DNA from: Pseudomonadota bacterium
Lineage (GTDB): Bacteria; Desulfobacterota; WTBG01; JAPLJA01
Length of the DNA: 64,000 nucleotides
Assembly (NCBI GenBank): GCA_026388815.1
Contig: JAPLJA010000033.1
Coordinates: 1 to 64,000, forward strand
Reading direction: 5' to 3'
Both the position numbers and the translations under genes were made by a program. The first letter of the stretch is position 1. The number at the start of each line of letters is the position of its first letter. Below the pieces are notes generated by a model. The model did no database searches. It saw nothing but the letters and a program-made list of their open reading frames with translations, and was not told the origin of the DNA. Below are positions 1 to 64,000 of the stretch, piece after piece.

Positions 1-610
1 CGTTCTCTGCATCGTTGCTGTGATCCTTTTCTGCCTGATAAAGTTTCTCGTCCTTCCCTTCCTTGATAGAGAGAAAGAGGCGAACGAGAGTATTTCAGCC
101 AAGGAGATGACCTACAAGAAGTATCTCGCCTTCATCGCTCACAAGAAAGAGGTTGAAAAAGAGCTTGCCGTCCTCAAAGACAGGGAGAAGGATTTTGCGG
201 CAAGGCTCCTGAAAGGAGATACCCCTTCTCTCGCTGCCTCTGACCTGCAGAGGATTCTGGAACAGATAGCTGCCCAGGTTAAGGTGTTGATCCAGAGCAC
301 CAAGGTAATGGAAGCTGAGACTCTGGACGGAGGGTTTCTCGCCGTACCCATTCAGGTGAAGCTCATGAGCGATCTCACCCGGTCGAGAAAATATTTCGCT
401 CTGGTCGAAGAGCAGTCCAAATACCTGACCATCCCGGAGCTCAGGATCACTGTCAAGGATAAGGCTGATCCTAAAGAGGTGATAGTCACCATGGTCGTCA
501 GTGGCTTCATGAAAGGGGCCCCTCCGGCAGCGCCGGTAGCGAAGCAGGAAAAGGGGAAGGCACGACAGACTCCCCGGACAGACACCAAACCCAAAAAGTT
601 AGGGAGATGA
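1..610 (+). CDS. Type II secretion system GspM/PilO-like inner-membrane protein, 5' partial
   Basis: The frame is open upstream of the listed GTG to the window edge (VLCIVAVILFCLIKFLVLPF, a TM helix), followed by a coiled-coil region; it lies immediately upstream of gspD. Confidence 0.6.
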   Translation, partial: VLCIVAVILFCLIKFLVLPFLDREKEANESISAKEMTYKKYLAFIAHKKEVEKELAVLKDREKDFAARLLKGDTPSLAASDLQRILEQIAAQVKVLIQSTKVMEAETLDGGFLAVPIQVKLMSDLTRSRKYFALVEEQSKYLTIPELRITVKDKADPKEVIVTMVVSGFMKGAPPAAPVAKQEKGKARQTPRTDTKPKKLGR

Positions 611-617
611 GATTACT

Positions 618-2672
618 ATGAAAAAAACGTATCTGATGGTTTTTATTCTAATGGCCTCTCTTTTCCTTTTCCTGTTTTCCTCGTTTGCTCAGGAAGGGCC
701 GGTGCGGTCTGAGACGATTCCGGAAATGCCCCCTTCCGCTCAACCGGGTGCACCGGTCCCGCCGGCTCCTCCCAGGGCCAAGCCTCAGGGAATACAGGGA
801 TTGAAAGCAGGAGGAGGAAAACAGCGGGTGACACTGGATTTCGACAATGCTGATATCTACGAAGTAATCAATGCGCTGGCAGATGTTATCGGGATGAACT
901 ACATCATCGACCCGGCGGTAAAAGGGAAGGTGAATATCCATACCAGCGGCGAGGTCGACAAGAATCAGATCCTCCCCATCCTGGAAATCATCTTTGAGAT
1001 GAATAACATTGCAGCAGTGAAGACAGGTGATCTCTACAAGATCATACCCATCAAGGAGGCCAAAACACGTCCCCTTATGCCGGAGACCGGGAGGGAAATA
1101 AAAGATGAGGACCTCCAGTCGCCTGACCGGATGAGGATTCAGTTTGTCCCTTTGCGGTACATCCCGGTCGGAGAGATGTCAAAGCTCCTGAAGCCCTTCT
1201 TGACCAAGGCCGGAGAAATCATGGAGTATCCGAAGAATAACGTCATGATTGTAGTGGATACCAATATTAATGTGAAGAGACTCCTCACCATGGTGGATAC
1301 GGTGGATGTGAGTTACTTCGAGGGGATGAATGTAAAGTTCTATGAGCTCAAAAACGCCGATGTGAAAGATCTTGCCAAGGAGATGGAGACCATCTTTGGT
1401 GCCATGGGGATTGGCAAGGGAACAGATAAGGGGGTAGGAGTAAACTTCATTCCTCTTGAGAGGATGAACATGATGCTGGTGATCGTCAGCCAGATGCCGG
1501 ATGTCCTTGCGAAGGTGGATGACTGGGTGGTCAAGCTGGATGAGATCAATACCGATGTGGAGGAGCAGATCTTCATCTACTTCCTGGAGAACAGCAAGGC
1601 TGCCGATGTCGGTGACATCCTCAACAAGGTCTACGGCGAAGGTGTGGAGACAAAGAAAAAGGAGGAGAAGAAGGGGGCCCCGGTTAAAAAAACTCCTGAA
1701 AAACCAGGGGGGGCACCAACAGCAGCAGGCATGGTTGCCGGCAAGATAAAGATCGTTACTGACGAGGTCACTAACGCGCTGATCATCCGGGCCATGACCT
1801 CGGACTACAATATCATCAAGAAGACCATACAGCTCCTGGACATTGTGCCGAGGCAGGTTCTCATAGAGGTGCTGATTGCCGAGATTTCGCTGGGTGATGA
1901 CACCCAGTTTGGCGTTGACTGGAATTTCAAAAAGAAGGATGTGACCGTAGGAGGAGAAACAGGAACTTTTGACAGCATTTTAAATAATAACATTCCGACC
2001 ACCTTGGCCAGCCCCGCCGCTGGTTACACTGCTGTCTTTGCTGCAAGTGATCTCTATGCAAAGCTTTATGCCTTTGCAGGAGAAAACCGTTTGAATGTAC
2101 TATCATCTCCTCATGTCCTGGCGGCGAATAACAAGGAGGCAAAGATTGAGGTGGGACAGGAAGTTCCGATCGTGACGAGTGAATATACGCCTGAGGCGTT
2201 CAGTACAGGCGGAACTTCCGATACCACTTCCCGTTCCATCCAGTACCGTGATACCGGTATCATCCTGACAGTTACTCCCCGCATCAATGAGAAAGGATTG
2301 GTTGCTATGGACATTGACCAGGAGGTAAGCCAGGTCTCAGATCAGACGATCCAGGGTATCTCATCGCCCATAATCACGAAGAGGTCAGCCAAGACCTCAC
2401 TGGTGGTCCAGAATGGTTCCACGATTGTTATTGGCGGTTTAATCCAGGAACAGAAAGAGCGGAGTATATCGGGAATACCCTTCTTCTCCAAGATACCCTT
2501 GTTAAATTATTTTTTCAGTTATACCAAAAACAAGGTTACCAAGACGGAGCTGGTAATCTTGATCACCCCCCATACGATCAAAAGCCTGGAAGAGGCAGAT
2601 CTGATCACCAAGGAGTTCACGGACAAAATAGAGGGACTGAAGAAGATGATCGGGACCGGAATAAAGGGGTAA
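618..2672 (+). CDS. gspD: Type II secretion system secretin GspD
   Basis: Signal peptide, repeated N-domains (VTLDFDNADIYEVINALADVIGMNYIIDPAVKGKVNI) and secretin domain (VPIVTSEYTPE...SRSIQYRDTGIILTVTPRIN...TSLVVQNGSTIVIGGLIQ). Confidence 0.95.
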   Translation: MKKTYLMVFILMASLFLFLFSSFAQEGPVRSETIPEMPPSAQPGAPVPPAPPRAKPQGIQGLKAGGGKQRVTLDFDNADIYEVINALADVIGMNYIIDPAVKGKVNIHTSGEVDKNQILPILEIIFEMNNIAAVKTGDLYKIIPIKEAKTRPLMPETGREIKDEDLQSPDRMRIQFVPLRYIPVGEMSKLLKPFLTKAGEIMEYPKNNVMIVVDTNINVKRLLTMVDTVDVSYFEGMNVKFYELKNADVKDLAKEMETIFGAMGIGKGTDKGVGVNFIPLERMNMMLVIVSQMPDVLAKVDDWVVKLDEINTDVEEQIFIYFLENSKAADVGDILNKVYGEGVETKKKEEKKGAPVKKTPEKPGGAPTAAGMVAGKIKIVTDEVTNALIIRAMTSDYNIIKKTIQLLDIVPRQVLIEVLIAEISLGDDTQFGVDWNFKKKDVTVGGETGTFDSILNNNIPTTLASPAAGYTAVFAASDLYAKLYAFAGENRLNVLSSPHVLAANNKEAKIEVGQEVPIVTSEYTPEAFSTGGTSDTTSRSIQYRDTGIILTVTPRINEKGLVAMDIDQEVSQVSDQTIQGISSPIITKRSAKTSLVVQNGSTIVIGGLIQEQKERSISGIPFFSKIPLLNYFFSYTKNKVTKTELVILITPHTIKSLEEADLITKEFTDKIEGLKKMIGTGIKG

Positions 2673-2710
2673 TCTAATTGTAGATTTCAGAATGCGGATT
2701 GCGGATTGAC

Positions 2711-2743
2711 ATGCTCAGGTCAAAAGCCTGAGCATATTTTTTT
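2711..2743 (+). terminator. Rho-independent terminator after gspD
   Basis: Perfect 9-bp stem atgctcagg/cctgagcat with 7-nt loop, followed by attttttt. Confidence 0.85.
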
Positions 2744-2758
2744 AAGTACTCAGCAAAC

Positions 2759-2825
2759 AGCTTTCAGCTCTCAGCTAAATATGATAAGAAGTAATAATAC
2801 TGAAAGCTGACCGCTGAAAGCTTTC
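2759..2825. repeat. Intergenic inverted repeat built from agctttcagc/gctgaaagct words
   Basis: cagctttcagctctcagct ... ctgaaagctgaccgctgaaagct. Confidence 0.7.
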
Positions 2826-2843
2826 TCTAGCAGGGTTCATAGC

Positions 2844-4274
2844 ATGAAAAAGATTGTATTTGCAACCCCACCATTGTCATTACAAGAGCGGTATGGTGCA
2901 CTGGCTGGTGCAGGGAATACCATGCCTTCCCTGGGCCTGCTTTCCCTCGCAGGAATGGCGAGGGAGAAAGGATTTGGTGTCTTTCTTGTTGAGGCTTCAT
3001 CTCTGGGGTTGAGTCTTGACGAAGCGGTGAAAGAGATCCTTTCCCTATCCCCGGATTATGTAGGATTAACCTCTACCACCCTTTCCATCTGTGCAGCTTC
3101 AGAACTGGCAGAGAAAGCCAAGTCAGGGAATAGCCGCTTAAAGGTTATTATCGGGGGCCCTCATCTCACCGCACTGCCCTCTGAGACTTTGCAGGCCTTT
3201 CCCGCATTTGATTATGGAGTGATCGGGGAAGGAGAGGAAACGCTCATTGACCTCCTCGACACCCTGGAACATGACGGGGATGTGAGGAAGGTAAACGGCA
3301 TTGTCCATCGGGAAGGTGATGCGGTTGAGGTTACGGAGAGGAGGCCTTTCATTGAGGGCCTCGATTCTCTACCCTTCCCAGCCTGGGACCTCCTTGAAGG
3401 GTTTCCGGAACGGTACCGGCCGCCCGCATTTCGCTTCCGCAGGCTTCCTGCTGCCTCTCTGGTTACATCGCGGGGGTGCCCCAATGCCTGTATCTTCTGT
3501 GACCGGAGCGTGTTCGGTAACCGGTGCAGGTCCTTCAGTCCCGGGTATATTCTTGAAATGGTCGAGCTTCTCTACCATCGATACAGGATCAGGGAGCTCC
3601 TGATCGAAGATGACACCTTCTTCCTTTCCCGGCAGAGAATCAGGGAGTTCTGCGAAGGCTTGCTGAGAGAACAGGTGCGGTTAAGCTGGTCCTGCCTGGG
3701 CAGGGTAAATACCGTGGATCGAGAGACGCTCCTGTTGATGAAATGGGCAGGGTGCTGGCAGATCGGGTATGGCATAGAAAGCGGCGATCAGAAAATTCTC
3801 GATCTGGCAAAGAAAAACATATCCCTGGAACAGGTGAGGGAAGCCGTCAGCCTTACCAGGGAGGCAGGGATCGAGAGCAAGGGTTTCTTCATCCTCGGAT
3901 TTCCTCATGAGGATAAGGAAACCTTGCAGCATACAGAAGAATTTGCTACAACCCTTCCCTTAGATGATATGAGCGTTAATTTCATGACCCCATTTCCCGG
4001 ATCACGGCTTTATCGTGCTGCCCATCTCTACGGTACCTTTGATGCGGACTGGCGGAAGATGAACATGCTTGAAGTGGTCTTTATCCCCCGCGGCCTTACC
4101 CAGGCTGACCTCATCAAGGCCTCACGTACCCTCTGGAAGAGGTTCTACCTCCGTCCCCGGATCGTCTTCGGTTACCTGTTGCGCCTGATGAAGAATCCTG
4201 CGATAGGGCTGGATCTGCTGAAGGGATTTCTTGCTTTCATAGGACTACTCTTGAAGAGGGGAGATAAGGAATGA
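2844..4274 (+). CDS. B12-binding domain radical SAM protein
   Basis: N-terminal B12-binding-like domain (IIGGPHLTALPSETLQAFPAFDYGVIGEGEETL) and the CxxxCxxC cluster motif RGCPNACIFCDRS. Confidence 0.9.
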   Translation: MKKIVFATPPLSLQERYGALAGAGNTMPSLGLLSLAGMAREKGFGVFLVEASSLGLSLDEAVKEILSLSPDYVGLTSTTLSICAASELAEKAKSGNSRLKVIIGGPHLTALPSETLQAFPAFDYGVIGEGEETLIDLLDTLEHDGDVRKVNGIVHREGDAVEVTERRPFIEGLDSLPFPAWDLLEGFPERYRPPAFRFRRLPAASLVTSRGCPNACIFCDRSVFGNRCRSFSPGYILEMVELLYHRYRIRELLIEDDTFFLSRQRIREFCEGLLREQVRLSWSCLGRVNTVDRETLLLMKWAGCWQIGYGIESGDQKILDLAKKNISLEQVREAVSLTREAGIESKGFFILGFPHEDKETLQHTEEFATTLPLDDMSVNFMTPFPGSRLYRAAHLYGTFDADWRKMNMLEVVFIPRGLTQADLIKASRTLWKRFYLRPRIVFGYLLRLMKNPAIGLDLLKGFLAFIGLLLKRGDKE

Positions 4275-5230
4275 GAATTTTGATCACAGGTGCAGCCGGG
4301 CTCTATGGTGTCCATCTGGTGGATGAACTGGTGAAGATGGAAGCCGTTTCCCGGGTCATCGGGGTGGATAATTTTTCCCGGCAGTATTGTGAAAAAAACC
4401 CCTTTATCCCTTCGCCCGAATTGAAAGCGAAATTTGAGCTTATTCAGAAGGATTTTGTCCGGCTCACACCTGACGAGTTGGAAGGGCTGGAACTGGATGC
4501 AGTAATCCACCTCGCTGCCTATATCTCCATACCTGAATCGATGGAGAGGCAGGAGGATTATTTCTGGAATAATGAGTACGGAACATTTAAATTGATACAG
4601 AGCTTGGTGAAATCTAAACGGTGGCCCCTCTTCATCTATGCATCTTCACCAGAAGTCTATGGGAATCCCATCTATACCCCCATGGATGTGAATCACCCCC
4701 TGCTCCCCCGGAGTATCTATGCGGTAACGAAGCTTGCGGCGGAAAAGCACTGTTACGCCATGTACGAGTGGTACCGGTACCCGGTGGTGATCATCCGTAA
4801 CTTCAATACCTATGGAGAGAACCAGGATATTGGCGGCAATGCCGGCGTGGTTTCCAGTTTTCTGGTCAGGGCTCTTAAGGGTGAACCTCTGGTCGTTCAC
4901 AATGAGGGCAGACAGACCCGCGACTTTCAGTATGTGAAAGATGCGGTTCATGCATACTGCCTGGTTCTCATGAAGGGTGCGGAACTGGCGGGAAAGGTAT
5001 TCAACATTGGCACCGGGAAGCAGACCTCGGTTATCGATCTGGCTAAAATGATTTTGAAGATTACCGCTTCCCGGTCTCCGGTTCTCTACGAGGAGGGGCG
5101 CTCTGCGGATCTCATGTCACTTGAGGCAGATTATTCTGATATCAATGCGTCTACCGGGTGGATGCCCAGATACACCCTCGAGGATGGCCTTAAGCAGACA
5201 GCAGACTGGTATAAGAGGTTTATCAGATGA
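4271..5230 (+). CDS. NAD-dependent epimerase/dehydratase (extended SDR)
   Basis: TGAAGLYG nucleotide-binding motif, YAVTKLAAEK (YxxxK), ATGA overlap with upstream CDS. Confidence 0.9.
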   Translation: MRILITGAAGLYGVHLVDELVKMEAVSRVIGVDNFSRQYCEKNPFIPSPELKAKFELIQKDFVRLTPDELEGLELDAVIHLAAYISIPESMERQEDYFWNNEYGTFKLIQSLVKSKRWPLFIYASSPEVYGNPIYTPMDVNHPLLPRSIYAVTKLAAEKHCYAMYEWYRYPVVIIRNFNTYGENQDIGGNAGVVSSFLVRALKGEPLVVHNEGRQTRDFQYVKDAVHAYCLVLMKGAELAGKVFNIGTGKQTSVIDLAKMILKITASRSPVLYEEGRSADLMSLEADYSDINASTGWMPRYTLEDGLKQTADWYKRFIR

Positions 5231-6171
5231 GAGTCCTGGTTACGGGGGGAGCAGGTTTTATCGGGAGATGGGTGGTAAAACAACTGCTCCAGAAAAATGT
5301 GCATGGCCCTCTCCACATTTCGGTACTGGATAACCTCTCCAATGGGAGCAGAAAGAATATCGCTGAATTTGAAGAAGAGAAAGAATCCTTTACCTTCATC
5401 CAGGGTGATATCCGTGATCGAAAGCTTCTCCAATTGTTGTTTAAGGAAGGTTTTGACCTGCTCATCCATCTGGCAGCAAGCATTAATGTTCAAGAGAGCC
5501 TTCTGGATCCTCAGGAGACCTTTGAGAATGATGTAGTGGGAACCTTTAACCTGCTGGAAGAAGCAAGGAAAAGAAACACCAGGTTTGTTTACATCAGTAC
5601 CTGTATGGTGTATGCACGGGCTGAACATAAGGCTATCCGTGAGGATGATCCCCTCTCTCCTGCCTCTCCCTACGCCGGTTCAAAGCTGGCCGGAGAAAAT
5701 CTGGTTGAATCCTATTATCGTGGCTACGGGCTGCCGGCGCTTATCTTAAGACCGTTTAACACCTACGGGCCGTTCCAGAAGAGCAATCAGGAGGGAGGAG
5801 TAGTGGCCATCTTCATAGAAAAGGCCCTGAAAGGGGAGGAGATTCCAATCTTTGGTGACGGGGAACAGACACGCGATTTCCTCTATGTCGAGGATTGCGC
5901 TGAATTTATCGTGAAGGCCTCTTTTTCCGAGGCAGCAACAGGCCAAGTGATCAATGCCGGTTCAGGCCAGGATATCACGATAAACGATCTCGGGAGAATC
6001 GTTTGCCCGGATGAGAGAAAGATACGTTATCTCCCCCACCATCACCTCCAGTCTGAGATAAAGAGGCTGCTCTGCGATTCTACCAAGGCAAAGTCCCTCC
6101 TTGGCTGGGGACCGGGGACATCATTGAAAGAGGGAATTGCAAAGACGATGGACTGGATGAGGACGAGATGA
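5227..6171 (+). CDS. NAD-dependent epimerase/dehydratase (extended SDR)
   Basis: TGGAGFIG, YAGSKLAGE (YxxxK), RPFNTYGP. Confidence 0.92.
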   Translation: MRVLVTGGAGFIGRWVVKQLLQKNVHGPLHISVLDNLSNGSRKNIAEFEEEKESFTFIQGDIRDRKLLQLLFKEGFDLLIHLAASINVQESLLDPQETFENDVVGTFNLLEEARKRNTRFVYISTCMVYARAEHKAIREDDPLSPASPYAGSKLAGENLVESYYRGYGLPALILRPFNTYGPFQKSNQEGGVVAIFIEKALKGEEIPIFGDGEQTRDFLYVEDCAEFIVKASFSEAATGQVINAGSGQDITINDLGRIVCPDERKIRYLPHHHLQSEIKRLLCDSTKAKSLLGWGPGTSLKEGIAKTMDWMRTR

Positions 6172-7025
6172 AGGTTGTTATTACCGGATCCTCAGGTTTC
6201 ATTGGCAGTCATCTCCTCCATGCCTTGAAGCATCTCCCGGCGATTAAACTCTGTCCGTTTCAGCCGGGCGTTCACAGCCTCTTCGATCCCGAGAGCCTGA
6301 AGCCCCTGCTGGAAAAAAGCAGGATTGTATACCATCTCGCCGGTGCAAACCGGGCTGTGCCCCATGAATTGATGGGGGTAAATGTGATCGGTACCCTCAA
6401 TGTGCTTGAGGCTATGAGGCAGGTCGCTGATGCTGATGTTAAGCTTGTTTTTCTCTCTTCCTTCCAGGTGTACCGCCCCACCCCGGAACCGGTCATGGTG
6501 GATGAATCCTTCCCCCTTGAGCCGGAAACACTATACGGTATTTCTAAAAAGATGGGGGAAGACTTGATTGGTTTCTATGCATTTCCATCCGTCATTTTTA
6601 GATCATCCAATACGTATGGTCCTGGATGCCGCCCTTATTACCATTCAGTTATTTCCACCTTTTGTGATCAGATAGTGAGGGATAGGCCTTTAACTGTAAA
6701 TGGAACTGGTGAGCAGTTGAGAGATTTTATCTATATAGATGATGTTATAAGCGCACTGATAAAGACTATGGAGTATACAGTTAAGACAGTTGAGGTTTTC
6801 AATCTGTGTTCAGGAAGGCTTGCCTCATTAAAGGAGGTGACTAATACCCTTCAGGATATTTCAGGAAAGGAGATCCAGATAACAAGTAAGACAATTCTTG
6901 AAGACTATAGGGTTCTCAAAGGAAACAATGAAAAAGTAAAAGAAATGCTCAACTGGTCTCCTGAAGTTGATCTGCGGGAGGGTCTTGAGCAGACCTACAG
7001 GTGGTTTGAGAGGGGAAACAGATGA
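6168..7025 (+). CDS. NAD-dependent epimerase/dehydratase (extended SDR)
   Basis: TGSSGFIG, YGISKKMGE (YxxxK), FRSSNTYGPG. Confidence 0.9.
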   Translation: MKVVITGSSGFIGSHLLHALKHLPAIKLCPFQPGVHSLFDPESLKPLLEKSRIVYHLAGANRAVPHELMGVNVIGTLNVLEAMRQVADADVKLVFLSSFQVYRPTPEPVMVDESFPLEPETLYGISKKMGEDLIGFYAFPSVIFRSSNTYGPGCRPYYHSVISTFCDQIVRDRPLTVNGTGEQLRDFIYIDDVISALIKTMEYTVKTVEVFNLCSGRLASLKEVTNTLQDISGKEIQITSKTILEDYRVLKGNNEKVKEMLNWSPEVDLREGLEQTYRWFERGNR

Positions 7026-7423
7026 AGGGCGTTGAGGTAAAGCGGCTCGATATAAAGAGGGATGAGAGGGGGTGGCTGGTTGAAGTCCTGAGGAGTGAAG
7101 CGCTGAAGAGAGGAGACAGGTTCGGCCAGTTCCTGATTACCACGGCTTATCCCGGTTATATCAAGGGCAATCACTATCATACCCGGAAGTTTGAATGGTA
7201 CTGTGTAATCAGGGGAGAGGGTAAGCTGGTCCTCGAGGATAATGCAAGTGGGGAAAGGGAAGAGATGGCCCTCAGCGAAGAAGGGATCACTTTGGTAATG
7301 ATTCCTCCCGGCATCACCCACGCCATCGAGAATACGGGCAAGGATATTCTCTCCGTGCTCATCTACATTGATGAGCCCTTCAATGAGTCAGACCCCGATA
7401 CCTTCTTTAAGAAGATTACCTGA
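7022..7423 (+). CDS. Cupin-fold sugar-tailoring protein (WxcM/dTDP-sugar isomerase-like)
   Basis: GNHYHTRKFEWYCVIRGEGKLVLED cupin motif; IPPGITHAIENTG. Confidence 0.8.
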   Translation: MKGVEVKRLDIKRDERGWLVEVLRSEALKRGDRFGQFLITTAYPGYIKGNHYHTRKFEWYCVIRGEGKLVLEDNASGEREEMALSEEGITLVMIPPGITHAIENTGKDILSVLIYIDEPFNESDPDTFFKKIT

Positions 7424-7424
7424 G

Positions 7425-8444
7425 ATGCCTCGTTCTGCTCTTGTTTCCGTGATCGTCGTAAACTGGAATGGCAGGGAACACCTTGAGGACTGTTTCACTT
7501 CCCTTTTACTCCAGACCCATTCCCCCCTGGAGATCCTGATGGTGGACAATGGCTCAGTTGATGGATCAGTGGAATATGTAAAGGAAAGATTCCCTCAGGT
7601 GAAAACAATTGAGAATGCATCCAACCTGGGTTTTGGCGCAGCGGTGAATGCGGGGTATAAAAGGGCTGAAGGTGAGTACCTTCTCTTTCTCAATAATGAT
7701 CTCTATCTGAAGGAGACCTGTATCGAGGAAATGCTGAAGCTGCTTCATACACAGGGATGTGGCGCCGTCGTTCCCAAAATCCTCCTCTTCAACGAAAGGG
7801 ACACCATTAACTCTTTCGGGAACGTGATCAACTTCCTCGGATTGGCCTGCCCAAAGTATATCTGGGAGAAGGATAGGCAGGATATGGAGGTGGAGGAGAC
7901 CAGTTGCGGCGGTATCTTCCTGCTCAGGAAGGATTTTATGGAGAGCCTCAAGGGATTTGATGAAGACTTCTTCATGTACCATGAAGACCATGATCTCTCT
8001 TGGAGGATCCGGCTCCAGGGGAAGAGGCTGCTGGTGGACCCGCGGGCAGTGATCTACCATAAATACCAGTTCAGCAAGAGTCCCGGCAAATTCTACTACT
8101 CAGAGAAGAACCGCCTCCAGCTCCTCTTCAAGAATTACAGCCTGAAGACGCTCCTCCTCATCTCACCGGCCCTTATCATCGTGGAGCTGGCTGAAATCTG
8201 CTTTTCTCTGACCAGCGGCTGGTTCTGGAAAAAGATTGGAAGTTATGATGAAATGTTATCCTCCCTACCAGGGATCAGGGCGAAACGGAAAATCATACAG
8301 CAGGAAAGAAAGGTTTCAGACCGGGAGATCGTAAAGATTTTTACAGGAGAATTGAAGATAAGCGGGGTTAATAATTTCCTGCTGGACAGGGTATTGAGTC
8401 CGCTCTTGAGTTGTTATTGGAAGCTCATCAGAGGTTTGATCTGA
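7425..8444 (+). CDS. Glycosyltransferase family 2
   Basis: SVIVVNWNGREHLEDCFTSLL, VDNGSVDGSVEYV, FLNNDLYL; ATG 7425 preferred over the ORF-track start. Confidence 0.92.
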   Translation: MPRSALVSVIVVNWNGREHLEDCFTSLLLQTHSPLEILMVDNGSVDGSVEYVKERFPQVKTIENASNLGFGAAVNAGYKRAEGEYLLFLNNDLYLKETCIEEMLKLLHTQGCGAVVPKILLFNERDTINSFGNVINFLGLACPKYIWEKDRQDMEVEETSCGGIFLLRKDFMESLKGFDEDFFMYHEDHDLSWRIRLQGKRLLVDPRAVIYHKYQFSKSPGKFYYSEKNRLQLLFKNYSLKTLLLISPALIIVELAEICFSLTSGWFWKKIGSYDEMLSSLPGIRAKRKIIQQERKVSDREIVKIFTGELKISGVNNFLLDRVLSPLLSCYWKLIRGLI

Positions 8445-9460
8445 TGGCCAGGATAAGAGAAGCGTTGCGAAGAATCCTGTTTCTTCCCCCTGCCTTGCCC
8501 TCCCAGATTCAGATTGAGGTGACCAATCGCTGCAACCTGAGTTGCCTCATGTGCCCGAGGGAAGCCCTCGGTGTATCCAAAGAAGACATGCCCTTTGAAC
8601 TGTTGCAACAGGTTGTGGACAGGATCGAAGGTGTAAAGCTGGTTACCTTAACGGGATGGGGTGAGCCTTTCATCCATCCTGACCTCTTTACCATGATTCA
8701 TTATTGCAAGGGTAAGGGACTAAAGGTAAAGTTGAGCACCAATGGCACATTGGTGGATGAGGTGATGCAGAGGAGGATAGTTGATTCGGGCCTTGATAGC
8801 ATTACCTTTTCCCTCGAGAGTATCGGGGAAAAAAGTGAAGAAGGTCATAGGGGAGAAAAGGTAGTTGAGAATCTCAAGAGATTGCTGGACCTGCGAAAGG
8901 CGAAGATACCGGAGGTGGTAATCCAGGTAACCATCCATCAGGGAAAGGAAGAAGATCTCTACGAACTCATTCGTCTCGGTGCAGAGATAGGAGCAGACAG
9001 GATCAACCTGAGCCGTCTTGACCTGAGGTTCAATCCTTCTCTCAAGAGGCCGTCTCATGCAGAGGAAGAAGCGCTCTTCAGAGGAACCGAGCACCTGGGA
9101 GCGGAGAAAGGAATCCAGGTGGATTTCATTCCTTATGCAATATCTCACGGGATGGAAAGGCTATCGTACAGGATATTGAGAAAATCCCTTCACCGTTTTG
9201 GGAAATACTGCCTCAGGCTTTATGATTACCTCTATATAAATCTGAAGGGCGAAGCAACTCCATGCTGCAGCCTCCCCCTCTATTCAGTAGGTGATATCTT
9301 GAAGGAGGATCTCAGGGCAATCTGGAAAGGTGAGCAGCTAAGGGAATTTCGCAAGGAGTATAAGAGAATTTGTGGTGCCTGTGATCAGTGGAGAATTCAC
9401 TACAAAAAAATCCCAAATAGATCTATACAGTTTGATAAAGAAGCCAAGCGAAGTGAGTAG
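8444..9460 (+). CDS. Radical SAM/SPASM-like domain protein
   Basis: TNRCNLSCLMCPRE (CxxxCxxC); C-terminal TPCCSLP and CGACDQW. Confidence 0.9.
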   Translation: MARIREALRRILFLPPALPSQIQIEVTNRCNLSCLMCPREALGVSKEDMPFELLQQVVDRIEGVKLVTLTGWGEPFIHPDLFTMIHYCKGKGLKVKLSTNGTLVDEVMQRRIVDSGLDSITFSLESIGEKSEEGHRGEKVVENLKRLLDLRKAKIPEVVIQVTIHQGKEEDLYELIRLGAEIGADRINLSRLDLRFNPSLKRPSHAEEEALFRGTEHLGAEKGIQVDFIPYAISHGMERLSYRILRKSLHRFGKYCLRLYDYLYINLKGEATPCCSLPLYSVGDILKEDLRAIWKGEQLREFRKEYKRICGACDQWRIHYKKIPNRSIQFDKEAKRSE

Positions 9461-9514
9461 CGTAAATAGGCATGTCCTTCGAGAAAATGAAACTGAAGGT
9501 ACTCTATCAACTGT

Positions 9515-9550
9515 AAAAAAAGGAAGCCCCCGAAAGAAGGCTTCCTTTTT
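9515..9550. terminator. Bidirectional Rho-independent terminator between convergent genes
   Basis: aaaaaaAGGAAGCC-cccgaaagaa-GGCTTCCTtttt; A-tract and T-tract flank the stem. Confidence 0.9.
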
Positions 9551-9569
9551 AAAAGAGAGAGAAAATTCC

Positions 9570-11033
9570 TTATTGAGCCTGTGTCTTGGACATCACCGCG
9601 TCAATGGACTGGTAAAAGGCCTCGATTACATTATGCTGATATTTCCCTACGGGCAAACCGTTGTAGATCACCGTAGTTTTCCCTTCAACCAGTGTTCGGG
9701 TGTAGGGCACAGACCAGTCTGGGTAGTCTACCGGATCTTCAAGGCTGAACTGCTTGAAGTTTTCGTAACACTTCATGGCATGATGGAACATCGTATCAGA
9801 GTTCTCGGCTAAGAACTCAATAGGCACAGCAATGGCGTAATCATATCCGTCATTAATCGCAGTCCAGTAGGCCCGGTTGGTGGAGAGATACTTCTTCTTG
9901 GGATCCCAGATCGGGTCGGCGAACTCATCCTGACAGGTTACCACATTGGTGCGGCTGAATTTATCCTTGTAGGTGGTAGCTAACATCTGCTTTACCTCTT
10001 CCACGACCCTGTTCCGGTAAGGTGGCCCAAGCTTGAGCCATGCCTCGTGCTTGAAGTAGTCCCAGGGCATGCCATGCACGGTTACTGCCACGGTCACGCT
10101 TACCCCCTTGGGGAGTGTGTCCAGCCGGTCCTTGAGCATATCCAGGTAAGCCTGGCGTAGAGGCTGAAAATCCCCTATCTGGGGTGCTATGATTACCTTT
10201 ATCTTTTTGCCGGGGTGGGAATGCCCCCACTCCTCTATGTACTCAAAGCAGTGACGGAAGCCCGAGTTGAAGTCCTCAAAGTGTGAATAAACGGGCATGA
10301 GGGAGGACAGGACGATGGTTTCACAGCCGGCATCCAGCAGTTCGTGGATCTTTTTCTTCATCTCGTAGTAGTACATATTGCTCTCTGCCCGGCACTCGAT
10401 TCCTGGATAATTCTGTTTCAACTGGTCAAAGGTTGCGTTGATTATCTTGAAACTCTCCTGCCAGTGGGGCAGTTTTTTCTGGACATTTATCCTGCCATAA
10501 TAAAGGATCCTTGCCTTATTGGCGACCTTTCCACACACTGATGGTTGTCCACCCAGGCGGCCCTTATAGATGAAATAACCATGGTCGAGGTAGAGTTGCT
10601 TGGAAGGAGGTTTCCAGAATACCTGTCCCTGCCTGTATTTTTCGATGTAAGGGATGCCATCATAATCACGGTCGTTTCCAAAGCAGTCTTCTAAGCGGGT
10701 GGGGACGAATTCCTTGCGCATATGAACATGAGCCGGATCCAGAAGAGATACTCCCGAGTCCTTCATGGCAAACTTGTTGGCTGGCCAGGGGACAATCACC
10801 TTAAAGATCTTCTGGACAATATTGTAAAAGAACGTATGACTGTGCTTCTCCGGCATAATCAGTCCGGTGACGAAAATGCCAACCTTGCCCACAGGCGTTA
10901 TGTCCTGGGTTTTGTAATATTCATAATAGTCAGGCTTTTGCGGCTGGTTCTTATACTTGAACAACCCATATCCCGCACCAATGAGCACCACCAGTATAAC
11001 CACAAGGCTAATCAGAAATTTTTTCATAAACAC
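9570..11033 (-). CDS. Membrane-anchored protein with ferrochelatase-like C-terminal motifs (paralogue 1)
   Basis: N-terminal TM helix (MKKFLISLVVILVVLIGAGYGLF); VTVHGMPWDYFK and CQDEFADPIWDPKKKYLSTNRAYW...PIEFLAENSDTMFHH resemble ferrochelatase HGxP and C-terminal blocks. Confidence 0.6.
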   Translation of the reverse strand: MFMKKFLISLVVILVVLIGAGYGLFKYKNQPQKPDYYEYYKTQDITPVGKVGIFVTGLIMPEKHSHTFFYNIVQKIFKVIVPWPANKFAMKDSGVSLLDPAHVHMRKEFVPTRLEDCFGNDRDYDGIPYIEKYRQGQVFWKPPSKQLYLDHGYFIYKGRLGGQPSVCGKVANKARILYYGRINVQKKLPHWQESFKIINATFDQLKQNYPGIECRAESNMYYYEMKKKIHELLDAGCETIVLSSLMPVYSHFEDFNSGFRHCFEYIEEWGHSHPGKKIKVIIAPQIGDFQPLRQAYLDMLKDRLDTLPKGVSVTVAVTVHGMPWDYFKHEAWLKLGPPYRNRVVEEVKQMLATTYKDKFSRTNVVTCQDEFADPIWDPKKKYLSTNRAYWTAINDGYDYAIAVPIEFLAENSDTMFHHAMKCYENFKQFSLEDPVDYPDWSVPYTRTLVEGKTTVIYNGLPVGKYQHNVIEAFYQSIDAVMSKTQAQ

Positions 11034-11237
11034 CCTCCCGTTGAACTTTTATTTTCAGATAGAAATATTAGGCATCAAATATTTTGGTATTAAAATAATA
11101 TATTCCAAAGTATCTTGTCAAGGATTTTTTGAGGTAAGAAACAGCGATGTATAATATAAATGTTGGACGAATGATGAGAAAATAGAAATGAGAAAAAACA
11201 CCTTGCATCTGTGTTGCGAAAGTGACACAATAATACA

Positions 11238-11495
11238 ATGAAAACTGCAGTCGTCCACGCGCGCATTGAGCCGCAAACAAAGCAAAAGGCGGAAGGGGTC
11301 CTTCGGAAACTTGGCCTTACTCCAACGGAGGCCATCCGTATTTTCTACCGGCAAATATCCCTCCGTGGTGGATTGCCTTTCCCGGTAGCGATTCCGAATG
11401 AGCTTACGGCGTCCACCTTAGAGAAGAGCCGTCGCGGCGAAGACATTCAGGAATTCAAGTCTTTAGAGGCAATGTTCAATAATTGGGAGAAATGA
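11238..11495 (+). CDS. dinJ: RelB/DinJ family antitoxin
   Basis: MKTAVVHARIEPQTKQKAEGVLRKLGLTPTEAIRIFYRQI is a RelB/DinJ ribbon-helix-helix; ATGA overlap with toxin. Confidence 0.9.
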   Translation: MKTAVVHARIEPQTKQKAEGVLRKLGLTPTEAIRIFYRQISLRGGLPFPVAIPNELTASTLEKSRRGEDIQEFKSLEAMFNNWEK

Positions 11496-11764
11496 AGAAG
11501 GTCTCGCAGACCAGGCAGTTTTCCCGGGATGTCAAGCGCATGCGGAAACGAGGGAAGGACCTGCACAAGCTGCAGGAGATTGTCAAGCTGCTGGCCGAGG
11601 GTACTCCGCTTCCAGCGTACCACAGAGACCATCCCCTCATGGGGCCGTGGCAGCCATCGCGAGACTGTCACATTGAAGCCGACTGGATCTTGATTTACAC
11701 TGCATATAGAGACTCGCTTCGTCTTGAACGGACCGGCACACACAGCGACCTTTTCAAGAGATGA
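11492..11764 (+). CDS. yafQ: YafQ family mRNA interferase toxin
   Basis: YHRDHPLMGPW...DCHIEADWILIYTAYRDSLRLERTGTHSDLF; ATG 11492 overlaps antitoxin TGA. Confidence 0.9.
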   Translation: MKKVSQTRQFSRDVKRMRKRGKDLHKLQEIVKLLAEGTPLPAYHRDHPLMGPWQPSRDCHIEADWILIYTAYRDSLRLERTGTHSDLFKR

Positions 11765-11893
11765 GATCTTCCAACAGCTCACTCCATCGGACGGCTGATA
11801 GCCACCGCTGACCCAAGTCTTTAGGTGTGAGCGAAATAAGAATAGCCGCTCCCCTTTCTGCTTGTAACTGAGCGAGGTATTAATCTTACCGAC

Positions 11894-13345
11894 TCATTTA
11901 CTCTGCCACTTGGATATCACCGAATCCAGAGACTGGTAAAAGGCTTCGACCACGTGTTTCTGGTACTTACCGACAGGCAAGCCATTATAGATAACCCGGG
12001 TTTTCCCCTGCACTAATTCCCGCGTAAAGGGGACTGACCAGTCAGGATAGTCTATGGGGGTGTCAATGTTGTACTGGTCGAACTTCTCATAACACTTCAT
12101 AGCATGGTGCATAAGGGTATCAGAGTTTTCTGATAAGAACTCAATCGGAAGGCCAATAGCATAGTCATATCCATCGTTAATGGCGGCCCAGTATGCCCGG
12201 TTGGTGGACAGATACTTCTGCTTGGGATCCCAGATGGGATCAGCAAATTCATCCTGGCAGATCACCACATTGGTGCGGCTGAACTTATATTTTGCCACTA
12301 ACTGCTTTACCTCTTCGTAAATCCTATCCCGGTAAGCAGGGGCAAGTTGAAGCCATGCCTCCCATTTAAAAAAGTCCCAGGGCATGCCATGGACAGTTAC
12401 AGCAACAGTCACGCTCGACCCCTCAGAGATTGTATCCAGCCGGTCCTTGAGCATTTCCAGAAAAGCCTGACGAAGTGGCTGGAAATTACCCATCATGGGT
12501 GCCATGATTACCTTGACCTTCTTATCCGGATGAGCCTGCTGCCATTCCTCTATATACTCAAAGCAGTGACGGAAACCGGAATTAAAATCCTCAAAATGGG
12601 AATAGAGAGGCATAAATGAGGAAAGGATAATAGTCTCGCAGCCTGCATCCAGCATTTCGTGGAGCTTCTTCTTCATATCGTGATAAAACATGTTCGTTTC
12701 TGCCCTGCACTCGATATCAGGGTATTTCTGTTTCAGCCGGTCAAAGGCTGCATTGATAACCTTGAAAGTCTCCTGCCAGTGGGGAAGTTTTCTCTGCTTG
12801 GTGCCGTGTCCGTAATAATAGAGTCTCGATTTATTTGCAACCTTACCGCAGAGTGAAGGTTCCCCGCATAGGCGTCCTTTATAAAGGAAATAGCCGTGGT
12901 CTAAGTAGATTCGAGACGAAGGGGGTACCCATACAACCTGTCCCTGCCTGTATTTCTCGATATAAGGTGTTCCGTCTAAGTCCCGGTCATTCCCAAAAGG
13001 ATCTTCAAGGTGAGTGGGGATGAATTCCTCGCGGGCATGAACGTGAGCCGGATCGAGGAGCGCTACGCCCCTGTCTTTAACAGCAAGCAAGTTAAAAGGC
13101 CAGGGGACTATTACCTTAAAGATCTTACGAACAATGTTGTGAAAAAACGCGTGGCTGTGATTCTCCGGCATGATCAGTCCAGTGACAAAGATTCCTGTTT
13201 TGCCTGCCGGCGTTGTGTCCTGTGTCTTAAAGACCTCAAAATAATCCGGCTTCAGGGGTCGGTTCTTGTACTTGAACAGCGCAAAGAGACCACCAGCCAG
13301 TACTACCAGCACTACCAGAATACCAATGACAATTCCCATAACCAT
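11894..13345 (-). CDS. Membrane-anchored protein with ferrochelatase-like C-terminal motifs (paralogue 2)
   Basis: Co-linear with 9570..11033 over the full length (TGIFVTGLIMPENHSHAFFHNIV.KIFKVIVPWP; VTVHGMPWDFFK; CQDEFADPIWDPKQKYLSTNRAYW). Confidence 0.6.
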   Translation of the reverse strand: MVMGIVIGILVVLVVLAGGLFALFKYKNRPLKPDYFEVFKTQDTTPAGKTGIFVTGLIMPENHSHAFFHNIVRKIFKVIVPWPFNLLAVKDRGVALLDPAHVHAREEFIPTHLEDPFGNDRDLDGTPYIEKYRQGQVVWVPPSSRIYLDHGYFLYKGRLCGEPSLCGKVANKSRLYYYGHGTKQRKLPHWQETFKVINAAFDRLKQKYPDIECRAETNMFYHDMKKKLHEMLDAGCETIILSSFMPLYSHFEDFNSGFRHCFEYIEEWQQAHPDKKVKVIMAPMMGNFQPLRQAFLEMLKDRLDTISEGSSVTVAVTVHGMPWDFFKWEAWLQLAPAYRDRIYEEVKQLVAKYKFSRTNVVICQDEFADPIWDPKQKYLSTNRAYWAAINDGYDYAIGLPIEFLSENSDTLMHHAMKCYEKFDQYNIDTPIDYPDWSVPFTRELVQGKTRVIYNGLPVGKYQKHVVEAFYQSLDSVISKWQSK

Positions 13346-13482
13346 CCTCCCGTTGAATAAATGTTATTATCCATCAGATTGAGTTTGAGTGAGTATATAG
13401 CAAAGACGATAAAAGAAATCAATTGAATAACAGAAAAAGGATTATCCTCAAAATGAAGACTGAAAAAGGTAATGGGGGAAGG

Positions 13483-14262
13483 CTATATCTGGTATTCCAC
13501 AGGCCTGATTCTCACCGGAATGGGCTTTATCCTTGAAGGCATGCATGCTGCTGATTCTTCCGGCTGCACCTCTTTTTCTTCTGCCTTTTCAATGAAGAAC
13601 TTTTTCCTGATCATCAAGGGTATCACACCGTCAGCCTGATTCTGCTCGCGGATGAACGTTCGGATTTCTTTAAGCTCCAAAGGTGTAACGACATCCTTGA
13701 GTTTTTTCAAAACCGTTTTAATGCACTGTTGATTGAACCTCTGGTAATACATAAGAGGGTTTAAAGTTTCAAAGATCATCCGTGTCCCTTTACCCGCCTT
13801 CATTTCTGTTGCAGTTTCCTTTAATATGGTAAGAAATATTACTGCTTTTTCCATGAGAGGTTCTGGCATAACCCGGAGCCACTCCTTTTTTATCTCCCCT
13901 TCTCTCACCTCACAGGAGTAGACAATGATTTTCAGAGATCCATGAATCAGCTTATATTCCATTGGTTCATTCACGTTCTTCCGCCATTTTTTTATAACGA
14001 ATCTTTTTCTGCCGTTCGTCGCTTCGAAATAGACCTCTTTAACCGGTTCACAATAGTCCCGTTCGCTGATTGTTGTACCCGGTATGGGCTTCAGTTCCTC
14101 CAGGTCATGTCCTTTATGTTTCACCATGAGAATATCGCTGTCGTCCAGAGGTTTTTCCATAAGTACACCTTCTTCTGAGAGGTCCTGGTATTCAGGATAC
14201 TTATCAAAAGGTGTGGAAGCAAATACCTCATTACAGCTTTTACAGTGATAGAGGTTAAACAT
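13483..14262 (-). CDS. Hypothetical protein with N-terminal CxxC
   Basis: 259-aa ORF starting MFNLYHCKSCNEVF; divergent from the 14379 regulator; no family recognised. Confidence 0.6.
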   Translation of the reverse strand: MFNLYHCKSCNEVFASTPFDKYPEYQDLSEEGVLMEKPLDDSDILMVKHKGHDLEELKPIPGTTISERDYCEPVKEVYFEATNGRKRFVIKKWRKNVNEPMEYKLIHGSLKIIVYSCEVREGEIKKEWLRVMPEPLMEKAVIFLTILKETATEMKAGKGTRMIFETLNPLMYYQRFNQQCIKTVLKKLKDVVTPLELKEIRTFIREQNQADGVIPLMIRKKFFIEKAEEKEVQPEESAACMPSRIKPIPVRIRPVEYQI

Positions 14263-14287
14263 ATTGGTTTTTCCTCCAAATTTCTAA

Positions 14288-14320
14288 ATATTGTGTTAGC
14301 AGATTCTATAAACACAATAT
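14288..14320. promoter_or_regulatory. Candidate operator: perfect 10-bp inverted repeat
   Basis: ATATTGTGTT (14288-14297), 13-bp spacer, AACACAATAT (14311-14320) in the divergent intergenic region. Confidence 0.6.
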
Positions 14321-14327
14321 ATATGTA

Positions 14328-14368
14328 TGTCAAGGAAATTTTTCTTGATGTGAAAATTTTTCTTGACA
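14328..14368. promoter_or_regulatory. Candidate operator: overlapping direct and inverted repeats
   Basis: AAATTTTTCTTGA at 14336-14348 and 14354-14366 (18-bp period), bracketed by TGTCAAG (14328-14334) and CTTGACA (14362-14368). Confidence 0.6.
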
Positions 14369-14378
14369 GGTAACTTAG

Positions 14379-14999
14379 ATGCGATTAGAATGTTCACGAT
14401 TTGAACACATAGAAGAACTAATGGATAGTGAGTCGCACCGCATTTACAAAATATTAGAAGAGATATCAGTTGATGAGAGTATTACCCAGAGAAAACTGTC
14501 CCGGAAACTGGGTATAGCCCTTGGATTAACCAATCTTTATCTTAAGAGGATGATAAAAAAAGGTTACATCATGGTCAAGGCCATGCCCCGAAATCGGATT
14601 GTTTATAACCTCACTCCTAAAGGCATTACAGAAAAGGGATTGCTCACTCTTGAGTACATGAAATACTCCTTCAACTACTATAGGGAGTTCAGAGAAAGGA
14701 TCAGGAAAGCCTTTCAACAGGCAAGTGAGAACGGCGTGAAGAAATTGGTATTTTACGGGGCGGGTGAAGTAGGCGAACTTGCCTATCTTACCCTGCAGGA
14801 GAACGGCATGGAGCTCGCAGGAGTTGTTGACGACTTCAAGGTAGGAAAAGATTTCTTTGGAAAAAAGGTGGTAGGGATTGAGTCCTTGAAGAATCTCGAT
14901 TTTGATAGAGTTTTAATTACTGCCCTTTCGTCAAAGGAAGAGATATACAAGAGGTTGGTCAACAGTGGTATTCACGAAGAAAAAATCATCCTCTTTTAA
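14379..14999 (+). CDS. Winged-helix (MarR-like, EPS-associated) regulator fused to a Rossmann/PglD-N-like domain
   Basis: N-terminal HTH (ITQRKLSRKLGIALGLTNLYLKRMIKKGYI), C-terminal KLVFYGAGEVGELAYLTLQENGMELAGVVDD. Confidence 0.75.
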   Translation: MRLECSRFEHIEELMDSESHRIYKILEEISVDESITQRKLSRKLGIALGLTNLYLKRMIKKGYIMVKAMPRNRIVYNLTPKGITEKGLLTLEYMKYSFNYYREFRERIRKAFQQASENGVKKLVFYGAGEVGELAYLTLQENGMELAGVVDDFKVGKDFFGKKVVGIESLKNLDFDRVLITALSSKEEIYKRLVNSGIHEEKIILF

Positions 15000-15001
15000 T
15001 T

Positions 15002-16306
15002 ATGAACATCATGCAGATCATTCCCTATTTCTATCCTGCCTGGGCTTATGGTGGGACACCGCGGGTGGTCTTTGACCTGTGCAAGGAAATGGTTAAACAG
15101 GGGCAGAACGTAACAGTCTATACTACGGATACATTGGATAAAAATACCAGAATTAATCAAGCCGTCAGCTATCAGCCATCAGCTATCAGCCATCCAAAAC
15201 CCGAACCCCTAACCCCTAATCCCGAATCCCGAGGCTCTCTTTTTCATTTTGATACTGAGATTGATGGAATAAAAGTAAGATACTTCAGAAACATATCCAA
15301 TCGACTGGCTTTCACCCAGAAACTCTTCTTAACGCCTGGCTTTACTTCTCTCATCAAAGAGGAATTAAGGAACACAGACATTGTCCACCTCCAGGAATAC
15401 CGCACCTTCCAGAATGTGGCTGCCTGGAAGGCATGTAAACAGAGAGGAATTTCTTATGTTATCTCAGCGCATGGGGCAATAATGAAAATCATGGGCAGGG
15501 AGAAGAGGAAGGGTCTGTTTGACATGTGCTTTGGACTCAGAATCATAAGAGATGCCAGGAAACTGATTGCTTTAACTGAGCTTGAGAAGAGGCAATACCT
15601 GGAGTTTGGGATTGAAGATAAAAAGATCGAGGTTGTCCCCAGTGGTGTTGATATTTCTCAATTTCATACTCTCCCACCAAAAGGTACATTTCGAAAAAAG
15701 TATGGTCTCGGAGACTACCCGGTGATCCTCTTTCTTGGGCGGATACACAGGATAAAGGGGATTGATGTCCTGATTGATGCATTTGCTGATTTGAGAAGAG
15801 AGGAACCTAAGGCAAAGTTAATTATCGCCGGGCCTGATGATGGATTTAAAAAGGATTGCGGATTGCGGAGTGCGGAGTGCGGATTAAAGCAGGTGGATTT
15901 AAGTAACAAGGTGGAAGGAGAAAAAGGGAAGGTTAGAGAGGCGGATGTGATATTTACCGGTATGGTGAGTGGGGAGGAGAAATTTTCTCTCTATGTGGAT
16001 GCAGATGTAACAGTCCTCCCATCACGTTATGAAAACTTTCCTTCTGTCCCTTTTGAGTCCCTCATGTGTGGAACGCCAGTTGTGGTAAGCGAAGCATGTG
16101 GAGTAGCCGGGATGATCAAGAATGCTGGGGCTGGTTATATAGCAAAAGCAGAAGATATGGGCGATTTGAAAGAAAAGATACGGGAAGTGCTGGACAATAT
16201 GGAAAAGGCCCGGCTCTCAGTAGAGAAGGGACAAGAGTTGGTCAAGGATCAATTAAACTGGTGCACTATTGCTCAAAAGATGCTTCAGGTTTACAAGGGT
16301 TGTTAA
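15002..16306 (+). CDS. Glycosyltransferase family 4
   Basis: YPAWAYGGTPRVVFDLCKEM, VPSGVDISQF, LGRIHRIKGIDVLI, SRYENFPSVPFESLMCGTPVVVSE. Confidence 0.92.
   Translation: MNIMQIIPYFYPAWAYGGTPRVVFDLCKEMVKQGQNVTVYTTDTLDKNTRINQAVSYQPSAISHPKPEPLTPNPESRGSLFHFDTEIDGIKVRYFRNISNRLAFTQKLFLTPGFTSLIKEELRNTDIVHLQEYRTFQNVAAWKACKQRGISYVISAHGAIMKIMGREKRKGLFDMCFGLRIIRDARKLIALTELEKRQYLEFGIEDKKIEVVPSGVDISQFHTLPPKGTFRKKYGLGDYPVILFLGRIHRIKGIDVLIDAFADLRREEPKAKLIIAGPDDGFKKDCGLRSAECGLKQVDLSNKVEGEKGKVREADVIFTGMVSGEEKFSLYVDADVTVLPSRYENFPSVPFESLMCGTPVVVSEACGVAGMIKNAGAGYIAKAEDMGDLKEKIREVLDNMEKARLSVEKGQELVKDQLNWCTIAQKMLQVYKGC
15161..15230 (+). repeat. Repeat-derived in-frame insertion in glycosyltransferase gene (1)
   Basis: gccgtcagctatcagccatcagctatcagccatccaaaacccgaacccctaacccctaatcccgaatccc; translated AVSYQPSAISHPKPEPLTPNPES. 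Confidence 0.75.
15852..15888 (+). repeat. Repeat-derived in-frame insertion in glycosyltransferase gene (2)
   Basis: ggattgcggattgcggagtgcggagtgcggattaaag; translated DCGLRSAECGLK; shares gcggattgcggatt with the intergenic sequence near 2695-2708. Confidence 0.75.
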
Positions 16307-16376
16307 AACTGAGTATCAAAACAACACCTTACTGATATAAATTTTTATTTTTTGTGAAGCAGGAGGTGTTAGTTTA

Positions 16377-16544
16377 ATGAAGCAAAGGAGTATATCTTGG
16401 AGTGGTCGAGGACACGATTATTCTGAAACCGAAATCAATGTCGTTGTCGAGGCCATGCGCAATGCAGACCCCCTCACGCAAGGAAAGTATTTAACTGAAT
16501 TTGAGAATAGATTTAGAAAATCTCCACAGAGGATAATTTTATAA
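16377..16544 (+). pseudogene. Truncated N-terminus of DegT/DnrJ/EryC1 aminotransferase
   Basis: 55-aa reading frame ...SWSGRGHDYSETEINVVVEAMRNADPLTQGKYLTEFENRFRK, then stop; no PLP-binding core. Confidence 0.7.
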
Positions 16545-16546
16545 CC

Positions 16547-18028
16547 ATGAACATCGCCTGCATTTGCTCGGTTGTGGATTATGTTTTACGCAAGAAACCT
16601 TTAGTCAACCAACAGTGTATTCCAATGGGAATCGCTTCGATTGCCACTGTACTCCAGCAGGCTGGACACGATATTGTCACCCTTGTATTTTCTCCGGTTA
16701 CCCCGATCGCCACAACCGTGCGTGATTTTATTGTGCGCACTCAACCGCGGCTATGCTGTTTGAGTGCGGTTTCAACGCAATTTCCAGTTATGCGGGCGGT
16801 AGCCGAGTCGATTAAGGCCGTGGACCCTTCTATTTACGTGATCATAGGCGGGCCCCATGCATCTCTGAATCCGGAAGCCACGATGAGCCACAAGGTTTTT
16901 GATGCGGTCTGTATCAGTGAAGGAGAACAAGCTTCAGTGGAGCTGGCGGCACAATTGGCCCATGGAATTTCGGAACCGTCCGGGATTCCTAATCTGTGGC
17001 TGCGAACTCTGGCATCTCCCGATGGCATTGAACGGAATTCGCCCCGGCCATTCATCGAAGATCTTGCCAATATTCCATCCATAAATCGCGAATTATGGGT
17101 GCCGCACGTTGCGGATATTAACTATATGCCATCAATTTTGCTCGGCCGCGGCTGTCCATATCGCTGTACCTACTGTTCGAACCATGCCATGGCAAAGCTT
17201 GCGACAGGTCGATATGTCCGCTTACGCCCGATTTCTCAAGTGATAGATGAATTGCGTGCCGTCACATTGCGCTTTCCCAACGTCCAAGCCATCTTTTTTG
17301 AGGTCGAGACATTGGGCGCCGATGTCGGTTGGACGATCACGTTATGCAATGAACTTACCGCCTTCAATCGTAACCGTGAAAAACCACTGCGTTTTGGATC
17401 AAACTTAGCCGCCGGCCGACATGTGCTCTCGAACGAACAGTTGTTTAATGCCTTTAATAAAGCGAACTTTACGTTTATGAACATTGGACTGGAGAGTGGT
17501 TCGGAGAGGATCCGTGATGAAATATTGCGGCGACCACAGTATTCTAATGCTGAGATTATCACTTTCTGCGAAAAATTGCGCTGGCGGGGAATCAACGTGA
17601 ATCTTTTTGTACTGATAGGCATACCGACAGAAACACCTCATGACTGGCAGAAAACTATTGACGTCATTCGTGCGTGTCAACCGCAGTTCGTACTTAGCTC
17701 AATTTTTCATCCCTATCCGGGCACTGATTTGCATCATTACAGTCAGGTGCATGGATTATTGAGTGAGAAAGTTGAGACAGGCAAAATTGAAAGGCGCTCT
17801 TCCTTCCTGCGTCTGCCAGGCTTTTCACCGCGTCGGATCCAACGCGAATATTTGTTGCTGCCATGGGGCATTTTCCACGACCGCTGGCCGAAGCATCGCG
17901 TGATCGCGCAAATCGTGAAAAATTATATTAGCCTAAATCCGCGTCTCGATGCTTTTTGCCGCTATTTATTCAATTCAAACTCGGTCATGCGAATGATTTT
18001 GAAGCGGTTGAGCAACTATAATAACTGA
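16547..18028 (+). CDS. B12-binding domain radical SAM protein
   Basis: VIIGGPHASLNPEATM and LGRGCPYRCTYCSNHAM. Confidence 0.92.
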   Translation: MNIACICSVVDYVLRKKPLVNQQCIPMGIASIATVLQQAGHDIVTLVFSPVTPIATTVRDFIVRTQPRLCCLSAVSTQFPVMRAVAESIKAVDPSIYVIIGGPHASLNPEATMSHKVFDAVCISEGEQASVELAAQLAHGISEPSGIPNLWLRTLASPDGIERNSPRPFIEDLANIPSINRELWVPHVADINYMPSILLGRGCPYRCTYCSNHAMAKLATGRYVRLRPISQVIDELRAVTLRFPNVQAIFFEVETLGADVGWTITLCNELTAFNRNREKPLRFGSNLAAGRHVLSNEQLFNAFNKANFTFMNIGLESGSERIRDEILRRPQYSNAEIITFCEKLRWRGINVNLFVLIGIPTETPHDWQKTIDVIRACQPQFVLSSIFHPYPGTDLHHYSQVHGLLSEKVETGKIERRSSFLRLPGFSPRRIQREYLLLPWGIFHDRWPKHRVIAQIVKNYISLNPRLDAFCRYLFNSNSVMRMILKRLSNYNN

Positions 18029-18076
18029 AAAAGTTATTCGATGGTTGATTTATGAAAACTTTACAATTCTAAAAAA

Positions 18077-18571
18077 ATGAAAAAGACATTACGAAAAAAT
18101 TGGACGATCGCCTTGGAAGACATCGCGTTAGTTGTTTATGATTTTGATGGGGTGATGACAGATAACAGAGTTATCCTTTCTGAAGATGGTAAGGAAAGCG
18201 TAATAGTTAATAGATCAGATGGTTTAGCCGTAACTATTTTAAAGAACATGGGAGTTCGTCAGCTTATTCTTTCAAAGGAAAAAAATTCAATTGTATCGGC
18301 CAGAGCAAATAAGCTTGGACTCCCGGTTTTGCAAGGAATTGATAACAAAGAGTTGATTCTTCAACGATATTGTCAAGAAAATAACCTGCCTATTGATAAA
18401 GTTGTATTTGTTGGAAATGATTTAAACGATATTTGTTTAATGCGTATTGTAGGCTTCCCTTTGTGTCCGGCAGATGCTTATCCTGAAGTTAAAATCGAGT
18501 CAAAGTTCATTATTGCGGCAAATGGCGGATGTGGTGTCGTTAGAGAGCTTCTCAATCATTTAAGAAAGTAA
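18077..18571 (+). CDS. KdsC-like HAD phosphatase
   Basis: VVYDFDGVMTDNRVILSEDGKE, FVGNDLNDICLM, NGGCGVVREL. Confidence 0.9.
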   Translation: MKKTLRKNWTIALEDIALVVYDFDGVMTDNRVILSEDGKESVIVNRSDGLAVTILKNMGVRQLILSKEKNSIVSARANKLGLPVLQGIDNKELILQRYCQENNLPIDKVVFVGNDLNDICLMRIVGFPLCPADAYPEVKIESKFIIAANGGCGVVRELLNHLRK

Positions 18572-18574
18572 TGG

Positions 18575-19804
18575 ATGTATCGTATGAACGATATAAAGAA
18601 TCCAAATAAATATTTAGGGAACGAACTTAACTATATAAAGAAGGTCCTGGAGGGAGAATCTTGGTCATCTACAGGCGGTAGCTGGACAATTGCACTCGAA
18701 CAGGCTTTTGCGAAAAAAATTGGCACACAATACGCCGTTGCCTTTAACTCGGGAACTTCGACCCTCCATGCTGCCCTTGAAGCAGCAGGCGTTAAGGCGG
18801 GTGACGAGGTTCTTTCACCGGCTATAACGGTGATCATGGATACGACCGCTACCATTCTGGCAAATGCAGTTCCGGTGTACGTCGATGTCAATCCGAAGAC
18901 CTTCACAATGGATCCTGTGGATTTGGCCCAAAAAATTACCCCAAAGACAAGAGCCATAATAACAGTAGCCATTTATGGTCTCTCGCCTGATATGGATTCT
19001 ATTACTGATATTGCTCAAAAGCACAACATACCGGTAATCGAGGATAATGCCCAGGCCGTTCTCAGTTTCTACAAGGGATGCATGCTTGGCACCATCGGCG
19101 ACATGGCGAGTTTTAGTTTTGAGAATACAAAGCATATTTCCTGCGGCGAAGGCGGCATGGTTGTCACTAATAGTGAGGTTTACGCCGAAACTGTGCGGAA
19201 AATCGGAGGACACGGCTTCAAAAATCTCAAAGCGGATGAGGGACGCATCAGGCTCAACCAGGATGTTTTTCAAAACCCCCATTACAAGCGTCACAATATA
19301 CTTGGCTGGAACTATCGACTCTCCGAATTCAACGCAGCCATTGCACTGGCACAGCTCGAGCGTGTCGATGAACTGGTCGATCTGCGCATCAAGTCAGCTC
19401 ATCTTTTCATTGATGTTATGAATACATGTAATTACCTCATTCCCCAGGAAGTCCCGGAGGGATGTGTAAGTTCCTACTACACCCTTGGCGTTGTGTATGA
19501 GGGTGAGGAGCGCATAGGTGTATCCTGGGAAAAGTTCAGAAAGTCCTATATTGAAGAAGGCGGGGACGGGATATACGGCGCTTGGAGCGTACCATATCTC
19601 GAACCGATGATCACAGAAAGGCAGTATGTGAAAAGATGCCCCTGGGTCTATGAGAACGTTAAATATGAAAAAGGATTATGTCCGGTAGCGGAAGCTGTAC
19701 AGCCTAAGATAATGCAGTTTAAGACCAATTATAGGGATCCGAAACTTGCCGAAATAAAGGCTGATGTTCTTTTGAAGACAATTAAGCAGCTTAAAAGCAG
19801 ATAG
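18575..19804 (+). CDS. DegT/DnrJ/EryC1/StrS aminotransferase
   Basis: FNSGTSTLHAALEAAGVKAGDEVLSPAIT, FSFENTKHISCGEGGMVVT. Confidence 0.93.
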   Translation: MYRMNDIKNPNKYLGNELNYIKKVLEGESWSSTGGSWTIALEQAFAKKIGTQYAVAFNSGTSTLHAALEAAGVKAGDEVLSPAITVIMDTTATILANAVPVYVDVNPKTFTMDPVDLAQKITPKTRAIITVAIYGLSPDMDSITDIAQKHNIPVIEDNAQAVLSFYKGCMLGTIGDMASFSFENTKHISCGEGGMVVTNSEVYAETVRKIGGHGFKNLKADEGRIRLNQDVFQNPHYKRHNILGWNYRLSEFNAAIALAQLERVDELVDLRIKSAHLFIDVMNTCNYLIPQEVPEGCVSSYYTLGVVYEGEERIGVSWEKFRKSYIEEGGDGIYGAWSVPYLEPMITERQYVKRCPWVYENVKYEKGLCPVAEAVQPKIMQFKTNYRDPKLAEIKADVLLKTIKQLKSR

Positions 19805-19816
19805 GGGCTGGAACAA

Positions 19817-20494
19817 ATGAAACAAATCATCGTGACCGGTTCAAAAGGGCTGATTGGCACGGAAGTGACTGGATATTTGAAATCCGCCGGCCATAAGATC
19901 ATAGAATGTGATTTGCGCCTAGGGCACGACCTTGCCGACGAAGAATTTGTTAAAGAATTTTTCAAAAAAAACAGGGCGGATTGCCTAGTGAATCTCTTTG
20001 CTTTGAATGATCATGTTGACAGTTCAAAGGAAAAAACTGACCTGTTCAATATTTCCCTGGAATCACTCAGCGACTATTTTAGGATAAATCTCACATGCTT
20101 GTTTTCCGTTTGCAGGGAATTCGCGAGGAATAACAGGAAGGGAACGATAGTGAATTTCTCTTCCACATACGGGATAACGGCGCCTTATCCTAGAATTTAT
20201 AAGGACAACCAAAAACATATCGGCTATTCTGTTTCAAAGGCCGGAGTTATTCAGATGACGAAACATCTGGCGGTTCTTCTGGCACCAGGCATCAGAGTGA
20301 ACTGCATTGCTCCAGGAGGCGTGAAGTATAAACAGGGCAGGGATTTTATTAAAAAATATAGCGAAAATGTTCCTATGAAAAGAATGATGGAGGCGAAAGA
20401 ATTAAATAAAATTGTGGAATATTTATGTTCTAACGATTCTTCCTATGTTACCGGATCGGTATTTTCCGTGGATGGAGGTTGGACTGCATGGTAA
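19817..20494 (+). CDS. Short-chain dehydrogenase/reductase
   Basis: VTGSKGLIGTEV, YSVSKAGVIQM (YxxxK), VNCIAPGGV, SVDGGWTAW. Confidence 0.92.
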   Translation: MKQIIVTGSKGLIGTEVTGYLKSAGHKIIECDLRLGHDLADEEFVKEFFKKNRADCLVNLFALNDHVDSSKEKTDLFNISLESLSDYFRINLTCLFSVCREFARNNRKGTIVNFSSTYGITAPYPRIYKDNQKHIGYSVSKAGVIQMTKHLAVLLAPGIRVNCIAPGGVKYKQGRDFIKKYSENVPMKRMMEAKELNKIVEYLCSNDSSYVTGSVFSVDGGWTAW

Positions 20495-20859
20495 TGGTGC
20501 CGGATGAACTTACTAGACTTTTAGGCGGTATCAGAAGTAATTCGCCTGCGGCAATTGGAGAAGCTCTGATAAAAGTAGAACAAATATTTTTAAAGGAAAA
20601 ACTGATTGCTCCATATAATTATTGCTTTATAGGAACAAAACGTTGAATTGAAAAATTAAATAAAAAGGAGACTTAGTCGTGAAAACGATTGTAATGGCGA
20701 GCGCTACGAAAAATTCAGAAAGGATCATATAGAGTTGATCAGGGGCATAAAGTGTGTGGAGCATTGTGATATGAAGCTGATAGGCGAGTACCCTCAGTGA
20801 TGATATCGTCTTCTCCATTCGTTGTTTGTTGCCAATGATAATGGCATGGGAGCGGAATA

Positions 20860-21741
20860 ATGAGTAAGAAAAAACTGGATTTTTGCGGCCACAGCGTTGG
20901 CGATGATGAGCCGGTCTTCATGATTGCAGAGATTGGCTTGAATCACAACGGGGAGTTAGGAATAGCAAAGAAGCTTATAGATGCGGCGTTCGCGTGCAAC
21001 TGGCACTGTGTCAAGTTTCAGAAGAGAACCCCGGAAATCTGTGTCCCTGACCACCAGAAAACTGTAATCAAGGATACACCATGGGGTAAAATGAAGTATC
21101 TTGAATACAGACATAGAGTCGAGTTTGGAGAGAAGGAATACTCATATATCGACCACTATTGCCACGAGAAGCCGATCTTTTGGACAGCTTCGGTATGGGA
21201 CCTCCCGAGTCTTCAATTCATTCTCAGTTACAATGTGCCGTTTATAAAGATCCCGTCCGCAAAGCTTATCGACGCTGACCTTGTGCGTGCCGCCGCAATG
21301 ACTGGTAAGCCTGTGATTTTATCAACAGGCATGAGCACAGTCGAGGAAATTGATACAGCCGTTTCGGTGTTGGACGAATTTGCAACTGGTAATTACGTTC
21401 TGATGCACACGAATTCTATTTATCCCGCACCTCCTGAGGAGCTGAACTTGCGGGTCATAACCTTCCTCAAGGAACGGTACGGCTGCATCGTTGGTTACAG
21501 CGGCCATGAGTACGACTTGGAGCCGTCTGTTATCGCCGTTTCGCTTGGAGCAAGCCTTGTTGAAAGGCATGTGACGCTCGATCACAATATGTGGGGCTCC
21601 GACCATTTCGCGAGCCTCGAAGTCCACGGCATGGATCTGCTGCTTAAGAGGATAAAAAACATCAATATCATCCTCGGTAATGGCGTCAAGAAGCTATCGG
21701 AAACAGAAGCAGAAGTTAGGAAGAAACTAAGGGGATGCTAA
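20860..21741 (+). CDS. NeuB-like N-acetylneuraminate/nonulosonate synthase without recognisable SAF domain
   Basis: MIAEIGLNHNGELGIAKKLIDAA, IKIPSAKL, STGMSTVEEI, GYSGHEYDL; ends about 293 aa. Confidence 0.9.
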   Translation: MSKKKLDFCGHSVGDDEPVFMIAEIGLNHNGELGIAKKLIDAAFACNWHCVKFQKRTPEICVPDHQKTVIKDTPWGKMKYLEYRHRVEFGEKEYSYIDHYCHEKPIFWTASVWDLPSLQFILSYNVPFIKIPSAKLIDADLVRAAAMTGKPVILSTGMSTVEEIDTAVSVLDEFATGNYVLMHTNSIYPAPPEELNLRVITFLKERYGCIVGYSGHEYDLEPSVIAVSLGASLVERHVTLDHNMWGSDHFASLEVHGMDLLLKRIKNINIILGNGVKKLSETEAEVRKKLRGC

Positions 21742-21745
21742 ACTC

Positions 21746-22507
21746 TTGAAAAGTGCAATATTTATCACCGTCAGATCCGATTCGAGCAGGCTGCCCAACA
21801 AGGCCCTACTGCCCATACTCGGCAAACCTGCAATAGAAATGATCATTCTGCGCGCGAAGCTTGTCAGGAATGTCGACACCATTATCGTCTGCACCACAGA
21901 GCGATACGTCGACGACAATATTGTTCAGATAGCCGAGGACTGCGGCGTCCAGTCTTTCCGCGGTAGCCTCAACGATAAACTCGACCGCTGGCTCGGCGCA
22001 GCAAGGAAGTTTGGCATCGACTGCTTCGTTAACATGGATGGTGACGACCTGCTCTGTGATCCAGAGCTGATGGAGACGGGCGTTAAGCAGCTCATGTCGA
22101 CAGCCGTGGATTTCATAGAGGCTCCTACAGGTCTCATCTGTGGCGCTTTCACCTATGGTATTAGGACAAAGGCTCTCGAAAAGGTCTGTAACATCAAAGG
22201 CACCAGCGACACTGAGATGATTTGGGTCTATTTCAAGGATACTGGTCTCTTTAATGTGGCGACGCTCACAGCGAACGACCCCATTTTTTACGATTCCATC
22301 ATCCGTATGACTCTCGACTATGAGGAGGATTTCGCCTTTTTCAAATCTATTTTCGAGCATTTCGGCTGTGTCAATAATGACACGCCACTGAGGTCAGTCG
22401 TACCATACTTGAAAGAGCATTCTGAGATTGTGCAGCTTAATGCCTTCAGACGACAGGATTGGGCAAGTCTCCAGAAGGAAAAAGCGAAACTGGTGCTGAA
22501 AACATAA
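21746..22507 (+). CDS. Acylneuraminate cytidylyltransferase-like (NeuA/SpsF family)
   Basis: TVRSDSSRLPNKALLPILGKPAIEMII, VNMDGDDLLCDPELM. Confidence 0.85.
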   Translation: MKSAIFITVRSDSSRLPNKALLPILGKPAIEMIILRAKLVRNVDTIIVCTTERYVDDNIVQIAEDCGVQSFRGSLNDKLDRWLGAARKFGIDCFVNMDGDDLLCDPELMETGVKQLMSTAVDFIEAPTGLICGAFTYGIRTKALEKVCNIKGTSDTEMIWVYFKDTGLFNVATLTANDPIFYDSIIRMTLDYEEDFAFFKSIFEHFGCVNNDTPLRSVVPYLKEHSEIVQLNAFRRQDWASLQKEKAKLVLKT

Positions 22508-22625
22508 TGTCTACTTCAGAAATTATGGACAGTAACGTCACCCATGTTGTTTTTGTCATCCTCATCGATTTCGGTCACCTCGGCCGGAACCATCTCTTCA
22601 AGTCATTGCTGAATAGGGTTTGCCA

Positions 22626-23441
22626 ATGAGTTTTAAAGATTTTAAAAAAATCTTACAGCTTCTACGTGAATTCTACGCAATAAACAAATCAGCTTATAAG
22701 AACAGCAAAAACACCAATATTACCAAAAAAAATAGTGAACTTCGCGATAAGTACAATGGTAAACGAATAATTATTATCTATACGGGCACATCAGTGGACC
22801 ATGTTGATTTTAAGCTATTAAAAGATGAATATGTGTTTGGTTGTAGTCTCTTGGCTCTGCATAAAAATTTTGACGATTTAGATGTGAATTTTTATGCAGA
22901 AGTTGATACATGGGGTTATCGTTTACATTATTTTTACAGTTGGTTATCACAAATTATTTATACAAAAACAAAACCTGGAACAAAAATATTTTTCGATGCA
23001 TCTTCTTATGAATTAGTAAAAAAACTTTATGCTTTCAGAGAAAAGGATACTCATTATTTAGCCTTTAATTCGACGTTTTTTGATAACGCCTCAAATGTTT
23101 CTATCGATATTGAAAAATTAAATAATATTATATCATTTGGTATTTTTAGCGCAAGTATTTGCATTTCAATATACATGGGATTTAAAAACATCTATTTGGT
23201 TGGTGCAGATTATACAAAAGATCCTATGATCTCAGGTCATTTTTATGATGGTGTGGAAGTTTGTTCACAACCAAGTCCGGAATTAGTTCAAAGGCATGAA
23301 ATAATTAATGAATTTTCTAATAGTAGAGGTGTGACTATATATAACGTAGTAGATAATGGATTTGATAGTAGAACTTTTAAACAAATTAGAACTGAGGAAT
23401 TTGTGAAAATGATACAGTCAAACAAAAAATCAATAATCTGA
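22626..23441 (+). CDS. DUF115/MptE-like glycan-cluster protein
   Basis: IIIIYTGTSVDHVDF...NIYLVGADYTKDPMISGHFYD; tentative family match. Confidence 0.5.
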   Translation: MSFKDFKKILQLLREFYAINKSAYKNSKNTNITKKNSELRDKYNGKRIIIIYTGTSVDHVDFKLLKDEYVFGCSLLALHKNFDDLDVNFYAEVDTWGYRLHYFYSWLSQIIYTKTKPGTKIFFDASSYELVKKLYAFREKDTHYLAFNSTFFDNASNVSIDIEKLNNIISFGIFSASICISIYMGFKNIYLVGADYTKDPMISGHFYDGVEVCSQPSPELVQRHEIINEFSNSRGVTIYNVVDNGFDSRTFKQIRTEEFVKMIQSNKKSII

Positions 23442-23540
23442 ATTTTTTGCTATATTGGTGCATTGATATTGGTACAAAACAATAACATATTTCATTATAA
23501 AATTAGCATATTCAGTGCCTTGTATAAATCGTGAGAAAAT

Positions 23541-25268
23541 ATGAAGACTTTTTACGGTAAATTTTTATTTATTTTAGGTAATGAGAGAAAAAAAATTAAA
23601 TATTTGTTGCTGCTGTTTCTTTTTTCTTCCATGTTGGATTTGTTCGGAATTGCTTTAATTGGGCCGTTTCTAAACAATTTATTTAATTCAGAGACTGGCG
23701 GGTTTTTTAGTGAAATAAGCAAGGGTGCGCCAGTATATATCGGTATTATGATTGTAGCGGCATTCTGTATTAAAGGGGTAACGGCTTATTATGTCGCAAA
23801 AACTATTGTGTTTTTTTCGTATCGGCAGCAAGGAATATTAGTGAAAAAAATTATGGGAGCGTACCAAAAATATCCATATGAACATTTGGTTACTGTGAAT
23901 ACTGCGGAAATCATTAATACAATAAATAATTATAGTGCTTTGTTTGCCAGTGGTGTTTTAATGAACATACTTGACTTATGGGCGAATTGTTTTGTTGCGC
24001 TTGTGATTATCGGTTTTTTAGCTTATCAGGATTGGATTATTTTAGGCATATTAGTTGGGATGCTTGCATTAGTGATATTTATATATGATTATTTTTTTAA
24101 AGTTCGCTTTGAACGATCAGGAAAAGAGTGTGCCCAGGCGCAGGAACAGATTATTAGAGGCGTTAATCATGCTTTTGGGGGGCTAAAGGAAATCCGGTTG
24201 TTGGGTGTGGAGGATTATTTTTACCGTAAGGTGTCTGTGGCTGTGGATAAATATGCAAATGAGGGGTCAATATCAAGCGCCTTTCAAATTTTACCGCGTT
24301 ATTTAATTGAGACTGTAATGATTGTCTTTGTTGTTTCAGTGTTGATTATTTATTCGTATTTAGGAAGAAATATTCAAGAGATTGTGTATTTATTTGGAAT
24401 ATTCGGAGTGGCGGCGATGAGATTGATGCCGTCATCGAATCAAATTATCGTCTCGATGAGCAAGGTGCGTTTTTCCTTATTTGTTATTGATAGGTTGTAT
24501 GAAACATTGTTGGAGATTGAGCGTTTTGCTGGCAATCAAGAACGGAATGATGCTGGGCGTAGCAAGTTTAAACAATTCAGACAGATTGTGCTTAAGGACG
24601 TTTATTTTAAGTATAAAAATACTGAATATCCTGCACTGAAGGATATTAATATTGTTGTTCGAAGAGGTCAGTCAATTGGCATTATTGGTGAATCTGGCTC
24701 TGGAAAAACAACTTTGGTGAATCTGATTTTAGGACTACTGGCGCCTCAAAGTGGTGAAATTGCCGTTGACGGTGTGACTATTAATAAAAATAATCTGAAT
24801 GAATGGCGTCAATTGTTAGCATATATTCCTCAAGACATTTATTTGATTGATGATACAATTGCCAGGAATGTCGCTTTAGGTATTGAGGATGCTATGATTT
24901 CCTTTGCCCGCTTAGAGAGAGCGATGAAATCAGCTCAGATATGGGATTTTGTGAATCAATTGCCCAAGGGGATCGATACGATGGTGGGCGAACGCGGCAT
25001 AATGTTATCAGGCGGTCAACGGCAACGAATTGCAATTGCGAGGGCCATCTACCATGACCATGACATTATTGTTATGGATGAAGGCACTTCAGCGTTAGAT
25101 GACGAAACTGAAAGCGCAGTAGTGAAGTCGATTGCAGCGCTTAAGGGTGACTATACTCTTATTGTCATTGCCCACCGATACACTACTTTAAAAAACTGTG
25201 ACCTCATATATAAAATGAGTTGTGGGGCAGTGATAGATAGCGGCGAGTACCAAGTTCTGTGTCAATAG
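23541..25268 (+). CDS. ABC transporter, fused TM-ATPase (glycan/lipid exporter type)
   Basis: Walker A GESGSGKTT, signature LSGGQRQRIAIARA, Walker B IIVMDEGTSALD. Confidence 0.95.
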   Translation: MKTFYGKFLFILGNERKKIKYLLLLFLFSSMLDLFGIALIGPFLNNLFNSETGGFFSEISKGAPVYIGIMIVAAFCIKGVTAYYVAKTIVFFSYRQQGILVKKIMGAYQKYPYEHLVTVNTAEIINTINNYSALFASGVLMNILDLWANCFVALVIIGFLAYQDWIILGILVGMLALVIFIYDYFFKVRFERSGKECAQAQEQIIRGVNHAFGGLKEIRLLGVEDYFYRKVSVAVDKYANEGSISSAFQILPRYLIETVMIVFVVSVLIIYSYLGRNIQEIVYLFGIFGVAAMRLMPSSNQIIVSMSKVRFSLFVIDRLYETLLEIERFAGNQERNDAGRSKFKQFRQIVLKDVYFKYKNTEYPALKDINIVVRRGQSIGIIGESGSGKTTLVNLILGLLAPQSGEIAVDGVTINKNNLNEWRQLLAYIPQDIYLIDDTIARNVALGIEDAMISFARLERAMKSAQIWDFVNQLPKGIDTMVGERGIMLSGGQRQRIAIARAIYHDHDIIVMDEGTSALDDETESAVVKSIAALKGDYTLIVIAHRYTTLKNCDLIYKMSCGAVIDSGEYQVLCQ

Positions 25269-25324
25269 TGAAAGAAGAAGATTGTTAGCGCCAAGCTTCA
25301 TATCTGTGCTTAAAAGGAGAATTT

Positions 25325-26296
25325 ATGAGATTTACAATTGGCTTTGAAAAAAATGATAAAGAGAAGTTATTCGAATTATGGAATGATATTATCATAAATC
25401 AGCAGTGGTCTGAAGGTAAATATGCGAAGTTATTTGAGGAAAAGTGGACTGCTTACAATAACAGCCCATCAGTTGTTTTTTCCAGTTGGGCAGGTGCTGC
25501 CCTCGCTGCATTGGAATTCTATGGAGTTAAGGGACAGACGGTGTTATGCCCTTCCAATACATTCATGGCAACACCTTTGAGTGTTATTAAGGCTGGTGGA
25601 AGTATTGAATTCGTAGACTGCAACAGACATGACCTTTGCATGTCTTTCGCTGATCTAAAATATAAAGTGGAACAGTTTAAACCGAAGTTGGTGTGGATTG
25701 TGCACATTGGTGGGCATATTGCTTTTGAAATAGAGAAAATAGCTAATTTGTGCAAGGAAAAAAGTATAGTCCTGTTGGAGGATTGCGCTCATGCTCATGG
25801 GGCTTCATGGAACGGCAAAAAAGCCGGGACATGGGGAGATGCAGGTATTTATTCATTTTATGCAACGAAAACCATTTCAACCGGTGAAGGTGGCATACTG
25901 GTTACCAATAACTCAAGTTTACTTGATTTCTGTCGGCAATATAGAAATTATGGGAAATTCGATTATCAAGTGGAAGGCTTGAATTACCGGATGAGTGAAT
26001 TTACCGCTGCTCTTGGTTGTGTACAGACAGATCGCTTAGATGAAATCGTGTCTTGGAAGAACGAATATGCCTCTAAGCATCTGGACGCGCAATTTCCTAA
26101 CCGTGTTAAATTTCCATCGGGCATGATCTCTGGATACTATAAGTATATCGTTTTTGATCCGATAGAGAAGTCCACTGGCAAGGTGTATGATCAGCCGTGC
26201 CACCGCTTTATAAAAAAGAATTATGTGTTGCACAACTCGGATTGGGTGGCGAAAAATCATTGGTGTGTGCCTTTATACTATAAGGGAGATATATAA
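25325..26296 (+). CDS. DegT/DnrJ/EryC1/StrS aminotransferase
   Basis: SWAGAALAALEFYGVKGQTVLCPSNTFMATP, EDCAHAHGASWNGKKAGTWGDAGIYSFYATKTISTGEGG. Confidence 0.92.
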   Translation: MRFTIGFEKNDKEKLFELWNDIIINQQWSEGKYAKLFEEKWTAYNNSPSVVFSSWAGAALAALEFYGVKGQTVLCPSNTFMATPLSVIKAGGSIEFVDCNRHDLCMSFADLKYKVEQFKPKLVWIVHIGGHIAFEIEKIANLCKEKSIVLLEDCAHAHGASWNGKKAGTWGDAGIYSFYATKTISTGEGGILVTNNSSLLDFCRQYRNYGKFDYQVEGLNYRMSEFTAALGCVQTDRLDEIVSWKNEYASKHLDAQFPNRVKFPSGMISGYYKYIVFDPIEKSTGKVYDQPCHRFIKKNYVLHNSDWVAKNHWCVPLYYKGDI

Positions 26297-26315
26297 AAAT
26301 TCAGGAGGGACTGAA

Positions 26316-27254
26316 GTGAAAGTACTTGTAACAGGTGGTTCAGGTTTTATTGGGTCGCATGTTGTTGATAAATTGAGAGATAAAGGGGTTGATGTGCGCA
26401 TTTATGACATGATCATGCCAACTTTTTGTAAAAATATCGAATATTACCAGGGCAGTATTCTTGATGATATGACGTTAGGCATGGCAATGCATGGAATCGA
26501 TGCCATTTTTCATCTTGCGGCTGTTGCGGATGTCAAGGATGTATTCGAATCACCCCATTATTCAGAAGCTATTAATGTCAGAGGCACGATCAATATTCTC
26601 GAAGCGGCGCGCAGATCGAAAATTAGGGTAATTTATGGTAGCACCACATGGGTTTACAGTGATACGCAAGGGAAAAAGGTCGATGAATCAACTCCGCTTC
26701 AGGCTCCTTTTCACCTTTACACGGCAACAAAATTAGCTGGCGAGTATTACTGTAAAAATTATAGCAATTTATATGGGATAGAAACAACGATTCTTCGATA
26801 TGGTATCCCATATGGACCTAGGGCAAGGGACGGTGCCGTGGTTCCCATATTTGTCGGCAAAGCCTTAAAAGGGGAACCTCTCACCATTGCTGGCGATGGT
26901 TCCCAATTCAGAAAATTCGTTTATGTTGAAGATCTTGCTGAGGGTAATGTCCTGGCTCTGAAATCCATAGCAAAAAACAAGATATACAATCTTGATGGTA
27001 ATGAACAGGTGAGCATAAGACAGATCGCGGAAACCATACAGAAACTGATCGGAGACGTAAAAATCGAATATATACCGGCGCGCACGGGAGATTTCTCTGG
27101 CAAGGAAATTTCAAGCGAACTGGCAAAAAATGAATTAGGATGGGAGCCTAAGGTAAGATTTGAGGAAGGTGTGCGCCGATATATTGAGTGGTATAAGGAT
27201 AGAGACCAAAAAAGAAAAGAAAGCTGGGAGAAAATTGATAGTAATTTAAAATAA
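26316..27254 (+). CDS. NAD-dependent epimerase/dehydratase
   Basis: GTG start; MKVLVTGGSGFIGSHVVDKL; YTATKLAGEYY (YxxxK). Confidence 0.92.
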   Translation: MKVLVTGGSGFIGSHVVDKLRDKGVDVRIYDMIMPTFCKNIEYYQGSILDDMTLGMAMHGIDAIFHLAAVADVKDVFESPHYSEAINVRGTINILEAARRSKIRVIYGSTTWVYSDTQGKKVDESTPLQAPFHLYTATKLAGEYYCKNYSNLYGIETTILRYGIPYGPRARDGAVVPIFVGKALKGEPLTIAGDGSQFRKFVYVEDLAEGNVLALKSIAKNKIYNLDGNEQVSIRQIAETIQKLIGDVKIEYIPARTGDFSGKEISSELAKNELGWEPKVRFEEGVRRYIEWYKDRDQKRKESWEKIDSNLK

Positions 27255-27267
27255 GGATGCAGCTGCG

Positions 27268-27933
27268 ATGAACGTCATTATTGTTGCTCCTCATATGGAT
27301 GATGAAGTGCTTGGTTGCGGTGGGGTGATTATGAAGCATAAAGAAAAAGGTGATAATGTGTCCGTCATCTTTATCGCCCACCGAGTCTATAATCATTCCT
27401 ATAACCACGCAAGAAACGTGATAGAAAAGACTCATGCGCAAAAAGCAAAAGAGATTTTAGGTTATGATCATATCTATTTTCTTGGTTTACCGGATGAAAG
27501 GCTCGATGCTGCCGTTCAAGACATCATTATACCTCTTGAAAGGCAAGTCGAGATGACTCGTCCTGACATTGTATATGTCCCTTTTCGAGGGGATAATAAC
27601 CAAGATCATATCGCTGTTTTTAATGCAGCCAGAGTGGTTTTTAGGCCTACTGCTACCACTTTCATTAAAAAGATATACATGTATGAAGTTCCTTCATCAA
27701 CAGAGCAATCTCCATCTCTCTTAGAGAATGCTTACCTGCCATCCTATTATGTGGATATTAAAAAGTATATTGATAAAAAGCTGGCGGCTTTGGCCTGTTA
27801 TGAAAGCGAAATCCGTCCTTTTCCGCATCCTCGTTCTCCAGATGGCTTAAGAATCTGGTCACAGAAAAGGGGTATGGAAATTGGTTTTGAGTATGCAGAG
27901 GCGTTCATGATCTTAAGAGATAAATGGTGTTAA
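27268..27933 (+). CDS. PIG-L/LmbE family deacetylase
   Basis: VIIVAPHMDDEVLGCGGVIMKHKEKGDNVSVIF. Confidence 0.93.
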   Translation: MNVIIVAPHMDDEVLGCGGVIMKHKEKGDNVSVIFIAHRVYNHSYNHARNVIEKTHAQKAKEILGYDHIYFLGLPDERLDAAVQDIIIPLERQVEMTRPDIVYVPFRGDNNQDHIAVFNAARVVFRPTATTFIKKIYMYEVPSSTEQSPSLLENAYLPSYYVDIKKYIDKKLAALACYESEIRPFPHPRSPDGLRIWSQKRGMEIGFEYAEAFMILRDKWC

Positions 27934-27934
27934 G

Positions 27935-28558
27935 ATGATTTTAGGCATAACGCCCGCACGAGGGGGCAGCAAAGAGATTCCAGAAAAAAACATCAAGCAG
28001 ATAGCAGGGAAACCACTGATAGCTTGGACCATAGAAGCCGCCAGGCAATCGTGGCTCATCGATCGCTATATTGTTTCGACAGAGAGTAATGAGATCGCGG
28101 AAGTTGTAAGAAAATTCGGCGCTGAAGTATTGTGGAGACCACCTGAGTTGGCAACTGATGAGGCATCAACTCTTGCTGTGCTTCAGCATGCCATTGAGTG
28201 CATACCCACTGATATTGTTGTCTTGCTTCAGGCCACATCGCCGGTTAGAAGACCTGGGCTTATTGATGAGTCTATTCAAGATTTTTATCTTAATGACTAT
28301 GACTCACTGGCGACAGGATTCTATTGCAAATACGTTGAATATGGAAGGAATGATCTTCATCGCCAGAACATTTCAGGATTCTTCTACGATGATGGTAACG
28401 TGTATGTTGTGAAGGCCGACCTTGTGAGAAACGGAGATCGGTATGGAACCAAGGTCGGCCGCAAAATTATCAGCAGGTGGGAAAATGTTGATATAGATGA
28501 TATGTTCGACTTCTGGGTTGCTGAAAGGATTCTCGAATGCGGAATGGTCAGATGGTAA
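27935..28558 (+). CDS. Acylneuraminate cytidylyltransferase (NeuA/PseF-like)
   Basis: MILGITPARGGSKEIPEKNIKQIAGKPLIAWTIEAA, LLQATSPVR. Confidence 0.92.
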   Translation: MILGITPARGGSKEIPEKNIKQIAGKPLIAWTIEAARQSWLIDRYIVSTESNEIAEVVRKFGAEVLWRPPELATDEASTLAVLQHAIECIPTDIVVLLQATSPVRRPGLIDESIQDFYLNDYDSLATGFYCKYVEYGRNDLHRQNISGFFYDDGNVYVVKADLVRNGDRYGTKVGRKIISRWENVDIDDMFDFWVAERILECGMVRW

Positions 28559-29268
28559 TTACGATTCATCAACCAGAACATATGCCGTGGCTCGGTTTTT
28601 TTCACAAGGTTTACATGTCTGAAGTTTTAGTGTTTCTTGATAACGTCCAGTACCGTAGAAGATACTTTCAGAATAGAAATAAAATCAGGATAAAGAACGG
28701 TTGGCAGTGGTTGACGGTACCGTTGAAAAAGGAAAACAGAGATGAACTGCTTATAAAAGATGCAAAAATATATAGGGATGACACTAAATGGATAATTAAA
28801 AACACGGACAGTATCTACCACAATTACTGCAAGGCCCCCTTCTTTAACACCTTTTGGGACAATTTCAAATCTACATACAGTAATGAATATCAATACCTAT
28901 CGGAATTAAACATATCTTTAATACATTTTTTTTTCAATGTTCTCGGTCTGAAAAAAGATGTTGTTTTGGCTTCAACGATGGGCGTTTTAGGTGAAAAGGG
29001 CGATTTGATATTTAACATTTGCAAAGCAATTGGGACAACAAAGTATGTATCAGGCATTTCAGGACGGGATTATCTTGATATGGAAAAGTTTCACAGAAAT
29101 GGAATCGAGGTTATTATACAGGAATTCCGCCACCCGGTATACAAACAAATGTATGACCCCTTTATGCCTTGCATGTCCATAATAGACCTTCTTTTTAACC
29201 ACGGAGATAAAAGCCTCGACATTATTAATGGAGTAGGCGTCCCTGTTATGGAAGAAATATTTACGTAG
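28552..29268 (+). CDS. WbqC family protein
   Basis: VITIHQPEHMPWLGFFHKVYMSEVLVFLDNVQYRRRYFQNRNKI. Confidence 0.9.
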   Translation: MVITIHQPEHMPWLGFFHKVYMSEVLVFLDNVQYRRRYFQNRNKIRIKNGWQWLTVPLKKENRDELLIKDAKIYRDDTKWIIKNTDSIYHNYCKAPFFNTFWDNFKSTYSNEYQYLSELNISLIHFFFNVLGLKKDVVLASTMGVLGEKGDLIFNICKAIGTTKYVSGISGRDYLDMEKFHRNGIEVIIQEFRHPVYKQMYDPFMPCMSIIDLLFNHGDKSLDIINGVGVPVMEEIFT

Positions 29269-29289
29269 ACGATATCCAAGGAAAACGGA

Positions 29290-30327
29290 ATGAAAAATAG
29301 AAATATCGCTTGTAATTATTATCCTGCATGGCCAGGTTGGCCGGAACATAGAACAGCAGTTATTGCAGAAGTTGGCATTAACCACGGAGGCGATGATTCT
29401 CTTGCATGGCAAATGATCGAAACGGCCCAAGAAAACGGTGCCGATTTTATAAAATTGCAGTCTTTTGTTACTGAAGAGTTTTTTCATCCATCACTACCTT
29501 ATTTTTTAAGCACAAAAGCTATGGAGCTTTCCTTTGAATCCCAAAGAAAGCTGTTCAGAAAGGCACAAAGTCTCAACATCAAACTGATAACGACGCCGTT
29601 CGATTTTAAATCGGTCGATCTTGCTGAGGAGTTTGATCCCGTAGCACATAAAATAGCATCCATGGACAACGATAATATCCCTCTTATCACCTATATTGCC
29701 GCAAAAAAGAGGCCTGTTCTTGTCTCGTGCGGAATGGCCAACCTCGGGGAAATAGAGAAGATCATCACTATTATGAAGAGAGCAGGGAACGATAAATTGG
29801 TCCTTTTGCACTGTGTATCTGATTATCCGACATCCCCAGACCATTTGAATCTTGCTATGCTGGATCTCTTGCGATCGACTTTCAAGGTACCGGTTGGTCT
29901 TTCTGATCATTCACTCGGTTTGTACAGTTCTTTTATTGCAGCGTCTCTGGGTGCGGTAGTCATTGAAAAACACTTTACTACTGACAAAGCGCTTCACGAA
30001 AGGTTTCCTGATGCAGATCATAATATTTCTATTGAACCTCATGAATTAAAAGAACTGAGATGTTTTTGTGAATCAGTCCCGATCATGATGGGGATTGCAC
30101 CACGTGTCCTTACCGAAAACGAAACAATCGGAAGAAATGATTTCAGAAGGGGATTATACTGTAAAAAGGATATAGCGGCGGGAGAAAAAATCAGTTTAGA
30201 AAATACTATCTTATTAAGGCCGGTCAAAGGCATAGCAGCCGGTGCTTGGGATTTTGTATGCGGCCTAAAAGCAAAACGGAATATTTTTAAGGACAAGCCT
30301 ATCTATTATTCTGATTTAGGGCTTTAG
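29290..30327 (+). CDS. NeuB/PseI-like nonulosonate synthase with SAF domain
   Basis: VIAEVGINHGGDDSLAWQMIETA, GLSDHSLG, C-terminal SAF-like RRGLYCKKDIAAGEKISLENTILLRPVKGI. Confidence 0.93.
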   Translation: MKNRNIACNYYPAWPGWPEHRTAVIAEVGINHGGDDSLAWQMIETAQENGADFIKLQSFVTEEFFHPSLPYFLSTKAMELSFESQRKLFRKAQSLNIKLITTPFDFKSVDLAEEFDPVAHKIASMDNDNIPLITYIAAKKRPVLVSCGMANLGEIEKIITIMKRAGNDKLVLLHCVSDYPTSPDHLNLAMLDLLRSTFKVPVGLSDHSLGLYSSFIAASLGAVVIEKHFTTDKALHERFPDADHNISIEPHELKELRCFCESVPIMMGIAPRVLTENETIGRNDFRRGLYCKKDIAAGEKISLENTILLRPVKGIAAGAWDFVCGLKAKRNIFKDKPIYYSDLGL

Positions 30328-30342
30328 GTCTCAACATTTTTT

Positions 30343-31350
30343 ATGAATGTTTTCTTCAGAGTTGACGGCGGCAACTTATACAGCTTGGGCATGGGCCACG
30401 TCTATCGATGTCTGAAGTTTGCTGACTTTTTACGAAAAAAGAAGATTGCATCAGTTTTTGTCATGAAGGAGATAAAAGGCGGCATACAGAAAGTCGAGGA
30501 GGGAAAATACCCAATAATAAAACTGCCAAAAGGCATTGATCTCCAGAAAGAAATCAACAAATTAAGGAACATATGTTCCAAACATATACTGATTACCGAT
30601 ATTCGTGGTCTGGACAATACTTATTTTGAGCAACTCAACAACTGTTGCAGTAGGACAATATATTTTGACGATTTAGGTGATAATGGCCTCTTTCCCCATG
30701 TCTTAATCAATCCGTCAGTCACACCACTTTTGCAGAAGTACAATAAGCGGCAGCCTTCAACCAAATATCTTATAGGTAGACACTATTTTATTCTTGGTGC
30801 AGGGTTTCGGCGGAAACGGAACGTCCGAAAAACAATAAAAACAGCCCTAGTCTGTTTGGGTGGAGCTGATCCGGCAAACTATACGCCTACTCTTCTGAGA
30901 GTCTTGGAACGGGTGACTCACGATTTTGAAATCATGCTTATTTTAGGACCTGCCTTTCAGAAGTTTTATGAAATAGACGAAATACATAGACGAACAAAAA
31001 AACGGATGTGCATTTTGAGAAATGTGCCTAACATGGGCGAACTTATGTATAATGCAGATATTGCCTTCGTTTCCGGTGGCGATATCGCCCTTGAACTGGC
31101 GTATACAGGGACCCCAGGATTTATCATACCTACTATTGAATACGAGAACACAACAGCAGCGCACTTCGAATTAAAAAGGGTTTTTCTCAATCTTGACGAC
31201 ATAAAAACAAAAGACCCTGCTAAAAGCATAAGAAAGATTGAAGCGTTCTTGGATGACTTCCCGAAGAGGATGGAATTTTCCCAAAATGCAAAGAACTTTA
31301 TTGACGGTAAAGGACTTAAGAGAATTATTTATGAGCTTGGTATTATTTAG
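30343..31350 (+). CDS. PseG-like UDP-sugar hydrolase/glycosyltransferase-fold protein
   Basis: MNVFFRVDGGNLYSLGMGHVYRCLKFADFL; VCLGGADPANYT; SGGDIALELAYTGTPGFIIP. Confidence 0.85.
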   Translation: MNVFFRVDGGNLYSLGMGHVYRCLKFADFLRKKKIASVFVMKEIKGGIQKVEEGKYPIIKLPKGIDLQKEINKLRNICSKHILITDIRGLDNTYFEQLNNCCSRTIYFDDLGDNGLFPHVLINPSVTPLLQKYNKRQPSTKYLIGRHYFILGAGFRRKRNVRKTIKTALVCLGGADPANYTPTLLRVLERVTHDFEIMLILGPAFQKFYEIDEIHRRTKKRMCILRNVPNMGELMYNADIAFVSGGDIALELAYTGTPGFIIPTIEYENTTAAHFELKRVFLNLDDIKTKDPAKSIRKIEAFLDDFPKRMEFSQNAKNFIDGKGLKRIIYELGII

Positions 31351-31402
31351 AATATTCAGAGTAGCCCCATGTTTATCTTGGCGTTTCAGTAAAAAAATCC
31401 AT

Positions 31403-31481
31403 TTTGTTATACCGAACGACAGCAAGAGGTCTTGTAACTCTCTAATAAAAAATGTTTTCTCCCTGTGGTCGAAATGACAAA
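31403..31481. repeat. Small imperfect inverted-repeat element
   Basis: TTTGTTATACCGA (31403-31415) and TCGAAATGACAAA (31469-31481) are imperfect reverse complements. Confidence 0.55.
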
Positions 31482-31553
31482 TTTGTCTTTATTTGACTTT
31501 TTACGAGCTTATCACGCTTGATTCGAAAATAAAATATAGCAGAGGTAATAAAT

Positions 31554-33329
31554 GTGAACATTTTAGGTATTATGGTAGGCACCAACTCAACGGCTGCGCT
31601 TCTGAAGGACGGTTGCTTGGTTGCTTGTGCGAGTGAGGAGCGGTTCCTTAGAAAAAAAAATATCGGGATATACCCTTCTAACGCTGTGGAGTATTGCCTA
31701 AAAGAAGCAGCTCTGAACCCTTCGGATATCGATATTGCTGTATTTGACTCAATTACGTTTAACTACCATCATTGGGTAGTAGACAGAGACGGTACCTTTT
31801 CTGTGCAGGATTGGGTACGGGAGCAGCAGCAATACTGGAAACCTCTTTTGTATGACAAAATAGAGGTGGATTATTATGAAATATTTAAGGACAAGATAAT
31901 ACCCGAACATTACACGCCAGAAATCATACGTGACTATATCAGACCCGGCAAGGATATTCGGCCCCTTTTGCTGAGAAGACACTTGGGCGACGGGATAAAG
32001 AAGATCGAAAACTCTGTTCATTACGAGAGCCATCATTATTATGGTTATTATATGTCACCTTTCAGAGAAGAGAAAGTACTCAGTTTTGTCATTGAAGGAT
32101 GGGGTGACGGGATGAATGCATCCGTTGGCATTTTTGCAAACGGCGTGTACAAAGAGTTATATAAGACTGATCTCTGTAATATAGGGAGACTTTACCGGTA
32201 TGTCACCCTCATGCTTGGCATGAAACCAAATGAGCATGAATATAAAGTTATGGGTTTAGCAGGTTACAATACAAGACACCAGCTTGTTTGGGACATTCTG
32301 GCCGATACTCTCTACGTAGATGGCTGTAATTTTAAATACAGAAAAAAACCAACTGACCATTATTTCTGGTTTAAAGAGCGCTTTGAAGGTTGCCGTTTTG
32401 ATGAAATCGCAGGTGGTGTGCAGAAATACATAGAAACACTGATTTGCGACTGGATTCGAAATTGGATTGTCAAAACTGGAGTCCGGCGCATTGTGGTCAG
32501 CGGCGGAGTTGCCATGAATATCAAAGCAATGATGGAAGTGGCAAAACTGGATGAAGTTGATAAAATATTTGTGGCCGGGACGGGTAGCGATGAGTCAACA
32601 ACAATTGGAGCCTGTTACAGGATCTATGTTTTCCACTGCATGGAGACAGGTAAGGTCCCTGCGGCTATTCCCCTTGTGCCGAATTTATATCTCGGTCCGG
32701 CATACTCCCATTCAGACATTGATGAAGCACTTGAAGCATACGGTGGGGAAGCTTTCATCATAATAAAAAATCCAGTTACAGCAGATGATGTGGCTAAGAT
32801 TATAGCCGGAGGCAATCCCATTGCCCGATTTTCAGGCAGAATGGAATTTGGTGCGAGGGCACTGGGGAATAGGTCTATTCTTGCCGATCCGAGAAACCTC
32901 AATGTGATACGAAAAATAAATCAACAAATTAAAAGCAGGGACTTCTGGATGCCTTTTGCTCCGGTTGTAACGGAAGAGCGGAGCAATGATTACTTACTGA
33001 ACCCAAAGAATATTCAAAGCCCACACATGGCCATCGGGTTTGAGACAAAACCTCTTGCTAACAGAGACCTGATCGCGGCACTCCATCAAGGGGATCTGAC
33101 AGCTCGTCCCCAGATCTTGGAAGAATCTACGAACCCGGGATATTATGGCCTCATTAAAGCCTTTGAAAGACTGACCGGTGTCGGAGGGTTGGTAAATACT
33201 TCCTTCAATCTGCACGGAGAACCTATTGTTAACACCCCCCAAGATGCATTGCATGTGTTCATGAAGTCAGGGCTGGAGTATTTGATATTAGAAGACATCC
33301 TCATATATAAAAACCACAACAAGTCTTGA
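31554..33329 (+). CDS. Carbamoyltransferase (NodU/CmcH family)
   Basis: MNILGIMVGTNSTAALLKDGCLVACASEERF; GRMEFGARALGNRSILADPR; NTSFNLHGEPIVNTPQDAL. Confidence 0.95.
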   Translation: MNILGIMVGTNSTAALLKDGCLVACASEERFLRKKNIGIYPSNAVEYCLKEAALNPSDIDIAVFDSITFNYHHWVVDRDGTFSVQDWVREQQQYWKPLLYDKIEVDYYEIFKDKIIPEHYTPEIIRDYIRPGKDIRPLLLRRHLGDGIKKIENSVHYESHHYYGYYMSPFREEKVLSFVIEGWGDGMNASVGIFANGVYKELYKTDLCNIGRLYRYVTLMLGMKPNEHEYKVMGLAGYNTRHQLVWDILADTLYVDGCNFKYRKKPTDHYFWFKERFEGCRFDEIAGGVQKYIETLICDWIRNWIVKTGVRRIVVSGGVAMNIKAMMEVAKLDEVDKIFVAGTGSDESTTIGACYRIYVFHCMETGKVPAAIPLVPNLYLGPAYSHSDIDEALEAYGGEAFIIIKNPVTADDVAKIIAGGNPIARFSGRMEFGARALGNRSILADPRNLNVIRKINQQIKSRDFWMPFAPVVTEERSNDYLLNPKNIQSPHMAIGFETKPLANRDLIAALHQGDLTARPQILEESTNPGYYGLIKAFERLTGVGGLVNTSFNLHGEPIVNTPQDALHVFMKSGLEYLILEDILIYKNHNKS

Positions 33330-33342
33330 AAAGGGTCTAAGC

Positions 33343-34578
33343 ATGGGAATCCGAAAAAGAGAAGACAGTATCAAAAGTCAATATAATAAAAGCAGGCTCA
33401 AATTTGACGAATCTACGTATCATTACAGTTCCGAAGAGAAAGAAAGGGAGTTTATCCAATCCCAGTTTTCCACCAAAGATGAGATGCGCCGGTATCAAGA
33501 ATACCGTAAGGAATGGCATCGCCGGTCTGATGAAATGGACCCTGGATCCTTTCCCCTTGCTGTCATCTGTGAGCTTGTCAGTGTTTGCAATTTGACATGC
33601 GAGATGTGTTACACACGGACGCCCGAGTTTCAAAAGACCATAGTCGGTAAACAGAGAATGCTTCCTTGGGACATTGTGGTTCAAATTATAGATGAATGTG
33701 TTGAATTAGGTGTATACAGTATGCTGTTCTCATGGCGCGGCGAATCCACTCTTTACCATTCAAAAGGTTCAGATGGAAAGTGGCATGATTTTGCCGATGT
33801 CTTAGCTTATGCTCGGCATAAAAAGATCCTTGAGATAACAAGCTTAACTAACGGCAGAGTTCTCAAAGACCTTCTGATTGAAAAAATTGTAAAAGCGCAG
33901 CCAAGCTGGCTTAGTTTCTCCATTGATGGTTTCGGAGATGATTATGGGAAAATTAGGAAATCACTGAAAATCGAAAAGATGAAGAGGCCATTCGATATTG
34001 TTGTCGATAATATTAAAAAAATGATAGAGGTAAGAAGAGTCCTTGGCTTAACCATGCCACAAATTAGGACAAACACAATCTACCCACCTATTTCCAATAA
34101 TCCTGAACGCTATCGTTTATTCATGGAAAGCATTGGCGTTGGTCTTGTAACTATAAACGAAATGCTTGATTACCGGGGTGCTGAGCTCCCGGAAGACGCA
34201 GTGATGGACGACTGGTTTTGCCAATATCCGTTTCAACGACTGGTCGTCAGTGCAAATGGTATGATCATGCCATGCCCAGGGGCACATAATGAAGATGACG
34301 AGGTAGTGATAGGAAGGTACGTTGGTATTCCTTATAAAAATATTGTCATTGAAGGTGTCACTAAAACTATTGAATATCCTGAGATTACCCTCAAGAAGGC
34401 GTGGGAAAGCGAAAAGGTAAAGCGTATCCGTAAGGTTCACCGAGAAGGCAAAAGAAAGGAGATTCAGGTATGTAAACACTGCAGACACGGAGCAAAGAAA
34501 CACGGCTATGCTTGGATTCCTGACGATTGGGACATGCAAGAAATGAGGTGGAAAGACAGAGTTTGGAGAAACGGTTAA
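33343..34578 (+). CDS. Radical SAM/SPASM-like protein
   Basis: SVCNLTCEMCYTR; C-terminal VCKHCRHGAKK. Confidence 0.9.
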   Translation: MGIRKREDSIKSQYNKSRLKFDESTYHYSSEEKEREFIQSQFSTKDEMRRYQEYRKEWHRRSDEMDPGSFPLAVICELVSVCNLTCEMCYTRTPEFQKTIVGKQRMLPWDIVVQIIDECVELGVYSMLFSWRGESTLYHSKGSDGKWHDFADVLAYARHKKILEITSLTNGRVLKDLLIEKIVKAQPSWLSFSIDGFGDDYGKIRKSLKIEKMKRPFDIVVDNIKKMIEVRRVLGLTMPQIRTNTIYPPISNNPERYRLFMESIGVGLVTINEMLDYRGAELPEDAVMDDWFCQYPFQRLVVSANGMIMPCPGAHNEDDEVVIGRYVGIPYKNIVIEGVTKTIEYPEITLKKAWESEKVKRIRKVHREGKRKEIQVCKHCRHGAKKHGYAWIPDDWDMQEMRWKDRVWRNG

Positions 34579-34581
34579 AAA

Positions 34582-35448
34582 ATGAGAGTACAAACTACTT
34601 TTATTGGGAATGAATCACCCTTTCTTGATGCAATACAGAGGCATTCCGACCTCAAATATATTGTCTGCACGAAGATCAGTAGGAAGGCAAGAAAATTTTT
34701 CGGATCTGCTTTCAACTACGCCAAAGAACATAACATAAAGATTATTGAACCGGAAGAATTTACAGTACACCCTTGTCCGACTGATCTCATTATTGTAGCC
34801 GGTTATCCGAAATTGATACCTCGACATATTATTAACTACCCCCGTATTGGCATTATAAATATCCATATGTCGTTGCTCCCGGCATACAGAGGAAGACATC
34901 CACTTAACTGGGCCATAATTAACGGTGAACGTCAAACTGGGGTTACAATCCATCACATAAACGAAGATTTCGATGAGGGAAACATTATCTGTCAGCACAG
35001 AATCCCTATAAAAAACGATGATACTGTAATGGACGTTTATAAAAAAGCTGTCATAACGGGGAATCTGCTGATCAAAAGAACCTTTGATATAATCAGTCTT
35101 GATCACTTCAGGGGCATTCAGCAAGACAAACGCTTTGCCTCATATTACCCGCCTCGAAAGCCAAAAGACGGGAAAGTTAACTGGAGCGATACGGCTGTTA
35201 AAATCAGAAACCTGGTGCGTGCTTTGACTGAACCCTATCCAGGAGCTTATTTCTATTATCAAGGGGGAAAAATGATAGTTGACGAGGTTGAGGTCGTTCG
35301 TCTTCCAAAGCACAACGCTGAGAAAGGAAAACCTTTTTTGTTGGGAGGTTTTTATACTGTAAAAACAGGCGACGAATATTTAAAAATTATCAAACTCCGC
35401 AACCGGATACAAGAGCTTCCAAAACAACCACATGTTGTAAAGAGGTAA
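34582..35448 (+). CDS. Formyltransferase family protein (methionyl-tRNA/UDP-sugar formyltransferase-like)
   Basis: GIINIHMSLLPAYRGRHPLNWAIINGERQTGVTIHHINEDFDEGNIICQ. Confidence 0.92.
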   Translation: MRVQTTFIGNESPFLDAIQRHSDLKYIVCTKISRKARKFFGSAFNYAKEHNIKIIEPEEFTVHPCPTDLIIVAGYPKLIPRHIINYPRIGIINIHMSLLPAYRGRHPLNWAIINGERQTGVTIHHINEDFDEGNIICQHRIPIKNDDTVMDVYKKAVITGNLLIKRTFDIISLDHFRGIQQDKRFASYYPPRKPKDGKVNWSDTAVKIRNLVRALTEPYPGAYFYYQGGKMIVDEVEVVRLPKHNAEKGKPFLLGGFYTVKTGDEYLKIIKLRNRIQELPKQPHVVKR

Positions 35449-35454
35449 AACACG

Positions 35455-36507
35455 ATGGTCAAACGAATAAAAGAAAACAAGCTGCAGTTTGACATGGATA
35501 CCGGTTGGAAGAGTTTTAGGAACCATTTCAGACGGGGCCATGGGCATATGGTTGCTTATTTATGGAACCGTTTTCAGTGGAACTATTTTTATCGCCTTGG
35601 CATTGTTCCAAAGTTTCCACTTAATGTCGATATTGAGTCCTCAAGTAGGTGCAATATACAGTGCGAACATTGTTTTAGACAATATATGGACATGCATGAA
35701 TCTGATTTCATGCCCATGCCGCTTTATAAAAAAATAGTTGATGAATGCGCGCGGTACAATCTTTTTACTTTAAAATTCAGCATGCGTGGCGAGCCTACCC
35801 TGAATCGGGAAATAGTCTCAATGGTATCCTATGCAAAGCAAAAGGGGATCAAAGAGGTATGGATAAACACCAACGGCAGCCTTTTAACAGAGGATATGGC
35901 AGAAGGATTCATCAAAGCCGGACTTGACTGCCTGACGGTTTCATTTGACGGCTTAGGAAAAATGTATGAACGTATTCGGACTCCTCTGAAATATGAAGAG
36001 GCTCTTGCCCGCATAAAAATGTTTGCAGAAGTTAGAAAATATTTAAAGGTACAGAAACCGATTTTTAAAGTGCAGAGTATCTGGTCGGCCATAAAAGAAA
36101 ACCCCGAGGAGTATCTGAATATCGTGGGGAATATTGCAGATAAGGTATCTTACAACATTAACTTTGATTATGAAAACATTCATTTTATCCCTGATCCTAA
36201 TTATGTTTGCTATCGCCTCTGGCAGAGAATTGCCATTACAAGCACCGGTGACGTCCTGAAGTGTCCATCGGATTTTAAGAAGAAAGAAGTTTTGGGCAAT
36301 GCTCAAGACCGCTCCATAAAGGAAATCTGGGATAGTAAGCAGGAAGAAGAACGAAAACGCCACCTCGGAGGCAAAAGGCTCGAGTCGCTTGTTTGCAAAG
36401 AGTGCCATCATGGAGCTACTATTATCAGGGATGAAAAGGCTTATTCGGGAAGGAAACACGAGGTAAACGAAGTTTTGTATGAAGAGCCTACTACTGTTTC
36501 CCGATGA
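35455..36507 (+). CDS. Radical SAM/SPASM-like protein
   Basis: SSRCNIQCEHCFRQ; C-terminal VCKECHHGATI. Confidence 0.9.
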   Translation: MVKRIKENKLQFDMDTGWKSFRNHFRRGHGHMVAYLWNRFQWNYFYRLGIVPKFPLNVDIESSSRCNIQCEHCFRQYMDMHESDFMPMPLYKKIVDECARYNLFTLKFSMRGEPTLNREIVSMVSYAKQKGIKEVWINTNGSLLTEDMAEGFIKAGLDCLTVSFDGLGKMYERIRTPLKYEEALARIKMFAEVRKYLKVQKPIFKVQSIWSAIKENPEEYLNIVGNIADKVSYNINFDYENIHFIPDPNYVCYRLWQRIAITSTGDVLKCPSDFKKKEVLGNAQDRSIKEIWDSKQEEERKRHLGGKRLESLVCKECHHGATIIRDEKAYSGRKHEVNEVLYEEPTTVSR

Positions 36508-36599
36508 CATGATTTTAATGTGAATCATCAAGGCAGACACTTTAGAGAGTCACCAGATATTTTAGATATGGAGACAAAAAAAACTCAAAGGAGCAATAC

Positions 36600-38066
36600 T
36601 TGAGAGTACTGTTGATATATCCGTCACGGGTTGGAAGAGGCAACATTCCCATTAATATCCCTATCTTACAGGCTGTTTTAAAGCGTGAGGGGCATGAGGT
36701 CATGATTTTTGACGCCAACAGCTACCGATGGACCCAGTGGGGTATGCTACAAACCAAGATGGGGATGTTTAAAAAGACGGACGAAGACAAATATAATCAA
36801 ATGCTTTTCAAAACTGATATATATATAGATTTCGCGGGCCTCCTGAAAGAATTCTCTCCTCACGTTGTAGCGGTATCCTGCCTGACGACGGATTTCCCTT
36901 TTTCTTTAGTTCTGATACGCATAGCAAAAAAGATAGACCCATCGATAATATCATTGTACGGCGGGATTCATCCCACGATTGCGCCGGACCAAGTCATATC
37001 GCATCCGGAGGTCGATTATGTTTGTATCGGTGAAGGAGAGGATACGATTGTCGAATTCATAGATCGACTTGAGCACGGGAAGGATTTCTATACGGTAAGA
37101 AATATCGTGGGGAAAAAGGGAGACAGGGTTATCAAAAACGAGATGCGTCCACTCGTTTCGCTGAACGATATTCCATTCCAGGATTTTTCGGGATTCGAAG
37201 AGTTTCATTTCTATCGTCCATTTGATGGTAAGGTTTATAAAATGGCAAGCATTGAAGTAAGCCGGGGTTGTTTGTTCCCTTGCTCTTACTGCGTCAATCA
37301 CTCTCTAAGAGGTATCTATAAAGGCCTAGGCACATATCGCCGTGTTAAAGCAATTCAGCGAGCCATAGACGAAATCGTTTTTCTCAAAAATACGTATAAT
37401 TTTGAATTTATCCGCTTTTGGGACGAAGACTTTACGTCTCACCGCATGGAATTCCTCAAGGAGTTCTCCCAAGAATACATCGAGAAAGTGCACTTACCGT
37501 TCTTGGTCTATGCACGCTGCGAGACGATTACCGATGAAAAGGTTGAGATTCTCAAAGACATGGGGTGCAAAACATTTGCTGTTGGCATAGAATCAGGGAA
37601 TGAATGGATACGTAAGAACATTTTAAATCGGAATGTTTCGGACCAAACTATTGTTGAAAAAATAAATATCATACACAAGCATGACGTGAGGGTATCCGCG
37701 TACAATATGATAGGATTGCCCTTTGAAACACGCCAGGCGATCTTTGACACGATAGATCTCAATAGGGCAAGCAAAACAGCAACCTCGTCTGTCGTATTTC
37801 TTGAACCTTATCCTGCAACAAAAATTATGGATATGCTGGTTCAGGAGAATCTTATTTCCTCCAACTATATTGCAGAATACAGAATGAATGAACCGCATTT
37901 CATTCCCAAAGGCATGACAAAGCAGGAACTGATAGGATTACTAAAGACCTTCCCCCTCTACCTGAAACTGCCTCACTATATGTTCCCGCTCATAAAAATA
38001 TGTGAAGGCGAAGGCTTCCTCCCAAATATGGTTCAAAGTCTCTTAAGTAATATCTATTTAAAATAG
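36600..38066 (+). CDS. B12-binding domain radical SAM protein
   Basis: ISLYGGIHPTIAPDQVISHPEVDYVCIGEGEDTI; EVSRGCLFPCSYCVNHSL; TTG start. Confidence 0.92.
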   Translation: MRVLLIYPSRVGRGNIPINIPILQAVLKREGHEVMIFDANSYRWTQWGMLQTKMGMFKKTDEDKYNQMLFKTDIYIDFAGLLKEFSPHVVAVSCLTTDFPFSLVLIRIAKKIDPSIISLYGGIHPTIAPDQVISHPEVDYVCIGEGEDTIVEFIDRLEHGKDFYTVRNIVGKKGDRVIKNEMRPLVSLNDIPFQDFSGFEEFHFYRPFDGKVYKMASIEVSRGCLFPCSYCVNHSLRGIYKGLGTYRRVKAIQRAIDEIVFLKNTYNFEFIRFWDEDFTSHRMEFLKEFSQEYIEKVHLPFLVYARCETITDEKVEILKDMGCKTFAVGIESGNEWIRKNILNRNVSDQTIVEKINIIHKHDVRVSAYNMIGLPFETRQAIFDTIDLNRASKTATSSVVFLEPYPATKIMDMLVQENLISSNYIAEYRMNEPHFIPKGMTKQELIGLLKTFPLYLKLPHYMFPLIKICEGEGFLPNMVQSLLSNIYLK

Positions 38067-38089
38067 TGTTTTTTAATGAGGGAGCGTTA

Positions 38090-39112
38090 ATGAATTTAAA
38101 CCAAATACAAGAAAAGATAAAGGACAGCAGGCTGTTCAGGAAGAGGCGATTACAGTCAAGAATTCCCTTAGAATTCCCCATGGTGCTCAATGTTGAGCTA
38201 ACCAACAGGTGTACAGAGAACTGCATCTGGTGCCCCCGCGACAGCATGGATAGAACGCAGGGATTCATGGAAGTGACTCTTTTTAAAAAGATTATCGATG
38301 AAGCAAGTCTCTATCCAAAACTCAGGAAATTGTTCGTTCATTGGATGGGAGAGCCGCTGCTACATCCGGACTTTCTCGAATGTATAAAATACGCCAGCTC
38401 AAAAAAAGTTGCTGAAATGATACTGATTGCAACCAACGGCGTACTGCTTACGGAAAAAATAATGAAAGGGCTCATCGAAACGAAGGTCGATGAGCTCTAT
38501 ATCAGTATCGACGCAGCCAGTTCTGGACGATATGAGCAATTGAAGCATACCAAACATTTTGAGAATATAAAACATAACATCGAGCACGCAGTGGCGCTTA
38601 AGAAACAATTGAAGGTAAAACTACCCTTCATCAGGGTCAAGTTCCTCGAAACCGACCTGAATGCTGATCAGATCGAAGCATTCAAACAACAGTGGCGCAA
38701 GAATGCAGATTCGGTTTTTATCGAAAAGGATCTCAGCATTTGGGATGGCAAAAGCCAAAAAGTGAACGCAAACATCAAAGGAATGAAAAGTTATTTAAAG
38801 AATTACGGTGAGTTAGAGAGCCGTTACCCTTGTGACAGAATCTGGTATTTGTTGGCGGTTCAGTGGAACGGAAAGGTCTCCCCGTGTGTCTGTGATTGGA
38901 ACGGAGAAAATGCCGTTGGAGATTCAAATATCCAGACCTTAAGAGAAATCTGGTATGGCAATGAGCTTAAAAACTATAGATATCACCATGTGAACCATGC
39001 ATATGATCGGCTGCCATTATGCGACGCTTGTGACAGGTGGGGTACAAGACACATGGGGGACTGGCTTATGAAGCACAAAGAAAAGGCCCTTTCAGTTCCT
39101 GACGGAAGATAA
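38090..39112 (+). CDS. Radical SAM/SPASM-like protein
   Basis: LTNRCTENCIWCPRD; C-terminal CVCDWNG and LCDACDRWG. Confidence 0.9.
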   Translation: MNLNQIQEKIKDSRLFRKRRLQSRIPLEFPMVLNVELTNRCTENCIWCPRDSMDRTQGFMEVTLFKKIIDEASLYPKLRKLFVHWMGEPLLHPDFLECIKYASSKKVAEMILIATNGVLLTEKIMKGLIETKVDELYISIDAASSGRYEQLKHTKHFENIKHNIEHAVALKKQLKVKLPFIRVKFLETDLNADQIEAFKQQWRKNADSVFIEKDLSIWDGKSQKVNANIKGMKSYLKNYGELESRYPCDRIWYLLAVQWNGKVSPCVCDWNGENAVGDSNIQTLREIWYGNELKNYRYHHVNHAYDRLPLCDACDRWGTRHMGDWLMKHKEKALSVPDGR

Positions 39113-39155
39113 AAGCGGTAATGTATAAAGCTCACAGCAATAATTACGGGATGTG

Positions 39156-39884
39156 ATGAAAAAGGACACAACAAAAGTAAAATGGGACAATGCCTACCGT
39201 TTAGGGATGACTATGTGGTATCCCTCTGAGTGTTTAATACGGTTCATGGCTAAAAATTTCAAAAAACAAATAGGCATAAAAGAATATAAGACAATACGAC
39301 CTGCCGAAACCATTCTTGATTTGGGATGTGGGAACGGTGCAAATGTATTATTTTTCAATAGGCTCGGATATCGAGCATACGGCGTTGATATCTCTCGGGT
39401 TGCAGTTGATTTAGGGAATAAACTGTTGGCCGAAAACGGATTTAAGGAGACACTTATTTGCATAGACATGGAGCATCTGTCGTTTGAGAATAATTACTAT
39501 GATATTGTCGTATCCCACGCGGCTCTTGATCATATCCTCTATAGTCAATACCTGAAAGTAATAAAGAACATAAAGACAATGCTCAAAAATGGTGGATTCC
39601 TTTTTATAACGCTCAGAAGTACCGAAGGCTTCGATTATGAAAGCAAGACAGCGACCAAAGTTGAGCCCCGCACTTTGATTACAGGTGATAAAAAAGCTCT
39701 GAATTCCCCTTTTGAAAATCCTTATGAAAAAGGGATACCACAGCATTTCTTTACTTTTGAGGAAATTATGGAATCCCTTTCGGACTTTTCAATTATTACT
39801 ATAGAAAAAAATGTCGAATCTAGTGGCCCTGACTCAGAGTTCGTAGATGGACGTTGGTTCATAACAGCGCAACTTGCGAAATAG
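39156..39884 (+). CDS. Class I SAM-dependent methyltransferase
   Basis: ILDLGCGNGANVLFFNRLGYRAYGVDIS. Confidence 0.88.
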   Translation: MKKDTTKVKWDNAYRLGMTMWYPSECLIRFMAKNFKKQIGIKEYKTIRPAETILDLGCGNGANVLFFNRLGYRAYGVDISRVAVDLGNKLLAENGFKETLICIDMEHLSFENNYYDIVVSHAALDHILYSQYLKVIKNIKTMLKNGGFLFITLRSTEGFDYESKTATKVEPRTLITGDKKALNSPFENPYEKGIPQHFFTFEEIMESLSDFSIITIEKNVESSGPDSEFVDGRWFITAQLAK

Positions 39885-39891
39885 GAGGCTT

Positions 39892-40587
39892 ATGAAAAAC
39901 GTTAACAAAGAGAAATGGGATGAAATATACAAAATTAAAAAGCAAAAGGGAAGTTTTAATAAATACCCCACCGAACATATCGTAGTTTTTATTGCGAAGA
40001 ACTACTACAAGGCATCTGACCGTTCAGCGATAAAAATTCTTGAAATAGGGTGCGGATCAGGATGCACACTTACCTATCTTGCTAAAGAGGGGTTTGACGC
40101 TTATGGTGTAGATCATTCTGAATATGCTATCGAGATGTCAAAAGAGTTCTTGTTGATAAACCAATGCAGTGCACAAGTCTCGGTTCAATGTGCAACAGTT
40201 TTACCATATGCTGATAACTTTTTCCATGCCTGTGTTGAAAGCAATAGTATTCATTGTAATACAACTGAGGATATACGGCTAATGATGATTGAAATACACA
40301 GGGTGTTGCGACCAGGAGGAAAGTTTTTTGGTATTTTTGTATCCGATCGCTCAGATGAATTCGGCAAGGGCCGGATGATCGATGTATCGACATTTGATTT
40401 CAGCAATACGACGACCTTTCGCGGACAATTTGATGGGTTTCCGGTAATCCATTTCTTCTCACGAGATGAAATATTGGACTTGGCTGGCTGCTTTTCCTCA
40501 TGCAAGCTCGAACTCGATATTACGACCATTGAGACAGGCAGTCACAGAAGTCCCTTGGGATACTGGCTTGTAGAGTTAAGAAAATAA
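39892..40587 (+). CDS. Class I SAM-dependent methyltransferase
   Basis: ILEIGCGSGCTLTYLAKEGFDAYGVDHS; RBS aggaggct. Confidence 0.88.
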   Translation: MKNVNKEKWDEIYKIKKQKGSFNKYPTEHIVVFIAKNYYKASDRSAIKILEIGCGSGCTLTYLAKEGFDAYGVDHSEYAIEMSKEFLLINQCSAQVSVQCATVLPYADNFFHACVESNSIHCNTTEDIRLMMIEIHRVLRPGGKFFGIFVSDRSDEFGKGRMIDVSTFDFSNTTTFRGQFDGFPVIHFFSRDEILDLAGCFSSCKLELDITTIETGSHRSPLGYWLVELRK

Positions 40588-40638
40588 TAGCTGTGTATTA
40601 CTCGATATTATTTGCTCACCATCTCAAGTTATAAATTC

Positions 40639-42192
40639 ATGAACGTTCTTCTCATTAACTTGCAGAATTCCGGGTCGCGTCTCGGCTACGCCGGACTCTT
40701 TTTCCCTTTTGGTATGGCGTACATATCGGCAGTCCTGAAAAAGCACGGCCTTGTTGTGGATTGTTTAGACCTTCACACCGAAAAGATACTCCAAGAAGAA
40801 GCTTTCAACAGCTGGGCTGAAGTAAGCCGTTTTGACATTGCGAAGTATGACATTGTTGCGTTTGGGGGAACTTTTTTGAAATTCGAGGAGTTAAAACACC
40901 TTTCAGAAAAAATATACCAGACCAATAATAATATTTTTCAGGTTGCAGGCGGCAATATGGCGACGATTATCTCTGAAATCATCCTCCGACAGACACGGGT
41001 CAATTGTGTCTGCCTCTATGAAGGGGAAGAAACAATCATCGAATTGCTGAACTTGATAAAAAACAATAAAAACTGGAGAGAAACCAAAAGCATCAATTAC
41101 CTAGACGAACGGCATGAATTGGTGCAGACCCCTCTTCGGGACAAAATAAAACTATTGGACTCCATCCCTTTTCCCGACAGGAGCGGATGGTCGTTCGGTC
41201 TCATCAGAAGGGCATTCCCGTATGGTTCCCCGGGGCGCTATTGCGCTATAATGTTTGCAAGTAGAGGATGTCCATTCACCTGCATCTTTTGTAACCCTAT
41301 TTCGGGAAGGATTGTCAGGAGCCGTTCATCTGAAAACATTGTAGAAGAGATCATCTTCCTTAAAAATAATTGGAATATACGGTACTTCAGGTTTTTTGAT
41401 GAAGTCTTCATCGGGTCGAAACAAAAGATCAAAAATTTGTGCGAATTGATGATCAAAGAAAAACTTGATGTTTTTTGGTGGTGCCAGACCCAAATAAAGT
41501 TCGTTGATGAAGAACTCCTGCGATTGATGAAACGGGCGGGGTGTATAGAAATAGGCTATGGTATAGAATCGGGGAGTAATATCATCCTTACAGAGATGAA
41601 TAAGGGGATTACGAAAAAGCTTGCAAAAGAGGTTGTAGAAATGACCAATCGGGTGGGCATAAAACCTTCCTTAAATCTTATTACGGGAACACCATCAGAA
41701 ACGCCTCAAACACTGCAGGAAACAAAGGAATTTTTAATATCGCTCAATCATATAAAGTGGTCACAAGTACCTACCATTGACTTTATAATTCCCATTCCAA
41801 ACACAAAACTCTATACTATCGCAAAAGAGAAGGGCTTTTTAAAGAATGAGGAAAAATACTTAACAGAAGATATGTTTATGATGGATAAATACTCAAAAAC
41901 TATTAACTTAACACAAATGCCTGACAAAGATTTCTTCGATCTTGTGGCTCAATGTAACAACGAAGTCAGAGTCGACTTCCTCAGAAAGCACCCCTTCAAA
42001 AGGCTTAGCTCGTTATTAGGTCTCGATCATCTGCGAATGGGTCTTATTTTTCGAAACTTTTCCCTCAGTCAGATAGTGCCGCTTACGGAAGCGCTGCTCT
42101 ATGCTACCCTCGGTAAGAAGAAAAACATACTTGGGAAGTGGGTTCTCTGTTGGATTTATAGGAGACAAGATGGTCGCAGTGCAAGATCTTGA
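40639..42192 (+). CDS. B12-binding domain radical SAM protein
   Basis: VAGGNMATIISEII...CLYEGEETI; MFASRGCPFTCIFCNPISG. Confidence 0.92.
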   Translation: MNVLLINLQNSGSRLGYAGLFFPFGMAYISAVLKKHGLVVDCLDLHTEKILQEEAFNSWAEVSRFDIAKYDIVAFGGTFLKFEELKHLSEKIYQTNNNIFQVAGGNMATIISEIILRQTRVNCVCLYEGEETIIELLNLIKNNKNWRETKSINYLDERHELVQTPLRDKIKLLDSIPFPDRSGWSFGLIRRAFPYGSPGRYCAIMFASRGCPFTCIFCNPISGRIVRSRSSENIVEEIIFLKNNWNIRYFRFFDEVFIGSKQKIKNLCELMIKEKLDVFWWCQTQIKFVDEELLRLMKRAGCIEIGYGIESGSNIILTEMNKGITKKLAKEVVEMTNRVGIKPSLNLITGTPSETPQTLQETKEFLISLNHIKWSQVPTIDFIIPIPNTKLYTIAKEKGFLKNEEKYLTEDMFMMDKYSKTINLTQMPDKDFFDLVAQCNNEVRVDFLRKHPFKRLSSLLGLDHLRMGLIFRNFSLSQIVPLTEALLYATLGKKKNILGKWVLCWIYRRQDGRSARS

Positions 42193-43072
42193 GTACACCC
42201 ACTGTTACTTTTGCGGTGAAAATAAAACCAGCCCACTTTACAGTATAAAAGGGTTCAGGGGTGATCCGCGCAGTTTTAGTGTCGTACAATGTGCTGTCTG
42301 TTCGTTAGTTTATATTAATCCTCGATACTCTGAAGAAGAAAATTTGGCCTTATATCGGGATGCCTATTATGCAAACAGTGCTGTAGACCCTTCTGGTAAG
42401 ATCCGGAGTTTTTTGACCGACAAGGAAAACAAGATCAAGGATCACAAAATTGAAGTCTCATATATAAAAAAATACAAGGGGGGCGGCAGAATACTCGACG
42501 TTGGTACTGCAGCAGGTTTCTTTCTTGAAGCCTTGGATGGTCCGTGGGTAAAATATGGGGTCGATATTTCAGCATTTGCCCTCAGTCACATAAAAGATTC
42601 TGCAGTTCAAATGTTCCACGGTACATTGCTTGAAGCACACTACGATGATAATTATTTTGATGTTATCTATGTTGGTCACACCCTCGATCGACTCATAGAT
42701 ATGAAACAAAACATAGCGGAAATGAAACGCATTCTAAAGAAAGATGGTATCATATTGGTAACTATTCCGAACATCAATTCTTTGTGTGCCAGGCTATTTA
42801 AAGAGAAATTCAGACTGCTCTATTCGAACCACTTAATCTATTTCTCAACAAAGACACTTGGTTCTTTCCTTCATGAAGTTGGATTATACATACAGGATGT
42901 TAAATATCCTTTTTATAGGACCTCATTTTTTTCATGGAAAGAATTACATAAAAATATCGCCAAAATAATATTACAGAAGCTCTGTAACACAATGCATATA
43001 AAAACAAATATGGTCTCTCCCCCTTTTTGGGGAAATGTAATGAGTGTGGTTATTGGGGTGCGAAGTGCGTGA
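42170..43072 (+). CDS. Methyltransferase with N-terminal zinc-ribbon-like cysteines
   Basis: CYFCGENK...VVQCAVCSLVYINPRY; ILDVGTAAGFFLEAL. Confidence 0.85.
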   Translation: MVAVQDLEYTHCYFCGENKTSPLYSIKGFRGDPRSFSVVQCAVCSLVYINPRYSEEENLALYRDAYYANSAVDPSGKIRSFLTDKENKIKDHKIEVSYIKKYKGGGRILDVGTAAGFFLEALDGPWVKYGVDISAFALSHIKDSAVQMFHGTLLEAHYDDNYFDVIYVGHTLDRLIDMKQNIAEMKRILKKDGIILVTIPNINSLCARLFKEKFRLLYSNHLIYFSTKTLGSFLHEVGLYIQDVKYPFYRTSFFSWKELHKNIAKIILQKLCNTMHIKTNMVSPPFWGNVMSVVIGVRSA

Positions 43073-43847
43073 CGGGGGAAAAAGTTACTGGAAAAACTTC
43101 TTGGGAATCCCGCGTTATAAAATTGATTGGTTTTTTAAATGTTACATACATAAAGTGTTTGGGATTACGTTTGACAAGCTTCACGACCAGAGACAGTACT
43201 GGAATAGTCGGGGCGCAGGATATTTTGAAGAGGTTTTCCAGTCTCAGCATTATACCTATGAGATCTTTTTTCAAGACATGTTTATTAACGAACTAAGGTC
43301 GCTTAGTTTTGAAAACTTCTTTGAGGCAGGATGCGGTTTTGGATGGAACGTAAAAAGAGTAAAACAGGAGTTTCCTAATGTAAAGATTGAGGGGATAGAT
43401 TTCAGTATGCCGCAATTAATGAATAGCAAGATTTATCTGCCTCATATCTATATGCCTGCCGTCCAGGGAGACGCATGCTTAATGCCATTCAAAGACAAGG
43501 CCTTCGATATTGGTTTTACCCTCGGTGTCTTTATGAATATCCATCCTGCCAAGATAGAAAAAGCCATTGATGAGATGATTCGAGTAAGTAAAAAATATAT
43601 TATTCATCTTGAATGGGACCAAGATAATACCAAACCTGCCTTAAGAGAAAAAAGAATTTTTAAAACTAATATTATTTCACATAACTACAGGTGTCTTTAT
43701 GAACAGAGGGGGAAAAGGATTATAAAGTTTAAAACATATAAGGATTTTGAGGAGAGTTTCAATAAAAGATTTAAGTCAACCAAAGTATCTACGTGGGAGC
43801 AGTTTGAAGGACCGGAGAAATATATTCTGCTTGTCGTGGAGCTATAA
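43065..43847 (+). CDS. Class I SAM-dependent methyltransferase
   Basis: FFEAGCGFGWNVKRVKQEFPNVKIEGIDFS; GTG start overlapping the upstream stop. Confidence 0.8.
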   Translation: MRDGGKSYWKNFLGIPRYKIDWFFKCYIHKVFGITFDKLHDQRQYWNSRGAGYFEEVFQSQHYTYEIFFQDMFINELRSLSFENFFEAGCGFGWNVKRVKQEFPNVKIEGIDFSMPQLMNSKIYLPHIYMPAVQGDACLMPFKDKAFDIGFTLGVFMNIHPAKIEKAIDEMIRVSKKYIIHLEWDQDNTKPALREKRIFKTNIISHNYRCLYEQRGKRIIKFKTYKDFEESFNKRFKSTKVSTWEQFEGPEKYILLVVEL

Positions 43848-43866
43848 GCGGACATCGTAAAAAATA

Positions 43867-45636
43867 ATGAAAGAGATCGTCTTAACGGGATTTTCGGAGT
43901 TTTGGCCTGCAGACGAACACAATGCAGTTTTCTTGGGACCATGGTGTTTTGCAGGTAATGATAAACATAATTTTTGGGATCAAAAAAAGTTTCTTTTAGC
44001 CCCATCTCCGTGGCAAAGTCCGCAATCAATTTTAGAAGCATCTTTATATATAGATTCATTGACTGATAGAATTATCCCACCTTTATCTAATCTTATGAAT
44101 TCTTTTCATAAAGTTGCATACTCCGAACGTTTCTGGGAAATGTATTTTATAGTTTGGCTTAATTGCTGGCTTGGTCATTGCTATGACCGCTATCAACGAT
44201 TAAAAAATCTTGGTGAAGTAGTTAATGAAAAATTTATTGTTAATATTATTGATAGTGATGTCAATCCCTGCCGGGATTTTCGGGACTATATGAGAAAAAT
44301 GACAGAAGGACATTACTATAATCTGCAGATAATGTCAGACATTATTCGATTTGGTAGATTTGATTTTTTAATCCCCAGTGCACATGCGATATCATGCGAA
44401 TTTTCTAATGAAGGATATGATCAGAAATCTATAAGGGAATATAGGTCTACAACTGAACTGGGTAAGTCAAGAGTAAAATTTATTAAAAAACTATGGGGTT
44501 ATTTCGCACATTGGCCGAGCACCTCTTTGCATTTAGGTAGTATTTACGGTCTTTCCATCGTTGACAGGATTTGCTTGCAGTTTGCGTATGATCCATTTTT
44601 TTTATTTAGAAGAGTTGATATTAGCAATCTGTCAGAAATAAAAGGTAACCGAAATGATTTCATTAGACTACACTTTGAATTTGGAGCACTAACTGAGTTT
44701 GAAAAAATTATAGAGCGCATATTCTTACGATATGTTCCCGAGGCCCTGCTTAATATTTATTATAATAACAATAATAATTTGCCCATTAAATATTGGATAG
44801 GCAATGATATTTATCATTCTGAAAAAAAAAGTTTTAGCATAGCTGTGGTTTGTGAAAATGGCGGGAAGTGGCTATCTGCACAACATGGAGCTGGATTTGG
44901 CCAAACATTAAGCATGCCTATAAGTAAAATCGATTATAAAATAAGTGATGGTTTTATTACCTGGGGTTGGAGCTACAAGCACATATATCCCTCAACTTAT
45001 TATTCATTGCCTTCACCAATGCTGAGCAAACTACCTAAACATAAGCAGGAGAATAATCAATTAATTATAGTGAGTGTAATGTATCCGACATTCTTCTATC
45101 GCTTGCTGAGCAGTCTTACTCCAGAACAGCAATTAAGCCACTTGGAAAACAAACTTATTTTTATAAATAAATTGAAGCAAGATATTCGCTCCCAAATAAG
45201 ATATAAGCCATATTGGTATAATTATGGGGCAGATGAGGTAAGATTTCTTGGCAATGTATTATCCCCAGAACAGTTTCTATTAAAAGGCAGATTAGCCAAA
45301 GAGATAAATAGATCCAGATTGACAGTTATCGACCATAATGGAACGAGCGTTTCAGAGGCTTTTGCCATGAATGCTCCGACAATACTTTTCTGGAATCCTG
45401 AGCATTTTGCGGTATCCAGTGAAGCTACAAAATATTTTGATGGTTTACGTTCTGCGGATATATTGTTTGATACACCGGAGGAAGCAGCTGAAAAAGTTAA
45501 TAAAATCTGGCAAGATGTTTCCGGCTGGTGGCGTCAACCTGAAGTGCAGAAAGCTAAAGATGATTTCTGCTGTCAATACGCCCGCACAGACAAGAATTGG
45601 CGAAAAATATGGGTTCATTTTATTAAGCAGCTATGA
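43867..45636 (+). CDS. LIC12162-family putative transferase
   Basis: VLTGFSEFWPADEHNAVFLGPWCFAG; C-terminal TVIDHNGTSVSEAFAMNAPTILFWNPEHF. Confidence 0.8.
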   Translation: MKEIVLTGFSEFWPADEHNAVFLGPWCFAGNDKHNFWDQKKFLLAPSPWQSPQSILEASLYIDSLTDRIIPPLSNLMNSFHKVAYSERFWEMYFIVWLNCWLGHCYDRYQRLKNLGEVVNEKFIVNIIDSDVNPCRDFRDYMRKMTEGHYYNLQIMSDIIRFGRFDFLIPSAHAISCEFSNEGYDQKSIREYRSTTELGKSRVKFIKKLWGYFAHWPSTSLHLGSIYGLSIVDRICLQFAYDPFFLFRRVDISNLSEIKGNRNDFIRLHFEFGALTEFEKIIERIFLRYVPEALLNIYYNNNNNLPIKYWIGNDIYHSEKKSFSIAVVCENGGKWLSAQHGAGFGQTLSMPISKIDYKISDGFITWGWSYKHIYPSTYYSLPSPMLSKLPKHKQENNQLIIVSVMYPTFFYRLLSSLTPEQQLSHLENKLIFINKLKQDIRSQIRYKPYWYNYGADEVRFLGNVLSPEQFLLKGRLAKEINRSRLTVIDHNGTSVSEAFAMNAPTILFWNPEHFAVSSEATKYFDGLRSADILFDTPEEAAEKVNKIWQDVSGWWRQPEVQKAKDDFCCQYARTDKNWRKIWVHFIKQL

Positions 45637-45703
45637 TTAAATATGAAAAGATTAATTTTCAGTCTTTCATTCACAAGTGTGATGATTAACGGGTGAAATT
45701 ATT

Positions 45704-46474
45704 ATGATAGCCGCCTTATTATTGGGCCGAAAAGGAAGTGTCGGTTTTCCGGGGAAGAATCTCTATACCATTCTGGGACGGCCTTTGATGGTTTATCCTC
45801 TGCTTGCGGCACTTCATGCGCGGTCTGTCGATCGCGTGTATGTTTCCACCGATGATGAAGAGATCATGGACATCGGCCGTCAATATGGCGCCGAAATTAT
45901 CATACGCCCACCGGAACTGGCCACCAAGGAAGCTCTGGGCGAGCATGCTTATGTTCATGGCTATAGGTGCATTAGAGATGAGTTGCAAAAAGGTGGCCAC
46001 GATCTTGAAGTAATTGTTTTATTGTTCTGCAACGCAGCAACTATACTTGCTAAAACGATTGACGAGGGAATAGGTGTGCTCAGGAGCCATCAGGAATATG
46101 ATTCTGCAGTCACCGTTTCCTGTTATAATATGTGGAGCCCTCTGAGGGCCCGAAAAATTGGCGAAAATGGACTTTTACATCCCATTGTTCCATTTGATTT
46201 TTTCGGCGATCCAGCCACCTTGAATTGCGACCGTGATTCACAGGGCGATGTCTGGTTTGCCGATATGGGAGTCTCGATTGTCAGACCACGGTGCCTCGAA
46301 AATTTAGAAAGAGGGTTACTTCCCCAAAAGTGGATGGGGCAGAAGATCTTTCCATTAAAACAAATCGCTGGATGTGATGTTGATTTTGAATGGCAGATTC
46401 CCGGTGTTGAATACTGGCTAAGACAAAACGGATTTTCGGAGACTACAACCCCCTATGAAAAGGTAAACGCTTAG
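45704..46474 (+). CDS. Cytidylyltransferase (NeuA-like)
   Basis: ALLLGRKGSVGFPGKNLYTILGRPLMVYPLLAA; YVSTDDEEI. Confidence 0.88.
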   Translation: MIAALLLGRKGSVGFPGKNLYTILGRPLMVYPLLAALHARSVDRVYVSTDDEEIMDIGRQYGAEIIIRPPELATKEALGEHAYVHGYRCIRDELQKGGHDLEVIVLLFCNAATILAKTIDEGIGVLRSHQEYDSAVTVSCYNMWSPLRARKIGENGLLHPIVPFDFFGDPATLNCDRDSQGDVWFADMGVSIVRPRCLENLERGLLPQKWMGQKIFPLKQIAGCDVDFEWQIPGVEYWLRQNGFSETTTPYEKVNA

Positions 46475-46484
46475 GAACACCATT

Positions 46485-47480
46485 ATGGTTCAGGCCGTCG
46501 CCAACGCAAATTTCCATTCCCTGAGCGGGAGTTCTGCACCTCAGGATCAGAGCCCCGAATATAAAGAATATCGGCAGTGCTGGGTGGATAACCCTGCTCA
46601 GTTTATCGTGCGCGACTTTCCACTGCACCTTGATATCGAAATCACAAACCGGTGTAACCTGCAATGTACGTTTTGCGATAAGCTGCCCTTATTGTCAAAG
46701 GAACAAATGGGCGATATGGAGATGTGGCTTTATAAAAAGATTCTGGATGAGGCGGAACAGGGTGGTCTATGGGGTGTAAAATTGAGCTATCGGGGGGAGT
46801 CGCTGCTGCACCCGCAGATCGCAGAAATGGTAGCTTATGCAAAATCAAAAGGCGTTTTGGATGTATATTTCAATACAAACGGAATGTTATTGTCAGAGAA
46901 AATGTCCTTGAAGCTTATGGATGCAGGCTTGGACAGAATTTCTGTTTCTATGGATGGCACAGATCCGGTCGCCTTCGAACGTGAGCGGAAAGGTGCAAAA
47001 TATCATCGAATACTCAGAAACATTGAGAATATGATGGAACTCAAGTCAAAGCGCGGATATTCACACCCTAAGGTTCGCGTTCAGTCCGTTCGTTTCCCTG
47101 ATTTGGATGTGGATGGATACACGAATTTCTGGGCATCCCGCTGTGATGAAGTGGCAACGATTGACTATAAGGATGTGAACGTAAGGAACGGAGACATTCT
47201 TAAAAATGATTGGGCATGCCCGCAATTATGGCAGCGGATGACCGTTGAATGCAACGGAACGATCATGCCTTGTAATAATGACGATTTCAGGCTTTTGTCT
47301 CCCGGCAATGTTAAAGATAAATCGGTATATGCATACTGGCATGATACCCGTGTATATCAGATCAGGGAATTACATAAGCAAGGATTATCTCACCTTGTTG
47401 AAGCCTGTAATGGATGTCCATGGCGAACGACACAAATATCGAAGCTCATAAATAATCTTCAAGACAATCACGTGAAATAG
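46485..47480 (+). CDS. Radical SAM/SPASM-like protein
   Basis: TNRCNLQCTFCDKL; IMPCNNDDF; CNGCPWRT. Confidence 0.9.
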   Translation: MVQAVANANFHSLSGSSAPQDQSPEYKEYRQCWVDNPAQFIVRDFPLHLDIEITNRCNLQCTFCDKLPLLSKEQMGDMEMWLYKKILDEAEQGGLWGVKLSYRGESLLHPQIAEMVAYAKSKGVLDVYFNTNGMLLSEKMSLKLMDAGLDRISVSMDGTDPVAFERERKGAKYHRILRNIENMMELKSKRGYSHPKVRVQSVRFPDLDVDGYTNFWASRCDEVATIDYKDVNVRNGDILKNDWACPQLWQRMTVECNGTIMPCNNDDFRLLSPGNVKDKSVYAYWHDTRVYQIRELHKQGLSHLVEACNGCPWRTTQISKLINNLQDNHVK

Positions 47481-47488
47481 ATTCCTAA

Positions 47489-48580
47489 ATGCAGACTCCC
47501 GTCAAATACCGTAAAGGGATAGAGAAGATTTGGCGCACAAAACCTGAGGAAGATACACGCCTCGGAAAATTGCGTCTTGATAAAAATGAGCGTATATCAA
47601 CTTTCCCGGAAAAATTCTGGGAAAGCGTGTTTATGAAGGTGCGAGAAGAGATGGTACTTGCGTATCCAGAGGTGTTCCCCTTGTATCAAAGGCTGGCAGG
47701 TTTCCATAGCCTATCAGTTGAGAATTTTTTGCTGACTGCAGGGTCAGACACCGCCATACGGCACTGCTTCGAGACATTTGTTGCACCGGGAGACAAAGTT
47801 TTCTATCCGGAGCCGACTTTTGCAATGGTTCCCATATACGGGGGACTATTTTGTGCTGACATGAAAGCCGTCACATATGACGAGGAGTTGCACCTCGATA
47901 TTGAATATCTTTTGGGTGCGATAGATAATAAAACGTCGCTCGTCGTCCTGGCTAATCCAAACAGTCCTACCGGCAAATACGAGTCTAATTTCAAAGTAGC
48001 CAAGATTCTGGAGAAAGCCGCGCACTTTCGTGTGCCGGTCCTGATAGACGAGGCATACTATGGATTCTGCCCACATACGGCAGCAGGACTCATGAAGGAT
48101 TATGCAAACTTGATCATCACAAGGTCATTTTCAAAGATTTCAGGCATGGCCGGATTGCGGGTTGGTTATGCCATGGGAAGCCCGGGAGTTATTTCATTGC
48201 TTACTAAGTTTCGCCCTATGTACGAAGTCAATTCCATTGGAATCTTATTTGCGTGTGAGATACTGGATAACTGGGAGGTCGCGGAAACATACGGCCGGCA
48301 AACCATCGCCGGCAGGGAACGGTTTTCGGCTTTTTTAAAAGGCTGTGGATTTTCTGTTATCAATACGGAAACCAATTTTCTCCATGTGAACTTTGGTTTA
48401 TTGAAAGATGCGATGCTCAATGCGCTGAATGCAAAAGATATCCTTGTCCGTGGGATGCTTAATATTCGGGGATATGAAAATTATACCAGATTTTCTGTGG
48501 GGCCGTGGGAATATATGAACCCGGTTGTTGATGTTATCAAGAGTGTACTGCATTGTAATGATGGACAAAATCATCCGTAG
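47489..48580 (+). CDS. Class I/II PLP aminotransferase (HisC-like)
   Basis: LRLDKNER, LTAGSDTAIRHCFETFVAPGDKVFYPEPTFAMV, NPNSPTGKY, TRSFSKISGMAGLRVGYAMG. Confidence 0.92.
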   Translation: MQTPVKYRKGIEKIWRTKPEEDTRLGKLRLDKNERISTFPEKFWESVFMKVREEMVLAYPEVFPLYQRLAGFHSLSVENFLLTAGSDTAIRHCFETFVAPGDKVFYPEPTFAMVPIYGGLFCADMKAVTYDEELHLDIEYLLGAIDNKTSLVVLANPNSPTGKYESNFKVAKILEKAAHFRVPVLIDEAYYGFCPHTAAGLMKDYANLIITRSFSKISGMAGLRVGYAMGSPGVISLLTKFRPMYEVNSIGILFACEILDNWEVAETYGRQTIAGRERFSAFLKGCGFSVINTETNFLHVNFGLLKDAMLNALNAKDILVRGMLNIRGYENYTRFSVGPWEYMNPVVDVIKSVLHCNDGQNHP

Positions 48581-49471
48581 ATGGGTATGCTTAAAACAAT
48601 TATAAAATATTTTTTTGTAACGGTAGGAATTAACCCTGAAAGACTTATTAGGGTAATCTCAAAGTGGTCAATCAAGAGTACAATCAATAATTGTGCAGAA
48701 GATTATAATGAGTTAATTGAAAAATTAAGAAATATAGAACCTGATTTGTCGGAACAGTATTCGAGGGGGAAAGAAAAATATAATGATTATCTTGAGTTGA
48801 AAAGACGTGCACTCCACGCTTTTCAATGTTCTTTAATGCTCAAAGTTTTGGGGAAATTAGATGCCATGAAATTAACGGTAGTAGATATTGGTGATTCTGC
48901 CGGTACTCATATGCGATACTTGCAAGAGTTAACCAAGAGTAAGTATGAGATAAATACCATAAGTGTAAATCTTGATTCAAGAGCAATTGAGAAAATAAAA
49001 GCAAAAGGTCAGAAAGCGATTCTTTGTCGGGCTGAAGATTTAAACTTAAATATGGAACAACGTATCGATTTATTTACTTCTTTCGAAATGGTCGAACATC
49101 TTCATAATCCAGCAATTTTCTTCCATCGATTAGCTAATAAGTCTGATTGCAATACAATGTTGATAACGTTGCCATATTTGAGATATAGTAGAGTAGGTTT
49201 GCATCATGTAAGGAACAGAGTAGAAAATATTACTTTTGCTGAAGATGAGCATATTTTTGAATTAAATCCTGAAGATTGGACACTACTCATGCTCCACTCC
49301 GGCTGGAAAGTTGTCCATAGTGAAATATATTATCAGTATCCAACTAAATGGTTTTTTGTTACATGGTTATTGAGGAAATATTGGCAAATTACGGACTATG
49401 AAGGTTTTTGGGGTGCAATTTTGGAAAAAGAAAAAACTTATGATGAATTATATCAAGACTGGGAAGATTGA
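48581..49471 (+). CDS. Putative SAM-dependent methyltransferase
   Basis: LTVVDIGDSAGTHMRYLQEL; FTSFEMVEHLHNPAIFFHRL. Confidence 0.7.
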   Translation: MGMLKTIIKYFFVTVGINPERLIRVISKWSIKSTINNCAEDYNELIEKLRNIEPDLSEQYSRGKEKYNDYLELKRRALHAFQCSLMLKVLGKLDAMKLTVVDIGDSAGTHMRYLQELTKSKYEINTISVNLDSRAIEKIKAKGQKAILCRAEDLNLNMEQRIDLFTSFEMVEHLHNPAIFFHRLANKSDCNTMLITLPYLRYSRVGLHHVRNRVENITFAEDEHIFELNPEDWTLLMLHSGWKVVHSEIYYQYPTKWFFVTWLLRKYWQITDYEGFWGAILEKEKTYDELYQDWED

Positions 49472-49508
49472 ATTGGCAAAGTGTGAGTTTCTATCTCGGT
49501 TATGATTT

Positions 49509-50384
49509 ATGAGATATTTAAAAAAGTTACCCAAATTTGTGAAAACGATAGCTAAAAACCCTGAGGTGATGTACGACTTTTACAAGTATCTGAAGAATGA
49601 TGTATTGGCACTGATGGGTAAGTTTAGTTATGACTACAAAGTATTGTATATTGCAGGGCTTCCTAAATCAGGCACGACGTGGATGGAAACGCAGCTTGCG
49701 AGATATCCCGGTTACAACATCAGGTATTTCCAAGATCCTGACGGATGTGTTTACGAACATGATATTTGCGATTCGGTTTTTTCATCCCTGCCGAAATATC
49801 GTTACTCAGTTTTAAAATTGCATACTAAATACAGTAAAAGAAACTATGAGACCATAAGAAAGTATGTTCCCCGATTTGTTGTCATGATACGCGATTTAAG
49901 AGACATGTGTGTATCACGATACTTTCATGTAAAAAAAGAAAAGACTCATCGCCATTATGAGCTGTACAACAGGGAATCAGTAGAAGTGGGACTGATGCAT
50001 TGCATCACGGTTATTGAAGAAGAATATGTTTCTTGGGTAAACGACTGGATCAAGGCTTGCAGGGATAATCCGGACAATATTATGCTAATCACTTATGAGG
50101 AGTTAAATTGTTCTCCAGAAGAGACGTTTAAAAAAGTCACTAATTTTTTCCACCTTCCTGTAAGGACTGATTTTCTCGAAGATGCAAAGAGGTCAAATCT
50201 ACAAGGCGAGAGGAATCTGCAGCAGGAACTGGAGAAAAATTTTGGTATTATAAAAAGTACGAAAAGAAAAGGAACAATAGGCGATTGGAAGAATTATTTT
50301 TCAGAATCACACAAGAAGAAATTCAAGGAGATAGCTGGTAATCTGATGATTGAGTTAGGATACGAAAAGGATATGAATTGGTAA
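49509..50384 (+). CDS. Sulfotransferase domain protein
   Basis: YIAGLPKSGTTWMETQL (5'-PSB motif); VVMIRDLRDMCVSRYFH; KRKGTIGDWKNYFS. Confidence 0.92.
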   Translation: MRYLKKLPKFVKTIAKNPEVMYDFYKYLKNDVLALMGKFSYDYKVLYIAGLPKSGTTWMETQLARYPGYNIRYFQDPDGCVYEHDICDSVFSSLPKYRYSVLKLHTKYSKRNYETIRKYVPRFVVMIRDLRDMCVSRYFHVKKEKTHRHYELYNRESVEVGLMHCITVIEEEYVSWVNDWIKACRDNPDNIMLITYEELNCSPEETFKKVTNFFHLPVRTDFLEDAKRSNLQGERNLQQELEKNFGIIKSTKRKGTIGDWKNYFSESHKKKFKEIAGNLMIELGYEKDMNW

Positions 50385-51178
50385 AATCTGTGAAAGAAGA
50401 AGGTGAAGCGAATATCCATTATTATACGGATGAGATTGCCCGTTACTATGCTGATAACAGAGTAAAATGGGAAGATTTTTATCCGTCGGAAAGATGGATA
50501 TTTGAGAGAGTAGCTGGTCGGGCACGCAATATGGGCCGTATTCTAGATGTGGGGTGTGCTGTGGGCGGCCTCTGGTGCGCTCTGGCAAAGCGTTTTTCCG
50601 TGACTGAATACGTGGGTGTAGATATTAACCCCAAAGCCATTGAAATAGCGAATTCAAGAAAATCATCTTTTCCTATCAATCTCTGCCGTTTTGAGTGTAA
50701 TGACATTCTTGAAATGAATTCACTGCCAGTTGAGGGTTTTGATAACGTATTTTCCCTAAGTTGTGCAGATTGGAATATTCTGACCAGGGATATCATTCGG
50801 GAATGCTGGCGTTATGTTAAAAAAGACGGTCATTTCATACTGACACTGAGACTCACGCCGGAGACTTCACTATATAATATCTCAGAGAGCTTCCAGTATA
50901 TTTGCTTTAAGGATAAAGTTGTAGATTGCATGGATGGCTGTGAAAAAGCACCCTATGTGGTTTTGAACATCCACGATGCATTATTCATGTTGAGCGAACT
51001 TGATCCGAAACCGGTCCAAGTTGTGGCTTATGGCTACTGGGGAAATCCCTCCCCTACTGCACGGACGTTGTATAAGCGTCTCTGTTTTACTGCACTGGCG
51101 GTTAAGAAGGGGGGGCATAACGAACAACTTGAAGAGATAAAAGGGGAATTCCATTTGCCGGTTGACCTGTTAATCTGA
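50378..51178 (+). CDS. Class I SAM-dependent methyltransferase
   Basis: ILDVGCAVGGLWCALAKRFSVTEYVGVDINPKAI. Confidence 0.88.
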   Translation: MVKSVKEEGEANIHYYTDEIARYYADNRVKWEDFYPSERWIFERVAGRARNMGRILDVGCAVGGLWCALAKRFSVTEYVGVDINPKAIEIANSRKSSFPINLCRFECNDILEMNSLPVEGFDNVFSLSCADWNILTRDIIRECWRYVKKDGHFILTLRLTPETSLYNISESFQYICFKDKVVDCMDGCEKAPYVVLNIHDALFMLSELDPKPVQVVAYGYWGNPSPTARTLYKRLCFTALAVKKGGHNEQLEEIKGEFHLPVDLLI

Positions 51179-51195
51179 TCAGCAAGGAGAAGAAT

Positions 51196-52098
51196 TTGAA
51201 AGCAGTTGTTTTTGGGGGAGCAGGTTTTTTAGGAAGTCATGTGGCAGACGTTCTAACCGATGCAGGTTATCATGTGAGGATATTTGATTTGAAACCGTCA
51301 CCATACATCCGGGCTGGGCAGACCATGATCGTCGGAGACATACTGGATCCTGATGCGGTCTCCAAGGCAGTAGAGGGATGTGACTACGTTTACAACTTTG
51401 CGGGTATTGCTGATCTGGATGATGCTTCCACAAAGCCCTCTGATACCCTTCTGCTGAACGTTTATGGCAATACTTTGTTGCTGGATGCATGTGTCCGGGC
51501 CGGTTGCAGGCGATTTATTTATGCCAGTACAATATATGTTTACGGTGATAAGGGTGGCTTCTATCGTTGCAGCAAACAGGCCTCAGAGTTGTATATCGAG
51601 GAGTACCACAGGCACTTTAACCTGAGTTACAGTGTCCTGCGGTACGGAACGCTCTATGGTCCGAGAGCGGATGGGCGCAACAGCATTTATCGGTATCTAC
51701 GGCAGGCATTAAAAGAAAAGAAGATCAGTGCCGTTGGAACCGGTGATGAATTTCGTGAGTATATCCATGTCAGGGATGCGGCCAGGTTGAGTGTAGAGAT
51801 ACTCGATGATAAATATGCAAATACCCATGTAACTTTAACCGGACATCATGTCATGCGGTTTAAGGATCTCCTGCTCACAATTCGAGAAATATTAAGTGAA
51901 CAAATAGAGATTGAGTACATTGAAATGGCAAACCGCAACCACTATGAGTTAACCCCTTACTCATATGTTCCCAAGGTCGATTACAAGCTGACGTCTAATT
52001 GTTATGTGGATATAGGACAGGGGCTTATTGAATGTTTAGCGGAAATCGATCGGGAGATGCAGGAAAGGTCAACAGAAGATGGAGAAACTAAGGCTTGA
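51196..52098 (+). CDS. NAD-dependent epimerase/dehydratase
   Basis: MKAVVFGGAGFLGSHVADVLTDAGYHVRIFD; YRCSKQASELY. Confidence 0.9.
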   Translation: MKAVVFGGAGFLGSHVADVLTDAGYHVRIFDLKPSPYIRAGQTMIVGDILDPDAVSKAVEGCDYVYNFAGIADLDDASTKPSDTLLLNVYGNTLLLDACVRAGCRRFIYASTIYVYGDKGGFYRCSKQASELYIEEYHRHFNLSYSVLRYGTLYGPRADGRNSIYRYLRQALKEKKISAVGTGDEFREYIHVRDAARLSVEILDDKYANTHVTLTGHHVMRFKDLLLTIREILSEQIEIEYIEMANRNHYELTPYSYVPKVDYKLTSNCYVDIGQGLIECLAEIDREMQERSTEDGETKA

Positions 52099-53021
52099 AA
52101 ACTGTCCTTATCACAACATCTTCCTTTGCTGAAAATTCACCCGAGCTTCTTGAGATCATGGCTGCAAATGGGCTTCGGATCGTTAATAATCCATATCGAC
52201 GTCAGCTAAGTGAAAGTGAATTCGATCAGTTGCTAAAAAAGCATAAGCCAATTGGTCTTCTGGCCGGTACGGAAAAGATATCCCGTGCTCATCTTGAGCA
52301 GGCATCAGAACATCTTTGTGTAATCTCGCGGGTTGGTGTTGGTTGGGATAATGTAGACAGGAAAGCGGCTGAGGATATGGGGATTTTAATTTACCGGACA
52401 CCTGGTGTTTTGACAGAAGCCGTGGCGGAGTTGACAATCGGACTAATTTTATCCGGTTTGCGTTTTATTCCAGATCAGGACTGGATGGTTCGACAAGGCC
52501 GGTGGCGGAAAAAAATGGGCGGTCTCCTTCAGGGCAGAGAGGTCGGTATTATTGGGTTTGGGGCTATAGGGCAACGGGTGGGGGAACTGGTGAAAGCTTT
52601 CGGTGCCTCTGTGTTCTATTATGATCTATGTCCCACCAATGTTTCTTGGGCAACAGCCGTACCACTCCATGACCTTTTGAAAACAGCGGATGTGATCTCT
52701 ATTCATGCGGGTGGAAATGAAGTAATCATGGGGGCTGCGGAATTTCAATCTATAAAAAAACAAAACGTAATCCTGGTCAATACGGCAAGAGGGAGTTTGA
52801 TTGACGAGGAAGCTCTGTATCAATGCCTCTGCAACGGTCGTCTGGGGTACGCCTGTCTCGATGTTTTTAATCATGAACCATATGATGGCCCTCTATGCCG
52901 TCTCAAGAACGTAGTTCTAACTCCCCATATAGGTTCCTATGCCCTTGAGGCACGGCGGCTGATGGAACGATGTGCTGTGGAAAACCTATTGGCTGGCTTG
53001 GAAAAAGCCCGAGCCCTTTAA
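52095..53021 (+). CDS. D-2-hydroxyacid (phosphoglycerate) dehydrogenase family
   Basis: VISRVGVGWDNVDRKAAEDMGI, GREVGIIGFGAIGQRVGELV, VNTARGSLIDEEAL; TTG start. Confidence 0.93.
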   Translation: MKTVLITTSSFAENSPELLEIMAANGLRIVNNPYRRQLSESEFDQLLKKHKPIGLLAGTEKISRAHLEQASEHLCVISRVGVGWDNVDRKAAEDMGILIYRTPGVLTEAVAELTIGLILSGLRFIPDQDWMVRQGRWRKKMGGLLQGREVGIIGFGAIGQRVGELVKAFGASVFYYDLCPTNVSWATAVPLHDLLKTADVISIHAGGNEVIMGAAEFQSIKKQNVILVNTARGSLIDEEALYQCLCNGRLGYACLDVFNHEPYDGPLCRLKNVVLTPHIGSYALEARRLMERCAVENLLAGLEKARAL

Positions 53022-53040
53022 TCATTCTATACTGATTATT

Positions 53041-53715
53041 TTGAAACTAATCTGGATTTCGCATGTTATCGAACGATCAACACCCAGGTACGGGGGAGTA
53101 TATGATACCTTTGTTCAACCTTGTAGCAATATTGAGACAGGCGATACCTGTAATACGAGTCGCCTGACAATTTCCAGCCACGCAGGCACGCATGTTGATA
53201 CACCTTCCCATTTTATTGACAAGGGGAAGACCATCGTTGATTATCCCCCTGAAACATGGGTATTCAATTTCCCTCGGCTATTAGAAATTTCGGTTCAGCC
53301 CGGTGAATTGATCGATCTGCAGAAGCTACCTTCAGATTTATCAGTGAATCATCAAGTGGATTTAGTTTTGTTGCGTACCGGTTTTGAGCAGTGTAGAGAT
53401 GATGAGCTTTACTGGAAAAGTGGGCCAGGCATTGCTTCCTCGATGGCAGTTGATCTAAGCAAATTTTATCCATCAATACGTGCATTAGGAGTGGATTTCA
53501 TTTCCATATCAAGTTTTTGTCATCGTGAAGAAGGCAGAAAGGCGCACAAGGCATTTCTTGGACAAGAGATATTATTATTTGAAGATTTATCCCTCAAAGA
53601 GATCAGTCATTCGGAGAGCTTGAACCGAGTAATAGCCTTGCCGCTGCGATTCACCGGCGCTGATGGCGCGCCATGCACAATATTAGGGTGGGAGAAGGAT
53701 AATGAGAAAATATGA
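53041..53715 (+). CDS. Cyclase family protein (kynurenine formamidase-like)
   Basis: TRLTISSHAGTHVDTPSHFIDKGKTIVDYP-type metal motif (S-HAGTHVDTPSH); likely TTG start at 53041. Confidence 0.82.
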   Translation: MKLIWISHVIERSTPRYGGVYDTFVQPCSNIETGDTCNTSRLTISSHAGTHVDTPSHFIDKGKTIVDYPPETWVFNFPRLLEISVQPGELIDLQKLPSDLSVNHQVDLVLLRTGFEQCRDDELYWKSGPGIASSMAVDLSKFYPSIRALGVDFISISSFCHREEGRKAHKAFLGQEILLFEDLSLKEISHSESLNRVIALPLRFTGADGAPCTILGWEKDNEKI

Positions 53716-54340
53716 TGCCGTCATCTTTGATTTTGATGGTGTTCTGGTTGAATCTGTAGATGTCAAGACCCAGGCTTTTGCAGCACTATATGCAGAATAT
53801 GGGCAGGAAATCGTTGAAAAGGTTATTGCCTATCATTTACAACATGCCGGCGTATCCCGCTTTGACAAATTTCGGTATTTTCAGGAAGTATTGTTGGGTA
53901 AGCGTCTAAGTGAAGAAGAGGAAAAGATGCTTTGTGTACAATTTTCCGAATTGGTTGTTGATGCTGTCGTCGTCGCGCCATGGGTACCAGGAGCCAAAGA
54001 ATTTTTAGAACGTTTTTACAAGGAAATACCTCTGTTCATTGCATCTGGTACTCCAGATGATGAAATCAAAGAGATTGTAAATAGACGGCAAATGTCGCAT
54101 TATTTTGTTTCAATTCATGGTACACCGGCAAAAAAAGCTGAAATTATTAACACTATTTGGAATAAATTTGGTTTTGAGAGAAAGCGTATGCTGATGGTTG
54201 GCGATGCCGTCGCTGATTACGAGGGAGTTATTCTGACGGGTATATGTTTTATTGGACGAGTTCAGCATTTGGATAAGAACACATTTCCTGAAAGTGTACA
54301 TGTAATCAAGGATTTATGCATGTTGCATCATTATGTATAG
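53702..54340 (+). CDS. HAD superfamily hydrolase (phosphatase)
   Basis: YDAVIFDFDGVLVESVDVKTQAF; MLMVGDAVADYEGV. Confidence 0.92.
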   Translation: MRKYDAVIFDFDGVLVESVDVKTQAFAALYAEYGQEIVEKVIAYHLQHAGVSRFDKFRYFQEVLLGKRLSEEEEKMLCVQFSELVVDAVVVAPWVPGAKEFLERFYKEIPLFIASGTPDDEIKEIVNRRQMSHYFVSIHGTPAKKAEIINTIWNKFGFERKRMLMVGDAVADYEGVILTGICFIGRVQHLDKNTFPESVHVIKDLCMLHHYV

Positions 54341-56276
54341 TAATGGCGAAAAATCGATGTCAAATGAGTCTCATGATAGTATCGTAATATCTTTACCTTG
54401 TTCAAGCCTTTCTACAATTACATCTTTTTTTGATCATGAAGTATCGGTTCCGTGGCTTTATCTTGGCAAGGATTACTTTAAAAAAAGTTGGTTAGAAAAG
54501 AAATTGGGGAGTAAATATTTTCTTATAGATATTGCCAAGCTCCTTGATCAAGTTGCAAAAGACATAAGGAACGATCATGTCAGTTGGATAGACGAATTGA
54601 ATAAAATTAATGGTCAAAACATTGATTGGTGGTTTGCTTCGATATCTTCGAGGAATATTTACTGTAGTAACTTGTTCCAATTTTGCTGTTATTTGGAAGT
54701 CTTAAAGCGGCTCTGGATTGATCAAGGAATTCGTCCACGATTGCTTTTTGTGGAATCTGTCGGTTTATCAAAGGTCATCCAGAAGTGGGCATTCAATAAA
54801 GGCATTATCACGTATGTTATTAATCAACATATTCTTCTATTGAAGCGTATAAGTAATTGTTTTTATCTCATCATGCGATATGTTAATTTTATCATTGCTT
54901 TGATAGTAAAATGGCTTGCTGCCTTTATAACAAGATTAGGATCGATTCCAAATCAAGGACAGGGAGATTTATTTGCCATCATAGATACGTTCATTCATGA
55001 AAATAGTCTATCTGAGGATGGCTCTTTTAAGGACCGATACTATCCACATCTTCATGAGTATTTAGGTGAGCGTGGCCTATACTCAATGATACATCCAGTT
55101 CTTCATGGCTTTCGCTTTAATTATTTTTCTATCTATCAGAGAATGCGCAGATCCAAATCGCATTTTATCATTCCTGAAGATTACCTGGGTATTCTTGACT
55201 ATCTATGGATCATTTCTCATCCGCTTCGCGTATTGAGAACTGAAGTCGTGATGGTTCGATTTCGCGAGCATGATTTAGAGAATATTACGAATGAAGAAAA
55301 ATGGATTACAGCATGTTCTGGGCTTCAAGCTGCTTTAATCTATCGGCTATTTATAAAGCTTGGTCGTTCAGATATGCGTCCAAAAATTATTATTAACTGG
55401 TATGAAAATCAGGTAATTGATAAAGCCCTCATTGCCGGCGCCCGAAAAGCGTTTCCAAGAGCGAAAATAATTGGGGCACAGATGTTCATTCATTCACCGA
55501 ATCATTTGAACTTATTTCCATGCCAATCGGAGGTTAATGCGAGTATTATCCCGGATATGCTTCTTGAAACGAGCGAATACCAATGTAATGTTGCTGCCAG
55601 TTTTTGCAAAAATATAACGTGCAGGCCAGCAGCGGCGTTACGATATGCACATTTGTTTACTGATATGCGGGTAGATGTCGCAGAATTCGACGCCTCAGTA
55701 GTAAATATCTTAATACTGTTACCCTTTGATGTCGCCGAATCTATAGAGATGCTGGATGTGATTAAGAAAGCAATTTATTACCTTGAGGAAAATATCAAAT
55801 TCATAATAAAAATTCATCCCGATAATTCGCCAGAGTTTTTATTAAAATTCTTTGGCGCACATGGGTTCCCGCCTCAATTTGAGATATTTTATGGTAGCCT
55901 GCCTGAGGCTTTGCAGAGCGCGTCTATGGTAATTTCTTCGAACTCAAGTTCTATGGTAGAGGCAGCGGTGTATGGTTTACCTATAATCTTTTTAAGTCAG
56001 CAAACAGTACTCAACCAAAATCTGCTAACAAATATGATGAAACATACAAAAATTGTCATGGAATGTTTTTCTGTTTCAGATTTGATTGTAGCAATTAAAA
56101 AATATATCTTTTTATCAAAGGAAGAAAAAAAAGAATATATTTCGATTGGCAAAAATATTAGAGATATTTTCTTTACAGAAATAAATGAAGAAACCATGAA
56201 AGCTTTCATTGACCAAGATATTACATCGATTGCTAATGAAGAAAACAATAACTATGTATCAGGAAAAGTTATCTAA
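54333..56276 (+). CDS. Putative surface-polysaccharide transferase (GT-B/CDP-glycerol transferase-like C-terminus)
   Basis: FIIKIHPDNSPEFLLKFF...ASMVISSNSSSMVEAAVYGLPIIFLSQ. Confidence 0.6.
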   Translation: MYSNGEKSMSNESHDSIVISLPCSSLSTITSFFDHEVSVPWLYLGKDYFKKSWLEKKLGSKYFLIDIAKLLDQVAKDIRNDHVSWIDELNKINGQNIDWWFASISSRNIYCSNLFQFCCYLEVLKRLWIDQGIRPRLLFVESVGLSKVIQKWAFNKGIITYVINQHILLLKRISNCFYLIMRYVNFIIALIVKWLAAFITRLGSIPNQGQGDLFAIIDTFIHENSLSEDGSFKDRYYPHLHEYLGERGLYSMIHPVLHGFRFNYFSIYQRMRRSKSHFIIPEDYLGILDYLWIISHPLRVLRTEVVMVRFREHDLENITNEEKWITACSGLQAALIYRLFIKLGRSDMRPKIIINWYENQVIDKALIAGARKAFPRAKIIGAQMFIHSPNHLNLFPCQSEVNASIIPDMLLETSEYQCNVAASFCKNITCRPAAALRYAHLFTDMRVDVAEFDASVVNILILLPFDVAESIEMLDVIKKAIYYLEENIKFIIKIHPDNSPEFLLKFFGAHGFPPQFEIFYGSLPEALQSASMVISSNSSSMVEAAVYGLPIIFLSQQTVLNQNLLTNMMKHTKIVMECFSVSDLIVAIKKYIFLSKEEKKEYISIGKNIRDIFFTEINEETMKAFIDQDITSIANEENNNYVSGKVI

Positions 56277-56800
56277 TTTATATTCGTCGTTGTTTCTGCC
56301 TTATAAATTTGGTTTTGTTCTTGGACATACATATTTGACAAATCAGCAAATCCTCAAGATGAGAGAGATTCTATATTCTCATGGCAATCAGGAAATTTTA
56401 GATGAATATGAAACAAAAATGGTAAATTTAATCGGTTCAGCAGGGTATGGAATCAGTTTTGCTGCCGGCAGGATGGCATTTTACTCGATTCTTCAAGCAC
56501 TAAATATTAGATATGGCGATGAAGTCATATTATTCGGTTTTGCGAGTGTCGAAGCGATGGCACATCAGTTGCGCGTTGTTGCAACAAATACTGGAGGGAT
56601 ACCTGAAGTAGTGGTTAATGCTTAAGGTAGCTACGGTGTGGATAACCGTGATGTAGATTCCTACGTCCGATGCATTATTTATTAATCTTTTGAAGGATGA
56701 AGGCCTGAGGAGGGAACAGGGGAAAAGGGTTATGAAAGGTACCATAAGTATTTTACTGCAGAACGTATGTCCCTTTAGTATGTGTGAATAATACACAGTC
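56254..56800 (+). pseudogene. Chimeric pseudogene: DegT aminotransferase N-terminus joined to a frameshifted GT4 C-terminus
   Basis: DegT-like ...GISFAAGRMAFYSILQALNIRYGDEVILFGF, then GT4-like SVEAMAHQLRVVATNTGGIPEVV, stop, DNRDVDSYVRCI, frameshift LLKDEGLRREQG, frameshift GEKGYERYHKYFTAERM. Confidence 0.8.
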
Positions 56801-56869
56801 TGGTGGTGCAAAAGTGAACACATGTGTACTGCAAGACCAGTATGATAAAATACAGATAAGAGAATTTGC

Positions 56870-58327
56870 ATGAAAATAGATCGGATTCTCCTTATTGCTC
56901 CACCCGCCTTCACCACGAAGAGATGGCGGGATATAAATCCGCTTCCTCCGATGGGGCTCGGTTATCTTGCATCTGTAGCCGAAGGTTTAGGAATAAAGGT
57001 AAAGATTCTTGATTGTCTAATGCATGGGTGGGAACATGAAGAATGTGTTGATAAAAACTTCGTCCGAGTTGGATTATCGGATAAGGAGATTGAAGAGAAA
57101 ATTATTGAGTTCAAGCCTGATCTTGTTGGGATAAATTGCCAATTTAGCAGGCAATATAAGATTTATCACAAGATTTTTTCTCTGATAAAAAAGGTTGACC
57201 AGCGCATAATAGTCGTTGCCGGTGGTCCTCACGCAACCGTTTGCCCAGAAGAGGTGCTCAACGATGATAATTGTGATTATCTTTTGTCTGGTGAAGCAGA
57301 AGATTCATTTCGTGAACTGATCGAAGCACTCCAACAGGACACCGAAATTGCATCCATCGATGGATTAGGATGGAAGACTAAGGAAAAGCTCCAGCTTAAC
57401 CCGAAAATGAAATTCATTCATGATCTTAATGCACTTCCTTTTCCGGCTTATCATATAATGGAGTTGGATAAGTATTTTGGTTTGGACACGTCTCATGGCA
57501 CAAGGCACAAGAAACGTTTTTGTCCCATTATTACATCGCGCGGATGTCCTGCCAAATGCACTTTCTGCAGTGCACACCAGGTATGGGGCAATAAATACAG
57601 AATGAGATCGGTAGAAAATGTTATTGAGGAAATGAGGTTGCTTAAAGATCGATACGGTGTCGAAGAAATCATGTTCGAAGACGATAATGTGACAGCAGAT
57701 GCCAAGAGAGCAAAACTCTTATTTTCGAGGATGATAGATGAGCGTTTTGACTTTGTTTGGGATACTCCGAATGGTGCTGGCGTATGGTCAATGGATGAGG
57801 AACTGATTGATTTAATGAAACAATCTGGTTGCATTATGTTGAATTTCCCGGTTGAGAGTGGTTCGCAACATGTTTTGAAGAATATAATCAAGAAGCCCCT
57901 TGACTTGGGAAAAGTTAAGAGGTTAGTAAAATATTGTCAGAAAATTCGTCTGGACCATTCCATGTTTATAGTTATTGGCAGTCCGGGCGAAAAAATAACG
58001 AATATGTGGGAATCATTCAAATTCGCAGTGGAATGTGGGTGTTTTTCTCCTCATATATCTGTTGCAACGCCTTATCCTGGGACTCAACTATATGAAGACT
58101 GTGTTAAGAATGGTTATTTTGCAAGACCCTATTCACTTGATGACCTTTTTATTAGAAGCTTTCTTATCAGAACGCCGGATTGGAACGAGGAAGACTTGAA
58201 GAAGGTTCTTTTCAGAGGAAATCTTTATCTTAAACTAAAAAGTATAATAGTACATCCATCCAAAATAATAAAATATGCTATCAAAATTATCTTAAGACCA
58301 TCGATAGTTATTCAACTGTTCAAGTAA
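56870..58327 (+). CDS. B12-binding domain radical SAM protein
   Basis: VVAGGPHATVCPEEVLNDDNCDYLLSGEAEDSF; ITSRGCPAKCTFCSAHQV. Confidence 0.93.
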   Translation: MKIDRILLIAPPAFTTKRWRDINPLPPMGLGYLASVAEGLGIKVKILDCLMHGWEHEECVDKNFVRVGLSDKEIEEKIIEFKPDLVGINCQFSRQYKIYHKIFSLIKKVDQRIIVVAGGPHATVCPEEVLNDDNCDYLLSGEAEDSFRELIEALQQDTEIASIDGLGWKTKEKLQLNPKMKFIHDLNALPFPAYHIMELDKYFGLDTSHGTRHKKRFCPIITSRGCPAKCTFCSAHQVWGNKYRMRSVENVIEEMRLLKDRYGVEEIMFEDDNVTADAKRAKLLFSRMIDERFDFVWDTPNGAGVWSMDEELIDLMKQSGCIMLNFPVESGSQHVLKNIIKKPLDLGKVKRLVKYCQKIRLDHSMFIVIGSPGEKITNMWESFKFAVECGCFSPHISVATPYPGTQLYEDCVKNGYFARPYSLDDLFIRSFLIRTPDWNEEDLKKVLFRGNLYLKLKSIIVHPSKIIKYAIKIILRPSIVIQLFK

Positions 58328-58367
58328 ATTTATAAGCGGTAAAAGAAGATAAGAAAGGAATTTAACT

Positions 58368-59474
58368 ATGCTACCAGTATCCAGACCATCAATAGGCAGT
58401 GAGGAACTTGAAGAAGTAAAAAAAGTGTTTGATACGGGATGGCTTGGCTTGGGGTCAACAGTTTTTGAGTTTGAAAACGCGGTTAAGGAATATTTGGGGG
58501 CTAAAAACGTTATTGCCGTAAATACTGGGACGACGGCACTCCACATTGCATTTGATGCCTTTGGTATCACCGAAGGGGACGAGGTCATTGTTCCATCCCT
58601 TACCTTCTGTGCATCTATCCAGGTCATTACCGCCTTGAGGGCAATCCCTGTATTCTGTGAGGTTGATCCTGATACATTAAATATTGACATTAATGATCTG
58701 AGAAAAAGAATAACTCCCAGAATAAAGGCGATCATGCCCATACACTACTGCGGGAATGCCTGTGATATGGATAGTCTTCTGGATATTGGCAAAAAGCATA
58801 GCATTCTCATTATTGAAGATGCTGCACATGCTTTTGGCTCATCTTATAAAGGGAAAAAGATAGGAAGTTTTGGTGATGTTACCTGCTTCAGTTTCGACCC
58901 CATAAAAAACATTACCTGTGGTGAAGGCGGGGCAGTGGTGCTCTCTGACGATGATATTGCGGAAGAAATTCGTCGAAAGAGAATTTTGGGAATAGATAAG
59001 GACACTTGGCACCGATACCAAAACAAAAAGAGCTGGTTCTATGAAGTGACTACACAGGGGTACCGTTATCACATGAGCAACATCAATGCGGCAATCGGGC
59101 TTGCCCAATTAAAAAAGATAAGTGTATTTATAGAAAAAAAGAGGAAAATTGTTGCGACCTACAATGAGGCTTTTAGGTACTTAAAGGGCATTAAGATTCT
59201 GAACTGGAACCGTGATGAAACTGTTCCCTTCACATATATGATAAGAGTTCTTGATGGCAGACGTGGCGAAATGATGGATTTCCTGAATGAAAAGGGCGTG
59301 GGTACTGGTGTCCACTACATCCCGAATCATCTGCAACCATTCTTCAAGCCTTTCTCTACACCACTGCCCATTACAGAACAAGTTTATGAAGAGATACTTA
59401 CACTACCCCTATATTACGATATGACTGAGAACGATATAGATTTGGTGATTCAATCAATCATTGCCTTTTTTTAG
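58368..59474 (+). CDS. DegT/DnrJ/EryC1/StrS aminotransferase
   Basis: VNTGTTALHIAFDAFGITEGDEVIVPSLTF; IEDAAHAFGSSYKGKKIGSFGDVTCFSFDPIKNITCGEGG. Confidence 0.95.
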   Translation: MLPVSRPSIGSEELEEVKKVFDTGWLGLGSTVFEFENAVKEYLGAKNVIAVNTGTTALHIAFDAFGITEGDEVIVPSLTFCASIQVITALRAIPVFCEVDPDTLNIDINDLRKRITPRIKAIMPIHYCGNACDMDSLLDIGKKHSILIIEDAAHAFGSSYKGKKIGSFGDVTCFSFDPIKNITCGEGGAVVLSDDDIAEEIRRKRILGIDKDTWHRYQNKKSWFYEVTTQGYRYHMSNINAAIGLAQLKKISVFIEKKRKIVATYNEAFRYLKGIKILNWNRDETVPFTYMIRVLDGRRGEMMDFLNEKGVGTGVHYIPNHLQPFFKPFSTPLPITEQVYEEILTLPLYYDMTENDIDLVIQSIIAFF

Positions 59475-59503
59475 TCAGCGTTTACATGGCGCGGGAATAT
59501 TAA

Positions 59504-60442
59504 ATGAAACCAGCAGTGAGCATTAATCTTTGTTGTTACAATTCGGAAAATTATTTGCGAGAAACGATAGACAGTATTGTAAAACAGACATATAAAAACT
59601 GGGAGCTTATAGTAATTAACGATGGTTCGTCAGACTCGACAGAATCCATAATTTATGAATATATAAAAAAAGGGTACCCAATAATTTATCATTACCAGGA
59701 AAACAAGGGGCTTGGATATTCCCGGAACGAGGCGCTTAAACGTTCAAATGGTGAATTTATTGCCCTTATTGATCATGACGATATCTGGATGCCCAACAAA
59801 TTAGAAATGCAAATACCGTGTTTCGAAAAGAAGCCCACTATTGGTTTTGTTTTTAGTAATGCGATATATTTCTCAAACTCAAGTAAGAATATAAGATTTA
59901 ATTTGTATGGAAACCGCAAACCGCCTAGTGGGAGAATATTTGGTGAATTATTAAAACGTAATTTTATATGTATATCAACTGTCATTATCAAAAAGACAGC
60001 ACTGATGGAACTTGAACAAAAGTTTGATGAGAGATTCAAGTTCGGAGAAGAATTAGATGTTTTTTTAAGAATATTATACAAATGGGAAAGTGTATATGTA
60101 GATGGGTATTTAACGATGTACAGGATGCATGCAAATAGTTTAACGTCCCGAATGCCTGAAGTAATTCCTAAAGAAATGGAGATGATTATTTCAAGGCTAA
60201 AACGGTTATATCCTGAGATAGAAACGAATTATAAATATGAGCTGAATGTAATGAGAGCTAATATACAATATTTATACGCTTTAGAAGATTTCCGTTGCAA
60301 TAGAAGGAAGGATTTAAGAAAACGACTTGCGCCCTATCTTATGATAGAGAAAAAGTTGTGGATGCCATACATTTTTTCTTTTTTACCTTTCTCTTTTTAT
60401 AAATACTTGCTAAGTCTGAAAAAAAACCAATATAAATTTTAA
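59504..60442 (+). CDS. Glycosyltransferase family 2
   Basis: VSINLCCYNSENYLRETIDSIVKQTYKNWELIVINDGSSDST; ALIDHDDIW. Confidence 0.93.
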   Translation: MKPAVSINLCCYNSENYLRETIDSIVKQTYKNWELIVINDGSSDSTESIIYEYIKKGYPIIYHYQENKGLGYSRNEALKRSNGEFIALIDHDDIWMPNKLEMQIPCFEKKPTIGFVFSNAIYFSNSSKNIRFNLYGNRKPPSGRIFGELLKRNFICISTVIIKKTALMELEQKFDERFKFGEELDVFLRILYKWESVYVDGYLTMYRMHANSLTSRMPEVIPKEMEMIISRLKRLYPEIETNYKYELNVMRANIQYLYALEDFRCNRRKDLRKRLAPYLMIEKKLWMPYIFSFLPFSFYKYLLSLKKNQYKF

Positions 60443-60594
60443 CACTCCCACATTTAAATAAGATATCTGTTGGAGAATGATTCCGAACGTAAATACTTAT
60501 TGGAGACTGGTTGTAGAATGTGACTTGCTGGATTATATTAGCGTTAGTCCTTTATGCTCCACCCCATGAAGAGTGGAGAGGTTATAGCTGTTAA

Positions 60595-62346
60595 ATGAAC
60601 ATTATTGTCTGCCTCCTAACATCACTTCTGCTCAATCTCTATGGTGTGGACTGGGGTCTTCCATCTCCGAAGAAGACTGCGCTCGTTTTTCCCGTGGCCA
60701 GGGAAAATGAAAAATTGTTCGGCATGCTGAAAGAGGGGATGAGCAACAAGCAATCTGAAGCGATGCATTCTTTCAACCGCTATGGGATGGATAATCATAA
60801 AGGTTTGGAGTTTTTTCCGGATCGGTTCCCCCGTGATGAGCGGATGCAGACCTTTCTGCGAAGCTACCTCCTTGCTACATGTCAGGAGGGAGAATATTCT
60901 GTCGTTTCCTCGGTGAGCGGCATGAAAGGATGGCGCCTGAGTCTCAATCCCCGCTTCTTCCGGTACGGCGGTTGTTTCGTCTACACGGTGGGTTTTGTGC
61001 TGAAGGTGACCTCTCTGTTTGAGTGGACCAGCCTCCCCTCTGATCTTTCGTCCTCCCTGAATAACCCTGATGCAGTAAGAAGGGTATACATCGCCGGAAG
61101 GCTGGTGATGGTTATTGCGGTCATGCTGAGCTGCCTTCTCCTCTACCTCCTCGGCAAGAGCCTGTACGGGAGGGAAGCAGGGCTCCTTGCTGCCCTCGCC
61201 TTCGGGGTTTCACCCGGCGTGGTTGCATCCGCCCATACCATGAAGCCGTATATCTTCGGGGTATGTTTTATCCTCCTCTTTCTCATGTGCACCGTGAAGA
61301 TGAAAAACAGTGGCACCCGGTACTCATACGTTCTTGCGGGCATCTTTCTGGGACTCGCTGCCGGCTCGTCTCTCTCTTTCCTCATCTTCTTCTTTCACCT
61401 CTTCATCTGCCACCTGCTCCGCACGCCAAAAGGGGGAATAAGGGCATATGCCGCCTCTCTCAAGGAGGGCAATTTTCTCCTCGCTCTCGGCTCCGTGCTC
61501 CTTGCTCTCCTGCTCACCAACCCCCACTACCTCCTCTCCTGCAGAGAGGTGTTCACCGAGATGAGTTTCCGGATACAGCAGGTATCTTTTTCTCTCTCTT
61601 CAGAGCAGGCGGGTCAGTTTGCATTTTCCTTTTTCTGGATGATCCATGGTATTACTCTTTCACTGATTATTGCCGTCGGCCTGTTCTTTTCGCTGACCAG
61701 AGGCAGGGAGTACTGGTTTCTTCCCCTGCTCCCGGTTCTCTATTTCTTGCTGATGTCTGCAATCGTTGATACGGGGGATCAAACCTACCTGGATTTTTCG
61801 CTCTCTTTAGTCCCCTTTACCGCTCTCCTTGCCGGTATTGGCGCTCAGAACCTCCTCGCATTCCAAAAAAGGTGGATCAGGGTCCTTCTTCTCCTCGTGC
61901 TAACAGTAACTTTTTTCCATTCCCTCCTCTACTCCTATAACTTCAAGCAGGATACATCACAGGACAGCACTTTTTACCGGGCAGGGGCGTGGATTAATCA
62001 CACTGTTCCGCAGGGATCGAGTATCGGACTCCTGCATACCTTTACGCCGACAACCACACCCCCCTTTGATTTCAGAAAATTCCGAATCGCTATCTATGCA
62101 CCCCAGGATCTCTCCTCACGTAAAACACAGCTCTCTCAATATTTTATTTCCGCCAGGCGGATTGATGATCTCCTTGTCCCCCATTATCAGCTCTTACAGT
62201 CCTTTTCCCCTTCATGGCCTCTTTCAACGTTAGGATTCAAAGATCATTTTACCAGGGCTAATCCACCGGTATTCATCTATAAGAGAATTCAGGAGTCAGG
62301 CGCCAGAATTCAGAATCAAAGTGGAGAGCAACTACCGCCATTTTAA
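60595..62346 (+). CDS. Multi-TM glycosyltransferase (GT39/PMT-like)
   Basis: Multiple hydrophobic helices; LYLLGKSLYGREAGLLAALAFGVSPGVVASAHTMKPYIFGVCFILLFL. Confidence 0.75.
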   Translation: MNIIVCLLTSLLLNLYGVDWGLPSPKKTALVFPVARENEKLFGMLKEGMSNKQSEAMHSFNRYGMDNHKGLEFFPDRFPRDERMQTFLRSYLLATCQEGEYSVVSSVSGMKGWRLSLNPRFFRYGGCFVYTVGFVLKVTSLFEWTSLPSDLSSSLNNPDAVRRVYIAGRLVMVIAVMLSCLLLYLLGKSLYGREAGLLAALAFGVSPGVVASAHTMKPYIFGVCFILLFLMCTVKMKNSGTRYSYVLAGIFLGLAAGSSLSFLIFFFHLFICHLLRTPKGGIRAYAASLKEGNFLLALGSVLLALLLTNPHYLLSCREVFTEMSFRIQQVSFSLSSEQAGQFAFSFFWMIHGITLSLIIAVGLFFSLTRGREYWFLPLLPVLYFLLMSAIVDTGDQTYLDFSLSLVPFTALLAGIGAQNLLAFQKRWIRVLLLLVLTVTFFHSLLYSYNFKQDTSQDSTFYRAGAWINHTVPQGSSIGLLHTFTPTTTPPFDFRKFRIAIYAPQDLSSRKTQLSQYFISARRIDDLLVPHYQLLQSFSPSWPLSTLGFKDHFTRANPPVFIYKRIQESGARIQNQSGEQLPPF

Positions 62347-62420
62347 ATACAGGGAGGATATTCCGTGAAGAAAATGCTTCCCTTGAATTTTTTAGAGATG
62401 AGTGTTAAATAACAATTAAT

Positions 62421-62495
62421 GAGTTCAGGAGTGGGAGAGTCAGGGAGTTTTTCATAGAGCTCTTGAACTCCGCAACTCGCTAACTCCGTAACTAA
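62421..62495. repeat. Intergenic repeat of gagtt/aactcc words
   Basis: gagttcaggagtgggagagtcagggagtt ... aactccgcaactcgctaactccgtaact. Confidence 0.6.
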
Positions 62496-62505
62496 TGATT
62501 TATTT

Positions 62506-63234
62506 ATGGATCAGAATACTTTAATACTCATACCCGCCTTTAATGAGGAGAAAAATATTAAACAGGTAATCTCCGGTATAAAGCAACTCTGGCCGGAAAC
62601 ACATATTCTGGTTGTAAATGACGGTTCCAGAGATGATACAGCTTCAGTTGCTCTGAAGATCGGTGGAGAGGTGATCAGTCTTCCTTTTAACTTAGGCTAT
62701 GGTGTGGCCTTACAGACCGGTTATAAGTATGCTATAAACAAGGACTATAAATATCTTATCCAGATGGATGGGGATGGACAGCACGACCCTGCTTATATAG
62801 ATGACCTGCTTAAAGTGGTTACATTGAACGAGGCAGATGTGGCCATTGGTTCAAGATTCTCTTCCGAGGAGAAAAGGGGTACCTACAGGGCGGGATTTTT
62901 CAAGAAGATAGGCATGAAGTTGTTTGGCCTGATTACTTCCATCCTCATCGGTCAGAAGGTTACTGATCCAACTACTGGTTACCAGGCGATGAATAGAAGG
63001 GTCTTAGAATTTTTTGTAAGTGATATCTATCCAGTGGATTTCCCAGATGCAGATGTCCTCATTATGCTCCATCGGGCAGGTTTTAGAATCAGAGAAGTGC
63101 CTGTGGCTATGCACCAGAGCGTAAACAACAGGTCTATGCACCGCGGCCTGGTTCCTCTCTACTATGTGTTCAAGATGTTTCTCTCGATATTTGTGGAACT
63201 GCTGCGCAAGATGCCGAGGAGGGAAGTACAATAA
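62506..63234 (+). CDS. Glycosyltransferase family 2 (DPM1-like)
   Basis: TLILIPAFNEEKNIKQVISGIKQLWPETHILVVNDGSRDDT; QMDGDGQHDPAYI. Confidence 0.95.
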   Translation: MDQNTLILIPAFNEEKNIKQVISGIKQLWPETHILVVNDGSRDDTASVALKIGGEVISLPFNLGYGVALQTGYKYAINKDYKYLIQMDGDGQHDPAYIDDLLKVVTLNEADVAIGSRFSSEEKRGTYRAGFFKKIGMKLFGLITSILIGQKVTDPTTGYQAMNRRVLEFFVSDIYPVDFPDADVLIMLHRAGFRIREVPVAMHQSVNNRSMHRGLVPLYYVFKMFLSIFVELLRKMPRREVQ

Positions 63235-63250
63235 AAGTCATGCGTCAAAC

Positions 63251-63462
63251 GGTTGGGCAGCTGGTCTCGGTAGACGTAAAGGGTTATGGGTCCACGCAAC
63301 CGATTAACGATAGACGAAACGAGCCTCGCAACCGTATAACGAATAACTTTTTAAAAGGTTGCGCAGCTGGTCTCGGTAGACGTAAAGGGTTATGGGTCCA
63401 CGCAACCGATTAACGATAGACGAAACGAGTCGCGCAACCGTATAACGAATAACTTTTTAGAA
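63251..63462. repeat. Two tandem 106-bp repeat units
   Basis: Units start at 63251 and 63357 with near-identical sequence; each holds an 83-bp core ending ...cgcaacc plus 23-bp spacer gtataacgaataactttttaRaa. Confidence 0.9.
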
Positions 63463-63943
63463 GGTTGCGCAGATGGTCTCGGTAGATGTTGAACATATAT
63501 GGATGAAGTAAAAAAACCAATAAGGAGTTTTCACGATCTGGAGGTATACCAAAGTACCTATGAAGCAATGCTAACAGTGTTTAAAAATATTTTGCCAAAG
63601 CTGCCTAAGGAAGAAGAATATGACCTGAAGGATCAACTCCGCCGTTCAGCAAAAGCGATCCCGCGGTTAATAGCTGAGGGACATTCTAAAAGGCATCAGA
63701 AAAGGGGTTTTCAGAAATACCTCGATGATGCAATGACTGAATCGAACGAAACCATAGTTTCCATAACACAAGCTCGTGACCTGTACGGAAGTTGTGTTGA
63801 TGTCACTTTGTGTAATGAGCTGATTAATATCTATGATAAAACGAGCAGACAGTTGTATAATTTTTCTGTAGCCTGGACTAAGTTCAATGAACGCAAGGAG
63901 TCCACGCAACCGATTAACGATAGACGAAACGAGTCGCGCAACC
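63463..63943 (+). mobile_element. Candidate 481-bp element with 8-bp terminal inverted repeats carrying a four-helix-bundle ORF
   Basis: GGTTGCGC at 63463-63470 and GCGCAACC at 63936-63943; the last 44 bp (63900-63943) are identical to the end of the tandem-repeat core at 63357-63439. Confidence 0.6.
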
Positions 63944-63948
63944 TTTAA
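63499..63948 (+). CDS. Four-helix-bundle protein (S23/23S rRNA IVS-encoded, bAvd-like family)
   Basis: IRSFHDLEVYQSTYEAMLTVFKNI...LKDQLRRSAKAIPRLIAEGHSKRHQKRGFQKYLDDAMTESNETI; C-terminal STQPINDRRNESRNL is encoded by repeat sequence. Confidence 0.9.
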   Translation: MDEVKKPIRSFHDLEVYQSTYEAMLTVFKNILPKLPKEEEYDLKDQLRRSAKAIPRLIAEGHSKRHQKRGFQKYLDDAMTESNETIVSITQARDLYGSCVDVTLCNELINIYDKTSRQLYNFSVAWTKFNERKESTQPINDRRNESRNL

Positions 63949-64000
63949 TTACGATTAACGGGTATTTAGAACGATGCCACTGAGGCAAAAAATCTTCGTC

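Follow-up and report, generated by a model that had tools for sequence, protein, structure and literature searches.

An S23 gene between inverted arms as the probable cognate gene of a small hairpin element

S23/IVP proteins are common in environmental bacteria, and the family has had a solved structure since 2006 and has no assigned function. In the window, the 64,000-nt stretch of DNA analysed here (positions 1 to 64,000 of contig JAPLJA010000033.1), an S23 ORF lies close to the right end inside a unit with terminal inverted repeats, next to two short copies of the same unit which carry no ORF. The original prediction, made from the letters of the window, took this ORF as cargo of the repeat-bounded element. 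It raises the question of whether the S23 ORF is a passenger of the repeat or the gene to which the repeat belongs.

Three tandem units separate a glycosyltransferase gene from a DUF2304 gene in the window: two ORF-less 83-bp hairpins and one 481-bp copy with the S23 ORF, all on the forward strand. Sequence comparison and RNA folding delimit the two short copies, which form 106-bp tandem units (63247-63352 and 63353-63458) with a mutual identity of 96%. Unit 1 occupies 63245-63333 with its 83-bp core at 63251-63333, and its outer GTCAAACGGTTG, starting at about 63247, is common to other elements. It is followed by a 23-nt spacer (63334-63356, GTATAACGAATAACTTTTTAAAA), in which GTATAACGAATAAC is similar to the sequence that flanks other elements on the outer 3' side (CGAATAACTAATAAC), by the 83-bp core of unit 2 (63357-63439) and by a second 23-nt spacer (63440-63462). 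Unit 3 is the full-length S23 element of 481 bp (63463-63943, GGTTGCGC...GCGCAACC). Its GGTTGCGC/GCGCAACC ends are perfect 8-bp inverted repeats which extend to 21-22 bp at 76-82% complementarity, and the 5' terminal arm (63463-63481) pairs with the 3' terminal arm (63925-63943), with changes on both sides among related elements. The 5' end shared with the short units corresponds to 63463-63489 in unit 3, and the 44-bp terminal segment of unit 3 (63900-63943) matches unit 2 at 100% identity and unit 1 at 95%. The short units retain CGTAAAGGGTTATGG, which is similar to the sequence that other elements with an ORF have as leader and start codon (CGTAGAGCGGTTATGGAT) and is fused to the 3' end, as expected from internal deletion. 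Both 83-bp cores fold end to end as RNA: the fold of unit 1 covers the entire unit (-25.6 kcal/mol, z -1.3), and unit 2 folds on both strands (-31.5 and -30.2 kcal/mol, z -3.7 and -3.6).

The S23 ORF (63499-63948, 149 aa) is complete. The terminal repeat codes for its C-terminus (..STQPINDRRNESRNL), and its stop codon (63946-63948) lies just beyond GCGCAACC. Thus the anatomy given in the original prediction, two tandem units with 83-bp cores, a third copy with a 149-aa ORF, perfect 8-bp terminal repeats, a repeat-encoded C-terminus and a stop just outside, was confirmed in all coordinates and identities. The ORF is above the curated cut-offs of both family models, PF05635 (E 2.5e-18, 66.7 bits against 33.8) and TIGR02436 (E 1.6e-14, 54.1 against 24), and the AlphaFold2 model of the monomer has four helices (pLDDT 87.9) with a disordered repeat-encoded C-terminus, so that the predicted S23-type four-helix bundle was also borne out. 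The best solved matches by Foldseek were the S23-family structures 2gsc and 2rld, with TM-scores to target of 0.75-0.88. The first of them is the S23 protein XCC0516 of Xanthomonas, reported to form a homopentameric ring (PMC4990558). A profile search gave no match between the window protein and the bAvd family (PF22296), and other S23 proteins matched it weakly (E 2e-5 and 4e-4, under the Pfam cut-off); the kinship with Avd that had been proposed is therefore indirect and does not extend to the window protein itself. The analysis turned up no catalytic protein for these elements. To our knowledge S23 has no catalytic motif, so the autonomy of the element is unproven.

The upstream host gene encodes a family 2 glycosyltransferase (GT2, 62506-63234, PF00535 E 2e-26), and the element block starts about 10-16 nt past its stop codon. 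The downstream host gene DUF2304 starts at 63974 and runs past the end of the window (63974-64000 in the window, 63974-64357 in the contig, PF10066 E 9e-27). In four relatives, all of the same class or phylum and compared at the level of gene arrangement, GT2 and DUF2304-type genes adjoin with no space for the element block, and thus the block of about 740 bp is best read as an insertion into the operon. Degenerate period-7-like repeats (GAACTCCGCAACTCGCTAACTCCGTAACT) that are not accompanied by an S23 ORF were also present at 62440-62500, directly in front of the glycosyltransferase gene.

Relatives of the window protein (60-82% protein identity) were found at 29 loci in a scan of GTDB genomes, on contigs assigned to many phyla. 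Most of the source genomes are metagenome assemblies, in which the phylum label of any single contig may be wrong. The DNA similarity runs past the ORF to the same ends, which define a unit of 466-496 bp in 17 loci with well-defined ends from many phyla (genomes labelled Deltaproteobacteria/Desulfobacterales, Chloroflexota, Omnitrophota, Planctomycetota, Doudnabacteria and others), leaving no room for a transposase. The stop codon of the ORF is often 5-6 nt past the 3' end of the element. Copies with internal deletions were identified at 258 bp (L030) and 297 bp (L031), at five loci (L003, L008, L013, L015 and L026) copies of about 80-110 bp without an ORF lie close to copies with one, and one ORF-less relative (L002) lies elsewhere in the window's own genome, which has ten S23 matches and an estimated contamination of about 5%. 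The dispersed copies with and without the four-helix ORF that had been anticipated were thus found, both in this genome and in other phyla.

Pairing of the two ends of this subtype gave 85.6% standard pairs, whereas slid controls were about 30% paired. Changes on both sides were present in 10 of 19 end pairs, with 33 such cells against 13.6 in shuffles. In nine close elements the two ends were 84% and 80% identical against 57% at the four-fold degenerate sites of the ORF, and they were more conserved than these sites in 36 of 36 pairs. Chance is not the source of the ends of unit 3, because relatives of the ORF from other phyla are flanked by these ends with the spacing unchanged, and because the arms co-vary. 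As judged from these comparisons, the window unit is a real bounded element with conserved ends, in agreement with the original prediction, and its complementary and co-varying ends could pair into a stem that loops out the ORF. In two Cloacimonadota contigs (L015 and L013), complete hairpins of the window subtype that lack an ORF are found next to S23 ORFs; G167, the genome of L015, has 29 S23 matches.

Arms are not limited to the window subtype. We identified S23 ORFs in 87 of 148 genomes of the window's phylum, with 0-15 copies per genome, and in 0 of 14 control genomes. Inverted repeats with a score of 18 or more bracket 84 of the 108 S23 ORFs with adequate flanks (78%), compared with 9 of 323 neighbouring genes (2.8%, P 3e-56). 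This sample covers the better-scoring family matches of one phylum, with start codons and arms assigned by script, and the control is conservative because it includes direct neighbours of S23 elements which have one flank in common with them. In genomes of other phyla, reached via the loci, 25 of 51 S23 ORFs had arms against 7 of 92 control genes. Clear arms are missing in 24 of the 108 S23 ORFs and in about half of those in other phyla.

The arms are usually degenerate 7-nt repeats with a median length of 39 nt; the best flank period was 7 for 78 of the 108 ORFs, and 58 arms had 56 distinct consensus heptads. The arm word was common to 39% of protein pairs at 60-75% identity, always in the same polarity, and to 0% of pairs below 50% identity, and the pairs with a common word mostly had different gene contexts. 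Complementarity of the arms went beyond the common word (mean score 23.0 against 18.0 after unit shuffling, P<0.05 in 14 of 57 elements), so by this test the common word explains much, yet not all, of it. Arm copy number shifts quickly between species, and at L048/L100 the 5' arm was altered with no matching change in the 3' arm, which means that the arms are not strictly maintained. Strict correction of the arms by copying was rejected from these one-arm changes and the shuffle test. Mismatches between arms were G.U 45 against A.C 42 in one set and G.T 129 against A.C 185 in another; with no excess of G.U, selection on RNA pairing was ruled out as the main cause of complementarity, and a better fit is that the word is recognised in both arms or that one arm is copied from the other.

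Some S23 ORFs had other kinds of repeats. Three elements of one genus (L104, L112 and L113) have a near-palindromic word of period 9 (about CNGYTYRAA), with copy numbers differing between species. On the Pseudanabaena galeata plasmid pPg_01 (L177), an S23 ORF between cas6 and cas4 has long heptad arrays (AGCTAAA/AGCCAAA) which are direct and not inverted, and a plasmid copy in Oscillatoria (L182) also has direct rather than inverted arrays.

The S23 ORFs occupy a particular position in host operons. The 5' arm began within -10 to +12 nt of the upstream stop codon in 41 of 66 cases (median 4.5 nt), and the 3' arm was less often near the next start (21 of 74). Of the S23 ORFs, 76 pointed the same way as both of their neighbours and one ran against both. 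The sense orientation could reflect survivorship of expressed copies instead of targeting, and the stop-codon proximity could likewise reflect survivorship of harmless insertions.

Comparison of species within one genus revealed different alleles at the same sites. At the first site, one genome (G033) has the full element and another (G133) is empty, with flanks of 98-99% identity; the host stop codon is TAG with the element and TAA in the empty allele. At the second site, G054 has the full element, G121 only the ORF-less hairpin, and G149 and G089 are empty. At the third site, an S23 element is present in G025, and G097 has a different heptad hairpin, which lacks an ORF. Empty sites, expected for a mobile element, were therefore found for the wider S23 family, together with an ORF-less allele at one of them. 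Two concordant empty alleles suggest that the empty state is probably ancestral, i.e. that the element was gained and not precisely lost, and these site comparisons point to mobility of S23 elements. No target-site duplication was visible in the two aligned empty sites of the wider family.

The first alternative is an ordinary non-autonomous DNA transposon (MITE) moved by an unrelated host transposase, with the S23 ORF as a passenger captured by one MITE. The window unit is like MITEs and IS elements in being bounded, in its terminal inverted repeats and in its internal-deletion derivatives, and arm complementarity with no wobble excess is also what a DNA element would have. But most S23 ORFs have arms, and the sequence of the arms varies by S23 subfamily and tracks the protein, giving dozens of different end words which are beyond recognition by one transposase. 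S23 elements further differ from MITEs and IS in having no transposase within, no visible target-site duplication, a stop-codon position and a strong sense orientation, and we consider this alternative improbable. Of the MITE-style reading made originally, the part on internal-deletion derivatives is upheld by the 83-bp units and by L030 and L031, whereas the classical transposon part is not.

A retroelement is the second alternative: S23 would recruit a reverse transcriptase, as Avd does in diversity-generating retroelements, which copies the transcript, and fold-back of the cDNA would make the inverted arms. It would account for the sense orientation within transcription units, for the presence inside rRNA and for arms which are partly palindromic beyond the common word, and the weak resemblance of some S23 proteins to bAvd, a four-helix bundle like S23, is in its favor. 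However, a match to RVT_1 was absent in 49 of the 87 S23-positive genomes, some of which consist of a single contig and have 5-6 copies (P 0.17 for the association), and a dedicated reverse transcriptase for S23 elements was ruled out on this basis; judged by gene content, a reverse transcriptase in the genome is not required. The window differs from a diversity-generating retroelement, in which a reverse transcriptase with template and variable repeats adjoins an Avd-like gene, in having no reverse transcriptase beside the ORF (the single RVT_1 match of its genome is on another contig) and no bAvd match from its protein. The probability that we leave to a retroelement is small. Carriage by phage was also ruled out, since no phage record had a relative of the window protein, and plasmid matches to this protein were remote and mostly cyanobacterial.

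S23 could also be a non-mobile host regulator of its own operon, which acts via the flanking arms as operators like TRAP-type ring proteins on repeated RNA motifs, and presence or absence would then be gene loss. The pentameric ring of 2gsc (PMC4990558), the repeated words directly upstream of the start codon, the operon position and a dN/dS of 0.04-0.24 in related pairs of S23 ORFs are all compatible with such a role. Patchy copies with unrelated neighbour genes, from none to 15 in a genome, are not, nor are closely similar copies in different phyla, insertion in 23S rRNA and empty alleles at 98-99% flank identity, and there is little chance that this explanation is right.

The STRR of cyanobacteria are heptameric repeats. 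That the arms arise at intergenic sites as a side effect of polymerase slippage and fold-back, through STRR-like heptad growth, with S23 genes tolerating or hitchhiking on them, would agree with the rapid changes of arm copy number and with heptad arrays in Xanthomonas and Nostoc (PMC4692102) and in Beggiatoaceae (PMC4679880) with no reported S23 link, but is hardly credible because only 2.8% of neighbouring genes have arms on both sides, the arm word tracks the S23 subfamily and the subtype ends are conserved above four-fold sites.

Judged by the same dN/dS values, the S23 ORFs are under purifying selection. Arms on 78% of S23 ORFs, a word common to related proteins and this selection make the ORF and its ends look cognate. 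The original description of the ORF as cargo of a terminal-repeat element thus stands in its anatomy, and the word cargo is probably wrong. We conclude that small hairpin elements have S23 ORFs as their cognate genes and that rRNA intervening sequences are one landing site of these elements. The whole explanation, that S23 elements are widespread small mobile hairpin elements with the S23 ORF as the defining gene and with S23 aiding their spread, has a probability of about 0.6 in our estimate. Its element-level part, by which the S23 ORF unit of the window is a member of this class, is highly probable, and mobility driven by S23 is tentative, at somewhat less than even odds.

By this explanation, each element would consist of an S23 ORF between two inverted arms, which are usually degenerate 7-nt word arrays specific to the S23 subfamily and which in the window subtype would be the GGTTGCGC/GCGCAACC ends. 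Placed at or just past the host stop codon in sense orientation, the element would probably be co-transcribed with the operon and may not need a promoter. As RNA or extruded DNA it could fold into a self-contained stem that holds the ORF in its loop, and this may make it nearly harmless in operons and, as an intervening sequence, in 23S rRNA. The S23 ring protein might bind its cognate arms and promote copying or insertion with host enzymes, and internal deletion would give ORF-less hairpins. We infer four steps of this scheme: gain rather than loss, co-transcription, binding of the arms by S23, and S23 as the cause of mobility. Recognition of the arms is suggested by the match of the word to the protein subfamily, and the argument for spread aided by S23 comes entirely from site comparisons. 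The median arm of 39 nt is about five to six heptads and would match a pentameric ring in which every subunit takes one word, which is speculation, as arm lengths vary. A bolder form of the explanation seems rather unlikely: an autonomous mobile class of about 500 bp with no recombinase or reverse transcriptase of its own, whose ring protein reads the heptad code of the arms and places copies at stop codons of transcribed genes, with its landing sites and remains represented by rRNA intervening sequences and by heptameric repeats such as those of Xanthomonas and Nostoc.

A close known system is the 23S rRNA intervening sequence (IVS), whose stem is cut by RNase III. The IVS of Coxiella burnetii with an S23p ORF was described as a selfish element, for which transposition was suggested earlier (PMC4990558), and IVP ORFs are present in rRNA insertions of CPR (PMC11270868). 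The window unit is like them in the protein family and in an ORF within a predicted stem of inverted ends. It differs in sitting between GT2 and DUF2304 and not in a 23S rRNA gene; an Rfam scan of the last 2 kb of the window gave no rRNA match at the unit, and a single weak match, far under the gathering score, was taken as chance. The S23 elements studied here also differ from the IVS by their place in protein-coding operons, their many copies, their arms matched to the protein subfamily, and their empty and ORF-less alleles at non-rRNA sites. We accordingly class the window unit as an S23 element that is like an IVS but lies outside rRNA. On the plasmid AZO_p2 of Azospirillum lipoferum 4B (L179, 13683-15355), we identified an S23 ORF with heptad arms, absent from the gene table of the plasmid, inside a plasmid-borne 23S rRNA gene. 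A heptad-armed S23 ORF in LSU rRNA ties the classical intervening sequences to the same class.

Heptameric repeats have been described in several lineages: GGGAATC in Xanthomonas with 70-75 inverted pairs at a mean of 28 nt past the upstream ORF, GGGGA(C/T)T in Nostoc (PMC4692102), and TAACTGA in Beggiatoaceae, Cyanobacteria and Bacteroidetes, for which horizontal transfer was suspected (PMC4679880). They resemble the S23 arms as degenerate, intergenic 7-nt tandem repeats, and the closest solved structure to the window protein is the Xanthomonas protein XCC0516. They differ in that neither PMC4692102 nor PMC4679880 mentions a link with S23 ORFs, and no such link was found in the literature covered, the open PMC texts (bioRxiv not included). 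If hairpin elements have S23 as their cognate gene, three so far unconnected observations would unite: the S23 ORFs of rRNA intervening sequences, the S23 genes dispersed between other genes, and the heptameric repeats of intergenic regions. The arms of S23 genes in general suggest that this large family of proteins is part of a class of tiny genome parasites. If this is true, the function of S23 would be open to direct test, and spread would be achieved with a single small protein with no known catalytic site.

A separate ORF-less heptad hairpin (AGCTTTC / AGCTGAAAGC) is present at 2750-2822 on the forward strand of the window. Its AGCTTTC word is also that of another S23 element (L035) at position 70354 of the same contig, 6.4 kb past the S23 ORF described here.
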